Below are positions 1 through 64,000 of a DNA stretch of 64,000 bases, one piece after another. The position numbers and the translations under genes are program-made. The notes below the pieces were generated by a model. The model was not told where the DNA came from and did not search any database. It worked only from the letters and a program-made list of their open reading frames with translations. This DNA comes from Polyporus tsugae (lineage: Eukaryota; Basidiomycota; Agaricomycetes; Polyporales; Polyporaceae): positions 1,054,001 through 1,118,000 of the forward strand of contig JAHRBS010000009.1 in NCBI GenBank assembly GCA_024305745.1, written 5' to 3'. Each line of letters opens with the position of its first letter. The first letter of the stretch is position 1.

Positions 1-1
1 T

Positions 2-2089
2 ATGCTACTCACCTTGAATAATCAAGGCTTCACTATCAGCTCCGATGCGACTTCAAACCGCCACACAGATTACATTGGTCGTCATATGGCGATCCGTGCG
101 CCTGACTACTCTGCCGAACCACCCGCAATGGCCACGACCTCGAGCTCTTCCCATCCCGCAATGCCGAAGAACCGCCTCCTCGGTGTCGAGTCATCCGTCA
201 ACCACACAAGTGAGACACAGGTTGAGGCCTGGAAGGTGAAGTTTCAACAGCTCGTTGATGCATTCAACAGGTCACCACTGGCACGAAGACTGAGAGTTGT
301 ACTCACCGTTGAAGACTGCGCAATCAAGTTGAAGGGAGTTGGTGGTGACCATGCTGCTGATCAGCTCAAGACGACAAGGCTCCTGGGAGAATGGAAGAAA
401 GAGTCAACTTACCTTGTGCTCGCCTGGGACGAACTCGGATCCCGACATCCCACGCCGCAACCCACGCCGGCGCTGGAGCGTGTCATCACCGCTGCCACGA
501 CAGACGCAGTTCTAGGAGCCGGAGGGCCGGACGCCTGGGCAGCGCTTCCATCCAAGGAGCAGATCTCGCGCTACAACAAACACCTCAATCGGTTGACCAT
601 CGCACTGGGGAAGGACCTACATGATGCTCTTCCTTCCGAGGAGCAGCGCCGTCTAGACCTCTTCCTCCGTATGGGATGCGCGATGCACAAGGAGCTCAAC
701 AGCTTCAAGGGTGGTAATGCGGCGATGATGGCGGCCTGGGCTGAGCTAGAGACAACACCGCCAGTTCTCCTTGCCAACCGAGAGAACACGTCGACGCTCA
801 GGGACGTCAATACGCAAGCCCTTGCTATCCTGCTCCCTGCGGAGATGCCACTTGACGGTCTGACGGCGGCGGAGCTACGCGCGCTGTCAACATCTGCTCG
901 TGGGGGTGCTAAGCTCACAGGTCTTGGAGGCGCGGTCTTCAATCACAAGGACGACAAGAAAGGGCAACAAGACACGTACGTTTTCTACTGGATGGAGATT
1001 GTCGGGCTGCCGCGGCGATACCCAGACACCAGCAACATGCGGTACTTTACCCACGGTGAAGCTGCTTGCGAGCTGCTCGCGAACCACGGCCACTACCTTC
1101 GCTTCTTGGTTGTTGTGCGCGATCGGAAAGAGCGGCCGAGGTGGAGCCATCTCGAGGAGAACGTGGTGGCGGGGCTCCAGGACGATCCAACGCTAACGGA
1201 GCTTGCGGCCATGGCATTCTACGACCAGGTCGTAACGCAGCCCTATCTTCGGGCCACTCGAGTACTGCAAAACAGTTTGAAGCTCGGCCCATATCACGAT
1301 CGACTCAAAACGCACCTTCAGTCCATCATAGACAACCCTGATCTTCTTCTCGGACCTGATGCCACAGCTCAAAAAGCGACCTTGGACGGGGAAGACTGGC
1401 AGCGCCCGGACGCCCTGAAGGCAATACAGACAACTTTGGCTCACCGGATGCCTCATCTGAGGTACATTGTCATCGCTTTCTTCAAGGGTGCCCTGCGGAC
1501 CTGGGAAACCTTCACGAAGGAGTTCGAGAAGGGTGGCGCGATTGACCAGAGCACTGAGAAGGAGCTCGACGAGGCTTGGATATTCGCTACCAATGATGCA
1601 AACGAGGGCGCGCTCGGCCTCCTTCGCCAATGGCTCCGTGCGAATCCATTTGGCACCGAGCTGTACTACAACTCCCTTCAGAAGTGCGCGCAGAACAACA
1701 CCGAAGCGTTCATGCATGCCCACTTCACAGATGAGGACTACAAGTACATCCGAGGTGAGGCGCGCGCGCTCGACGACAGCGGTATGGAGAAGGTCCGCCG
1801 TAAGGCACAAGTCGAGGAAGCCATTGCGAATGCGGACCAGACGGCGCGCGAGCGAGAAGAGCGGGAGCGGCGAGAACAGGAGGCAGCTAGGAAGGTGGCG
1901 GAGACGGAGCTGGTCATCGAGCGGGCCACGATCGAGGGGATGACCAAAGCTCAGTTGGAGGAGCAGTTGGAAGTCCATCGGAAGCGTTTCAAAGATGCCG
2001 ACGTCCCGTTGAAGTCGAAGATCCCGAATCGCCCTCAGAAGCTCGAGGCGTTGCTGGCGGCCGTGGAGCGGTATCGGACGCGCGCATAG
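2..2089 (+). CDS. Hypothetical protein of a multicopy agaricomycete family (possible transposon-related protein)
   Basis: A single open frame of 695 codons ends at TAG 2087-2089. The first ATG lies at base 2, so the true start may be outside the window; internal Met codons near residues 29 and 43 are alternatives. I recognise the pattern from a large agaricomycete family of unknown function: a 'GCAMHKELN' segment around residue 225, 'FNHKDDKKGQQDT' near 312, 'NDANEGALGLLRQ' near 535 and 'NNTEAFMHAHF' near 570. The end (about 600-695) is a charged, Arg/Glu-rich helix followed by a short helical 'QLEEQLEVHRKRFKDADVP' repeat-like tail. No signal peptide or membrane segment is seen. The His- and Asp/Glu-containing conserved blocks would suit a transposase-like fold, but I cannot name one. 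It is intact while its neighbours are mostly broken. The frame is well supported; the function is not. Confidence 0.75.
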   Translation: MLLTLNNQGFTISSDATSNRHTDYIGRHMAIRAPDYSAEPPAMATTSSSSHPAMPKNRLLGVESSVNHTSETQVEAWKVKFQQLVDAFNRSPLARRLRVVLTVEDCAIKLKGVGGDHAADQLKTTRLLGEWKKESTYLVLAWDELGSRHPTPQPTPALERVITAATTDAVLGAGGPDAWAALPSKEQISRYNKHLNRLTIALGKDLHDALPSEEQRRLDLFLRMGCAMHKELNSFKGGNAAMMAAWAELETTPPVLLANRENTSTLRDVNTQALAILLPAEMPLDGLTAAELRALSTSARGGAKLTGLGGAVFNHKDDKKGQQDTYVFYWMEIVGLPRRYPDTSNMRYFTHGEAACELLANHGHYLRFLVVVRDRKERPRWSHLEENVVAGLQDDPTLTELAAMAFYDQVVTQPYLRATRVLQNSLKLGPYHDRLKTHLQSIIDNPDLLLGPDATAQKATLDGEDWQRPDALKAIQTTLAHRMPHLRYIVIAFFKGALRTWETFTKEFEKGGAIDQSTEKELDEAWIFATNDANEGALGLLRQWLRANPFGTELYYNSLQKCAQNNTEAFMHAHFTDEDYKYIRGEARALDDSGMEKVRRKAQVEEAIANADQTAREREERERREQEAARKVAETELVIERATIEGMTKAQLEEQLEVHRKRFKDADVPLKSKIPNRPQKLEALLAAVERYRTRA

Positions 2090-2433
2090 CAAGCTAGAAT
2101 TGCGTTAATTCTACGGTCTGTTACGCTACCAGCTATTATCATAGTTTACCTAAAACCATATGTTGCGTATACGTATCCATACAGTCATTATAGTGGAGAA
2201 TGACAGGGAGTAGAGGGAAGAGGCGAAACGACCGTATTCCTTGTCGGCGCTTGCTGACAAAGCTGTCCACCAGCGTTATAGGCCTTGCCCCTCCCCATTT
2301 GCAAAAAACACTGCAGGTCGTGCGCCCGCAGACACCTATTTGGCTTTGTTTGTACAGCATCTAAACCCTAGGGTTTGCGTGACAATATCGAGTTTTCATT
2401 TATTCCGCCTCTCACCTCCATCTTGGCCGCATC
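2090..2433. other. Non-coding interval
   Basis: About 340 bp between the first gene and the Tc1/mariner remnant. I see no ORF with coding character, no tRNA and no convincing terminal inverted repeat matching the region after 3511. Confidence 0.5.
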
Positions 2434-3511
2434 ATGGTCCCTCCCCTCGATGAGCAGCTAAGGAGCCGTATCATCACCTGGCACCATTCTGACAATAAAA
2501 GCATTGCCGAGTGTGCTACTCTCGCAGGCTGCTCAGAACGCACTGTGTACACCGTGCTTCGAAACTATCGAGACTATGGCCAGACCTCCAATCCCATCAA
2601 CTGCCTGAGAGGCTGCCCCCATGCCCTCAATCAGCATGATCTCACGTACATCACTTCAATACTGGAAGCCGATCCGACTCTCTACCTTGATGAGATCCAA
2701 GACCGACTCCTAGAGGCTCGAGGGATTTCTGTCTCTTTGGCCACCCTCTCCCATACCCTCCGGTGTCTCAATATCACAAACAAGCAAGTTGCTTGAGAGG
2801 CTCTCGAACGAAACAACCTCCTTCGTGCAACATGGCAGGCAGCATATGGTGATATTCCCAAGCAGTACATGGTATGGTTGGATGAGTCAAGCATTGATGA
2901 CCGAACAAATCAGTGGACAAATGGGTGGACAACACGGGGGCTGGCATGTGTACAACGTGCAATGTTCATCTGTGGTCAATGTTTCTTGCTCTTGCCAGCC
3001 CTGTCAGTTGACAGAATCATTGCAATGGATCTGTTCGAGGGTTCAGTGATGAAGGAGCACTTTCTCAAATTTGTACACGAGCAGATCGTGAGTGTTCTCC
3101 ACCAATAACAGCAGTGTGCCAACATGGCACTGATTCACAACATCCAGGCCCCCCAGCTTACGCCATACCCAGGCCCTCGAAGTGTGGTCATCCTTGACAA
3201 TTGTGCAATTCATCATGATGAGGATCTCCACCAAATTGTTGAAGTCGAATGTGGTATGTTCTCGATTACTTAGCGCCAGATGGATCGGAGCACTGACTGC
3301 AAGTACAGGAGCCCGTCTGATTTTCCTCCCACCCTATTCATCAGACATGAACCCAATTGAGCAAGCCTTTCACTCGATCAAGGCATGGCTTTGCCGTCAT
3401 GAAGCACATGCAATCAATGGAGATGTTCGCCCGTGGCTGATTCATTGAGCCACGATGTCCATAAGTGCAATCGATGCAGAGGGATGGATTGCCAACTGCG
3501 GATACTCATGA
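2434..3511 (+). pseudogene. Tc1/mariner-type DDE transposase, inactivated
   Basis: The protein starts with a helix-turn-helix region (residues about 20-110, 'SIAECATLAGCSERTVYTV') followed by a DDE_3-type catalytic domain. Catalytic blocks are 'WLDESSIDD' (first Asp, codons near 2872), 'VVILDNCAIHHDE' (second Asp, near 3184) and 'LPPYSSDMNPIEQAF' (third acidic residue, near 3330). Three stops interrupt one frame: TGA 2794-2796, TAA 3106-3108 and TGA 3446-3448; the natural end is probably TGA 3509-3511. Between the second and third catalytic blocks the frame changes. A 55-nt interval at 3254-3308 with GTATGT, CTGAC and TACAG restores the frame exactly, so it is best read as a spliceosomal intron. 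No clear TIRs or TA duplication were found. It is a dead copy with no role expected. Confidence 0.85.
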
Positions 3512-3595
3512 TTATGTAGCCTTACTGGCCAAGTATGATAATAAAACAGATGACATACAAAAGTGACTAGAATGACTAGACTCGGAGTGGACCCA

Positions 3596-5031
3596 TCATA
3601 ACCCACGGCACCGCTTATCCTCTACCCGCTCAACCCACTCCTTGCAGAACAGCTGGAATTTCCGAGCCTGCCCTTCGAGGACACCCATCATCTCAATCAG
3701 ACGGGGTACAGGGACATTATTAATAATGTCCGGGGTGAGGTCGAGATCAAGCAGACGAGGAGCAGCATTGAAGACGTCAATTCCCTTGGTGGTGAGGAAG
3801 TCACAGATACAGGTGTGGAGCTGTCACAGCCGAATGACTGTGCCACAAAACAAACAAAGGTAAGGGCTCACTGATGGAGACACACAGAGGGTGACAACAG
3901 AAGTAGCAGATAGATTGGCCTAGACTAGAAGGCAGAGGATGGCAGGGGCTGTTAAGCTGCCTACAGATGATGGAGAGCAAACAAGAGACAGAATCTAAGG
4001 TCTCTGAGCCCACATCACAGCCCTTATATACCATACCATACATGACAGGTGCACAGACCACCTGGCTTCAGGGCAGGCTTAGGCACTGATGGCAGGTGGG
4101 CCAGTCCAAAAGGAGAACAAAGAGGTAAGTACTATTACATAACAATGATCAGTGTCCGGTATGGAGTCCGGAAGTGGGTGATCCCTGGGTTAGGGTTGGT
4201 GGCTATGACTGCAGTACCAAACGTGGCACGAAAAACTGTGACAGGAGCTCAGTATCAGGGACTGGCAATGGGGATGAAGACGGCTCACATGTCTGATGCG
4301 GACGAGATGGAGTTGTGGGAGCACTGACAGCCGGAGGTGCAAGTGTTGTTGATGTGGACAGCACCTGCAAAAGGAAATGATTGGCAATGATAGGAATGAC
4401 GGCTGCTGCGAGAAGGGTGGTAAGGTCACTGGAGGTGGTCGACGTGCTTGACCCTTGGCTCAGTTGTCCACGTGGGCGCACAGGGACCACCCGACTGTCT
4501 CGGGCACTATCAAAGTCTGCTGTATTGGGGGGAATGTACTTCGTAGCCTTGTATGCAGCCTGCAAAAAGTTGTTAGCTCAGTATAGTTACTACACGCATG
4601 CACAAAGCAGGACTTACGATGGCCGCTGCCCAGACCTTGAATTTACGCATGTTGAGTCCGATGTGATTACTGTGAGGATCAATGTAACAAAAGCCTTGTT
4701 CACCGTGTTTGCCATAGTGCTTGTCGCATGGCCACTGTGCCTTCAACTGAAGGATTATGTGCCCATGGAGCTGCGTAGCATCGTCAAAAGTGTCCATGCG
4801 GGGCACCTATATAAAGCGTAGATTAGCAAAAAATTCTACCCAGACAAGGGAATGCAAACCTTCTCGCTGTTACAGACCTCATCATCATCATTGCCAGGGC
4901 CAGAAAAAGCCGCAATCGGCTGGAACACAATAAGCACTGAAGGATACCAATATTGTAAAACAAACATATATCCGCTTCTTGATCTGGAAGCCCTCCATTG
5001 AATCAAGATTGAACTCTATGAAGATGGTGCA
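3596..5031 (-). pseudogene. 3' part of an interrupted multi-exon host gene (exons D-G)
   Basis: Four phase-0 exons read on the minus strand: 5031-4966, 4919-4860, 4806-4618 and 4559-3596, with TGA at 3598-3596. Introns 4965-4920, 4859-4807 and 4617-4560 (46-58 nt) have GT/AG ends. The third exon carries 'QWPCDKHYGKHGEQGFCY', a Cys/His pattern (C-x2-H, C) followed by 'LNMRKFKVWAAAI'. The last exon is Ser/Thr-rich, then ends in 'LIEMMGVLEG' and 'FCKEWVERVEDKRC'. I know this arrangement from an agaricomycete family of unknown function. The last exon is split by a solo LTR at 3822-4243 flanked by GGAGC; removing LTR plus one GGAGC restores the frame (…PDTE-LHTCICDF…). The upstream exons continue on the far side of gypsy G1 (11490-11989). 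Function is unknown. Confidence 0.7.
3822..4243 (-). mobile_element. Solo LTR, gypsy family Gb, with 5-bp target duplication
   Basis: A 422-bp TGTCAC…GTGACA sequence, flanked on both sides by GGAGC (3817-3821 and 4244-4248). It matches the LTRs of the Gb element at 44924-45280 and 51436-51853 (shared internal block with 'cctagactagaaggcagagg'). There are no internal genes, so it is the product of LTR-LTR recombination. It sits inside the last exon of the minus-strand host gene. Written orientation follows Gb, whose pol reads on the minus strand with the LTR in this same sense. Confidence 0.9.
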
Positions 5032-5475
5032 TGTCATGAATGTTCCATTCAGCGCCTGCTACCAGCGCCTTAGTTTCCTTTTTCGGATGATCTACTTCTC
5101 ACATCGTACTTATTGTTCTCCATTGCATTGTATCTCGTCCTTTGTTCCTCAGCACAATAGCTCCTTATTGTCCGTCATCGCTATTGTTCCGTTTCCATTG
5201 TTCACCCATGTCCATAGTTACCTATTGTCCCCGGGGTCTCATTGTCCTCTATACGTATATAAGGACGTGTACTTCACTGCCTGGAGACCTCAGTTTCGAC
5301 CTCTTGTCTCCAGGTAAGCCTCGCTGTATTTCCCTTATTAGTTACCTCACTCAATACATCTTGTCTCCAGCCCTGACCGTTGAGCCTTGCTCCGCTCTCA
5401 CTGCACAAGTGCTTGTCGGCGCTCCTGCTCGTCTCGTACATATCCCTGATCCTTACTCGACGTCCAGTCGTAACA
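5032..5475 (+). repeat. 5' LTR of G1
   Basis: 444 bp, TGTCATG…CGTAACA. It pairs with the 3' LTR at 11046-11489 and is related to LTRs at 24811-25253, 27648-28091, 58427-58872 and 59405-59849. It includes a TATA-type element, a 9-bp-stem hairpin and an intron-like segment (see separate entries). Confidence 0.93.
5256..5263 (+). promoter_or_regulatory. TATA box in G1 5' LTR
   Basis: TATATAAG lies about 25-30 bp upstream of a conserved block starting 'acttcactgcctggagacc', a normal spacing for an RNA polymerase II start in the R region. The same TATATAAGGAC is retained in every family-G LTR of the window. Inference from position and conservation only. Confidence 0.6.
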
Positions 5476-6370
5476 TTAGGTCGAAACTTCTCCACGAGCA
5501 CCAGCGCACCTTTCCCTCAGGAGTTTACACACGTTTATCATTCCCCTTTCCCCTCGTATGGTACGCACTCAGATCCTCTGTGTTGGCCTAGCGTAGTGCG
5601 CGCTCTAGTCACACCATCGGACGTGGTCTTGATTCAACTCGAGGCTTGCCACTTTTAGTGGTACAGTGCGCGGAAAGCTCCTAACCCGAGACCCCGGCAC
5701 TGACAGAAGTGGTCCGCCTCACGGCGTGGGAGGCTAGAGAAAGGCGGCAAAACAAAGCCAAGGCAGGACACCCCTGGGCTCGTGTCCCTCGTGGTTAAGA
5801 CACAGCAATAGGCCGAGGAGGCTGAGCAGACAGTGTTGGATTGTGCACCCGCCATCTCTGTTCCTTGGATAGGAAGCGAGTTCCAACAACCTGGCGAGCT
5901 GCAGTACATACGGGCACGTCTTCCACGTCGTTGCGGTCGAAGACCAGCATTGGCACAAGTTCGACTCATGGTGGTACATCTGCGAACAACAACCCTGCCC
6001 CAACCAGTCGAACACCTTTGACTGGGATGAGGAAAGCTGGTCTCAGTATCCCAGTTTTGTCGCAACCGCCCCAGAGCAGAACGATCTCATCACCCAGTCA
6101 TGACCCAGAGTCCCCACCAACCGCCTCCCACGAGCAGCCTCTGCTGCTGCAATCAGCCGACCAGGCACACGTCCCCCTAGCTGTGCTCCTCGTCGTATCC
6201 CCACTCCCAGCGGATCACCCTCGTTGGGATCCATTCCACTTGGCCAAGCACTTACGCTAGCCAGTGACCGTATTGCATGACAAACATCCAACCCCCCACC
6301 CACACCCTCTCCGGCAGGGACCCCTCCACAACAAACCGTTGTTCTTAACACCCCGAGTAGCCCCTCACCT
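5476..6370 (+). pseudogene. G1 leader and decayed N-terminal extension of Gag
   Basis: This follows the LTR (TTAGGTCGAAAC…) and includes a GC-rich non-coding block (about 5655-5830) shared by all family-G copies. From about 5900 one frame reads a short Cys/Trp-rich domain ('EDQHWHKFDSWWYICEQQPC'). It corresponds to the region that is open in G2 ('DEHWDKDKKRWSVCVTQPC'). In G1 this frame is broken by TGA codons before a Pro/Ser-rich linker joins the Gag body. I infer that ancestral Gag started here rather than at 6371. Confidence 0.55.
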
Positions 6371-7264
6371 GTGCCAGGCCCCTCACCCGTGCCAAGTCCC
6401 TCTCCACCCTCATCACCCGCTTCCATCATGGCCACACCCGCCCCCTTCGATGTTTCCAAACTCCTCTCTCAAATCGCCCCTCGCAAGTACGATGGAAAAC
6501 TCGCGCAGGAAGGGCTTTGCTTTGTAGCTAATTCCTGCATCTACTACAATCTTCTTGAGGCGCAAGGTGTCGCGCACGAGATCCGCTGGATCACGATCCT
6601 CAACAAGTTGACCAGTGGCGCTGCTGAGTGGGCCGGCCCATACATCGTCACGGTGGCCAGCGGCAATGTTGCGTGGTCGGACTTTGCGGCCTTTGAAGGG
6701 TCATTCAAGGCGCACTTCTGTGCTGCGAACGACGAGGAAGCGGCCGTCACAGAACTCACCAAACTCTGCAAGGCTTTGCATCAGCTTGGCACTGTCAAGG
6801 ACTATACCAGTCAGTTCAATGCCATTGCTGCTCGCACCAGGTTCGGTGATGCAGACAAGCGCGAACAATACCACACGGTGCTCCCTTACAAGATCAAGGA
6901 TGCCTTTGCGACCACAGTGCCTGACATCTCGGACCTCGCCAAGATCCAGAAAGTCACGCTGCAGATGGACCAGCAACTCGCCGTGCGCGAGGAGGAACGG
7001 CCAAAGCAATTTGGATGGAAGAAGAAGGGCGAAAAGGCAGCCGCCTCCGGTTCGGGCAAGAAGAAGTTCGATGGAGAGTGCTGGAACTGTGGTGAGAAAG
7101 GACATCCCGTGTTCCGCTGCCCAAAGCCCAAAATCGAGGGCCAATGGGCTGCCTCTTCTTCCTCATCCAGTACTGACGAGCTCACGACACTCAAGGCCCA
7201 GCTCAAGGCAATGGAGGAGAAGATCGCCACCCTTACAGTGGTCGATAAGAAAGAGGGTTTTTGA
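6371..7264 (+). CDS. Gag of gypsy G1
   Basis: An open frame of 297 codons. A Pro/Ser-rich start is followed by 'MATPAPFDVSKLLSQIAPRK' and a helical retrotransposon-gag domain ('AAEWAGPYI', 'FEGSFKAHFC', 'DYTSQFNAI'). Next come a Lys-rich linker and a CCHC zinc knuckle, 'CWNCGEKGHPVFRC' (about residue 236), then a short coiled tail. It packages element RNA into cytoplasmic particles by family knowledge. The stop TGA 7262-7264 directly follows the slippery GGGTTTT. Gag is the only intact protein gene of G1. The first Met used here is the first in the open frame; see the leader entry for a probable longer ancestral form. Confidence 0.88.
   Translation: MPGPSPVPSPSPPSSPASIMATPAPFDVSKLLSQIAPRKYDGKLAQEGLCFVANSCIYYNLLEAQGVAHEIRWITILNKLTSGAAEWAGPYIVTVASGNVAWSDFAAFEGSFKAHFCAANDEEAAVTELTKLCKALHQLGTVKDYTSQFNAIAARTRFGDADKREQYHTVLPYKIKDAFATTVPDISDLAKIQKVTLQMDQQLAVREEERPKQFGWKKKGEKAAASGSGKKKFDGECWNCGEKGHPVFRCPKPKIEGQWAASSSSSSTDELTTLKAQLKAMEEKIATLTVVDKKEGF
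7255..7261 (+). promoter_or_regulatory. -1 ribosomal frameshift site GGGTTTT
   Basis: The heptamer fits X-XXY-YYZ with zero-frame codons GGT TTT immediately before TGA. Slipping back one base puts ribosomes in the frame that continues into protease. The identical site recurs at the same place in G2 (27123-27129) and G4 (61633-61639). Confidence 0.8.
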
Positions 7265-10200
7265 TTAGAACTGCATTGGACGCTGCGCGTGCTGGTTCTT
7301 GTAGTAATAGTCAATTTTCTGTACTGGGTTCGTCGTTTGTATATGAAGTAAATCACGATGGTCAACACTTTCATATACCAGTATGGTTAATCGGCAAGCA
7401 GCAACATAAGGACATTGTAGCTATGGTAGATAGCGGTGCTACTACTAAGTTCCTACATAGACGATTTGTAGAACAGAATAGGGTTACGATGAGGAAGTTG
7501 GCAAGGCCAATTCCTCTGTACAACATTGACGGTTCGGAAAACCATGATGGTACGATCACAGAGGTTGCCGTGTTGGATATGGCAATCGGAGACCACAGGG
7601 AGAAGGTGGTCTTTGTAGTAATGGATATAGGAGAAGAGGATGTCATCATCGACCTGGACTGGCTATGTGAGCACAACCCTGAAGTAGACTGGGAACGTGG
7701 CTCGCTGCGCCTGTCGAGATGTCCAGAGACATGCTCGGCTAACCAGAGAACCTCTGAACCTGTCGAGACCAAAGCGCATGATACGGAGGTACGGCTTACG
7801 GCACACCGCGGTCCTTGACGGGCAAAGAAGGTTAGGAAGGTTGGAAGGGTGTGTGCGGCCGTGATGACCGAGGAGAAGGAGGAGGATAGGCCCTGGCCGC
7901 CAGGATTCCTGCCACAGTGGGATGGAACTGAGATGTCTCTTCTCGATGCATGGGAGGATGGACAATGCCTTTATTGTGCTCCGCAACTGTTTGCTTCAGC
8001 GACATACACATACTTGCAACAACTCGCTGAGCAAGAGTACCAGAAGAAGGTAGTCCGCCCCGTCAAAGAAATCGTACCTGAGCACTATCACAAATACTTG
8101 CATGTGTTCTCGAAAGAGGCGTCCGAACGTTTGCCAGAACACGGACCCTATGACCATGCAATAGAGCTCGTGCCCGATGCAAAGATGTTCCATTCCCGTG
8201 TATACCCCCTGTCGCCCAGCGAACAAGGAGAGCTTGACAAGTTTCTCACTGAGAACTTGGCCAAAGGGAAGTCACCGATATCATCACTGTTCTTCTTTGT
8301 CAAGAAGAAGGATGGTAGCCTACGTCCAGTCCAGGACTATCAGCGGCTTAACAAAATCACCATTAAGAACTGTTACCCACTGCCATTGGTCTCGGATCTG
8401 ATGGATCGACTCAAGAAAGCCAAGTACTTCACAAAGCTCGATATTTGCTGGGGGTATAACAACGTGCAGGTTAAAGCAGGCGATGAATGGAATGCTGCCT
8501 TCATGACCAATTGAGGGCTGTTTGAGCCGAATGTTATGTTCTTTGGGCTAGCCAATTTGCCCAGCACATTCTCTGCGCTCATGAACGACATCTTCAAGGA
8601 CCTCATCATACTCGGCAAAGTCACTATCTACCTCAACAACATCCTTATATTCACTGACAGTCTTGAGGAACACTGCACATTGGTGTGCGAGGTCCTGAAA
8701 TGTCTTAAGGAGAATGACCTGTTCTGCAAGCCGGAGAAGTGCAAGTTTAAACAGCCTAAGGTGGAATACCTCGGTGTACTTGTCTTGGAGAACTGCGTAG
8801 AGATGGATCCGGTGAAGGTGAAGGGTATCGCAGATTGGCCTGTCCCTCAGAACACCACAGACGTACGGAAGTTCCGCGGTTTTGCAAACTTCTATCGGCG
8901 GTTCATAAAGGACTTTAGTGCCATCTGCAAACCCTTAGATCGCCTCAAGGGCAATGCGCCATGGCAATGGGGAGATGAAGAGCAGTCTGCCTTTGACGAG
9001 CTCAAGCGTTGCTTCACCAAAAGCCCTGTCCTGACGATCTATGATCCAGACCGCAACACCTGCATCGAAGTCGACGCATCTGGCTTCGCTACGGGCGCGG
9101 TTCTGTCTCAGGAGGGGGAAGACAGCAAATGGCACCCCATCGCTTTTCACTCCGAGTCAATGAACGACGCTGAACGCAGCTACGAGATCTACAACAAGGA
9201 GATGCTCGCCATCATTCGTGCCCTGCAGGCCTGGCGTCACTATCTCAAGGGTCTCCCCAGTGTGTTCAAAATCCAGTCAGACCACAAGAACCTCGAGTAT
9301 TGGCGCACAGCACAGAACCTCACACACAGGCAGGCACAATGGGCTCTCTATCTGTCGCGATTCGACTTTGTCATCTCGCACAAGCCTGGGACGTCTAACG
9401 GTAGGGCCGATGTACTGTCGAGACGGCCCGACCACCAGCACGAGGATGCAGATGACAATCTCAGTCGAGTCTTGTTGCAGCCAGAACGTTTCCGAGTACT
9501 GGCAGCCAAGAGAGGGCATCTATCAGTGGTTCCAGAGAAGGCACTGCTTCGACGCATCCGCGAGTGCAGAGAGCGTGAGCAGGAGGTCATGGAGGCACTC
9601 AGTAAACTGGACAAACTTGGACCAGCGCGTCTTTAGAATGACTTGGTGGACTGGAACAGTGAGCAAGGCCTGCTGCTGTACCGAGGCAAAGTCTATGTCC
9701 CCAAGGACGATGCGCTGCGCGCTGAGATTGTACGCATCCACCACGACCTCCCGCCCGCTGGACACCCTGGGCAGTCGAAGACGTTGGAGTTGGTCACGCG
9801 AAACTACTGGTGGCCGGGCATGGCAAAGTTCATTAAGGATTACGTTGAGACCTGCAACACCTGTCGCCGCAGCAAGGGTTCGCATGCCAAACTGCACGGT
9901 CCTCTTCAACCAAATGAAATCCCTGATGGCCCGGGCCAGGTTGTGACGTGTGACTTCATCACTGGACTCCCAGAGGTGGATGGATACAATGCGCTTCAGC
10001 TCATCGCTGATCGGCATGGAAAGATGATACATCTTATTCCTTGCACCGAGGAGATTGACGCAGAAGGAGCTGCTGACAACTTCATCCGAGAACATTTTTG
10101 TCTTCACGGGCTGCCACAGAAGATCATCTCTGATTGTGGGCCCCAGTTCTCAAGCAAGCTCTTCCTTGCCGTACTCAAGGGACTCGGCATAGAAAGCACG

Positions 10201-11013
10201 ATGTCCACAGCCTACCACCCGCAGACAGATGGGTAATCGGAACGATGGAACCAGGAGATAGAGGTGTACCTTCGTATGTTCTGCTCACGGCGCCGCGATG
10301 ACTGGGTCAAGTGGCCGCTGATTGCAGAGTTCGCCTTTAACTCACACCAGCACTCGTCAACGGGTTACTCGCTGTTCTACCTCATGTACAGCTACGAACC
10401 CCAGTTCCACATTCCGATGTTGCCTACGGTGGTGCCTGCAGATGATGAATGCCGGGAGGAGTTGCAACAGGCGCGAGAGGATGCAACTGCGGCCTTAACT
10501 CTAGCAGCTGAGTGGATGAAGGAGTACTATGATTGGTATGTCCATGATGCTCCAGAGTTCAAGGAAGGCCAGAAGGTGTGGCTCAACGCGAGGAACTTCT
10601 GTGTTCCTGGAGTCTCTCGGAAACTGGTGGATCAGTACGCTGGCCTGTATCCGGTTGTACGCAAGGTGGGCAATCTGGCTTACGAGCTCAGACTCCCCAA
10701 GGACCTTGTAATCCACCCCGTATTCCACGTCTCTCTCCTGCTTCCCCACAAGGAGAGTCGACTCCCCGGTCATCACCCGGCAGAGCCAGCGGCAATTGAG
10801 GTGGAGGGGGAGGAAGAGTACGAAGTGGAGGAAGTGTTGGAGTCGCGGTGGTATGGGCGGTGGAAGAAACTGCAGTACCTCGTACACTGGAAGGGTTGGG
10901 GCCCTGAACAAGACAGCTGGGAGGATGCAGTGGACCTTACAAACGTGCCGCAACTTGTGCAGAAATTCCATTCAACGCATGCAGAGGCGCCTGGTCCTCT
11001 CAAGAAGACTTAG
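7262..11013 (+). pseudogene. Pol of gypsy G1: protease, RT, RNase H, integrase, chromodomain
   Basis: One frame runs from the slippery site to TAG 11011-11013 and is interrupted by TGA 7816-7818, TGA 8512-8514, TAG 9634-9636 and TAA 10234-10236. Domains in order: aspartic protease with DSGAT (7429-7443); RT with 'FFFVKKKDGSLRPVQDY', 'LDICWGYNN' and 'YLNNILIF' (8629-8640, where YxDD is expected); RNase H 'EVDASGFATGAVLSQEG'; integrase HHCC (H…H near 9735-9765, 'CNTCRRSK'), 'CDFITGLP', 'ISDCGPQF' and 'SERWNQEIE' as DDE residues; and a chromodomain, 'LQYLVHWKGWGPEQDSWED'. The usual 'GYIQE' stretch before 'KSP' in the RT is missing, as in G4. It would have copied RNA to DNA and inserted it into chromatin; this copy cannot. 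Confidence 0.92.
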
Positions 11014-11032
11014 TCGTGAAGGCACGACCCTT

Positions 11033-11045
11033 AGGAGGGGGGTAT
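11033..11045 (+). other. Polypurine tract of G1
   Basis: AGGAGGGGGGTAT lies immediately before the 3' LTR, the usual plus-strand primer position. A similar tract precedes the LTR at 59405. Confidence 0.7.
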
Positions 11046-11489
11046 TGTCATGAATGTTCCATTCGGCGCCTGCTACCAGTGCCTTAGTTTCCTTTTTCGG
11101 ACGATCTACTTCTCACGTCGTACTTATTGTTCTCCGTTGCATTGTATCTCATCCTTTGTTCTTTAGCACAATAGCTCCTTATTGTCCACAGTCGCTATTG
11201 TTCTGTTTCCATTGTTCACCCATGTCCATAGTTACATATTGTCCCCGGGTTCTCATTATCCTCTATACGTATATAAGGACCTGTACTTCACTGCCTGGAG
11301 ACCTCAGTTTCGACCTCCTGTCTCCAGGTAAGCCTCGCTGTATTTCCCTTGTTAGTTACCTCACTCAATACATCTTGTCTCCAGCCCTGACCGTCGAGCC
11401 TTGCTCCGCTCTCACTGCACAAGTGCTTGTCGGCGCTCCTGCTCGTCTCGTAAGTCTCCCTGGTCCTTACTCGACGGCCAGTCGTAACA
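11046..11489 (+). repeat. 3' LTR of G1
   Basis: 444 bp, TGTCATG…CGTAACA, aligned end to end with 5032-5475. It retains the TATATAAG and the CCTGGAGAC/GTCTCCAGG hairpin. Confidence 0.93.
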
Positions 11490-11690
11490 CTCGAACAGCA
11501 CGGGTTCCTCATTATTGGCAAAGTACAGCATACCCTTCTTTGTGGTGTTCTTGATCCATTCGTGCAAAGGATACGCACGACTGGCCTCCTTCGCACGCGT
11601 GTACGCCATTTGTTTGACAAAAATTTGAGAACTGAAGTGGAAGGTGTGGATGTGGGTGAGTCCGTTCTGGAATTTCCGGCGCGCTTTCTT

Positions 11691-11938
11691 GTTAGGATGC
11701 AGTAATCATGCTTACTCATCCTTCAGGAGTTGGTCCCTGAACTGCCATAAGACCCCTCAATGTACTGTACATAGCATGCATGCCGTAGTGACATGGGGCT
11801 ACAGTTACACTGATCTACACTAATAAACTGGTGTCTCTACTGAACCCAAGACCAGATAGCTCAGTGGTAGAGCATCTGGGTGCAAATCAGAAGGTCCTGG
11901 GTTCAATCTCTGGTCTGGTCACTTTTTCACTGCTAATA
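11691..11938 (+). mobile_element. tRNA-Cys-bearing short mobile element, copy 1
   Basis: A 248-bp unit beginning GTTAGGATGCAGTAATC and ending CACTGCTAATA, bounded by the direct repeat TTTCTT (11685-11690 and 11939-11944). It is almost identical to 23153-23401, with about two or three differences. The last third is a tRNA-Cys-like gene followed by a T-run. The first 159 bp have no ORF and no resemblance to a LINE tail. The tRNA part is at the 3' end, the reverse of ordinary tRNA-derived SINEs. The ends share TTAG in inverted orientation. Confidence 0.85.
11850..11920 (+). tRNA. tRNA-Cys-like (anticodon GCA) inside the short element
   Basis: A cloverleaf is visible: acceptor GACCAGA/TCTGGTC (7 bp), D arm GCTC/GAGC with loop AGTGGTA, anticodon stem TCTGG/TCAGA with loop GTGCAAA (anticodon GCA), and T loop TTCAATC on a weak wobble-rich stem. 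The A box TAGCTCAGTGG is good. The B box GGTTCAATC is slightly off consensus. TTTTT at 11923-11927 would stop RNA polymerase III. No intron, no encoded CCA. Probably an element-carried promoter rather than a decoding tRNA. Confidence 0.7.
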
Positions 11939-12178
11939 TTTCTTGCCGGGGTTGAACTTGTTGACCGTCTTGAGGTACTCCTCAAATACCTGTAATATGT
12001 CAGTGTTTGTTAGGTAAATGCTGAATGAATCCCACGCACCACTTGTGCCTGCCACAATGACTTATTATGTGTTGTGTCCGTGACACATGTAAACCGACAT
12101 AAGTTATTAGGAATCATCTGACAACTCCAGATGAGTGACTCTGGTGTTGCGGAGAAAATGAGGTACTGAGGTACTCAC

Positions 12179-12547
12179 ATGCGATTTTCTGGGAGGCGAG
12201 CTGGGGCGGTTTCCCCAGGCGGCACGAAGTTCCCTGTGTCCAGATCCTCCACTGCCAAACTGCGGCCATCCACAAAGTTGCCAGTTTCTTGCCTCCGGGA
12301 GGGCAAAGTGACCACATGGAAGGGGTTACACATGATCCTATATTACTAAAGAAACAATTTTACTTACTAGCCAACGAGCAGCGAACTCTTGATGCATGTC
12401 CACCAAGTGCCCCTTCGGCTTCTGGAGGCTCTCTACCACATTGTTGAGCTTGAGGTAGTGTTGCGAGAATGTGGTGTTCTTCCAGTAAGAGAGAGCCTTG
12501 TCAAGCTTCTCCACAGTATCGATAAAGACGAGAGGATGGTGTTCCAT
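12179..12547 (-). pseudogene. 5' exon blocks of the interrupted host gene
   Basis: Two minus-strand coding blocks lie upstream of the exon at 11989. Block 12547-12368 starts at ATG ('MEHHPLVFIDTVEKLDK…LVDMHQEFAARWL') and ends at a GTAAGT donor. Block about 12330-12179 reads 'NPFHVVTLPSRRQETGNFVD' and 'DTGNFVPPGETAPARLPE' and ends at GTGAGT. Direct splicing of the two does not keep frame (a 30-nt gap would be needed), and neither does block two to 11989, so an exon is missing, a splice site is non-standard or the gene carries an indel. The blocks look coding but I cannot join them. Family unknown. Confidence 0.5.
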
Positions 12548-13378
12548 AGTAAGAGTGATAGTCAGATGCAGAGCGATAGGACGGAGGGTGGAGAAGTTGT
12601 ACCAAGCTGTTGAGCCAATGCTGCTAGTAGATATAGTAGGGCGGGCATTGAACGCACCGGACGGCCTCTCAGAATGAGGGGGGTAGAGACTGTAGAGATA
12701 TCTGCACTAGGTGAATTGGAGGGAGCGCACAGCCCTGACGGCAAAGTTGAAGGACCGAAACTCAAGTTTGGCAGCCTAAGCGCTGAAAAGTTTCATCTGG
12801 TTGCTTCTCAATGTGATCTAGATCTCATCTGATCTATGATTTTCATCTCGATCCTATGCATATACGGAGCAATGAGCAGCATCAACCATTCTGAGCAGTT
12901 ACACTCTCCCCCAGTAACCCAGATCACAATTGTGGTGTATGTGAACACACCTCCCTAGAATGGTTGGTGCAGCGGTGACAATATATGAGATTGCGATGTA
13001 GAGTGCAAGACACACCTTTTTCAGTAAAGTGCACTTCCTAGAAATGTTGGTACCACATCCACGGAAATGGAGAGCTGGGGGCAGCCAGTGTAAACAAAGC
13101 ATGCCTCCCTACAATGGTCAGTGCAGCAGCCTTCATGGGCGACAATATACGAGATTGCGATGCAGAGTGCCAGATGCATCTCTTTCAGCTTCCTAGAATG
13201 GCCAGTAGGATCGCATCAGCTCACACTGGCTGCCCCTGGCTCGCAAACCGACGGCGTGTATCTATCATTGGTGTGGGTAATAATCAATTTGGCCATATGG
13301 CGGACCATTCTCGGTGGTGAATGCTCATTTAAAATGCACTGAAAGACCCACTGTTTCACACTAACGCATACTTCCAAT
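12548..13378. repeat. Non-coding interval with a diverged direct repeat
   Basis: No gene recognised. A block at about 12950-13050 ('ccctagaatggttggtgcag', then 'gagattgcgatgtagagtgc') recurs in diverged form at about 13105-13205 ('gagattgcgatgcagagtgc'), period near 155 bp. Confidence 0.5.
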
Positions 13379-13578
13379 ATGGCTCAGAATTACCTTCCTT
13401 TCCCAACATCTCTGAATACTGAGGAGGCATTGTTAGTCAAGGTCATCCTCCAGGACTGCATCCCATGCAACGTGATATGCATGGCGCCGCATACCATGCC
13501 GCGGCATTCTCGGTACACTCACAGTACATTTTTGAGTCTTCGGGTTTGTGCCTATGCTTATAGTGAACTCCCCCAGTA

Positions 13579-13987
13579 CACAACTTTGGATCAAGTCTCT
13601 TTGTCACCATTACCACGCATACGCACAGAGATGGGACTGCACACTTGGATTCATTCAAGGCGCTCATCGAAGATACCAGAAGACTTTTGATGGTAAGCTG
13701 CTTTCATCAAGCCCATGGGAAATCATGGCAGTCGTAGTTGTTGTGGTACTGACTACCTTGCGTTGCAGAAAGGTGTTTCATTGCCTGTCGGTCATTATCC
13801 TGTTTCAGATGCCTTAAGTCGCATCCAGACCATCTTGACCATCTTGCCTTCTATGGCGCCACTCCCTGTGGGTGAAATTCCCATAGATGGTTCTACAACA
13901 AGCACTGCTACTGCAACACCTCCCCCGGCTCCATCTGAGCGTCCAAGCAAGATTACACTAACTAGTATTGAGTCCATGTACAATTGA
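13579..13987 (+). CDS. Possible two-exon hypothetical gene fragment
   Basis: Weak evidence. A coding-like stretch ending near 13692 ('THRDGTAHLDSFKALIEDTR') meets GTAAGC. An acceptor TTGCGTTGCAG ends at about 13768, with CTGAC inside the intron. The next exon reads 'KGVSLPVGHYPVSDALSR' and a Pro/Ser/Thr-rich tail to TGA 13985-13987. The 5' end was not found. It could be the end of a small unknown gene or a remnant. No family recognised. Confidence 0.3.
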
Positions 13988-14832
13988 CCCATATAGTAGC
14001 AATCATTTGCACCCAAAATCTATTTCATTTCTATGGTGTGCTCCTGTGTGGCAATATGGGCGTGCAACAATGGCCTAATGCATGAATTGTGTTAGTTTTC
14101 ACTCGATCTCCATCCAAGGGAAGTAGGATACTTGCCCACCTCACAGCTTAGCAACAAATTTATTCTTTAGGATGATGTGGGCGTGCATTGGACCCCAGCC
14201 TTGCTGTTCACAGGTAATTGCTAGTCGTGTGTACTTATGTCGAGATGACCAAGCCATAAGTGCCTGAGAGACACTGTTCAACCACAAGAAACTCAGCCTG
14301 AGGCATCACAATCTGGACAAGCCGCTACACACACGTACCAGGAATAGCGTATTTCCTTGCATAATATATGGGCTTGTAAGGTCCTTGTTGCATGGTTGAG
14401 GCATTACTGCAGGATTCACGAAGTCCTGGATGACGGTATTTGTTAAGTCGTGCTACCACTTGTGGTGTGGGTAGAGAAGAAGGAAATGGCAGACAGGCAG
14501 TGGGGCCTTCACCTTTGACAGACACAGTTTGTAAATACCTCAGCAAGACAGCACAACACTGCATCAACATGGTGCGCAGCGACTTGGACTTACAACTGCT
14601 GGCGGCAGTGAATCATGTCGGTTCTTCGGGCGGGCCCCGGGTAATCCATAGGGTCACAATTTTCTCGCATTCACACAGGGAAACTTCTAGTATAGACGCT
14701 ATTGTTGTCAACTACTCCGCCTCCTCAGTGTCCCCCCTTCATTGGTGTCAGCATTGGACTTGGAAGACTCATTGTCAGATGCCGGCACAGTGCGATACGC
14801 AAATGCGGCGGCAACTTCGAACAAGTTAAACG
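13988..14832. other. Non-coding interval
   Basis: About 840 bp. The short ORFs here have no coding character on either strand. No RNA gene or repeat recognised. Confidence 0.4.
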
Positions 14833-16215
14833 TCAACTGGAGGCTGGGAATCTTGGAGTTCGCGAGCCAGGCCACAGAACTGGGACATAAGGCATGTCAA
14901 GGTCTCTATTACAGTAGGTGCACTGCAAAACTTGCCTGTAAACAAAACAAGGGCCCACATGAACAATGGCCCCGGTTGGGGCGACCCCAAAACTGATGTC
15001 CAAGACTTCAAAGGCATAGCGAGAGTAAGGTGCCAGTGTCTGTGCCTTAGCATTAAGTCCTACACATCCGCCGGCGACACAATATTAACTTCGATAACGC
15101 AGGAATACTGACCAGTGCACGTGTATAGCAAGATCCAGGTCATGGTGTTGCCAACCTTGCGTTTCCACATGATGAGCTCGCAGTGCCGGGGGAGCCGGTC
15201 TCTGGCGACGAAAATATTGAACCCTCGCATGCGATACTTGTCCATCCATGGCGCGTTCCATCCGGGATAATCTGAAAGGTCTCGGCAGTTGAATGTCTCT
15301 TCCTTGATGAAGGTCATATGGGGGAAAAGGGAGATGGTGTGTGTCGACGTTAACATATTCATGACCCTGGCTAATCGACATATCAGTATGGTCGTGGACC
15401 AGAAAAAACGAGTGAGTTGCTTACTCGAGTGGAAGTTGTTGATGATAAACTCCATCGGGTCGCACTTCACACTGATCAACTGGATGTGGGTGCCATATGT
15501 GACCGGCAGACCCACCCGGATTGGGCGGATGAAGTTGAAGGTCGAAAACCCATAGTCCGGGTTGTGCTTGGGCGTGGGTTGCTTGCTGGAGGCGCTTTTG
15601 GCATTGGTTCCGGTAGACTGAGGCACTCGGATGCCATGTTGAGATGTCCAAAACACCATCGCAGCGGCATCAAACCAAAGATGCTCCCTGGATGAGGGCT
15701 GGAAGACATAACCGTATGTCTTCAAGTACCGGCCCATCGGCAAGACACCATGGAGCGGAAGGTAGATGTTGAGGTCAGTACCGAGGAATCTGCGCTGATT
15801 GAAGAACGTGAGAGCCTCTGACCCGGCAACCAAGCCATCGCAATCACCAAGCTGATGCAAGAAGTGGGGGACATCACCGAACCACCGCTGCAGGTGAATG
15901 TTAATGTTCCACTGTCGACAGAAGTACACTTCGACTGCATAGAAAGTGGAAGTGCTGAGGCGTAGGATTTTCATCAGAACATCGGGGGTCCAACAAAAGC
16001 AGATGTTGTGGATGGTCCTGGGGTGCTCACTGAGGAGGAGCTGTTTGAATGGCGATAGCAGGGTCTGCGAGATCCCCCGGACATGTTGTGCGTTAGCCAG
16101 ACGGATTTCACCAGCGTACACGCCCTGGCAATGCCTAGTTAGAGAAGAGATATGCAGCACCAGTAACGGCACACACCGGAAGGCCCACCTGGTCCATGCC
16201 TATCCAGTGCGGCAT
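14833..16215 (-). CDS. Four-exon hypothetical protein with nucleotidyltransferase-like GS…DLN motif
   Basis: My model is exons 16215-16177, 16124-15425, 15370-15113 and 15059-14833 (stop TGA 14835-14833), about 407 residues. Introns of 52, 54 and 53 nt have GTGTGT/CCAG, GTAAGC/TTAG and GTCAGT/GTAG ends, and phases match throughout. The 54-nt intron has no stop and could be read through. The body contains 'FGDVPHFLHQLGDCDGLVAG' then 'SEALTFF' and 'GTDLNIYLPL' (about residues 113 and 130). This GS-x(n)-DLD-like pair recurs in an agaricomycete family often annotated as F-box or nucleotidyltransferase-fold proteins. No F-box is evident here. The last exon has 'CTYCNRDLDMPYVPV'. Function is unknown; the alternative start is 16172 without the first intron. 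It is intact, unlike most of its surroundings. Confidence 0.72.
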
Positions 16216-16299
16216 GAGTGGTGTCTGGTTGAGTGATGTTGCCAGTGCAGTCAATGTTGAAGCCTGACTTTTATGACATTCACCTGAGAGCTCAAATGC

Positions 16300-16726
16300 T
16301 GTTGAAGTCGGTGCTGTAGCGTGCGCTCGTTTGACCGCGCCAAGTCCCGCTTTGTACCATACATACTACATACTGTACCCTACCCTCTGGTATTTCCCAC
16401 ATTCCTAGATTCCGCGTTCTCATAGAGATATGCCATACTCTTACTCAATGACTCGGTTTAGTGTAGATCTGATCCCCTCTCTGGAGTGGACTCTACCTTA
16501 GGCATTTCTCATCCTTTCAGCGCCAGAACAGCGCCAGTTCGTGTAGGATCATGTAAGCTACCTAGCACGTGCTCAGTGCGCTGTCACCTCGCCTCTGTTG
16601 AGCTCTGTGGTCCTTAGACTTCTTAGAGCTCAACTTAGGTGAGTAGTTTAGCTTCCTGTTAATGTAAGACTTCTTAGAGCTCGACTTAGGCCATTGTGAC
16701 CGCTCTGAGGCGCACTGCAGCCAACA
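16300..16726 (+). mobile_element. Solo LTR of copia family C2 with 5-bp duplication
   Basis: 427 bp, TGTTGAAGTCGG…CAGCCAACA, flanked on both sides by AATGC (16295-16299 and 16727-16731). It matches 57639-58066 in the same sense and 44497-44923 and 52678-53094 in the opposite sense. The exact duplication shows an ordinary insertion later reduced by LTR recombination. Confidence 0.92.
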
Positions 16727-16844
16727 AATGCATCCAAAGCTGGGACATTGTACTGTCAGATCGGTCAGTTTGCACAAGGGACATGATCGATATCCTCTAC
16801 ATCCAATTAGCAGTGCGCTGCTGAGATTCAACGTGACGTACAAT

Positions 16845-16881
16845 AGGGGTAGTCAAAGATGGCAATTCAGAGGTCGCTTCG
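16845..16881 (+). repeat. Left TIR and adjoining subterminal repeats of the Harbinger element
   Basis: The TIR is followed up to about 16960 by repeated CGCTTCG, GGAATCG and GAATCGAGC words. These are candidate binding sites for the Myb-like protein or transposase. Confidence 0.85.
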
Positions 16882-17233
16882 AGGAATCGCTTCGGGACTC
16901 GCTTCGGGACAGGCGAAGCGACGATTCAGAGTGAATCGAGCTGAATCGCCAGTGCTACTCCAGAGGAGCACCGCACCCCCGAAGCCGCTTCTGCTGCACT
17001 CGCTTCGCTCACCTCATCCTCTGATAGCTGTACTTAAAATATGTTATATGCCACAAATCAATTTATTTCTTTACATACATCGCGATCCCCGTCGTACTAC
17101 ACGGCCGGAACTTGGACACTCGTCGTAAAGCTGGGCACCACTGCCCGCAGGACGAGTTCATTAGGCTTGAGCTCAGTACATGCTAGCTTTGTGACTACCT
17201 CTCGAGTCTCTACCCTCATACCCCTCTGTTCCG

Positions 17234-18786
17234 ATGGCTCCAAAGCCGAACACTACCACTCCACAGCCAAAGACTCCACGCAGCCGCCGCACGTCAGAGA
17301 AGGCTGGCACGAACAGTGCCAAAAAGAAGACCACTACCACTGCAAAAAAGAACCACAAGGGCACCGAGAAGGGTGATACGGCCAAGGAGGCGGAGTCGGA
17401 TGCTGTCGAGTACGTCAGCGAGATCCTTCCCGAAAATTTCACAGACGCTGACTTACAGTAACATACTAGCTGGGACAAAGACAACTACAAGCTCAGCCTG
17501 AGCATGCTGACGGCCATAACCGATGACAAGATCATCGAAGACGCCTTGTTTCCGAAAGTCGGACCCAATCCGTCGACAAAGGCTGGTGGTGGGAAGCCCA
17601 AGACCGACCACTACTGGGAGATCTGCAAAGTACTATTCACCGACCACGCTGAGCACCGCGCAGCCTTTGCCATCGCCCTGCAGGGTGGGAAAAAGGAGCG
17701 TGGGCCATGGACAACGAAGATCAAAAATCGTCTTACCCGGTACGTGTCTCATTTGTAATCACGTAGCCGTTGACTGAGACAGATGGGGCTGAATTGGCGA
17801 TATAACTCCAGAATGGTTGCCACTGTGAATAAGGGCTGCAAAATGTTAGGACAAACCGGCGAGGGCATCAGGCGCGAGGAGGACATCACGGACGAGTTGC
17901 CTGAGGGTTTCCGAAACAAGTGGGGTACGCATTCAACATTTGTTGTGTCTCCGATAGGTCAAGACTAACCCTGATTGGCTGGTAAGAGGAATTGAAGTCG
18001 AGGTGTCCGTACTACTTCCAGCTCCTCGACCTCATCGCCGAGCGCCCGAACCATGTTCCCACTGGCCTTGGCAACTCCGACACTCCGGTACAGGATGGCG
18101 TCATCTTTGGTGATGAGGAAAGGGGCGACGGGAATGGAGGTGACGAGGAGGTTAGTGATGCTGGAGACGGAGCGGAAAAGGCGGAGGGGGACATGGTGGA
18201 GAGTGGTGCCGAGGGTGGAGACGGTGAGGGTGCCGGTGATAGTGAGGGTGAGGAGGAGGGAGGCAGTGAGAACAGCAGCTCGGACGCTGATGAGTCAGAC
18301 AGCCAGGTCCAGGCCACCACCGGCCACAAGCGCAAGGCAAAATCGACCGCCGGCAAACCCAAAACTCCCGCTCGCTCAGGAACCTCCACCCCAGCTTTGA
18401 AGGCAGCCACGCAGGCGAAGTCCAAGAAATTCAAAGGTGCCCTCGCCTTTGAAGAGCTTACGAAGAGTGAAGAGAAGACTCGCCAGATGGAGCTGAAGGT
18501 TGCAGCAGAGAAGTTGCGGTACAACATGAAGAAAGTCGAGGCGAAGATGGAACGTGAGAAGAACAAGATGGAGCTAATCCGCTTGAAGTTCGAGTTACGC
18601 AAGGAGTGTCAACAGCCACGTTACGACACTCCCTCCATGGTCCACCACAACGACTCTTCTAATCTTCCCCTTCCTTCCTCGAGCGGCTTTGCCTCGGGCT
18701 CTCAGACTCCAGCGATGACTTTCTCCGAGGATCTGTACGATTATGGGGGACTCAATATGGGAGATAGCACCCCGAAAAGTATGTAA
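17234..18786 (+). pseudogene. Harbinger Myb/SANT-like DNA-binding protein gene with one in-frame stop
   Basis: Start ATG 17234. A Lys/Thr-rich N-terminus leads to TAA 17459-17461. The same frame then continues 'SWDKDNYKLSLSMLTAI', the start of the SANT-like domain, through 'KTDHYWEICKVLF' and 'KIKNRLTR'. An intron of about 39-43 nt lies at 17740-17782, then 'GCKMLGQTGEGIRRE', then an intron at 17925-17986 (GTACGC, CTAAC, GTAAG). The last exon (17987-18786) reads 'EELKSRCPYYFQLLDLIAER', an acidic linker, Lys-rich stretches, a coiled coil (about 18440-18600) and TAA. Family knowledge: this partner binds subterminal repeats and brings the transposase to DNA and the nucleus. The TAA breaks the product unless it is removed by unusual processing; I see no credible intron around it. 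Confidence 0.8.
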
Positions 18787-18832
18787 CTTCACATGTGTAG
18801 GATATCATCATGATTTGTTACCAAATACCAAG

Positions 18833-20601
18833 CTATGTTTCCCTCCTACGACGGCGCTCAGCGCGCCTCTCCTTGTCCCTAAACAATGCCTCCTTCAATG
18901 CTTCCCGATGAGCCCGTGCATCCTGCACCCGTGTTCCGGTCCGGTTGACTAATACCGGGGGCTGGTTGCTGTCAGACTCAGATGACGATGTCAACCCTTC
19001 CTGGATGAAAGGGTCGTTATCGACCTCGTCACTGTCCTCTCCACGCTCCGCCCTCTCCTCCTCCTCGCAAGCCATCGCGAAAGAGTGGAGAGCTATACAT
19101 ACCAGTATCCAGTAGGTTGCGAACTTGTGAGACCGCGCGTCTTTGATCCGTACACGCAAGCCCTTCAACGACTGGAACCGCCCCTTGAGAAACCCGATAG
19201 CATGTTCGGAGCGTATGCGGACGATGGAAACATGGTTGTTGAAAACCTCGTTATCGGGCTCTTCACGCTCGGGCATTTTGTATGGCTCCACCAGGAATAC
19301 CTCAAGCTTTTAGGAAGTGAGCTTTAGTCATGAGGCGGGCAGCGTTGAGATGGGACGCTTACTGGATATGCGGAGTCAGCAAATATGAACTCTCCGTTTT
19401 GCAGGATTTCAGCATGGTTTTGAGCAATCTTCGTCTGCCGCCATGCCGTGGAGTCGTGCGTGCTACCAGTGTACCCATAGCCGACATCGATGATGCGCAA
19501 GTTCGGGAGCGACACAATCTAACTCTTAGTATGCGGACCAACACTTAGTTGTAATGGAGAACGTACTTGCACATTCAGTGAATAGTTACATTTCCGATCG
19601 AAGTAGCTCTCGCCGTACCAGAAAGGCCGCTCATCTAGCGGGACCAGGGTCCCATCGACCATGCACCACCCATCTCGCCATGCCTTGCACGAGTGCGACT
19701 CAACCCACTCCTTCGCCTTCTCCTTCTCCTCCTCCGTAGGAAGACGGATATACTCGTCGAGGAAGGGTGCGCGTAAGACAGCGGTCATCACCCGGCATGT
19801 AACCAGATCCACCGTGCCCTTCGCGCAACCTGCCCAGTTCGCCACTTGCTGCAAGCCTGCGCTATTGCCGTATCGTCTGAAGCGGAAAAGCGCGATCGCC
19901 ACTTGAGTTTCAACGGGCATTTGAGGGTTTTGGGAGTTGTTGGCGAATACTGGGTCGTCCTCAAGCCGCGAGACGAGTCGATCGAAGGTGGAGGGGCTGA
20001 TGCGCAGCTCTTCACGGAACTTGTCGGGGCGGTCTTGCTTGTACACATGTAGCATGTGGGGCAGAAATGCGGGCCCTTGAGGAAGTGTGTTGCGGGCTGC
20101 CTCGTACCGCCTCGAGTACATATCCCCAATGGCACGCCGTACAGAGCGACCTAGGCGGGATGGAGGAGGGGCAGCGGGCCCACGCACCTCTTGCATTCTC
20201 GGACCATCCTCTCCTTCCTCATCCTCGTCCTCGTCCTCATCATCCCACTCAGCCTCGTCATCTGCATCGTCTCCCGAAAGTCCATCCAACGAGTCCAAGT
20301 CCCACTCATCCATCCCATCCATGGCGTCCAGCGAGAAGTCGCTAAGCATATCGAAGAGATCGGAGTCGGAAGAGTCACCTGCTAGGGACTCGGAGTGGGA
20401 GGAGCTGCTGGTCATCGACTCAGAGGCATCCATGAGATCAGAGAGCGAGAAGAGCGAAGGAGAGGTAGGAGACGTGAGAGCGGACTGAGTGCGCTGTCGA
20501 CGGGCTGCCTGCCGGAACCGCAATCGACGCATCTTGACATGTCGAATGTATTGTGTAAGGAGTTTCCGAGCTTTCCGAGCTCGAGCACTATAGCGGGGCA
20601 T
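18833..20601 (-). CDS. PIF/Harbinger DDE transposase
   Basis: Three exons: 20601-19567, 19518-19363 and 19306-18833, with introns 19566-19519 (GTACGT/TTAG) and 19362-19307 (GTAAGC, TGACTAA, AAAAG). All junctions are phase 0, giving about 554 residues. An upstream ATG at 20673 is possible. The N-terminus is basic, then Ser/Asp-rich, followed by a helix-turn-helix region ('LQQVANWAGCAKGTVDL'). Catalytic blocks are 'MVDGTLVPLDERPFW' (D), 'FADSAYP' (D) after the typical 'GYTGSTHDSTAW', and 'IRSEHAIGFLKGRF' (E). The tail is acidic, then Arg-rich. It cuts and joins the 3-bp target at the TIRs. No break is visible, so this may still be functional. Confidence 0.9.
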
Positions 20602-20856
20602 AGCGTGGCGAAGGAGGCTAGTGAGCGACTCGGACACAAGCAGTAGTGAGCAACGACGAGACGGCCAGACCAAACAGGGCGTCTAGATGGCCCGGCAGGT
20701 TCCGGGAAACAAATCGATATGATAAGTGCTGTGCATTCGATCGCCAAATCGACCGCCGAATCGACTGCAGAATCGAGCGTTGGATATGGGGTGGTCAAAG
20801 TACCCATACGATTCCATGACGATTTGGTGTTGGCGAAGCGACTCAGAATCGCCTCC

Positions 20857-20893
20857 CGAAGCAACCTCTGAATCGCCATCTTTGACTACCCCT
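20857..20893 (-). repeat. Right TIR of the Harbinger element
   Basis: Reverse complement of the left TIR with three transitions. Inside it, about 20740-20856 holds repeated AAATCGACC, GAATCGACTG and GAATCGAGC words. Confidence 0.85.
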
Positions 20894-22166
20894 AATGGAT
20901 CTAATCTTCACAGGCCGGCCTAGATTGTGGAAGCCAGGTAAGTAGACATTTTTGTGGCAAGGAAAATGAACATGAAATGGCTGTGCATATGAAATGGTGC
21001 CGGCCGAAGCCTGAAAGCAGTCGCCCACTGGCCCAGACCGGCTCATGCCTCGCGCACAATGGGCCCAAACACACTTGGCTCTCGCAGCCCTTGGTGCATC
21101 AGCAAACCCCGCCGCATGTGCCAAGACTCTCCTCAGAGACCTCACACTGAGTCCATGCAGCTGGCGCTACCATTCTCCAGCCAAATTGCATGATGTTGAA
21201 TGAAACTGGAGCCCTCGTTGCGGCAACCATGGACAGATGCTGACAAAACCAGTGGCACATGATGAACCGAAATGTTGCCAGTGAGTCCCGCACTTCAACG
21301 CGGTGGGCGCATCGCGCTCAGCTAACTTGTCCCCGATAAGGATTGGCATTCAGTTAACATTGGGCTAAAAAAAAGTAGCAACTAATCTGCAGCTAGGTAA
21401 TATGCCCTCACAGCCTCACCAAATTTCGACCACTGGCCCTTATTTCGGTGCTCTAGCTATGCCCAGCCCTCCAGCTCATACAACCTCCCAAACTCCACGA
21501 ATGACCATTGGTTGTATACGGTCGCGTGCATCCACATTGTCGCTCCCATCACTACCTGTCTCAAAGCGGGCCGTTTAGAATAGCCGTCAGCAAAGAAGTT
21601 CCCAAGGTCTTGTAGAGCAGATTGATAATCTGGGTAAGTGCTTCCGTGGTTGATACTGAGAGTGTGGAGGGACCGGCCGAGGGTTTTGTGTACATCATAG
21701 AGCTTGCATATTCCATTACTCTGTGCACTGCTATTGCTAGGAATGAAAGTACTGTCTGGGATTTTAACACCTTCAAGGATTGTACAGGTAGAGGCAACTT
21801 GCTATAAAGCTACATACCTTGATTTTCTAAACTATGGTTTTTGTAGACCAGTCTCAAGTGATGCAGTCTTCCATATATATGCATAGACCAAGGGGAGAGA
21901 GAAGAGAAGGAAGATATAAGCCCAGATTTGTCCCCTTATAAACTTTTGGAAGGCACTGCCTCTTAAGGTTCATCAAGGCACTAGCGCAGATGTCAAGTTA
22001 CATAGAGCTTAGGCCCAAAGGGAATATATCAAAGTAGACCAGTACTAGTAGCCATCACACACATGCCTCAGTTGTCAATGAATCCACAAGCTAATCACAA
22101 TGACTTCAGGCAAGACTACAGCACAATCATTATAGTGCAACCTAAATACATGCTGGCATAATTAAT
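20894..22166. other. Non-coding interval
   Basis: About 1.27 kb without a convincing gene, RNA or repeat. Short ORFs on both strands lack coding character. Confidence 0.4.
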
Positions 22167-23152
22167 TCAGCGCCAATCACACCGGCCAATGTCATTAAAG
22201 TAGCTATGCTTTGCTGCAACATCTAGTGATATGCGCTCAGCTGGATTGAGCGCCATGAGCTTCCGAAGCAAGTCCACTAGCTGAGAATCATGCATGTCAG
22301 CCTAGACAATCAAGCTGTTAGCATATCTGGCATGCGCTATGGAGAGAACGCAAGGACGTACCAACAGAGGCCTCATATGCGCAAGGCAGCACATAGGCAC
22401 ACCATGACTGGCATGCATTGGGGCAGTATCCAAGGAGGGAAAGTGGACCTTGATGTCGTTATCGTCGAGGTTGAATGTGCGCGGAAAATGTGTGTCGATC
22501 GTCTGGGCATACACCCTTGGGAAAGGCCCCAAAACACGATCTAGTGCAGCTAGATGTTCTCTGTCGGAGCTTATGTCGCCCGAGAAGAGCTGGTTGCCAA
22601 GATATATCTCGGCAATGACACACCCTACTGCAAACACATCATGCCAAACCTCCACGGAAGACCTGTTTCAAAATGTGGGCTCCAACAAGCTTGCAACTAC
22701 ATGTACTACGACTGCGACATACCAAGAGTGACCTCCGGAGACCTATATGACCGGACCCCTACTCTGCTGGAGTGTGACGGTGCAGATGATGTGGTCGCAG
22801 CACCCAAATCAAGTACGCATATCTGGGTGGTGACAAGGATCTTCTATGTGGCCATATCAAGCTCACACAAGGTGAAGATATGGGGTAGACAGACTTACCT
22901 TCTCTTTGAAACCCGCTATAGGGCTCAGCCAGCGGATTGTCATCGTAGCTTGATCGCGGACCACTATATTGTCTAGCTTGAGATCAGTGTGAATAATTCC
23001 GAGAGAGTGGAGATCTAGAGTGCATCAGAAGATACACTACGACACAGCGCATATAGGTAGGACTTACAGTCTACTGCATTGACGAGTTGGTACGTGATCT
23101 CGAGGATGTGTTGAGCTGAAAATGGGAGGAGACCCAAGGACCCCTTAAACAT

Positions 23153-23401
23153 GTTAGGATGCAGTAATCATGCTTACTCATCCTTCAGGAGTTGGTCCCT
23201 GAACTGCCATAAGACCCCTCAATGTACTGTGCATAGCATGCATGCCGTAGTGACATGGGGCTACAGTTACACTGATCTACACTAATAAACTGGTGTCTCT
23301 ACTGAACCCAAGACCAGATAGCTCAGTGGTAGAGCATCTGGGTGCAAATCAGAAGGTCCTGGGTTCAATCTCTGGTCTGGTCACTTTTCCACTGCTAATA
23401 G
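23153..23401 (+). mobile_element. tRNA-Cys-bearing short mobile element, copy 2
   Basis: 249 bp, nearly identical to 11691-11938. Direct repeat AACAT at 23148-23152 and 23402-23406. Inserted antisense to the kinase gene, in its coding exon. The T-run after the tRNA is TTTT here against TTTTT in copy 1. Confidence 0.85.
23312..23382 (+). tRNA. tRNA-Cys-like (anticodon GCA), copy 2
   Basis: Identical in sequence to 11850-11920, with the same cloverleaf and weak T stem. TTTT at 23385-23388 is a minimal polymerase III terminator. Confidence 0.68.
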
Positions 23402-24190
23402 AACATATCGTAAAGGGTAGCGCCACAGAGTTCGAAGACGATACAGTGGAAACCGCGATGCATACCAGTAGAGATGACTTCAGCAAAGAGCCTACGTAAG
23501 AATACTGTCATTAATCCATGTCCACACAGACTAAGTTGCAAAAAAAATATACTCAATACGTGGGTCACACCCAGCGAGTAGGGCACGATAGATGTCCTCT
23601 TCACATCGCGCATCTTCATTTAACTCTGTGTCCTTGTGAAGGAGTTTGATTGCGACCGTGGTTTCAGTAATAATATCCTCAGTGAGGATGACGGTCCCAA
23701 AGCCACCTTGGCCAAGTTTGCTGCGTACACAATCTAGAGGTGATGTAAGAATTAGGGATGCGGCACTGACGATGCGACATACACTTCTTCATGAGTAAGT
23801 CATCCTTCGTGAGAGAATATTGTCTGTAAAAACGTCTGAGTCATGAGTGAGTGTTGCTGTCTCAATCTGAGGACTCACAGTGCAAGTAGATGCCCAACCG
23901 ATGGGGGGTCGTACGGCATCACTAGCGAGCCCACGCAAGGCAGTTTCTGCGGGGGGTGTCGAGGAGACGTGTCACTCTTCTGCTCCTCACCTGTGCGTGC
24001 AGCTTCATATCCTTCATATGCGTTGACCACAGCAAATATCGAATGTATGACTTACGAGGGTGCCGGGCAGACAGCCTGCAGATTGGGCCTCACAGAGGAA
24101 GACAACTCGGGTGCATGATCTCGTGTAGATCGCATAGACTCCATGTTCAGTTTTGAAGACGAGTAGAGTTGCATAGTTCCTCTTCTCGGA

Positions 24191-24748
24191 AGTGGTGGAG
24201 GGCTCAGCAATAGTCAGTGGGGAGGGTGATGAGAGGAAGATGTATGCCGAAGGGACAGAGCAACAAGTGGGCAGAGGTTGGAAATGCGCAGAGGTGGCAT
24301 CTCCGATTAGATGAGATCTTCAAGGTATCAATATTGAATAGATGCGCTGGCCTCTTGTACCAGACACGATTCAGGTCATCACAATCTCAGATTTACTCCA
24401 GATAATATCCTGCCTTGCTCGGTCTCTCAGTGCCATGCTCTCGGTTCCTTTCCACAAGCACACTCTTGGGGATCATTCCCTTTGCTGACTAATTTTCATT
24501 TTCCACTAGAATCCTCGTCTCGCCGCTGTCACCATCGTCGGTGCAACTCCATCCACATGCCATCCATACCTCTGTTGGCGTTTGCACGCGGGTCTCTTCC
24601 GAAACTCATGTCGGGAGTGTCCTTTAATGCCACAGAGTGGCAATCAGTCCAACAGCGGACCTTGATGAGATCCTGTTCGAAGGCAAGTACAGCGCATTTT
24701 GCGGTAAGTGTCTCCGCTGTGTCAGTGCTTTGATCCCGGAGATGGAAC
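24191..24748. other. Interval without recognised gene
   Basis: It may contain the 5' end and promoter of the kinase gene (near 24190-24300). No other coding signal I can defend. Confidence 0.35.
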
Positions 24749-24808
24749 TGTTAACTGCAGTGCGCCTCAGAGCGGTCACAATGGCCTAAGTCGAGCTCTA
24801 AGAAGTCT
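24749..24808 (-). repeat. Fragment of copia C2 LTR
   Basis: About 60 bp matching the end of the C2 LTR in reverse orientation (TGTTAACTGCAGTGCGCCTC…AAGAAGTCT), cut off by the gypsy LTR at 24811. The rest of the LTR is not found beside the G3 half. Confidence 0.75.
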
Positions 24809-24810
24809 GT

Positions 24811-25253
24811 TGTCATGAATGTTCCATTCGGCACCTGCTACCAGCACCTTAGTTTTCTTTTCCGGATGATCTACTTCTCACGTTGTACTTATTGTTCTCC
24901 ATTGCATTGTATCTCGTCCTTTGTTCTTTAGCACAGTAGCTCCTTATTGTCTGCCGTCGCTATTGTTACGTTCCTATTGTTCCCTCATAACCATAGTCAC
25001 CTATTGTCCCAGTTCCCAATTGTCCTCTGTACGTATATAAGGACCTGTACTTTGCTGCCTGGAGACCTGAGTTTCGACCTCTTGTCTCCAGATAAGCCTC
25101 ACTGTATTTCGCTTGTTAGATACTTCGCTCAATACATCTTGTCTCCAGCCCTGACCGTTGAGCCTTGCTCCGCTCTTGCTGCACAAGTGCTCGTCAACAC
25201 CCTTGCTTGTCTCGTAACTCTCCCTGGTCCTTACTCAATGGCCAGTCGTAACA
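24811..25253 (+). repeat. 5' LTR of G2
   Basis: 443 bp TGTCATG…CGTAACA, with TATATAAG near 25036 and the same hairpin as in G1. Confidence 0.9.
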
Positions 25254-25632
25254 TTAGGTCAAAACTACTTCACGAGCACCAGTGTACCCACACCCTTTCC
25301 CTTTTCCCCTCGTACAGTACGCACTCTTGACCCTCTGTGTTGGCCTAGCGTAGTGCGCACTCTAGTCACACCATTGGATGTGGTCTTGATTCAACTTGAG
25401 GCTTGCCACTTTCAGTGATACAGTGCGCGGAAAGCTCCTACCCCGAGACCCCGGCACTGACAGAAGTGGTCCGCCTCACGGTGTGGGAGGCTAGAGAAAG
25501 GCGGCAAAACAAAGCCAAGGCAGGACACCCCTGGGCTCGTGTCCCTTGAGGTTAAGACACAGCAATAGGCTGAGGAGGCTGAGCAGACAGTGTTGGATTG
25601 TGCACCAGCCGTCCATCGTTCCTGGATAGGAA

Positions 25633-27132
25633 GTGAGACACTTCATCCTGGCTTGCAAAGAGTTTGCGCACGCCTTTCACCCCTTTGAAGTCCAGGACGA
25701 GCACTGGGATAAGGACAAGAAACGGTGGTCTGTCTGTGTAACACAACCGTGCCCACACCAGAGTTGTACTTGGAGACCTATACCTGAGGCAGTCAAAGGT
25801 CTCGCACTTCGACTCATCACTACTGAAGACCAACCAGCCCTTATCCTTGCACACATCGCCAGACCCCCTACACCTGCCTTTCGTGACCCCAAATGTCCAC
25901 CTCTTCGCCAAGCGGCAGCAGTTGCAACTAGTAACCCTGCATCCTGTCCTGCGTCCCGCCCCACCTCACGTCCAACCTCTCAGCCCCAAAGTCGCAAGCT
26001 GACCCGCACTGGGACTCCGTCTGCATCCCCTCACTATGGAGGACTAACCCTCCAGACCACTGCCAAGCTCATTAGACAACAGCTCACATCCCGCACCTCC
26101 AATTCCCCCATTGCTTCAACCTCAGCACTCCCCAAGGTTGAAGCAGAACCCGAGCAAGAGGACTCAAACCCTGCAGTCAAGGAGGAACCCAAACGAGAAA
26201 CCATAGTTCTCAACACCCCGACACCTCCATCCTCACTACCCTCATCGTCCTCTTCCTCTGCGCCCTCATCGCGAGCACTGTCGCCCGCTCCCATCATGGC
26301 CACACCCGCCCCCTTCGATGTTTCCAAACTCCTCTCTCAAATCGCCCCTCGCAAGTACGATGGAAAACTCGCGCAGGAAGGGCTTTGCTTTGTAGCTAAT
26401 TCCTGCATCTACTACGATCTTCTCGAGGTGCAAGGTGTTGCGCACAAGATCCACTGGATCACGATCCTCAACAAGTTGACCGGTGGCGCTGCTGAATGGG
26501 CAGGCCCATACATTCTCATCGTGGCAAGTGGCAATGTTGCATAGTCAGACTTTGCGGCCTTTGAAGGATCATTCAAGGCGCACTTCTGTGCCGCGTACAG
26601 CGAGGAAGCTACCATCGCAGAGCTTGCCAAACTCTACAAGGCTTCACACTGGCTTGGCACCACCAAGGACTACACCAGCCAATTTAATGCCATCACTGCT
26701 CGCACCAGGTTTGGCGATGCAGACAAGCATGAACGGTACTGCACAGTGCTCCCCTACAAGATCAAGGATGCCTTTGTGACCATAGCACATGACATCTCGG
26801 ACCTCACCAAAATCCAGAAAGTTGTGCTGCAGATGGATCAGCACCTTGCCATGTGCAAGGAGGAACAGCCAAAGCCATTTGGATGGAAGAAGAAGGGCGA
26901 AAAGGCAGCTGCCTCCAGTTCAGGCAAGAAGAAGTTCGACAGTGATTGCTGGAACTGTGGCGAGAAAGGACATCCCATGTTCCGCTACCCACAGCCCAAG
27001 GTCGAGGGCCAACGGGCTGCCTCGTCCTCTTCATCTGGTGCTGATGCGCTTATGGTGCTCAAGGCTCAGCTCAAGGCCATAGAGGAGAAGGTTGCTGCCC
27101 TTACGGTGGTCGATAAGAAAGAGGGTTTTTGA
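25633..27132 (+). pseudogene. Gag of G2 with intact N-terminal extension and one stop
   Basis: The frame from 25633 (GTG; an in-frame TAG precedes it) encodes about 220 residues before the Gag body. These comprise a Trp/Cys domain ('DEHWDKDKKRWSVCVTQPC') and a long Pro/Ser/Thr linker. The Gag body starts near 26296 ('MATPAPFDVSKLL'). TAG 26542-26544 replaces a Trp codon of G1 (TGG to TAG). The same frame then continues to the zinc knuckle 'CWNCGEKGHPMFRY', whose last Cys is Tyr (TGC to TAC), and ends at TGA 27130-27132 beside the slippery site. Both a stop and a broken knuckle make this copy non-functional. Confidence 0.85.
27123..27129 (+). promoter_or_regulatory. -1 frameshift site GGGTTTT in G2
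   Basis: Same heptamer, same position relative to the gag stop as in G1 and G4. Confidence 0.78.
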
Positions 27133-28704
27133 TTAGAACTGCATTGGACGCTGCACGTGCTGGTTCTTGTAGTAATAGTTGATTTTCTGTACTGGGTTTG
27201 TCGTTTGTATATGAAGTAAATCACGATGGTCAACACTTTCATATACCAGTATGGTTAATCGGCAAGCAGCAACATAAGGACATTGTAGCTATGGTAGATA
27301 GCGGTGCTACTACTAAGTTCCTACATAGACGATTTGTAGAACAGAATAGGGTTACGATGAGGAAGTTGGCAAGGCCAATTCCTCTGTACAACATTGACGG
27401 TTCGGAAAACCATGATGGTACGATCACAGAGGTTGCCGTGTTGGATATGGCAATCGGAGACCACAGGGAGAAGGTGGTCTTTGTAGTAATGGATATAGGA
27501 GAAGAGGATGTCATCATCGACCTGGACTGGCTACGTGAGCACAACCCTGAAGTGGACTGGGAACGTGGCTTGCTGCGCCTGTCGAGATATCCAGAGACAT
27601 GCCTGGCTAACCAGAGAACCTCTGAACCCGTCGAGACCAAAGTGCATTGTTACGACTGGATGTCGAGTAAGAATTAGGGATACGTACAAGACGAGCAGGA
27701 GCGCTGACAAGCACTTGTGCAGTGAGAGCGGAGCAAGGCTCGGCGGTCAGGGCTGGAGACAAGATGCATTGAGTGAGGTAACTAACGAGGGAAATACAGC
27801 GAGGCTTACCTGGAGACAAGAGGTTGAAACTGAGGTCTCCAGGCAGCGAAGTACAGGTCCTTATATACGTATAGAGGACAATGAGAACCCGGGGACAATA
27901 GGTAACTATGGACATAGGTGAACAATGGAAACGGAACAATAGCGACGACGGACAATAAGGAGCTATTGTGCTGAGGAACAAAGAATGAGATACAATGCAA
28001 CGGAGAACAATAAGTACGATGTGAGAAGTAGATTGTCCGAAAAAGGAAACTAAGGCGCTGGTAGCAGGCACCGAATGGAACGTTCATGACACACATGATA
28101 CGGAGGTACAGCTTATAGGGAACCGCAGTCCTCGACGGGCAAAGACAGTTAGGAAGCTTGGAAGGGCATGTGCGGCTGTGATGACTGAAGAGAAGGAGGA
28201 GGATGGGCCCTGGCTGCCAGGATTCCTGCCGTGGTGGGATGGAACTGAGACATCTCTTCTCAATGCATGGGAGGATGGACAATGCCTTTATTGTGCTCCG
28301 CAACTGTTTGCTTCAGCGATATACACATATTTGCAACAACTCGCTGAGCAAGAGTACCAGAAGAAGGTAGTCCGCCCCGTCAAAGAAATTGTACCCGAGC
28401 ACTATCACAAATACTTGCATGTGTTCTCGAAAGAGGCGTCCGAACGTTTGCCAGAACACGGACCCTATGACCATGCAATAGAGCTTGTGCCTAATGCAAA
28501 GATGTTCCATTCCCGTGTGTACCCCCTATCGCCCAGCGAACAAGGAGAGCTTGACAAGTTCCTCACTGAGAACTTGGCCAAAGGCTATATTCAAGAGTTG
28601 AAGTCGCCAATGTCATTGCCGTTCTTCTTTGTCAAGAAGAAGGATGGTAGCCTACGTCCAGTCCAGGACTATCAGCAACTCAACGAGATCACCATTAAGA
28701 ACTT
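27130..28704 (+). pseudogene. Partial pol of G2 (protease and start of RT), interrupted
   Basis: Protease with DSGAT (about 27297) and 'NPEVDWERGLLRLSR' is nearly identical to G1. The frame is broken by the solo LTR at 27648-28091, resumes near 28092 and reaches RT 'SLPFFFVKKKDGSLRPVQDY' before ending at 28704. The codon that is TGA at 7816-7818 in G1 is still CGA here (near 28134), showing the direction of that change. Confidence 0.85.
27648..28091 (-). mobile_element. Nested solo LTR of family G
   Basis: 444 bp in reverse orientation (TGTTACG…TTCATGACA). It is flanked by TGCAT (27643-27647) and CACAT (28092-28096). G1 has CGCAT at this place, so the duplication was CGCAT and each copy changed once at the CpG. 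Confidence 0.9.
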
Positions 28705-28944
28705 GGGTGGAAGTGGGCCAATTCTAGCAGGTGATGATTGATAACGAACGGGACCCATGAAATTGCTCATATTGATGACTTTGATTGACCATAGATTAAT
28801 AGTATATGAGTCAACAACTCTGCAATGCACTGCATTGTAATAATGTTATGCTAAATGCATAGCCTAAGATGATTATTATGTTCTTTACAGTAGATTTGCT
28901 TGTGCAGTAGCCTATAAATACATTTATCTGAGATTGTATATCAG

Positions 28945-29016
28945 GGTTCCATAGCTTAGCGGTTAATGCGTTCTTTGTGAATTTCTTGAGGTTGAGGGTT
29001 CAACTCCTGTTTAGCA
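28945..29016 (+). other. tRNA-like sequence (degenerate)
   Basis: A-box-like TAGCTTAGCGG and B-box-like GGTTCAACTCC sit at normal spacing, with an anticodon-loop-like TTTGTGAAT. The acceptor arms GGTTCCA and the 3' end do not pair. Probably a tRNA-derived remnant or SINE head rather than a working tRNA. Confidence 0.4.
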
Positions 29017-29314
29017 CTATTTGTCTATTTTCAAGCTATTTGAAGGATTTTTTTAATAAGTGTGCAGACCTAAGTGGCAGCGGCTATTAGAAAGAGCCCT
29101 TTGAACACTTTTTAATAGTGGTAGTTTCATAGAATTAGGGTCACTATTAGCAGAGATATTAGGCAAATAAAAAACACACCAATGCCTCATATTGGGCGCT
29201 TAATCTATACCATGAACACTACCAAGCCACTTTCAAACACTTTTAAATACAAGTAATTCCACATCACCTGACCTGATATATCAATGCATGCACTAGTAGT
29301 TCTATCTATTATAT
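29017..29314. other. AT-rich non-coding interval
   Basis: About 300 bp downstream of the helicase pseudogene. Nothing recognised. Confidence 0.35.
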
Positions 29315-30876
29315 CTATTCCAGCTTGGTGTACACGAGAAGGCTAGCAGCATACCTCTTGTGCTTCAAAAGATCTGTGGAAGTCATATTAACAATGTTTC
29401 CAATATACTCTGTATCTTCCCCCATTTCAAATCCATCATTATACCACACTTCACCAGACTTGTCTACAATTTTGGCTACAAAGTGATTTGGAGCAAAGTA
29501 CACTATCCCACATAATCTGTACAACTGGGGATGTTCTGGAATTATGATCTGATTCTCCACTTCAATTTTCAGCTTATACACTACACAGGTTACAAAACTA
29601 GGAGCCTCCATATAAGTCAGCTGCTTGATCATAGGTCGGGCACAGTTGGGACATTTTTTCTCTGACTTCTGAGTAAAGTACGCCTTCAGCCACAGATTAA
29701 CTAGCCTGTCCTTGTAAGACCCCATCTTGTTGAGTTGATTCTTCCAGATAAACTTGTCAAACATCCACATCACCATCTTTAGTCTAATACTAGGGCCCTT
29801 GTGATGACAACTTCTGCATAGATATTGTTTGTTTACTGTATCTTTGCTGGTTTCCAACAGCTTTTGTCCCAAGGCATATACATCAATGCCTTCACTTCCA
29901 TTAAAGCCAAATGCAGGGTCTTGCTGGCCAATATGGCCTCTTATGATGTCCTTTCCATTTCTCAATGTATGCTGTGGATTGAGTCCGGTGCACTTGCTGA
30001 ATATATCACCAATATAGCCCAGTATTGCATTGTTATCTAGCACATTGATATTCCAGGCCTGTTGACATTCAGTATATACTGCCAACAATATAGTAAGCAG
30101 GACATCATAAGCACAGCTATGGTTGTTCCAAGGAAACCCTTTAAACTTGGGTGCTTGGGAGCTGCTGATCAGTTGTGCAAACTTGACCTTCTTAGTCTGC
30201 CTGGATTCTGAGCCACCTTCAGTTTGGTCCTCTTCTAGACTGCGTTTATCTTTCTTCAAACTAGTGTCCGTACTAGTGGCAGGTAAAGTCTGGGATCCCT
30301 TAGCTGAAACATAGTACGAGGCTGGGAAAATATCAGTTGGGGCCTTTTTGATGGGCTGGATACCAGTCTTCTTATCAGGGATGATCTCTCAGGGCAGGGC
30401 CTCATCTAACTCCTCAACAGGGAAGGGATTGCTCTTTGACCACTTGAGATCTTTATGCATTGCCTTAGGGATGTAGTTTTCTCCTTTCCACTGTCTGAAA
30501 GAACGCACAAGTTCACCTCTAGTGATGCCTGTGACCTTTGGTGAAGATTTGCCCTTGTATCTTAGCTGGTCGTCTCATCCATAATCTCCAGCTCCCTAAA
30601 CTCCTGTCTCAAGTCCCCTGTTATCCCTCCAGTAAGATATTTGTCATTGAAGCCTTGCACAATAATTGTGCCTTCAACTGTAGACCCTCTGGACAATGCA
30701 GTATAGATCGACTGGTGACAGTTGGCACTGTGCAAGTCAACAACATTGTTGGGTCTTATTTGACCTTGTGATGCAAAGTCAGTCATGGCAAAGTTGGGAA
30801 CAATGCTGACTTGCATTCTGTTGACATATAATATGCTGCCATTGGGCATCCTGCATTTTATTTTTTGAGAGTCCAT
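29315..30876 (-). pseudogene. C-terminal part of PIF1-like helicase fused to a ubiquitin-hydrolase-like domain
   Basis: The minus-strand reading starts with the last helicase motifs: 'NFAMTDFASQGQIRPNNVVD' and 'HQSIYTALSRGSTVEGTII', then 'DLRQEFRELEIMDE'. A frame slip near 30570 leads to 'LRYKGKSSPKV', 'LVRSFRQWKGENYIP' and, after a TGA near 30390, a linker. The last 314 residues (30259-29315, open) begin Lys-rich and contain 'FPWNNHSCAYDVLLTILLAV' (Asn/Cys box), 'CPNCARPM' and 'APNHFVAKIVDKSG' then 'W' (His box), which resembles a C19/UCH-type cysteine protease fold. I know this helicase-plus-protease arrangement from agaricomycete mobile elements. The next upstream helicase segment lies on the opposite strand at 30896-31123. 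Confidence 0.7.
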
Positions 30877-30895
30877 TTCTATTCAATAGACAAGT

Positions 30896-31123
30896 TTGGA
30901 GGAGAGGTTGATGATGATGCATCAAAGGCGGTCAAGAAAAAGGCAGTCAATCCTAGGAGAAAAACACTTGATTAATCCTGCATTGCAAGAGCAGCTCTGG
31001 GTCTTGGACCACTATTTGACAGACCACAGACTGGGCAAGTTGTCTCTGTGTGTAGGTATGCCAGTGATGATCAAATACAACGAGGCCACAGAATGCTGTG
31101 TGACAAACAGTGCAGAGGCATAG
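30896..31123 (+). pseudogene. Inverted helicase fragment
   Basis: Reads 'LINPALQEQLWVLD', 'LGKLSLCVGMPVMIKYNEAT' and 'ECCVTN', the segment that normally directly precedes the motifs found at 30876 on the minus strand. Order and strand show a local inversion of about 250 bp or a rejoined break. Upstream ATP-binding motifs are not present in the window. Confidence 0.68.
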
Positions 31124-31168
31124 AAGAGTAAGTTATTTGTATTTGAAAAATTCAAGTCATATACTTAC

Positions 31169-32093
31169 TTCAGGCTCATCAAGCCTAGAAGCAAAGAGTG
31201 CCACAACAAGTTTCTCTTCAGAGTCAATGTACTTGGCAGAGAAGGGGAGCACAGGGGTAGACTGGAGAGGGCCATCACAGTACTCTGCATACTCGTCAAG
31301 CTTGTTCCGATTATTGGTCCTTAAAGCAAAGAGGTTTTTCAGAGAAATGTCCAGCCTAAAGGTAGGAGCATATTTACTCCAGAGTAAAGCCTTTCTCTGA
31401 CCATCCTTCTCAGCAGCTATCTCTTTTGACTGATGAGAGCATGCATGGTCTGGCTTTACAGTAGAAGGAGCAGGCGGAGGAACATTTGCTTCCTCGGGAA
31501 TGGTCTATAGATTGTGTAAGAAAAAATAGTTCTATATAAGTTAGATCTCACATACAGGACACTTGTTCTTTTTAGTTTCACTCTCTGCTGACTTACTCTC
31601 TGAAGAAGCCTTGGCCTTTGGAGGATTCTTCTAAACATTGCATTAGTATTAGAAAATATACAACAGTGTAAGTTTGACTTACAGGTGCCTTGGACTTCTT
31701 CTTTTTCCCCTTTGCTCTCCCTCTTTTCTCAGCTTCAGCCTCAGCTTCAGCCTCAGCTTCACTGCCCAGACTAAAGTCTGCTTCAGACTCAAGATTCTAG
31801 ATGTTGGAGATATGTCAATAGCTTATAGCAAACAGAAGTTGATCAATATTCTTACTGAATGCTTGGACTTTCTCTGCTTGCTCTTGGTCTTCTTCCTAGA
31901 GCTCTTTTTCACAGCTTCAGGCTTGGGTTGATTATAGGAGGACAGTAGCCACAACAAGTATTAAAGCACTACTTAAGAGAGAGAAGATAGCAGTGCTGGT
32001 ATCTATACTTACTGGAGATTGATCAACATCTTCAGCAGAAGAGTTGGAGTGACTTCTCTTCCTCTTTCCAGCAGATCTAGTAGTCCTTGTCAT
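31169..32093 (-). CDS. Lys/Glu-rich hypothetical gene, five exons, 3' end lost
   Basis: Exons 32093-32013, 31921-31856, 31796-31683, 31630-31556 and 31504-31169 join in phase 0 (224 codons), with GTAAGT/GTAAG/GTATGT donors and TAG/AAG acceptors. The N-terminus has basic clusters ('SAGKRKRSHS', 'KKSSRKKTKSKQRKSK') suggesting nuclear localisation, then an Ala-Glu repeat, a Lys-rich stretch and a globular-looking end ('ALLWSKYAPTFRLDISLKNL', 'CDGPLQSTPVLPFSAKYIDS'). The last exon ends at a GTAAGT donor and no following exon is seen before the inverted helicase fragment. No family recognised. It may be the partner gene of the helicase in the original element. Confidence 0.6.
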
Positions 32094-32121
32094 AGCCGCT
32101 TGTAGAGATTTTGTCGGAAGA

Positions 32122-32424
32122 TGTGGGGCAGTGGCCTAGCGGGACACAGACTCAGTCTGGTGCACGGAGTGACAACAGCTATAATATAAATTATCTAGCA
32201 GGACACGGACTGTAAAGTACATGTCAGTACCAACTAGTATGAATAGCTAATGAAGTTCTTACCTCAGTCTGGTGCACGGAGTGACAACAGCTGAGGAAAG
32301 ATGAGCAGGAAAATGTGTCGAGAAGGAGCGTCAGTGGTATAAACAGAACCAAACAAGTTGTCGGCGCCTACTACGTAGTACGTCCGTATCCGATGAACGT
32401 ACAACTAACTATCATATTTCAACA
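32122..32424 (-). repeat. 3' LTR of C1
   Basis: 303 bp; on the minus strand TGTTGAAATATG…CCCCACA. Confidence 0.9.
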
Positions 32425-32498
32425 CACCCACTCAGTGGATGTAGGTATGTACGTACGAGTAGCATAAATAAGAGAATAGGAAACTAAAGAAAACTGTC

Positions 32499-35400
32499 CT
32501 ACTGCAAGCCCAAACCAGCGCAGAAGGTCTCGTGCTTCCAGTGCGGGAGAGCCTTGATGAGAACATCAGCAACCTGGTCACCAGTCGGCACGTACGTGTA
32601 CCGAATGCGACCCTCTTCAAGCTCATCGCGGATGAAGTGGTGTCAAACAGCGATGTGCTTCGTCCAGTCGTGGAACTCAGCATTCTTCGCGAGGGCCATG
32701 GCGGACTGGTTGTTGACAAGGAGCAGTGTACCCGAGGGATCATCGCCGCGAGCGTCCGAGTCACTATGTGCGTCGAATGTCGTGCCGAAAATCTCGGACA
32801 GGAACGTCCGGATCCAGAGGGCATCCTTGGTGGCAGCACACATCGCGACGTACTCAGCCTCGGTGCTCAAGAGGGCGACCGAGGTCTGCTTCTTTGACTG
32901 CCAGCTGACTGCAGCATTGGCAAGCAGGAAGACATACCCGGACACCGAGCATCGGTCGTTGACGTCGGCAGCCCAGTCCGCGTCGACGTAACCCAGCAGC
33001 GAGCCGTCGTTCTGGGGCGAAGGTGCACCGTCGAAGACGAGAGGGCGAGATGACGTACCACGGAGGTACTTGTACACGCGCATGAGCGCAGTCCAGTGGT
33101 CCTGGCTTGGGCAAGCGGCGAACTTGCTGAGTGCGCCCACTGCATACAACAGGTCGGGACGTGTCCCAAGCATCGCATACATGACGGAGCCGAGCGCGCT
33201 CTGGTAGGCCTTGACGTCGACCTCAGGGACATCGACCTTCTCGAGCTTCTGGTTGGCGGCCATTGGCGTTGAGACTGGAGCGCAGTTCGCCATGCCATGG
33301 CGGGTGAGAATATTCTCGATGTACTGTTGCTGGGTCAGTGCGAGTGTGCAACGACTGCGGTCGTGAGTGAGCTCCATGCCGAGCATCCAGTGGGCCTCGC
33401 CAAGGTCAGTCATCTCAAAATGAGCCTCGCAGTCGGCCTTGAGGCGGTCGACCATGTCCTTGTCGTCCGAGAGGATGAGCATGTCGTCGACATAGAGTGT
33501 GACAATGATGAGCTTGCCATCTTCCGGCTTGTAGAAGACAGCGTGGTCGGCGTTGCTGCAAGTGAAGCTGAGCAACTCAAAGTGCTCGCGCACCTTCTTG
33601 TACCACTCATGGCTGGCCTGCTTGAGTCCGTAAAGTGACTTACCAAGCTTCCAGACCTTCGACGTGTCAGTGCGGAAGCCTGGAGGGATCTCCATGAAGA
33701 TCTCCTCGTCTAAGTCGCCGTTCAGGAAGGCGGACTTGACGTCCATCTGGTGGACCTCGAGGTCGTGCTTGGCAGTGAGCGCGAGGAGGATGTGGATGCT
33801 GGGGAATTTTGTGACGGGTGCAAATGTCTTGTCAAAATTGAGGTACTTGACCTGGGTAAAGCCTTGGGCAACGAGTCGCGCCTTGTACTTCTGGATCTCG
33901 CCGTCGGGTCCTCGTTTGATCCTGAAAACCCACTTGCAGCCGACTACCTTGCGGTGCCAAGGACGCTCCACTTCGTCATAGAGCTCAGCCTTGGCAAACG
34001 AGAGGAGCTCTTCAGCACATGCCGCCTTCCACTGTTCAGCGTCAGGACGGGACATGGCTTCCGCGTACAACCGCGGCTCGTTGCCGAGGGTCAATGCATG
34101 GTGAGCGTGTTCATCGTTGTCATTGTTGTCGTCCGCCTCAGCCATCGGACCCTCCCCTCTAGCGGCAGCAGCGTTGCGCTGGTTGTAGGACAAGAGCTTG
34201 TAGACGGAGTCGTTCTCGAGGTAAGTCCGAGCGGTGCGATCGCGCATTGAGCGACAGACTTCTGGTGCTGGAATAGGATGGGGGTACGGCCCCGGGACTC
34301 GAGAGGCAGGAACTCGGTGAGGACGCGGCGGCTCGGCCGCAGGCGCATGGGGAATGTGAGGAGGTGTTGGTGAGCGGCGAGGAAGTGGAGGGAGAGGGAT
34401 GTCGACCTCATCGTCCTCGAGGACAGGAGAGGCGGTGCGGCTCTCATCCTCATCAGGCACTGTCTCAACCATGACAGGGTGCTTGTGTGGAGGAGCGGGA
34501 GGGTCAGCCTGCACGCGCGCAAAGAAGTTGTCGGACTCATCGTCGTCGGAGTGCTCTGGAAATGCAGGCTCCGTGTTGACTACAATGCACGTTGGGACAC
34601 CACCTGAGAGGCCTTCGTCGAAGATGACATCGCGCAACTCGATGATCTTGCCCGTTGGCCTGTGAAGAAGGTGGTACGCACGCCTGTGCTCGGAGAAGCC
34701 AATGAGTACACACTCAAGGGACTTTGCATCGAGTTTCTTCCGCTTGTTGTCCGGGATGTGGACAAATGCCTTGCAGCCGAATGGGCGGATGTGCACAACT
34801 GATGGCTTGATGCCTGTGTATGCCTCGTGCGGTGTGATGTCTCCGTCGAGTGCACGAGTTGGCGTTCGGTTGAGGATGTAGATGGCGTAGGCCGTCGCCT
34901 CCGGCCAGTGTGACTTGGGAATGTCAGCATCCTCGAGCATCGAGCAAGCCATCTCCATGATTGTCCTGTTGGCACGCTCCGCAATCCCGTTCTCCTGAGG
35001 TGTGTCAGTGTTCGACCTCTCGTGGTGGATGCCCCGTCGCTTGCAGATGTCAATGATGTCCTCGTTGACGTACTTGCCACCACCGTCGGACCGCAGGATG
35101 TTGACTGGTTCTCCAATTGCGACCTCGATGCGGTTGACATGCGCGTCGAAGTTGGCAGCTTGGTCAGACTTCGCCTTGAGCGGGACAGCAGAGATGTGCT
35201 GTGAGTACCAGTCGATGTAGGTGTCGAGGTACTTCTCGCCAGATTGTGCGCGGACGTTGAGCTCCATGAGATCGGAGCTGATGCAGTAGTTGGGGCGAGG
35301 AGCCGTGGCCGTGGTCTCCTTCGGAATCTCGTCACGTATCTGCTTGCCAGCGGGACACGGTGTGCAGGGCTCGCGTGGAGGCTTCGATGGGCCGAGGAGC

Positions 35401-36926
35401 AACATCCCCTTGACCATACCCTTGCAGACCATCTGGATGACGGTGTCGACGCCAAGATGTCCCAGACGGTGATGCCAGGTCTTCACGGTTGCCTTTGACT
35501 CATTAGCAATGAACGCGTCGAGGCTGGCCGGTGTTGGACTGGGGTCGAAGTGCGTTGGGATGGTGTCCATAGGGAGCTGTGCAACGTGCGCATGATCGGG
35601 TGCGGCAGCCATCCCCTTGAGGACGTAGAGACCATTGGTTAGCGTCGCTCTGCCAAGGAGCTTGCCATCCCTGCCAGAGATGTTGCATCCCTGTGTGTCG
35701 AACGTGACAGTGTGGCCTCTCTCGACAAGGGCAGAGACAGATGCGAGGTTGCCGTGGAGTTCGGGGATTTGGTAGACGCGCGTGAAGAGCGCAGGCTGTG
35801 TGATGGAGCCCTCCCCTTCAAGATCGAGGTACATGGAGCCAACGCCAGTTGCAAGGATGTAGCAGTCGTCTCCGAGCCAGACACACTTTGGCTCAGCAAG
35901 AGCGCGGTACGTGTCAAACTTTGCGCGCTGCGAGGACATGTGTGAGGACGCGCCGGAGTCGACGATCCAACGCACGACGTTGGACTCGGTTGCAGCCTTC
36001 ATCGCATCAGCGACGTAGATGCGTAGGAGCGTGTCGTCCGTGCTGTCCGCCGCAGCGACCTTCGCGTTGAGGTCACCGGAACCTGACGGCGCTGTGTTCT
36101 TTGCCTTGGCCTCCAGCTCGGCTTTGAGCTTTTGACACTCGTCCTTGACATGCCCAGTGTAACCGCAATGGTCGCACTTCTTCTTCGGCTTGTTGCTGTC
36201 CGACTTCCCGTTGGACTTGCCCTTGGGCTTGTCCTTGGTCTTGTTCAATGACAGTCCGGTCTTGGACGTCCGAGCGAGGAGTGCTGACTGCTTCGACGAT
36301 GTGTTGAACAGCTTCTTGTGCTCGCAGATGGACGAGATGACCTTGTCCGTTGTGAGAGCGGTGTCGGAGGACATGAGGATGGCGCAAAGGGTGTCGAATG
36401 ATGGAGGGAGCAAGACGACCATAGCGATGGCAACGAGAGAGTTGTCGATGGTCTGGCCAAGCGAGGAGAGGATATGCTTCTTGTGGAGCATGGCATCGAG
36501 TTGCGGACGGAGGGGGGAATCATCGGAGAGCGTGCCTCGGAAGAGCTCACCGATGAGAGACGCAATGGTCTGCTTTCCCTTCCCCTCATACATTGTTGCG
36601 AGCTTCGACCATGCCTCTGTCGATGTCGTAAGGTGCATGCAGGCAGCGAGTGGATCGTCCTCGAGCATGAGGGTGATCTGCGTGAATGCAATCTCTTCAC
36701 GTAAGAGCCAGTCCTCACTTCCGCCCTGGTTGACAGCAGGGTCTGGATGAGTTTCTGTGCCATCGACAATTTTCCAGAGTTTGCGCTGTATGAGGATGCG
36801 TTGGATTCGGAATTTCCATATTGTATAGTTCGAGCCGTCGTCCTTGAGAAAAGAGACATCGTACAGATGATTGGAAAGGCTAGGCACTGAGGTGGCCGTT
36901 CCAGGGAGTGGGACCATGTGAGCCAT
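32499..36926 (-). pseudogene. Gag-Pol polyprotein of copia C1, one premature stop
   Basis: Open from ATG 36926 for 1,427 codons to TGA 32643-32645. The same frame continues for about 48 codons of the normal C-terminus to TAG 32501-32499, so the TGA is probably a former CGA. Domains: Gag with UBN2-like region; CCHC 'CDHCGYTGHVKDEC' (residues 251-264); protease DSGASSHM (323); GAG-pre-integrase 'WHHRLGHLGVDTVIQM'; integrase with 'DLMELNV', 'RSDGGGKYVN' and 'GIAERANRT'; a Pro-rich linker; RT 'WVFRIKRGPDGEIQKYKARL' and 'LYVDDMLILS'; and RNase H 'YVDADWAADVNDR'. All catalytic residues I can see are present. The lost tail is the end of RNase H, so activity is doubtful but not excluded. Confidence 0.92.
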
Positions 36927-37040
36927 CAGGGAAGAAGCGAGGAAGGGATGCTGAAATGAATGAATAGAGTTTAACGAGCTGTGAGTGCTTTGGAAGCGTA
37001 GTGTGCATAGAATGAATGTTCCTGGGTGCTAGTTTGCGAG

Positions 37041-37056
37041 CCCAGGGCTCATAACC
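37041..37056 (-). other. Primer binding site of C1 (half-tRNA type)
   Basis: GGTTATGAGCCCTGGG is complementary to the anticodon stem-loop of initiator tRNA-Met (…GGGCTCATAACC…), the internal priming used by several copia elements. Confidence 0.65.
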
Positions 37057-37066
37057 GGTCAGAAGA

Positions 37067-37369
37067 CGTGGGGCAGTGGCCTAGCGGGACACGGACTCAG
37101 TCTGGTGCACGGAGTGACAACAGCTATAATATAAATTACCTAGCGGGACACGGACTGTAAAGTACATGTCAGTACCAACTAGTATGGATAGCTAATGAAG
37201 TTCTTACCTCAGTCTGGTGCACGGAGTGACAACAGCTGAGGAAAGATGAGCAGGAAAATGTGTCGAGAAGGAGCGTCAGTGGTATAAACAGAACCAAACA
37301 AGTCGTCGGCGCCTACTACGTAGTACGTCCGTATCCGATGAATGTACAACTAACTATTGTATTTCAACA
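37067..37369 (-). repeat. 5' LTR of C1
   Basis: 303 bp; its plus-strand start is CGTGGGG where the other LTR has TGTGGGG. Confidence 0.9.
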
Positions 37370-38529
37370 GATTTAAGACCAGTAGAGAAGACCAAGGGCA
37401 GCTATGAGTGGCAGCAAAGCAGAGGGAGTGATGGTAGGAAGATAAGGATGAGTGGTAGCAAAGCAGAGCTGATGGGATCGTCTTTTGGGCGCTTATTCTG
37501 GGTTTAGGGTTAGGGTCATAGCCACTCAATGTGTGGAGTCACATGACCACCCAAAGGAGTTGAAACACCAAGTCCAGCAAATGAATACAAAGTGCTTGTG
37601 AGTGCTCTATGCTAACTGCTCCCTTGCAGCATATACTCATTAGATGCTACCCCTGCAGAAGGTAGCAGCCAATGACTACATACTGCATCAGGAACATACA
37701 GGCTACAAAGCTACAGAGCAGTAATACATAGAAATAAGAGAGGAGCATAGAGAGCCTAAACTCTATAATGAGATACATGAGGTTCAGATCAAAGACTAGT
37801 AAGGAAAGAGAAGAAGGACGTACTGAAGGAGGGAAGAGAACAAAGCCTCAAGAGCCTAGGTTGAGGGATCTTGCTATGTTGAGGGGATATGACCTACAAA
37901 TGATAAGTATAGCAGAAATACACATACCATCAGGATAAATAACACACCAGAGAGAACTGATCAGAACATAGAAGAAGAACTGAGCGCTCTTGGAGTGACA
38001 ACAAGCCAGAAACCTAGAGGACAGCATGACATTAGCAAAACAGAGGGATTATAGAACAGGACTTGCCAAATATAATGGCTGGAGTAGCGTATGATGTGCT
38101 AGAGAACAGACACAACAGTTAGTAACAGAAACAACATTAAATATAGGGCTTACCTAACACTGCCCAGAAAAGAGAGGATAGCTGTAGGAGGAGAGAGAAG
38201 TGGTAGAGAGTGGTGGATGAACAGAGAAACCTCGACACCATTGAGGCATGCTATGAAGCTCCCAGTACACCCACCGGGCAACCACACAAGTCCCTGAAGA
38301 TGGAACAGACCCCGATGCCGCTGGGGCATGCACAAAGGGGGTTTTTCTGACCTGCAAGAAGGCCAGGCCCAGACTCATATGTGACAAAATACAAGGAGGC
38401 GTCCCTCCATGTACAGTCATGAGCCCTTCTGGGCACCAAAGACTGACAGCAGTTGATTGGACTGCAGGCTCAGGTGAATAGGAACGTGGTGGTGCAAGAA
38501 GAAGAGAGAAGTTGCCAGCTCATCAGCTT
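37370..38529. other. AT-rich non-coding interval with telomere-like word
   Basis: No gene recognised. A 16-mer TTTAGGGTTAGGGTCA lies at 37503-37518. A short imperfect duplication ('gagtggcagcaaagcagag') occurs at about 37405-37470. Confidence 0.45.
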
Positions 38530-39180
38530 AAATGGCATGGTGCTGACATAAGCATGCTCAAGCCTGATGAGCAGGTTGAAGTCCATTGTGTTCGTTGCCA
38601 CTACTTCTATTTCACAAATTGTATTCACTTCAGCAGGCATTGTGTGCTTTGGAGAATGGTTCTGGGTGCACGTGTGCAGGCTGTTTGGCATGACTGCAGG
38701 TAAGCCATTGCTCTAAATACCCTTGACTTGGACATTCTAGTGAGCCCTGTCCCTGCCCCCACAAGAACGCCCCACATCTCCACCATTTCTGCATGGATTC
38801 TCATCGTTCCAGCTCCCCCTGGCTCCCCTGGGATCACTCATGCTGATGGAGGCACCAGGAGGCTGTCGCTTGCAGTGGTTGAGGATGACTTGGATGTTCT
38901 GGTGAGCCCTCCCCCTGTCCTGCCCTGCACCCTACATCTTAGTCACCTCCAATTTAAAATTTGGACCATTTGCTCCCAACTCTCTGCTCTGTAATATTAT
39001 TATAGCCTCAGCTTTGTACCATTGTCTCAAGCTACTTGTTATAGTCATAAATAAAAATCATCAATCCCTGTTGAAGATTGTTATCAGTTTGCCCATCAGC
39101 ACTCTCCACTTCACATCTTGCCTCTTGCCCTCATCTCCTCCCCTTCCCAAGGCCTCCCTCCCATCATCCTAGGCTCTCTA
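38530..39180 (+). other. Possible exons upstream of the five-exon gene
   Basis: One stretch (about 38532-38700) reads 'HCVRCHYFYFTNCIHFSRHC', a Cys/His-rich pattern, and ends at GTAAGC. A second (about 38765-38900) ends at GTGAGC. The segment 'ttggacattctagtgagccc' near 38728 recurs as 'ttggatgttctggtgagccc' near 38890, a diverged tandem duplication. I could not join these to each other or to the gene at 39184. Confidence 0.3.
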
Positions 39181-39183
39181 GTC

Positions 39184-40585
39184 ATGCCATTTCCTTCTAA
39201 AGTTCAAGTGTTCCCCCCCACCATCTGTCCTGCAGAGTTATGGAGGATCATTTGGACTATGGTAATAGATCTTTCCTTCATTTATCTCAGCACCCTACCT
39301 GATACACTCTACACAAATGATCCTCTCAGGTTAAGGATGACATCAATGATGAAGCTCCCGCAGACCCTCTCACTGTCTTGTCACCAACTCTACATCACTA
39401 TACTCCATTTGACATTGCCATTCATCGCTTCCCCAACAAGGAACTTCAGGCCATTATACACAAGAAAGTGCAGTTGATAGCAGCATATGGATACTCTGCT
39501 GAAAAGGTCCTTGGTCCAGAGGTGTATGAACACATATGCATCTTCTCTGCACAAGCATTTATAACTTTTATGGAACGTCGAAGAGTCCACGTATAACTCA
39601 TCATTTTTACTTTTTCATGCTGCTTTTATAGACATATATTCATTTTAGGATCAAGCCCCCCAGTCCCCCTCCACCTCCTTCAATATCAACAATACTCCCC
39701 CTCCTCTTATCAGAGCTGCCTGGGTCAAAACCTTGGACCTCACCCTCACTAGTCCTATGCTTCAAAATATCAATCTAGCAGAGACTGCCTCAGTGTGGAC
39801 TAATTTTGTCCACTTTGAGGCTCTCACTATTGCCTACAACATATGGCAACCCACTCCACTCCAGCCTTATATCTCTATGGGGCCTTATCTGCCTCCATCT
39901 CTACTAGTTCTTCATTTGTGTCCTTATGGAGAAGAAGAGGTACATATTTTTTTTAGTATTGTATACTATGAAGAAAAACTGATTTTTTTTCCAGTGCCAG
40001 GCCCACCCTCCACCAGGCTGGGAGACTGTAACTACTATGTTCACTATTTCATTGACTATTGGCTAATGATATATACTGCAGTATATCTGTGGACCCAACA
40101 AACCCTTCTGGAAAAGAGATATGTGGGCAGCCCATATCAGTGCTTTCAGCACTGTCCCCACCATTCATATTCACTTCCTCCAATATGTGGTGTTTCCACC
40201 CTTCAATGTGGAGTCTGCTATAGACACCCTTCAGCCATGGGTCAAAAATATTGGTCAAGGTTCTCTCTCCACTATTGCGGTCTCAGTCCATCCCTTCAGC
40301 ATCAGAGGATATTCTGTGTTGCAGCAGCAGCTTGAAGATATTGAAGATTTGGAGGAGGCCAAGGGCAAGGGTTTGCTTCCATCAAGTGCACAGGATTTGG
40401 AAGACTTTGATGAAGAGCTTGGAAACTACTTGTACTATGATTTGAAAAGGGAGGGAGGAAATTGGAGTGTTGATATGGACGGAGAAAAGGCTAGGGTTTG
40501 GGGGGAAAAGTTTGGCCAATATAGCTATTATGCTGGTGCTTATATGGACTCCAACATTTCTTGGTTTGATGTAGATGCATATTAG
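39184..40585 (+). CDS. Five-exon hypothetical protein of the AT-rich block
   Basis: Exons 39184-39261, 39330-39590, 39649-39939, 39995-40027 and 40082-40585 (TAG) join in phase 0 at every junction, giving 388 residues. Introns of 54-68 nt all have GT/AG ends, and the shortest exon is 33 nt. The N-terminus 'VFPPTICPAELWRIIW' faintly resembles an F-box start. The middle has 'HYTPFDIAIHRFPNKELQAI' and the end is acidic and Tyr-rich ('YSYYAGAYMDSNISWFDVD'). No known family. The clean exon structure says the gene was under selection recently; codon use is AT-rich like the rest of the block. The start could lie further upstream. Confidence 0.65.
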
Positions 40586-42112
40586 AATAGTTGGTTTGTT
40601 ACATATCTATTGATATGATTGCAAAGTGAGGCACTTGAAAGACCTCTTGTTTAATGCAACTCCTGATACATATTACTTGAACATTTCAAATAATCTATTA
40701 TGCAGTCCACTATAATGGGGAGCAGTTATTAATGCAACATCAACAGTCTTTATACTGTTTGCCTTAGGACAGTGTAAATGTAGATCAAGAGAAGAAGAAT
40801 ATAATAGTAGTAATAAAAATACACAACTGCTCAATACAAAGCAGCTTATAAAAATCACTACATTGTTGTGCAGGTAATCAATAAATCAACTCAACACAGT
40901 TGAATAAATCAAAAACTAGTGCTAGTAAAAAAAAGTAGTTGAAAAAGGTCTGTTAGTGATATATATACATCAAAATCTTGGCTCAACAGGAAAGACCTGT
41001 ATGATTAACAGTGATAGTGGGTGATAGAAAGCATTTATATAGTTGTATGAGTTGCTTATTTGTCTGCTGGTCCTAGGTCAACTTCTATGATTGTGACATT
41101 AAAAGAAAAACTAGATGAATTTATAGCCATCATCATTAGAATAACATACCAATGAGCATTCATCTTTCGTCGTAAGTGCACCTAAAATGAGGTTTGTATA
41201 TTTTCTCAGCTTATATCTGAGCCAATAAAGCGCTATTAAGATTCATAATTTATTGTCCAAAGCTTTCATCTGCTTTCATATATGTAATATGGCCAGACCA
41301 GAGGTCAAGGTTGAGGTATCTGTCAGTAAAGTGGCCTAGATCTATGAAGTTACCTAGATGTTTCTACCACCTATAGGTGTTGTAGCATATCTCTGTTATA
41401 GAATATCAATATCACCACCAACAATTAAATATGACCAGAAGAGCATATACACTACTAGAAAGCATTACATGATATTATACAACAATCTTATGACAACAAG
41501 TCAAACTTTGGAGCTTTAGCTTGCAGATAATTGTAGATATGTATAGACCATGATCTTTTCATATAAATCTATTTCTTTCAACTAATATACAATGCACATT
41601 ATCTGAATCTACAAAATCTAGTAAATTTGTAGTTCTGGGCCAAGCTGTTTGCAACTTAAACTGGACCGATGTTTAGCCTCATTAACAGTATTAAGAAACC
41701 TTCCAAAGCTGCTTTGAATACAGAGTGTTGAAGTAGTAGCAGAGCTATAAATTTGTTGAACTTAGATATGTGCAGTGCCGCAAAGGTAGGGCACTTGAAG
41801 TATATACCTACGTTGGATGAGCTGAAGGCAGTGAAGTGCTCATGCGGAGAGGTATAAGAATTGAGTGAGATAAGATAACAAAAACAGGCACTGCCATGGT
41901 TCATTTTGATCTAATGGCAGTAACAAATCCTGACCCTAACCCTAAAGCTGTGCTGATGAAGTAAGGAAATTTGTAGTCCAGCATCTAACATTTTGTAGTC
42001 AAAGGCTTTCTGGGTCTGAATGTTTTTTCCCATGTACATCGTTAAGCGTGTCATGGCACTAGCGGGAAGTGCACCTCATTATAAACGATTGATTTCGTTC
42101 CTCATCAATTGT
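40586..42112. other. AT-rich non-coding interval
   Basis: About 1.5 kb with no ORF of note. TGACCCTAACCCTAAA (41931-41946) is the exact reverse complement of 37503-37518. Confidence 0.5.
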
Positions 42113-44496
42113 AACTGTTACCCACTACCGTTGGTATCGGATCTGATGGATCGACTCAAGAAAGCCAAGTACTTCACAAAGCTCGATATTCGCTGGGGGT
42201 ACAACAATGTGCGGGTTAAGGCCGGCGATGAGTGGAAGGCTGCCTTTGTGACCAATTGAGGGCTGTTCGAGCCAAACGTTATGTTGTTTGGGCTAGCCAA
42301 TTCGCCCAGCACCTTCTCTGCGCTCATGAACGACATCTTCAAGGACCTCATCATACTCGGCAAAGTCACTATCTACCTCAACAACATCCTCATATTCACT
42401 GACAGTCTTGAGGAACACTGCACATTGGTGTGCGAGGTCCTGAAACGTCTTAAGGAGAATGACCTGTTCTGCAAGCCGGAGAAGTGCGAATTTGAACAGC
42501 CCAAGGTGGAATATCTCAGTGTACTTGTCTTGGAGAACTGCGTAGAGATGGATCCAGTGAAGGTGAAGGGTATCGCAGATTGGCCTGTCCCTCAGAATGC
42601 CACAGACATACGGAAGTTCCGCGGTTTCGCAAACTTCTATCAGCGGTTCATAAAGGACTTTAGTGCCATCTGCAAACCCTTGGATTGCCTCACGGGCAAT
42701 GTGCCATGGCAATGGGGCGACAAAGAGCAGTCTGCCTTTGATGAGCTCAAGCGTTGCTTCGCCAAAAGCCCTGTCCTGATGATCTATGATCCAGACCGCA
42801 ACACCCGCATCAAAGTCAATGCATCTGGCTTCGCTACGGGCGCGGTTCTGTCTCAGGAGGGGGAAGACAGCAAATGGCACCCCATCGCTTTTCACTCCGA
42901 GTCAATGAACGACGCTGAACGCAACTATGAGATCTACGACAAGGAGATGCTCGCCATCATTCGTGCCCTGCAGGCCTGGTGTCACTATCTCAAGGGTCTC
43001 CCCAGTGTGTTTGAGATCCAGTCGGACCACAAGAACCTCGAGTATTGGTGCACAGCACAGAACCTCACACGCAAGCAGGCACGATGGGCTCTCTATCTGT
43101 CATGATTTGACTTTGTCATCTCGCACAAGCCTGGGACGTCTAATGGTAGGGCCGATGCGCTGTTGAGACGGCCCGATCACCAGCACGAGGATGCAGATGA
43201 CAATCTCAGTCGAGTCTTGTTGCAGCCAGAACATTTCCGAGTACTGGCAGCCAAGAGAGGGCATCTATCGGTGGTTCCAGAGAAGGCACTGCTTTGACAC
43301 ATCCGCGAGTGCGGAGAGCACAAGCAGGAGGTCGTGGAGGCACTCAGTAAACTGGACAAACTTGGACCAGCGCATCTTCAGAATGACTTGGTGGACTGGA
43401 ACAGTGAGCAAGGCCTGCTACTGTATCGAGGCAAAGTCTATGTCCCCAAGGACGACGCGCTGCGCGCTGAGATTGTACGCATCCACCACGACCTCCTGCC
43501 CGCTGGACACCCTGGGCAGTCGAAGACGTTGGAGTTGGTCACACGAAACTACTGGTGGCCGGGCATGGCAAAGTTCATTAAGGATTACAATGCATCTGAT
43601 TCCTTGCACTGAGGAGATCAACACAGAAGGAGCTGCTGACAACTTCATCCGAGAACACTTTCGTCTTCATGGGCTGCCATGGAAGATCATCTCTGATTGT
43701 GGGCCCCAGTTCTCAAGCAAGCTCTTCCGCACCGTACTCAAGGGACTCGGCATAGAAAGCGCAATGTCCACAGCCTACCACCCGCAGACAGATGGGCAAT
43801 CAGAACGATGGAACCAGGAGATAGAGGCGTACCTTTGTATGTTCTGCTCACAGCGCCGCAATGACTGGGTCAAGTGGCTGCTGATTGCAGAGTTTGCCTT
43901 TAACTCGCACCAGCACTCATCAACGGGTTACTCGCTGTTCTACCTCATGTACAGCTACGAACCCCAGTTCCACATTCCGATGTTGCCTACGGTGGTGCCT
44001 GCAGCTGATGAATGCTGGGAGGAGTTGCGACAGGCGCGAGAGGATGCAACTACGGCCTTGACTCTAGCAGCTGAGCGGATGAAGGAGTACTATGATCGGT
44101 ATGTCCGTGACGCTCCAGAGTTCAAGGAAGGCCAGAAGGTGTGGCTCGACGCGAGGAACTTCTGTGTTCCTGGAGTCTCTCGGAAACTGGTGGATCGGTA
44201 CGCTGGCCTGTATCCGGTTGTACGCAAGGTGGGCAATCTGGCTTATGAACTCAGACTCCCCAAGGACCTTGTAATCCACCCCGTATTCCACGTTTCTCTC
44301 CTGCTTCCCCACAAGGAGAGTCGACTCCCCGGTCATCACCCGGCAGAGCCAGCGGCAATTGAGGTGGAGGGGGAGGAAGAGCACAAAGTGGAGGAAGTTT
44401 TGGAGTCGCGGCAGTATGGGCGGTAGAAGAAACTGCAGTACCTCGTACACTGGAAGGGTTGGGGCCCTGAACACGACAGCTGGGAGGATGCGGTAG
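42113..44496 (+). pseudogene. Gypsy G3: 3' half of a family-G pol (RT to chromodomain)
   Basis: Begins with '[20 protein letters not shown]' of the RT. In-frame stops: TGA 42257-42259 (shared with G1 and G4), TGA near 43105 and TGA near 43296 (both shared with G4). YLNN replaces YxDD at 42374-42385. About 180 bp are missing from the integrase near 43588, removing the zinc-finger cysteines and the first catalytic Asp. After 'IISDCGPQF' the frame runs to a stop in the chromodomain near 44425 and is then cut by a copia LTR at 44497. No 3' LTR remains. Confidence 0.9.
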
Positions 44497-44923
44497 TGTT
44501 GGCTGCAGTGCGCCTCAGAGTGGTCACAATGGCCTAAGTCGAGCTCTAAGAGGTCTATCATTAACAGGAAACTAAAGTACTCACCTAAGTCGAGCTCTAA
44601 GAGGTCTAAGGACAACAGAGCTCGACAGAGGCGAGGTGACAGCGCGCTGAGCACGTGCTAGGTAGCTTACATGATCCTACACAAACTGGCACCGTTCTGG
44701 CGCCAAAAGGACGAGAAATGCCTAAGGTAGAGTGCACTCTAGAGATAGGATCAGATCTACACTAAACCGAGTCATTGAGTAAGAGTATGGTATATCTCTA
44801 TGAGAACGCAGAATCTAGTGATGTGGGAAATACCAGAGGGTAGGGTACAGTATGTAGTATGTATGGTGCGAGGCGGGACTTGGCGCGGTCAAACGAGCGC
44901 GTGCTACAGCACCGACTTCAACA
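44497..44923 (-). repeat. Copia C2 LTR (minus), between G3 and Gb
   Basis: 427 bp TGTTGGCTGCAG…CTTCAACA. The flanks (GGTAG and CACAG) do not match. It cuts about 60 bp from the outer end of the Gb 3' LTR. Probably the 3' LTR of the minus-strand copia whose 5' LTR and gag are at 51854-53094. Confidence 0.85.
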
Positions 44924-45280
44924 CACAGAGGGCGGCAACAGAAGTAGAGGATAGATTGGCCTAGACTAGAAGGCAGAGGATGACAGGGGCTGTTAAGCTG
45001 CCTACAGATGATGGGGGAATGAACAAGAGACAGAATCTAAGGTCTCTGAGCCCACATCACAGCCCTTATATACTATACATGACAGGTTCACAGACCACCT
45101 GGCTTCAGGGCAGGCTTGGGTACCGATGGCAGGTGAGCCAGTCCAAAAGGAGAACAAAGAGGTAAGTACTATTATATAATGATGACCAGTGTCCAGGCTA
45201 GAGTCCGGAAATGGGTGAACCTGGGGTTAGGGTTGGTGGCTGTGACTGTGGTACCAAACGTGGCGTGAAAAACTGTGACA
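44924..45280 (-). repeat. 3' LTR of Gb, truncated
   Basis: About 357 of roughly 420 bp remain; the outer end is replaced by the C2 LTR. Confidence 0.88.
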
Positions 45281-45291
45281 CTACCCCCTCC

Positions 45292-48200
45292 TCAAGGCTG
45301 AGCTCCAGCGAAGCAATCGTACCAAACTTGACGATTAAACTGAGCTTGTACCAGCCATGGATTAGTGAGGGATATTGGTTGGACAGCGTCAGGGTGCGAG
45401 GTGTGGAATTCATCGAGTAGTTCTTTGCAGTGCTTGACATTCCGTACTGGTTCCCAAGTGGCTTCGCTGATATCGTATCCAACCCATTTCACAAGATATC
45501 AGACATATCCGTAGTGGGTCTTAGAGTCGAGGATCTTTTTGACCTCAAACTCGTCATGTCCTTCCACCTCTATGGCTGGTGGTTTCAACGGGTTACGGTT
45601 GCCAATCTCGTCCTCGTGGTAGGGGATGAGTTTGGAAGCATGGAAGACAGGGTGGACCTTGTTTGTGGCTGGGAGTTGTAGACAGAAATCGACCGGCCCA
45701 ACTTAGTCGACAATTTTGTAGGGCCCATAGTTCTTTGCAGATAACTTTGCTGATGACTGTTTGATCCTGAGGTCCCTTCCTTTGAGAAGGACTTTGTCCC
45801 CAACCTTGAATGGCACTTCACTCTTATGTTTGTCATAGTACCACTTCATCCGTTCTGCAGCGAGGGTTAGGGATGCTTGGGCCTGTTCCCGGGCTTCCGT
45901 TTGGTACTGGAAGATGTCTTCGAGGGTCGGAAAACCTAGTTCTCCCTGTACATCTGGGGCCATCTTGGGGTGGTATCCGTATTCCATAAAGAAGGGTGAT
46001 AAGCCGGTAGACTCGTGTGCGGCATTGTTGTAGGAAAACTCCGCAGTGGATAGAAGGGAGGCCCAATCATCTGGGTGGTGTTCGGTGAAGATCCATAGGT
46101 ACTGTTCCAATGACTGGTTGACTTGTTCTGTCTGACCATCAGTTTGGGGATGGTAGGCTGTTGACATAGAGGCTTGGATGCCCAACTTCCCACAAAACTC
46201 CTTGAAGAGTGCACTGGCAAACTGTGTTCCTCGATCTGAAATGATCTGTCGGGGTAGGCCATGATGTTTGAGTATATGCTCGTAGACAAGCTCTGCTGCA
46301 TCTGAGGCTGAGAAGTGGTTGTCACATGCGAAGAAGTGGGCTCGCTTGGTCAGCCTGTCTACTACTACTGCAAGGGCTGTATAAACGTTGCCGTGTTTGT
46401 CACAGGACTCGGGTAGCTGGGTGATGAGGTCAATGCTCCAGATTTCCCACGGTCCAGCCGGGACTTCGTTTGGCTGCAGTAGTCCGAAGGGAGGGTTGCG
46501 TGAGGCTTTGTTACATTGGCATGTATCGCACCCCTTGACATACTTCTTGACATCGACTGATATTCCAGGCCACCAGTAGTTGTGGCTGATAAGTTCCTGG
46601 GTCTTCCATCGGCCAGGGTGCCCAGCGAGTGTGGTGTCATGGTGGAGTTTGAGCAGCTCGAGTCGTAGTTCCTGGTCCTTTGGGACATAGACCTTTCCCC
46701 GATAGAGCAGGAGACCGTTCTCGAAGTTCCATTCTTGCAGTGGTTTTCCAAACTCCCGAGGGCCGCTATTGAGCAGTGCCTTGTAATCCTTGGTCATTGT
46801 GTCATCTTCGAGTGCCTTCTTGATCTTGTCCAGTAGTTGCTTGTCGTCAACTTCAGAGGCGTGGGCGGTTTGCATGGCTTTGATGGCAAAAAACTCCGGC
46901 TTCAGCAGTGTTCGACCATCATTGTCGCTGCTTACCCCCTCCTCATGATCTGGCCTCCTGGACAGAGGGTCGGCACGAAGCATTGTCTTGCCGGGTCGGT
47001 GTCGTAGGTTGAAGTTGAAACGGGAAAGAAACAAACTCCAGCGAGCTTGGCGACAAGTGAGTTTTTGGGCCTGCCGGAAATAGGTGAGGTTAAGGTGGTC
47101 CGACCAGATCTCGACCGGTTCAGGGTGTCCCTCCAGGTAGTGGCGATATTCCTCCAAAGCACGTATGATGGCCAGTAACTCCTTGTCATAGATCTCATAG
47201 TTGCGTTCATGCTCATTCAAGGACTTGGAGTAAAACACGACTGGGTGCCATAGTTTATCTTCGCCCAACTGTTCCAGTACTGCCCCTGTGGTGAAGTCAG
47301 ATGAGTCTGTTTCCAGGCGGAAAGGTGCAGTGTCATTGGGGATTTGGAGGATCAGAGCAGTGGTGAAGGCGGTCTTGAGGCTCTGGAAGGTGTTTTCTTG
47401 ATCTTCTCCCCACTGCCAAGATGCGTCCTTGCAGGTGAGAACTGTGAGCGGGCGAGCTATCTTTGAGAAGTCCTTGATGAAACGTCAGTAGAAGTTGGCA
47501 AGGCCGAGGAAAGCCTATACATGCTTGACTTTGGTAGGTGTCGGCCAGTTCTTTACACCTTCAACCTTGGCTGGGTCCATTGTGATGGAGTCCTTCAAGA
47601 TGATCAGCCCAAGGAATTCAACCGACTGTTGTTCAAACTTGCACTTCTCAGGCTTAATGAAGAGATCATTTGCCCGTAGTTTCTGGAGTACTTGTTCCGT
47701 GAGTTGCTGGTGAAGTGTGAGGTCATCTGTGAAGATGAGAATATCGTCGATGTAAACTACGTGTCCCGTAGCAATCTTCTCCTTGAGGATCTCATTCATC
47801 ATAGCCTGGAAGGTGCTTGGGGCATTGCAAAGACCAAAAGTCATCACCGTTGGCTCGTACAGACCACGGTGAGTGATAAACGCTGCCTTCTCTTCATCTC
47901 CTTCCTGTATACAAACATTATTGTACCCCCACCTCAGGTCCAGCGAGGTGAAGATTGATGACTGAGATAAACGGTCGATAAGGTCCGGGATTCGTGGTAT
48001 AGGGAACTTGTCCTTCTTGGTGACAGCATTGAGAGTGCGGTAGTCCTGTACCAGTCGCAGGCTGCCATCCTTTTTCTTGACAAAGAATACAGGAGCGGCA
48101 GCTGGGCTCTTTGACCTTCGGATATATCCCTTAGCTTCCTGTTCATTGATCCATCCATCGAGGGAGTTCCGTTCCTGGGGGTTGAGTGGGTAAAGCTTTG

Positions 48201-48954
48201 CTGGCTTTGGCAGTGTTGCTCCTTCCACAAACCCGATGGGGTGGTCATAGGGCTTGCGAGTTGGCATCTGCTCTGAAGCTATCTTGGAAAACACGTCACC
48301 GTACTGATGATAGTGGGTGGGCACATGATTAGACCAGTAGTCCTTGTCTTGGCTTCCTGGCACTGGTGTTCCTTCCTTCTTCTCCTCAATCCGTGTTCGC
48401 AGAGCGCAGGCATCAGGGTCATCAGAAAACTGCATCTAATGTACAAACTGTTCGGTACTGTCCCAGGGCTCGTGGTCTAGCTGACCGTAGGTGTCTCGTG
48501 CAAACTCCTCTAGTTGGGGCTCCTCCACCATCCTGATTTCTTCGTCCTGTACCGAAACTGGGCTGGGTAGACAGGTGTGCGGGCAGCGTGTAAACTTTAC
48601 TTGACCCGCCTTCCAATCGACTTCTGAGTTGTGTTCCCGGAGGAAAGTCATGCCAATAATGATATCCCGGTTTCCTATATCTGTGACCAGAAAGGACTGC
48701 CAACTAGTGTGGTTGTCGATTGTGACAAGACACCGGACATAGTGCGTGATCAGACCCTTCTTGTTCTCCGTTGCATCAGCATTGAACACTTGTATCTCTC
48801 GTGAGAGGCGTCGTAATTCCAGGCCATGTTCCTGAACAAAACGATAGTGTGCAAAACTCGAATAGGCTCCACAATCTAGGAGCCCTTCTGACTGGATTTC
48901 ACGTATTCCTTGCCTGAGGGTGAGTTTTAAATCGAGTGACTGTTGCTGTCTGCA
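45292..48954 (-). pseudogene. Pol of Gb: protease, RT, RNase H, integrase, chromodomain
   Basis: One minus-strand frame with several stops (TAG 48436-48438, TAG near 47515, TGA near 47485, TAG near 45703, TGA near 45495). Protease reads 'LLDCGAYSSFAHYRF', DCGA in place of DSGA. RT has 'FFVKKKDGSLRLVQDYRTLN' and a normal 'VVYIDDILIF'. RNase H is 'TDSSDFTTGAVLEQ'. Integrase has HHCC ('LHHDTTLAGHPGRWKTQEL', 'CDTCQCNK'), 'WSIDLITQLP', 'IISDRGTQFAS' and 'TEQVNQSLEQ'. Chromodomain is '[18 protein letters not shown]'. At least three stops fall where CAG or CGA is expected. Unlike family G the RT active site survives. Confidence 0.9.
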
Positions 48955-49055
48955 TGATGAAGCGAGATATACATAGTTCGATTTAGGTACAAATGATTAC
49001 TCTAGGTGGTTTACGTTACTAGTACATATGGATCAGATGTTATGGCCAGTCCCCG

Positions 49056-50654
49056 TTACATCCGCTGGAGAAAATCCTGCTCGTTGGTCTCGACAATCCG
49101 TGCAGTGGTTTCCTGATGCTCTTGCTTGCTCCTGAGTTCAAACTCCTTGAGTGCGTTGACAACAAACTCCATTCAGTCCTGGTCTTTGGTCTTGGCTTCT
49201 TCCTTGACGGCCCGTATCTTGGTTGGTGCAACATCCTTGCTCTTGAAGTTGGGGAGCTTGTAGTACCCCTTATATACCGGGTTACGACACTTGGTGCCAG
49301 ACTTGTATGGGTGTTTGCCACACCAGAAGCACATCTTCTTGGCTAGCCAGTCCTCTTGTTCCTTGGAGAGCTTCTCTGGCTTGCGCATTGCATCGATGTC
49401 CATGGCATCGGGATCTCTGGCAGCTCTTGAAGAGAAGGTGGCCTTGTGGTACTTGTTCCCTTGGTAGTCCATCTCGATCCCGAGTACCCAATCCAGGAAG
49501 TTCTCCCACTTTGTGGGGACTGTAAACGGTGACAAGGAGCGGTGGGTGATCATAGTGGTACGGAGATCGCCCTTGCACTGAGCGTCAATACGATGAATGA
49601 GCTCCACATCAGAGTAACCAGACTTGATGGCAAAATGGCGGAAGTTCTCCGCAAACAAGGCGAGGGACGAGTGGGACTTGGCACACAGTTCCTCCAAAGA
49701 TTGTTGAGCGGACTTCTCTGGTGCTAGTTCCCGGTATCCGCTCTTGAGCCGGTCGACGAAACTGGTCTAGGTGCCAAGGTAGGTGTTGTCTGCAGCTTTT
49801 TGGGCATAGTCATCTATGTACGACTGGGCTCCTCCTTCCAAGAACAATAAAGCGGTGGTGATCTTGTCATCGTCCATCGTGATGTTCTGGTACCGGAACC
49901 AAATGCCAAGTTTCTGGAACCATTGCTCCACCGTAATATCCGGGGTTTTGCCTTTAAACTTGGGAGGGTCCGCGATTCTAGGCCGGTGGGTGTTGTGTGA
50001 TGGGATGGTTGCTGGGGCCGTGCAGATAGGTGCCGTGGTTGGGTGAGCAATGAGGGAAGCAACTTGCGTTTTCAGTTCCTTGATCGCCTCAACGAGCATC
50101 ATAGTGTTGGTGTTGAGGATGTCCATCTCCGTTTTGAGGACTTCCCTCTCGGCCTTGAGCGTATCATTCTCCGTTTCCAAGTCACGACAGCGGGACTCCA
50201 GGTCGTCCATGGCTTCGTGGAAATTTGTGTGGGTGACACACCTTTTCTGCTGGGCTTGGAGTTCGTGGATGTCGACGGCGGTTGAGTTCCGGTGTTCGTA
50301 CATTTTGTTCCCTAACTGGTTGTAAGCTCCTATGATGTCTTGCCTGATCATATCGTTCATTACGGCTAGGATCCAGTCGATGTACTCGGTGTCTATTTCG
50401 TAGTGTGTCCCAGATGCTCGGACTGCCTCTGCGAGCATGTTGTATGGTTTACCCTGAAACATCCAGCTTGTTGGAGTCTGTATAGGTTCAAGGGTTGGTG
50501 TTGGTGATGGCGGGCGTGTGGGGTGTTGTGAGGTTGGCCGGGGGGTTGTTTCCGTTTCAAGCGGATTGTTTCCTCCGCTGGGTGGTGTGTGCGGTTCCTC
50601 GGGCCCAAAGGCATCCGTTGAGAGAACTTCAAAGTGAGACATAATGTATTTCAA
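49056..50654 (-). pseudogene. Gag of Gb
   Basis: Starts ATG 50654. The N-terminal 150 residues are Pro/Thr-rich. A coiled coil (about 150-220, 'DLESRCRDLETENDTLKAER') is followed by a gag domain ('ITVEQWFQKLGIWFRYQNI'). TAG at about 49768 (expected CAG) interrupts it, then the gag domain continues with zinc-binding 'CFWCGKHPYKSGTKC'. TGA 49171-49173 precedes a 37-residue tail ending TAA 49058-49056. Forms particles by family knowledge. No frameshift site to pol was identified; pol begins after about 100 bp. Confidence 0.82.
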
Positions 50655-50684
50655 ACTCTGGGGTGTTCTATGCCAAAAGGAAAA

Positions 50685-51239
50685 CTACAAGACAATCCAG
50701 TCTAAGTACCCAAACTTGTCTAGCTCAATAATTGCATTTGCTATTCTAGGGAAACATTGTCCTAAACCTGAAAACTTTATCTTTCCAAACTCCTTGCAGA
50801 ACCAGTCGATGCTCTGTTGTTGACTGTGGGTCCAGTTGGGTCCGCTGTGGTTGATATTGTCACTGATCCACTCGAGTTGGTCGCCGATGTGTTGGATGGC
50901 TAGACGATGGCCATGCGGAAGGTCGTCGAGTAGCACCTTGCGGTCGAAGACAGCTTGGAGGCGCTTGAGGACAGTGTGGGCCTTGGTCTCGATGATAGCG
51001 AGGTTGTCGTTGATGTCGGTGCAGGTGAAAGCTGGGAGTGGTGCAGCAGAGATGCGGCACGCAAGGGGAATAGGTAGTGGTAGGACAGGGGTTGGTAGTG
51101 TGGGTGTGGGTGCCTGGATGCGGGGTGTGTTGGGCAAAGGTCGGGCGTAGGGGACAGATTGAGGCAGAGCCTTGTGACGAGGGATCAGAGGTGCGTGCTC
51201 CCGAAGGCGGTAGTGAAGGCAATCCTCAGCAGAGTCCAC
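50685..51239 (-). CDS. Extra ORF upstream of gag in Gb
   Basis: 184 codons, Pro-rich in the first third, helical in the rest ('DDLPHGHRLAIQHIGDQLEW', 'WFCKEFGKIKFSGLGQCF'). It ends 30 bp before gag. No motif recognised. It may be a separate leader protein or a Gag N-terminal piece cut off by a stop (TAG). Confidence 0.5.
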   Translation of the reverse strand: MDSAEDCLHYRLREHAPLIPRHKALPQSVPYARPLPNTPRIQAPTPTLPTPVLPLPIPLACRISAAPLPAFTCTDINDNLAIIETKAHTVLKRLQAVFDRKVLLDDLPHGHRLAIQHIGDQLEWISDNINHSGPNWTHSQQQSIDWFCKEFGKIKFSGLGQCFPRIANAIIELDKFGYLDWIVL

Positions 51240-51435
51240 AAGTACACAGGATATTTGGTCCTGAACTGGGAGATGACTGTGCCTCTTGAAGTGGCGATGG
51301 GTAAACTCCTGGAGGTCTTGCTCCTTGGAGGGAATGAGGGATGATAAACGTGTATAAAACTCCTAGGGGGAAGAGAGACGGCTGGCTAGTGACTTGGGCA
51401 CTGAACCAGGGGCCTAGGTGTGAGATTCTGTCTAA

Positions 51436-51853
51436 TGTCACAGCCGAATAACTGTGCCACAAAACAAACAAAAGGGGGGGCTCACTGATGGAGACACACA
51501 GAGGGTGGCAACAGATGTAGAGGATAGATTGGCCTAGACTAGAAGGCAGAGGATGGCAGGGGCTGTTAAGCTGCCTACAGATGATGGGGGAATGAACAAG
51601 AGACAGAATCTAAGGTCTCTGAGCCCACATTGCAGCCCTTATATACTATACATGACAGGTGCACAGACCACCTGGCTTCAGGGCAGGCTTGGGTACTGAT
51701 GGCAGGTGAGCCAGTCCAAAAGGAGAACAAAGAGGTAAGTACTATTACATAATGATGACCAGTGGCCAGGCTAGAGTCCGGAAATGGGTGAACCTGGGGT
51801 TAGGGTTGGTGGCTGTGACTGTGGTACCAAACGTGGCACAAAAAACCGTGACA
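51436..51853 (-). repeat. 5' LTR of Gb
   Basis: 418 bp, matches the solo LTR at 3822-4243. Contains GGGTTAGGGTT, telomere-like, near 51800. Confidence 0.9.
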
Positions 51854-52479
51854 CCAGGCTGGTTTTTGAGTGCAATGAACATCTCCTGGAGCTTGTCCAG
51901 CATCAGGGAGTCGTCGAGGAGCAGGGTCTGGTGCAGGGAGGTGTATTCCACAGGCAGAGCATGGATGAGGGCCATGAGGATGAGCTCGTCATTGAGCTGG
52001 GTGATGGAGAAGGTGGCAGGACGAAGGGCCTTCTTGTCTGACTTGAGCTGGACTGCTCGCATCGACAGGGATGACAGGGACTCGTCCTCACTCTTGCAGA
52101 GGCTCAGGAGCGCGTTGTAGGTGTTAAACCTCGTACCTGGTCGCTTCTGCATGTGCACAGACTCCAGCTTCACCCACATGGCAACAGGATCGTCCCTGAT
52201 GGCCTCCAGGTGCATCTGCTGCTCCCTCTCCACACAACTCCATAACTCCCCAGCTGCCAAATCCACCCTGTTGTCGAAATCGCGCAAATCATGTCGTTCT
52301 CCAGCATCCAGGGGTGCGACGAAGGCAGGCCTGGTCTCAGTACCCTGGATGATGCGCAGGGCACCGAGGATGCGAAGCCTGGCCTCCATGTCGAGTCGCC
52401 ATTGCTGGTAGTTGCGATTGGAGAGCTTGGGGAAGGTTGCAGCGGGTGGCGCCATGGTGGAGGGGTGGTGACGTGGCAC
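51854..52479 (-). pseudogene. N-terminal Gag fragment of a minus-strand copia C2
   Basis: Reads from ATG 52479 (or 52455, 'MAPPAATFPKLSNRNYQQWR') through a UBN2-type gag domain to '…LKNQPG', where the Gb LTR begins. Residues about 58-208 duplicate the start of the plus-strand copy at 53095. Confidence 0.88.
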
Positions 52480-52663
52480 GCGACGAGTGAGCGAAACGAC
52501 GAAGCGAGGGGACGAAAACTGAGTGCAGGGGCAAGGAAAGATGGAAAGAGGGTCCCAGAGCGAAGATTGAGAGAAGCAGAGGATGCAGAGATGGAAGGGA
52601 GGCTAGGGGAGGCTGTAGAGCGACTGGACAGGCAGGGATGGACGTCTTGAGGCGGTCAGAGCG

Positions 52664-52677
52664 CAGGGCTCATAACC
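52664..52677 (-). other. Primer binding site of copia C2 (half-tRNA type)
   Basis: GGTTATGAGCCCTG directly abuts the LTR end (…AACA) on the minus strand and matches the anticodon arm of initiator tRNA-Met, as in C1. Confidence 0.65.
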
Positions 52678-53094
52678 TGTTGGCTGCAGTGCGCCTCAGA
52701 GCGGTCACAATGGCCTAAGTCGAGCTCTAAGAAGTCTATCATTAACAGGAAACTAAACTACTCACCTAAGTCGAGCTCTAAGAAGTCTAAGGACAACAGA
52801 GCTCGACAGAGGTGAGGTGACAGCGCACTGAGCACGTGCTAGGTAGCTTACATGATCCTACACAAACTGGCGCTGTTCTGGCGCCGAAAGGACGAGAAAT
52901 GCCCAAGGTAGAGTGCACTCTAGAGATAGGATCAGATCTACATTAAACCGAGTCATTCAGTAAGAGTATGGTATATCTCTATGAGAACGCAGAATCTAGC
53001 GATGTGGAAAATACCAAGAGGGTAGGGTACAGTACGCAGTATGTATGGTACGAAGCGGGACTTGGCGCGGTCAAAGGAGCGCGCGCTACAGCAC
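52678..53094 (-). repeat. 5' LTR of minus-strand copia C2, 11 bp short
   Basis: Matches the C2 LTR in reverse. The first 11 bp (TGTTGAAGTCG) are missing at the junction with plus-strand gag. Confidence 0.88.
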
Positions 53095-56000
53095 ATGCTG
53101 GAGAACGACGTGATTTGCGCGATTTCAACAACAGGGTGGATTTGGCAGCTGGGGAGCTATGGAGTTGTGTGGAGAGGGAGCAGCAGACACACCTGGAGGC
53201 CATCAGGGACGATCCTGTTGCCATGTGGGCGAAGCTGGAGTCTGTGCACATGCAGAAGCGACCAGGTACGAGGTTTAACACCTACAATGCGCTCCTGAGC
53301 CTCTGCAAGAGTGAGGACGAGTCCCTGTCATCCCTGTCGATGCGAGCAGTCCAGCTCAAGTCAGACAAGAAGGCCCTTCGTCCTGCCACCTTCTCCATCA
53401 CCCAGCTCAATGACGAGCTCATCCTCATGGCCCTCATCCATGCTCTGCCTGTGGAATACACCTCCCTGCACCAGACCCTGCTCCTCGACGACTCCCTGAT
53501 GCTGGACAAGCTCCAGGAGATGTTCATTGTGCTCGAAAACCAGCCTGGTGCCTTGTCGTCGACCCCAGCCCTCTCCAATGTCGCGTCGCAGGTATCCTGC
53601 ACATTCTGCGGTCGCCCCAACCACTCGGAGGACCAGTGCTTCAGCAAACACAATGCCAGCGCAAAGGCGAAGGACAGGATGACCCAGCGCACCCAGTTTC
53701 GCTCCCAGCACAACCAGCGCAAGCAGGAGGCCTCTGAGGCCTCCAGCTCATCGAACACCGCATCTGGGACACAGACCAAACCCCAGGAATCCGCTGGGGC
53801 AGCCACTGTGAGTGCTGGTTGTGCCTCTGCCCTCCTCTCAGCCTCAGATCGCTCGTCCTGGCTCTCCACCCCTGCTGCTGCTAACTGGAACACCGACACA
53901 GGTGCTTCTGCACACATGACACCCCACCGCTACTGGTTTCGCTCCTACTCGCCTCACACCATCCCCATTCGACTCGCCAACTCGCACATCGTCTACTCGG
54001 CGGGTTTAGGGTCTGTGGTGTTCCAGCCTGAGGAGAGGGGCGGCGTTTTACCACCTTCTGTTGTACTACACGACGTCTTGCACGTCCCTGCGCTTGCTAG
54101 CAATCTACTGTCTGTTTTCCACCTCACGCGCGAGAAGGGCTACACTGTCGAGTTGCGCGCATCCTCTGCGCTGTTCTACCACCAGGGGAAGCTTCGCTTT
54201 GAGGCCCAGGTCAATGCGCACAACGTGGGCTACCTCCTTGGTCGCACTATCCCCCAATCGATGACTGCACTCTCTGCATCGACCACCAGCAATGAGGACC
54301 TCGCCCTGTGGCACCAGCACTGCTCACACGTCAACCTCGACGATCTGCGCTCTGCAATTCGCAAGGAGCTTGTCCAAGGGCTCAGGATCCGCTCCCAGCG
54401 CGCACCTGATGCGATTTGCAAGCCCTGCCTTGCTGGCAAGCTCAAACGCCATCCCATCCCTCGCTTTGCCTCCAGGAGGTTCGTTCGCCTGGCCCTGGTC
54501 CACACCGACCTCAAGGGCAAGCTCCCAGTGCGCACCGCTGAGGGCTACCAGTACTGGATGGTCTTTGTCGACGACGCGACGCGATTCTGGGCCATGGCTT
54601 ACCTCAAGCTCAAGAGCGACGCCTTTGCTGCGTTCAAGGCGTTCAAGGCATATGCTGAGAACTGCCTAGGCCTGCGCATCAAGGCCACACGCAATGACAA
54701 GGGCGGCGAGTACATGGGCCAGGAGTTCATTGACTACTGTGCAGAACATGGCATCCACAGGCAGCACACAGAACCAGACGAGCCCCACCAGAATGGCGTC
54801 GCAGAGCGAGCTAACAGGACGACGTCTGAGGGTGCCACCACTCTCCTTGCACAGGCCAAGCTGCCTCCTTCGTTCTGGGGCCATGCTGTCTCTACCTTTG
54901 TCCACACACGCAACCGCATGCCCACCTCTGCACTCGATGGTGGCATCCCCTACACCGCTTGGAAGGGCGATGGGCGCAAGTCTGACGTGTCCTACTTCCG
55001 CGTCTTTGGGTGCCTGGCCTATGTCCTTATTCGCAAGAAGGATCGCAAAGCGCTGCAGCCACACACAAGGAAGTGCATCTTTATTGGCTACCCGGAGGGC
55101 ACAAAAGCCTGGCGATTCTGGGACCCTGCTGCGAAGAAGATCATCATCTCGTCGCATGCTGTGTTTGACGAACAGTGCTTCCCAGGCAACTCGCCCTTCA
55201 TCAATGTCTTTGGCCTGCCCCTCGACGATGTGGACGTCCCTGGAGCGCCCTCTGACGCAGACGCACCACCTCAGGACGATGCCCCAGATGTGCCAGAGCT
55301 GCATGATCAGGGGGGAGATGACGACTGGGATGATCCTGCACCTCCTGCACCTCCTGCGCCGCAAATTGCACCCCCACCAGCTGCACCACCGCGTCAGCAG
55401 TCCCCACAGCGTTCACCATCTCCACCTGCGCCTTTGCCTCCTCGTGCGCAACCTCCTGCGCCTCCACAGGCTCCTCCACGCGCTCCAGCCATCGCTCATG
55501 CGCCTCCATCACCGCCTCCTGCCCCTGCAGTTCGTCCTCAGGCACCATCGATCCACCAGCAGGCCCAAGGCGACGGTGGCTTCAGGCCCTACCCTGCACC
55601 TGCTCGCAAACAGCTCCCATCGTGCTCTTCTCGCTACCAGGGTTCCCTCAACAACAGAGAGCTTGAACGCCAGAACCTCGTTCCACAGCGTCTTCGCATT
55701 CGCTCTGCATCACCTGCTCCACCTGCTGCGTCGCCTGAACCACCACAGCGCGACTCCTCCTCGCCAGATCCCCTTATCAACACACCAGTCGACAACCAAG
55801 CTCCCCCACCTCGTGCCAATCCCTTTGCTCCTCGCTCCATGTCGCCCCCACCGAGTCCCACGTCCTCAGACGACGAACTCGACTGCCTAGGTCGCGACGA
55901 TGGCAGTGATGAAGATGCACTCCATGCGATGATGGCTGGCATCGAGGACGTCTACTCTGGCCAGCACTATGACTACCTGACCTACAATGAGGCTCTCGAG

Positions 56001-57623
56001 GTCGCATTCGAGTCTGTGGTCGAGCATGCGTTGAAGGCGAACCAGGAGCACTTGGGTGAGCCCAGGTCCATCGCAGAGGTCATGGAACTCGATGCAGATG
56101 AGCGTGCCAGGTGGCTCAAGGCTGCCCAGGATGAAATCCAGTCCCTCGTCGAGAATGGCACCTTCGAACTCGTCCTCCTCCCTCCAGGTCGCAAGGCTAT
56201 TGGCTCCCGCTGGGTCTTCCGCGTCAAGCGCAATGCAGACGGCTCCATCGAGCGGTATAAGGGTCGCCTCGTCGCAAAGGGCTTCTTCCAACGCCCCGGC
56301 TTCGAGTACAACGAGACCTTTGCTCCTACACCAAAGTGGGCGTCAATTCGAGCTATCCTCGCTCTCGCTGGGCTTGAGGACCTCGAGCTTGAGTCAGTGG
56401 ACATCTCCTCTGCCTACCTCAATGGCGAGCTCAAGGAGGAGGTCTACATGCGCCAGCCTGAGGGCTTTGAGGACAAGACTCCTGAGTGGGTGTGGCGCCT
56501 TCGCAAGGCTCTCTATGGCCTCAAGCAGGCTGGCCGCTGCTGGCATGAGAAGCTCGACGAGGTGCTTGGCAAGCTGGGCTTTGAGCGACTGACCTGTGAG
56601 CACAGTGTCTGGGTGTATCTGCGTGATGGGGTGCGTCTCATTATCCCTGTCTTCGTCGACGACATCACCATTGCTAGCAAGGACAAGGCTGCGATTCAGC
56701 GTGTCAAGGACGACCTGCGCAAGCACTTCAAGCTGCGCGACCTGGGGCCAACGTCGTGGCTCCTGGGTGTCAAGATTGAGCGCGACCGCTCCAAGCATTC
56801 CCTGTCGATCTCGCAGCGCCAGTATGCCCTCGACATCCTCGAGCGATATGGCTTCACCAACTGCGACCCAGTTAGCACCCCCATGGACCCTGGCCTCCGT
56901 CTCAGCGCAGACATGGCTCCAACGTCAAAGGCAGACATCCGTGAGATGCAGGACATTCCCTATGGCCAAGCGGTTGGTTCTCTCTTCTACCTCGCCGTTG
57001 CAACGCGCCCAGACATTGCTCGCACTGTTGGCAACCTCGCACGCTTCTCCCAGAACCCTGGCATGACACACTGGAAGGCAGTCAAGCACCTGTTCCGCTA
57101 CATCAAGGGCACACTGGACTACAAGCTCACCTACTCCCCCTCATCTGAGCCAGAGCTCTTCACCTCCTACACTGATGCAGACCACGCTGGGTGCCCTGAC
57201 ACAGGTCGCTCGACCTCTGGCTATGTGATCAAGATGGGCACAGGTGCAATTTCCTGGTCGAGTCGTCTTCAGTCCCTTGTCGCTCTGTCCACCACAGAGG
57301 CGGAGTTCATCGCTGCTGTCTCCTGTGGCCAGGAGATCCTCTGGTTGCGCAATCTGTTTACAGAGTTTGGGTTTGATGTTTCCTCTGCCTTGAAGCTTCG
57401 CATTGACAACCTGTCTGCGCTGTCTGTGGCGAAGAACCCTGAGCACCATGGGCGGATGAAGCACCTTGATCTGCGCTTCTACTGGCTGCGAGATGAGGTG
57501 GCCAAGGGTCGCATTGAGGTGGTCCATCTGCGCACCTCACACATGCCAGCAGACATCCTCACCAAGTCACTGCCCAGGCCAAAGGTGCTTGAGATGGTGA
57601 AGATGCTTGGATTGGGGACTTGA
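52968..57623 (+). CDS. Gag-Pol polyprotein of copia C2 (open, chimeric 5' end)
   Basis: 1,551 codons without a stop. The first 42 codons come from the antisense LTR; real Gag starts at 53095 ('AGERRDLRDF'), lacking about 57 N-terminal residues. Domains by approximate residue: gag 43-200; CCHC 'CTFCGRPNHSEDQC' 204-217; protease DTGASAHM 309; GAG-pre-integrase 'LWHQHCSHVNLDDLRS'; integrase 'HTDLKG' 511, 'NDKGGEY' 576 and 'GVAERANRT' 612; Pro-rich linker 770-1000; RT 'GSRWVFRVKRNADGSIERYK' and 'VFVDDITIAS' 1230; RNase H 'YTDADHAGCPDTGRSTSG' 1401; and tail 'HMPADILTKSLPRPK'. All catalytic residues look intact. Without its own 5' LTR and primer site it could act only if expressed from elsewhere. 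Confidence 0.92.
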   Translation: MVYLYENAESSDVENTKRVGYSTQYVWYEAGLGAVKGARATAHAGERRDLRDFNNRVDLAAGELWSCVEREQQTHLEAIRDDPVAMWAKLESVHMQKRPGTRFNTYNALLSLCKSEDESLSSLSMRAVQLKSDKKALRPATFSITQLNDELILMALIHALPVEYTSLHQTLLLDDSLMLDKLQEMFIVLENQPGALSSTPALSNVASQVSCTFCGRPNHSEDQCFSKHNASAKAKDRMTQRTQFRSQHNQRKQEASEASSSSNTASGTQTKPQESAGAATVSAGCASALLSASDRSSWLSTPAAANWNTDTGASAHMTPHRYWFRSYSPHTIPIRLANSHIVYSAGLGSVVFQPEERGGVLPPSVVLHDVLHVPALASNLLSVFHLTREKGYTVELRASSALFYHQGKLRFEAQVNAHNVGYLLGRTIPQSMTALSASTTSNEDLALWHQHCSHVNLDDLRSAIRKELVQGLRIRSQRAPDAICKPCLAGKLKRHPIPRFASRRFVRLALVHTDLKGKLPVRTAEGYQYWMVFVDDATRFWAMAYLKLKSDAFAAFKAFKAYAENCLGLRIKATRNDKGGEYMGQEFIDYCAEHGIHRQHTEPDEPHQNGVAERANRTTSEGATTLLAQAKLPPSFWGHAVSTFVHTRNRMPTSALDGGIPYTAWKGDGRKSDVSYFRVFGCLAYVLIRKKDRKALQPHTRKCIFIGYPEGTKAWRFWDPAAKKIIISSHAVFDEQCFPGNSPFINVFGLPLDDVDVPGAPSDADAPPQDDAPDVPELHDQGGDDDWDDPAPPAPPAPQIAPPPAAPPRQQSPQRSPSPPAPLPPRAQPPAPPQAPPRAPAIAHAPPSPPPAPAVRPQAPSIHQQAQGDGGFRPYPAPARKQLPSCSSRYQGSLNNRELERQNLVPQRLRIRSASPAPPAASPEPPQRDSSSPDPLINTPVDNQAPPPRANPFAPRSMSPPPSPTSSDDELDCLGRDDGSDEDALHAMMAGIEDVYSGQHYDYLTYNEALEVAFESVVEHALKANQEHLGEPRSIAEVMELDADERARWLKAAQDEIQSLVENGTFELVLLPPGRKAIGSRWVFRVKRNADGSIERYKGRLVAKGFFQRPGFEYNETFAPTPKWASIRAILALAGLEDLELESVDISSAYLNGELKEEVYMRQPEGFEDKTPEWVWRLRKALYGLKQAGRCWHEKLDEVLGKLGFERLTCEHSVWVYLRDGVRLIIPVFVDDITIASKDKAAIQRVKDDLRKHFKLRDLGPTSWLLGVKIERDRSKHSLSISQRQYALDILERYGFTNCDPVSTPMDPGLRLSADMAPTSKADIREMQDIPYGQAVGSLFYLAVATRPDIARTVGNLARFSQNPGMTHWKAVKHLFRYIKGTLDYKLTYSPSSEPELFTSYTDADHAGCPDTGRSTSGYVIKMGTGAISWSSRLQSLVALSTTEAEFIAAVSCGQEILWLRNLFTEFGFDVSSALKLRIDNLSALSVAKNPEHHGRMKHLDLRFYWLRDEVAKGRIEVVHLRTSHMPADILTKSLPRPKVLEMVKMLGLGT

Positions 57624-57625
57624 CT

Positions 57626-57638
57626 AGTCAGGGGGGAG
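57626..57638 (+). other. Polypurine tract of C2
   Basis: AGTCAGGGGGGAG directly precedes the LTR. Confidence 0.7.
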
Positions 57639-58066
57639 TGTTGAAGTCGGTGCTGTAGCGTGCGCTCCTTTGACCGCGCCAAGTCCCGCTTCGTACCATA
57701 CATACTGCGTACTGTACCCTACCCTCTGGTATTTTCCACATTCCTAGATTCTGCGTTCTCATAGAGATATACCATACTCTTACTCAAATGACTCGGTTTA
57801 GTGTAGATCTGATCCCCTCTCTGGAGTGGACTCTACCTTAGGCACTTCTCGTCCTTTTGGCGCCAGAACGGCGCCAGTTCGTGTAGGATCATGTAAGCTA
57901 CCTAGCACGTGCTCAGTGCGCTGTCACCTCGCCTCTGTCGAGCTCTGTTGTCCTTAGACTTCTTAGAGCTCGACTTAGGTGAGTAGTTTAGTTTCCTGTC
58001 AATGATAGACTTCTTAGAGCTCGACTTAGGCCATTGTGACCGCTCTGAGGCGCACTGCAGCTAACA
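57639..58066 (+). repeat. 3' LTR of plus-strand copia C2
   Basis: 428 bp TGTTGAAGTCGG…CAGCTAACA, close to the solo LTR at 16300-16726. Confidence 0.92.
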
Positions 58067-58872
58067 AACAGCAGGTGCACAACCCAACACTGTCTGCTCA
58101 GCCTCCTCGGCCTATTGCTGTGTCTTAACCTCAAGGGACACAAGCCCAGGGGTGTCCTGCCTTGGCTTTGTTTTGCCGCCTTTCTCTAGCCTCCCACGCC
58201 GTGAGGCGGACCACTTCTGTCAGTGCCGGGGTCTCGGGTTAGGAGCTTTCCGTGCACTGTACCACTGAAGGTGGCAAGCCTCGAGTCGAATCAAGACCAC
58301 GTCCGATGGTGTGACTAGAGCACGTACTACGCTAGGCCAACACAGAGGGTCAAGAGTGCATACCATACGAGGGGAGAAGGGAAAGGGTGTGGGTACACTG
58401 GTGCTCATGAAGTAGTTTTGACCTAATGTTACGACTGGCCATTGAGTAAGGACCAGGGAGACTTACGAGACAAGCAAGGGTGTTGACGAGCACTTGTGCA
58501 GCGAGAGTGGAGCAAGGCTCAATGGTCAGGGCTGGAGACAAGATGTATTGAGTAAGTAGGTGTCTACGAGCGAAATACAGCGAGGCTTACCTGGAGACAA
58601 GAGGTCAAAACTGAGGTCTCCAGGCAGCGAAGTACAGGTCCTTATATATGTATAGAGGACAATGAGAACCCAGGGACAGTAGGTAACTATGGACACGGGT
58701 GAACAATGGAAACGGAACAATAGCAATGACAGACAATAAGGAGCTATTGTGCTAAGGAACAAAGGACAAGATACAATGCAACGGAGAACAATAAGTGCAA
58801 CGTAAAGGGTAGATTGTCCGGAAAAGGAAACTAAGGCGCTGGTAGCAGGCGCCAAATGGAACATTCATGACA
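58067..58872 (-). repeat. Left arm of a large inverted repeat: gypsy family-G leader plus LTR in reverse
   Basis: LTR at 58427-58872 (446 bp) and leader 58067-58426, both in minus orientation, nearly identical to the reverse complement of 59405-60209 apart from the first 45 or so LTR bases. Confidence 0.9.
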
Positions 58873-59378
58873 TGAAGGAGCACTACGACCGCTATGTCAG
58901 TGAAGCTCCCGAGTTCAAGGAGGGTCAGAAGGTGTGGCTTGACACAAGGAACTTCCATGTTCCAGGTGTTTCAAGGAAGCTGGTGGACCGGTACGCTGGA
59001 CCATACCAGGTCAAACAGAAGGTGGGCAACTTGGCCTACAAACTCAAGCTCGCCAAAGACGTCACAATCCATCCAGTGTTCCATGTTTCCCTGTTGCTCC
59101 CCCACAAAGAGAGCTCACTCCCTGGATGACACCCACCCGAACCGGCCGCGATCGAGATCGAAGAGGAGGAGGAGTACAAAGTGGAGGCTGTATTGGACTC
59201 ACAGCAGTACGGGCGGTGGAAGAAATTGCAGTACCTTGTACACTGGAAGGGTTGGGGTCCAGAACATGACAGTTGGGAAGATGCGGCAGACCTTGCAAAT
59301 GCACTGCAACTCGTGCAGAAATTCCATTCAGCACACGCAGAGGCACCTGGTCCCCTCAACAAGAAGACTCGGTCGTGA
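58873..59378 (+). pseudogene. Gypsy integrase C-terminus and chromodomain fragment
   Basis: Reads 'KEHYDRYVSEAPEFKEGQKV' to 'HVSLLLPHKES', a TGA at 59127-59129, then the chromodomain 'LQYLVHWKGWGPEHDSWEDA' to a TGA ending 59378. It is the 3' end of a family-G element whose rest is missing, joined directly to the next LTR. It forms the loop of the inverted repeat. Confidence 0.85.
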
Positions 59379-59404
59379 AGGCATGACCCTTAGGAGGGGG
59401 GTAC

Positions 59405-59849
59405 TGTTATGAACGGCCCATTTGCACCTATACCCAGCATCTTAGTTTCCTTTTCCGGACAATCTACCCTTTACGTTGCACTTATTGTTCTCCGTTGCAT
59501 TGTATCTTGTCCTTTGTTCCTTAGCACAATAGCTCCTTATTGTCTGTCATTGCTATTGTTCCGTTTCCATTGTTCACCCGTGTCCATAGTTACCTACTGT
59601 CCCTGGGTTCTCATTGTCCTCTATACATATATAAGGACCTGTACTTCGCTGCCTGGAGACCTCAGTTTTGACCTCTTGTCTCCAGGTAAGCCTCGCTGTA
59701 TTTCGCTCGTAGACACCTACTTACTCAATACATCTTGTCTCCAGCCCTGACCATTGAGCCTTGCTCCACTCTCGCTGCACAAGTGCTCGTCAACACCCTT
59801 GCTTGTCTCGTAAGTCTCCCTGGTCCTTACTCAATGGCCAGTCGTAACA
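59405..59849 (+). repeat. LTR shared by the fragment at 58873 and G4
   Basis: 445 bp TGTTATGAACGG…CGTAACA. It serves as the 3' LTR of the fragment (a purine tract precedes it) and the 5' LTR of G4. TATATAAG near 59628. Confidence 0.88.
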
Positions 59850-60807
59850 TTAGGTCAAAACTACTTCATGAGCACCAGTGTACCCACACCCTTTCCCTTC
59901 TCCCCTCGTATGGTATGCACTCTTGACCCTCTGTGTTGGCCTAGCGTAGTACGTGCTCTAGTCACACCATCGGACGTGGTCTTGATTCGACTCGAGGCTT
60001 GCCACCTTCAGTGGTACAGTGCACGGAAAGCTCCTAACCCGAGACCCCGGCACTGACAGAAGTGGTCCGCCTCACGGCGTGGGAGGCTAGAGAAAGGCGG
60101 CAAAACAAAGCCAAGGCAGGACACCCCTGGGCTTGTGTCCCTTGAGGTTAAGACACAGCAATAGGCCGAGGAGGCTGAGCAGACAGTGTTGGGTTGTGCA
60201 CCTGCTGTTTGCATTCCTGGTATAGGAAACAAAACCCTCCACTCTGGCTTGTCAAACCTTTGGGCACGCCTTTCACCTGCACGAGGTTCAGGACGAGCAT
60301 TGGGATACAGATAGACAGTGCTGGGCAGTCTGCGAAGATCAACCGTGTCCCAATCATTGACACACCTTCAGAGCTACTCCAGAAGTAATTGACACTATCT
60401 CTCCTAGGCTCATCATCGAAGACAGCCAGGACTCGCAGATCCGCACACAACTCCTCAATCCCCCTGTCCCAGAACCTCGAGACCCCAAACACCCTCCCCA
60501 ACGACAGGCTGCCATCGTCGCTTCCAGAAACCCCTCCTCACGCCCTGCCTCTCGCCCAACTTCACGACCTCAAAGTTGCATCTCCACACCTGGAGGATCC
60601 CCATCTCTAGAACCCATTCCACTTGGTTGTGCTCTTTTATTAGCAAGTGAACGTATTGCAAGACGCACTTCCAACCCTCCGACACCCACCACACCAAACC
60701 CCACAACCCCGCCGGCCGGGACCCCACAACGACAAACTGTCCTTAACACCCCGAGTAGTCCTTCGCCCATACCAAGTCCCTCTCCACCCTCATCGCCCGC
60801 TCCCACC

Positions 60808-61644
60808 ATAACCACATCCACCCCCTTTGATGTTTCCAAACTCCTCTCTCAAGTCGCCCCTCATGAGTACGATGGAAAGCTCGTGCAGGAAGGGCTCCGC
60901 TTTGTAGCCAATGCCCGCATCTACTACGATCTTCTCGAGGCGCAAGGTGTCGCGCACGAGATCCGCTGGATCACAATCCTCAACAAGTTGACCGATGGTG
61001 CAGCCGAATGGGCTGGCCAGCACATCATCAGTGTGGCCGGCGGCAATGTGCCATGGCCGAACTTTGCAGCCTTTGAGACAGCGTTCAAGGTGCACTTCTG
61101 TGCTGCGGACAACAAAGAGGCTGCTGTCGCGGAGCTCGCCAAGCTCTGCAAAACCTCACACCGGCTCGGCACTGTCAAGGACTATACCACAGTTCAACGC
61201 CATCACAGCCCGCACAAAGTTCGGCGATGTGGACAAGCGCAAACAGTATTGCACCATCCTTCCTCACAAGATCAAGGACACCTTTGCAACCACAGCACAT
61301 GACATCTCGGACCTCGCTAAGATCCAGAAGGTCGCACTGCAGATGGATCAGCAGCTCGCCATGCGCGAGGAGGAACGGCCGAAGCCATTTGGATGGAAGA
61401 AGAAAGGCGAGAAGGCAGCTGCCTCTGGCTCGGGCAAGAAGAAGTTCGAAGGCAAGTGCTGGAACTGCAGCAAAAAAGGACATCCCGTGTTCTGCTGCCC
61501 AAAGCCCAAGGTTGAGGGCCAACGGGCTGCCTCGTCCTCCTCATCCAGTGCTGATGAGCTCACAGCACTCAAGGCCCAGCTCAAGGCCATGGAGGAGAAG
61601 GTTGCTGCCCTTACGGTGGGCAATAAGAAAGAGGGTTTTTGATT
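60808..61644 (+). pseudogene. Gag of G4, frameshifted
   Basis: Starts near 60808 ('TTSTPFDVSKLLSQVAP'). A 2-bp deletion near 61188 (in the 'KDYTSQFNA' region of G1) shifts frame. The second half, including the knuckle 'CWNCSKKGHPVFCC' (Gly to Ser and Arg to Cys changes), ends at TGA 61640-61642 next to the slippery site. Confidence 0.85.
61633..61639 (+). promoter_or_regulatory. -1 frameshift site GGGTTTT in G4
   Basis: Third copy of the conserved heptamer at the gag stop. Confidence 0.78.
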
Positions 61645-64000
61645 AGAGCCGCATTGGACGCTGCATGTGCTGGTTCTTGTAGTAATAGTCGATTTTCTGT
61701 ACTGCGTTCATCGTTTGTATATGAAGTAAATCATGATGATCAACACTTTCATATACTGGTACGGTTAATCGGCAAGCAGCAACATAAGGACATTGTAGCT
61801 ATGGTAGATAGCGGTGCTACTACTAAATTCCTACATAGACAATTCGTAGAACAGAATAGGGTCACAACGAGGAAGTTGGCAAGGCCAATTCCTCTGTACA
61901 ACATCGACAGTTCAGAAACCATGATGGTACAATCACAGAGGTTGCCGTGTTGGATATGGCAATCGGAGACCACAGGGAGAAGGTGGTCTTTGTAGTGACA
62001 GATATAGGAGAAGAGGATGTCATCATCGGCCTGGACTGGCTACGCGAGCACAACCCTGAAGTAGACTGGGAACGTGGCTTGCTGCGCCTGTCGAGATGTC
62101 CAGAGACATGCCTGGCTAACCAGAGAACCTCTGAACCTGTTGAGACCAAAGCGCGTGATACGGAGTATGGCTTACGGTGCACCGCGGTCCTTGACGGGCA
62201 AAGAAGGTTAGGAAGGTTGGAAGGGCATGTGCAACTGTGATGACCAAGGAGAAGGAGGAGGATAGGCCCTGGCTGCCAGGATTCCTGCCGTGGTGGGATG
62301 GAACTGAGATATCTCTTCTCAATGCATGGGAGGATGGACAATGCCTTTATTGTGCTCCGCAACTGTTTGCTTCAGCGATATACACATATTTGCAACAACT
62401 CGCTGAGCAAGAGTACCAGAAGAAGGAAGTCCGCCCAGTCGAAGAGATCATACCCGAGCACTATCACAAATACTTGCATGTGTTTTCGAAAGAGGCGTCC
62501 GAATGTTTGCCAGAACACAGACCCTATGATCATGCTATAGAGCTCGTGCCCGGTGCAAAGATGTTCCACTCCCGTGTGTACCCCCTGTCTCCCAGCAAAC
62601 AAGGAGAGCTTGACAAGTTTCTCACTGAGAACTTGGCCAAAGGGAAGTCGCCGATGTCATCACTGTTCTTCTTTGTCAAGAAGAAGGATGGTAGCCTATG
62701 TCCAGTCCAGGACTATCAGCGGCTTAACAAAATCACCATTAAGAACTGTTACCCACTGCCATTGGTCTCGGATCTGATGGATCGACTCAAGAAAGCCAAG
62801 TACTTCACAAAGCTCGATATTCGCTGGGGGTACAACAATGTGCGGGTTAAGGCCGGCGATGAGTGGAAGGCTGCCTTTGTGACCAATTGAGGGCTGTTCG
62901 AGCCAAACGTTATGTTGTTTGGGCTAGCCAATTCGCCCAGCACCTTCTCTGCGCTCATGAACGACATCTTCAAGGACCTCATCATACTCGGCAAAGTCAC
63001 TATCTACCTCAACAACATCCTCATATTCACTGACAGTCTTGAGGAACACTGCACATTGGTGTGCGAGGTCCTGAAACGTCTTAAGGAGAATGACCTGTTC
63101 TGCAAGCCGGAGAAGTGCAAGTTTAAACAGCCTAAGGTGGAATACCTCGGTGTACTTGTCTTGGAGAACTGCGTAGAGATGGATCCAGTGAAGGTGAAGG
63201 GTATCGCAGATTGGCCTGTCCCTCAGAATGCCACAGACATACAGAAGTTCCGCGGTTTCGCAAACTTCTATCAGCGGTTCATAAAGGACTTTAGTGCCAT
63301 CTGCAAACCCTTGGATTGCCTCATGGGCAATGTGCCATGGCAATGGGGCGACAAAGAACAGTCTGCCTTTGACAAACTCAAGCGCTGCTTCACCAGAAGC
63401 CCTGTCCTGATGATCTATGATCCAGACCGCAACACCCGCATCGAAGTCGACGCATCTGGCTTCGCTACGGGCGCGGTTCTGTCTCTGGAGGGGGAAGACA
63501 GCAAATGGCACCCCATCGCTTTTCACTCCGAGTCAATGAACGACGCTGAACGCAACTATGAGATCTACGACAAGGAGATGCTCGCCATCATTCGTGCCCT
63601 GCAGGCCTGGCGCCACTATCTTGAGGGTCTCCCCAGTGTGTTCAAAATCCAGTCAGACCACAAGAACCTCGAGTATTGGCGCACAGCACAGAACCTCACA
63701 CACAGGCAGGCACGATGGGCTCTCTATCTGTCATGATTTGACTTTGTCATCTCGCACAAGCCTGGGACGTCTAATGGTAGGGCCGATGCGCTGTTGAGAC
63801 GGCCCGATCACCAGCACGAGGATGCAGATGACAATCTCAGTCGAGTCTTGTTGCAGCCAGAACATTTCTGAGTACTGGCAGCCAAGAGAGGGCATCTATC
63901 GGTGGTTCCAGAGAAGGCACTGCTTTGACACATCCGCGAGTGCGGAGAGCACAAGCAGGAGGTCGTGGAGGCACTCAGTAAACTGGACAAACTTGGACCA
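61640..64000 (+). pseudogene. Pol of G4 (protease, RT, RNase H), partial
   Basis: Protease DSGAT near 61810, then a 1-bp deletion near 61915 (AAAA to AAA). The frame is recovered at about 61947. RT reads to the shared TGA 62888-62890 and has YLNN at 63005-63016. TGA near 63734, 63868 and 63926 follow, the first and last shared with G3. It lacks 'YIQEL' before 'KSP' like G1. It is cut by the window edge before integrase. Confidence 0.9.

Follow-up and report, generated by a model that had tools for sequence, protein, structure and literature searches.

TRIMs that carry a tRNA-like sequence within their LTRs were described by Kojima in 2024 under the name Helenus (PMC10886601). In the text of that paper, their hosts are given as rusts, some Agaricomycetes, animals, and one plant; the fungal representatives generate 5-bp target-site duplications (TSDs) and are apparently mobilized by Copia retrotransposons, and some families consist only of fragments and solo LTRs, with no full-length copy kept. 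The sizes given there for Helenus elements do not exceed ∼1.3 kb. The same paper mentions the Cassandra TRIMs of plants, whose LTRs contain 5S rRNA sequence. A different kind of LTR is GlCEN427 of Ganoderma leucocontextum, the ∼427-bp LTR of autonomous Copia elements, which is found only in the predicted centromeres and in which the passages describing it report no tRNA (PMC10817607).

The window (the whole stretch of 64,000 nucleotides from Polyporus tsugae that was analyzed) contains two copies, C11a and C11b, of a short repeat that ends in a tRNA-Cys-like sequence (Table 1). They are 99% identical; an earlier note made from the sequence alone had called them nearly identical. That note started the unit at 11691 and made it 248 bp long; alignment of the copies with their flanks shows that every one of the 16 copies whose left end is intact has a T before this base, which gives a unit of 249 bp (11690-11938). 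The left terminus is TGTTAG in 13 copies and TATTAG in three (the C7 copies), and the right one is CTAATA. A search of the genome (43.2 Mb in 18 contigs, with copy counts being lower bounds) returned at least 17 copies with 95-100% identity, of which only C9 is 5'-truncated. When the 5' body and the tRNA were used as separate queries, both led to the same 17 places, so the two parts travel together. No distant relatives were recognized by the 5' end: a search that tolerated 3 mismatches retrieved nothing but the 16 copies that have this end intact. Among 16 copies, substitutions are more frequent per site in the tRNA part than in the rest of the unit (0.020 versus 0.012), and 20 of the 23 in the tRNA part are C-to-T or G-to-A. 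Neighboring copies have some substitutions in common, with a label-shuffle P value of 0.083 when C7a, C6a, and C9 are left out; accordingly, local hopping is not claimed.

Table 1. Features of the window related to the repeat unit and the CopB family
Feature	Position	Strand	Remarks
249-bp solo-LTR-like unit, copy C11a, TGTTAG...CTAATA	11690..11938	+	ends set by 16 copies with intact left ends
Left TSD of C11a, TTTCT	11685..11689	.	5-mer identical to the right one
Right TSD of C11a, TTTCT	11939..11943	.	5-mer identical to the left one
160-bp upstream part, expected U3 (role from the LTR model)	11690..11849	+	T-runs of ≤3 in all copies
tRNA-Cys(GCA)-like sequence, discriminator A	11850..11921	+	four stems paired, four G-U pairs
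3' tail, T5 (possible weak pol III terminator), then expected U5 end (role from the LTR model)	11922..11938	+	
Copy C11b, second copy of the unit	23152..23400	+	genome search, flank alignment
C11b left flank 5-mer, AAACA	23147..23151	.	4/5 match to the right flank
C11b right flank 5-mer, GAACA	23401..23405	.	4/5 match to the left flank
Paralogous empty site for C6b, gag end of Copia ORF	53107..53406	+	97% over 300 bp, ungapped
Second paralogous empty site for C6b	51996..52295	-	96%, ungapped
Paralogous empty site for C5a	10891..11186	-	88%, 3 gaps
Solo 427-bp CopB LTR, 5-bp TSD AATGC	16300..16726	+	
CopB ORF, 1551 aa, gag, integrase, and RT domains	52968..57623	+	candidate helper
3' LTR of the window CopB copy (family LTR, 427 bp)	57639..58066	+	

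The repeat is mobile. With the 249-bp ends, exact 5-bp TSDs flank 8 of the 15 distinct insertions (truncated C9 and C7a, a duplicate of C7b, being left out), and in two more, C11b and C1, four of the five flank positions agree; no good duplication was seen for the remaining five, C2, C6a, C7a/b, C5b, and C17. Shuffling of the right flanks (2,000 rounds) produced 0.6 exact duplications on average and 5 at most. The direct repeats initially noticed in the window, TTTCTT and AACAT, have to be replaced by TTTCT for C11a and by the imperfect pair AAACA/GAACA for C11b. The earlier note had inferred mobility, and one of the findings that it named as a refutation, copies confined to a segmental duplication, does not hold for the set as a whole: the flanks of C7a and C7b are identical across 1,500 bp on either side, and C6a and C6b have the right flank in common (99.9% over 1,500 bp). 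The flanks of many copies are repeats that also flank other copies. Searches with joined flanks, which covered the window and 15 loci, revealed three ungapped empty sites for C6b (96-97% identity; two in the window, one in locus L023) and four gapped ones for C5a (80-88%, with 2 to 5 gaps), as well as weaker ones for C16b (81-83%, 13 gaps) and C5c (75-77%).

The tRNA-like part, 72 nt long, was called tRNA-Cys(GCA) by ARAGORN in both window copies, which agrees with the initial identification. Its stem pairs are all standard (allowing for G-U) in 16 of the 17 copies, and 16 of 17 pass the Rfam tRNA cut-off; in that scan, 63 of 1,106 candidates were scored, and C17 was not among them. The top 11 Rfam tRNA scores all belong to copies of the element, with C5b the best at 72 bits; the window copies, at 57.3 bits, score lower than many host tRNAs. 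A B-box base is altered in two copies, C16b and C8, and the minimum single-sequence fold of the window copy's tRNA is not a cloverleaf. The genome encodes at least four host tRNA-Cys(GCA) genes separate from the element. The discriminator base is A in all 17 element copies and T in all four of these host genes (read by eye), so that no element copy carries the base expected of a functional tRNA-Cys here; U73 is a Cys identity base. Given this difference and an identity of only 0.64 between the element tRNA and the three host tRNA-Cys genes listed, the function of this part of the element is probably that of a promoter and not of a tRNA.

A search for the source of this sequence among 37 tRNAs of the genome (those called by ARAGORN in a sample of 38 of the 47 non-element Rfam matches plus one further match) did not identify one: tRNA-Ala(CGC) came closest, with 50 identities (0.68), compared with 47 (0.64) for tRNA-Cys. 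Contig C18 (129,900 bp) contains many tRNAs of mitochondrial look and is, judging by them, probably the mitochondrial genome. The run that follows the element tRNA is T4 in 16 of the 17 copies and T5 in C11a, and in none of the copies does a T-run in the upstream 160 bp exceed 3. A T4 run might permit read-through by pol III. It need not be a weak terminator here: among 28 sampled nuclear host tRNAs, the longest run within ∼20 nt was T4 in 7 and shorter in 11. Predictors of tRNAs will count the tRNA-like parts of this transposon as tRNA-Cys genes in this genome, given that nearly all copies pass the Rfam cut-off.

TG ends combined with a fixed 5-bp target duplication characterize LTR integrases, and for this reason a solo LTR is the best reading of the unit. 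Its termini are TG...TA in 13 copies and TA...TA in 3, compared with TG...CA in a canonical LTR; noncanonical LTR ends do occur. On these sequence features, the unit is very probably the solo LTR of a Helenus-type TRIM that carries a tRNA-like pol III promoter in its LTR. The earlier note saw no LTRs at this place and knew of no element with such an architecture. As it turns out, the unit itself resembles an LTR, and Helenus provides the precedent (PMC10886601).

Provided that the unit is an LTR, it resembles Helenus elements in enclosing a tRNA-derived sequence that has A and B boxes, and its TSDs are of the 5-bp size seen in fungal Helenus (exact at 8 of 15 insertions, with 4 of 5 bases alike at 2 and no good match at 5). 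Some Helenus families are likewise left only as solo LTRs, and Agaricomycetes are among the known hosts of the class (PMC10886601). In contrast to Helenus as described there, no internal region, PBS, or PPT was found here, and the tRNA-like part of the best copies is unusually intact. The terms Cys, GCA, centromer, Ganoderma, and Polyporales are all absent from the main text of PMC10886601. The unit probably adds a new member to Helenus, with an ordinary mechanism. With Cassandra it shares the presence of a pol III gene sequence in the LTR, although this is a tRNA rather than 5S rRNA and the host is a fungus rather than a plant. The genome search found no two-LTR copy (0 of 17), with the nearest copies of the same direction more than 10 kb apart, and no full-length copy with PBS and PPT among the at least 17 copies.

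If the element follows this scheme, pol III would initiate at the tRNA of the 5' LTR and read past the short T-run, and the RNA would cross a putative short internal region into the 3' LTR and end at the T-run of the second tRNA. A Copia reverse transcriptase, acting in trans, could then copy this RNA; strand transfer would restore the 160-bp upstream part at both ends from the 3' LTR, and the integrase would insert the product with a 5-bp duplication. Recombination between the LTRs would leave the 249-bp solo LTR. The solo-LTR reading explains how 160 bp are kept upstream of an internal pol III promoter: the RNA would start within the LTR, and the 3' LTR would regenerate the missing part.

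Other readings are less probable. One is a DNA element of the MITE type, with imperfect inverted ends of 6 bp (TGTTAG/CTAATA), that would have picked up a tRNA gene and owe its mobility to a transposase causing 5-bp target duplications. In its favor, the genome search found only single 249-bp units, and the three C7 copies even have perfectly inverted 6-bp ends (TATTAG...CTAATA). However, short TG ends with a 5-bp TSD suit LTR integrases, and no DNA transposon with the 5' end of the unit turned up in the search at up to 3 mismatches, which gave only 16 copies of the element itself; this origin is therefore improbable. Among the motors offered in the earlier note, namely read-through RNA, a DNA intermediate, and capture by a retrotransposon reverse transcriptase, the last one is rated the most likely.

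Even less can be said for a tRNA-derived SINE or another target-primed retroposon. The unit is short and has a pol III type promoter sequence, but, as the earlier note correctly pointed out, its tRNA is located at the 3' end. That end is fixed and lacks both an A-tail and a simple repeat, and all exact TSDs are 5 bp long, so the 5' tRNA head, the A-rich or repeat tail, and the variable TSD of SINEs are all missing; a SINE is hardly credible here. The same low probability applies to host tRNA-Cys genes spread via segmental duplication. Good tRNA scores, the GCA anticodon, and one copy pair that is a segmental duplicate are in line with it, whereas the copies have differing flanks with TSDs and empty sites, and the separate host tRNA-Cys genes differ in sequence and in the discriminator base.

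The Helenus-type solo LTR would depend on a helper, and the Copia family CopB was considered for this role. Its LTR is 427 bp long in the L023 copy and begins with TGTT; one full-length copy has the 5-bp TSD GGTAG at both outer ends (read by eye from L023 and L098), and 2 solo LTRs with 5-bp TSDs (AATGC and TTGAC) are present among the 14 near-complete LTRs listed. CopB carries a PBS motif that resembles the iMet anticodon-loop type, a reading made with the help of PMC10886601. The genome search found no CTAATA adjoining an iMet-type PBS, and the element has only words of 8-12 bases in common with the CopB or CopA LTRs, which for CopB amounts to nothing beyond TGTT and chance. The window contains four CopB LTR copies: the two listed in Table 1 and those at 44497-44923 and 52678-53094. 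Together with the Gypsy and Copia ORFs, they suggest a transposon nest, which is perhaps the centromere of this contig (C11).

The element occurs on 10 contigs, in each of them at a single site or in one cluster of no more than 27 kb. CopB, with 28 matches on 12 contigs, likewise occupies one region per contig, spanning at most 57 kb. For 16 of the 17 copies a CopB match is no more than 50 kb away, and the zone so defined comprises 3.2% of the genome. The exception, C8, is on a contig without a CopB match; for the two C11 copies the distance to such a match is 33 and 44 kb, and the CopB match near the C2 copy is only 72 bp long. Of 96 PBS-like motifs, which include some of CopB's own, 22 fall within the same 50-kb zone, as do 19 of the 40 scored matches (out of 94 candidates) of a Gypsy family. 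Fisher's tests show tighter confinement for the element than for the Gypsy family (P = 0.0009) and the PBS-like motifs (P = 3e-8); these P values are rough, as the 50-kb cut was chosen with the positions already in view, the copies are not all independent, and some are nested in CopB. CopA, intended as a location control, gave only 3 matches. This confinement to one site per contig is unusual and is the new feature of the element.

CopB resembles GlCEN427, by description, in being a Copia family with a 427-bp LTR and one region per contig, and because of this resemblance the single sites are perhaps centromeres (PMC10817607). CopB is the best candidate for the helper, at about even odds. Somewhat less than even odds are given to the view that the same Helenus-type element owes its confinement to survival in transposon nests, with a helper that is not necessarily CopB, which is compatible with the preferred reading. 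Many copies are indeed nested in other repeats, and the Gypsy family is enriched there too, although less strictly than the element. A bolder version, a pol III TRIM targeted to centromeres that rides on a centromeric Copia integrase and plants tRNA-type promoters there, appears rather unlikely. If it were true, TFIIIC/pol III sites in centromeres might serve as chromatin boundaries or promote transcription there. In any case, the repeat offers an example, open to testing, of a non-autonomous element that is restricted, along with one Copia family, to possible centromeres.

Contig C14 has nine PBS-like motifs across ∼440 kb, but in the genome search neither CopB nor the tRNA element matched it. 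CopA, a Copia element on the reverse strand of the window (32113-37357), has a 1427-aa open frame and 300-bp repeats that are 97% identical; its PBS motif is the same as that of CopB, and the genome search found only one other near-full match. By one protein match, the Polyporales host looks Ganoderma-like: a 695-aa frame at the start of the window (2-2089, forward strand) matches, at 83%, a Ganoderma adspersum protein annotated as hypothetical, and it has many relatives across Agaricomycetes.
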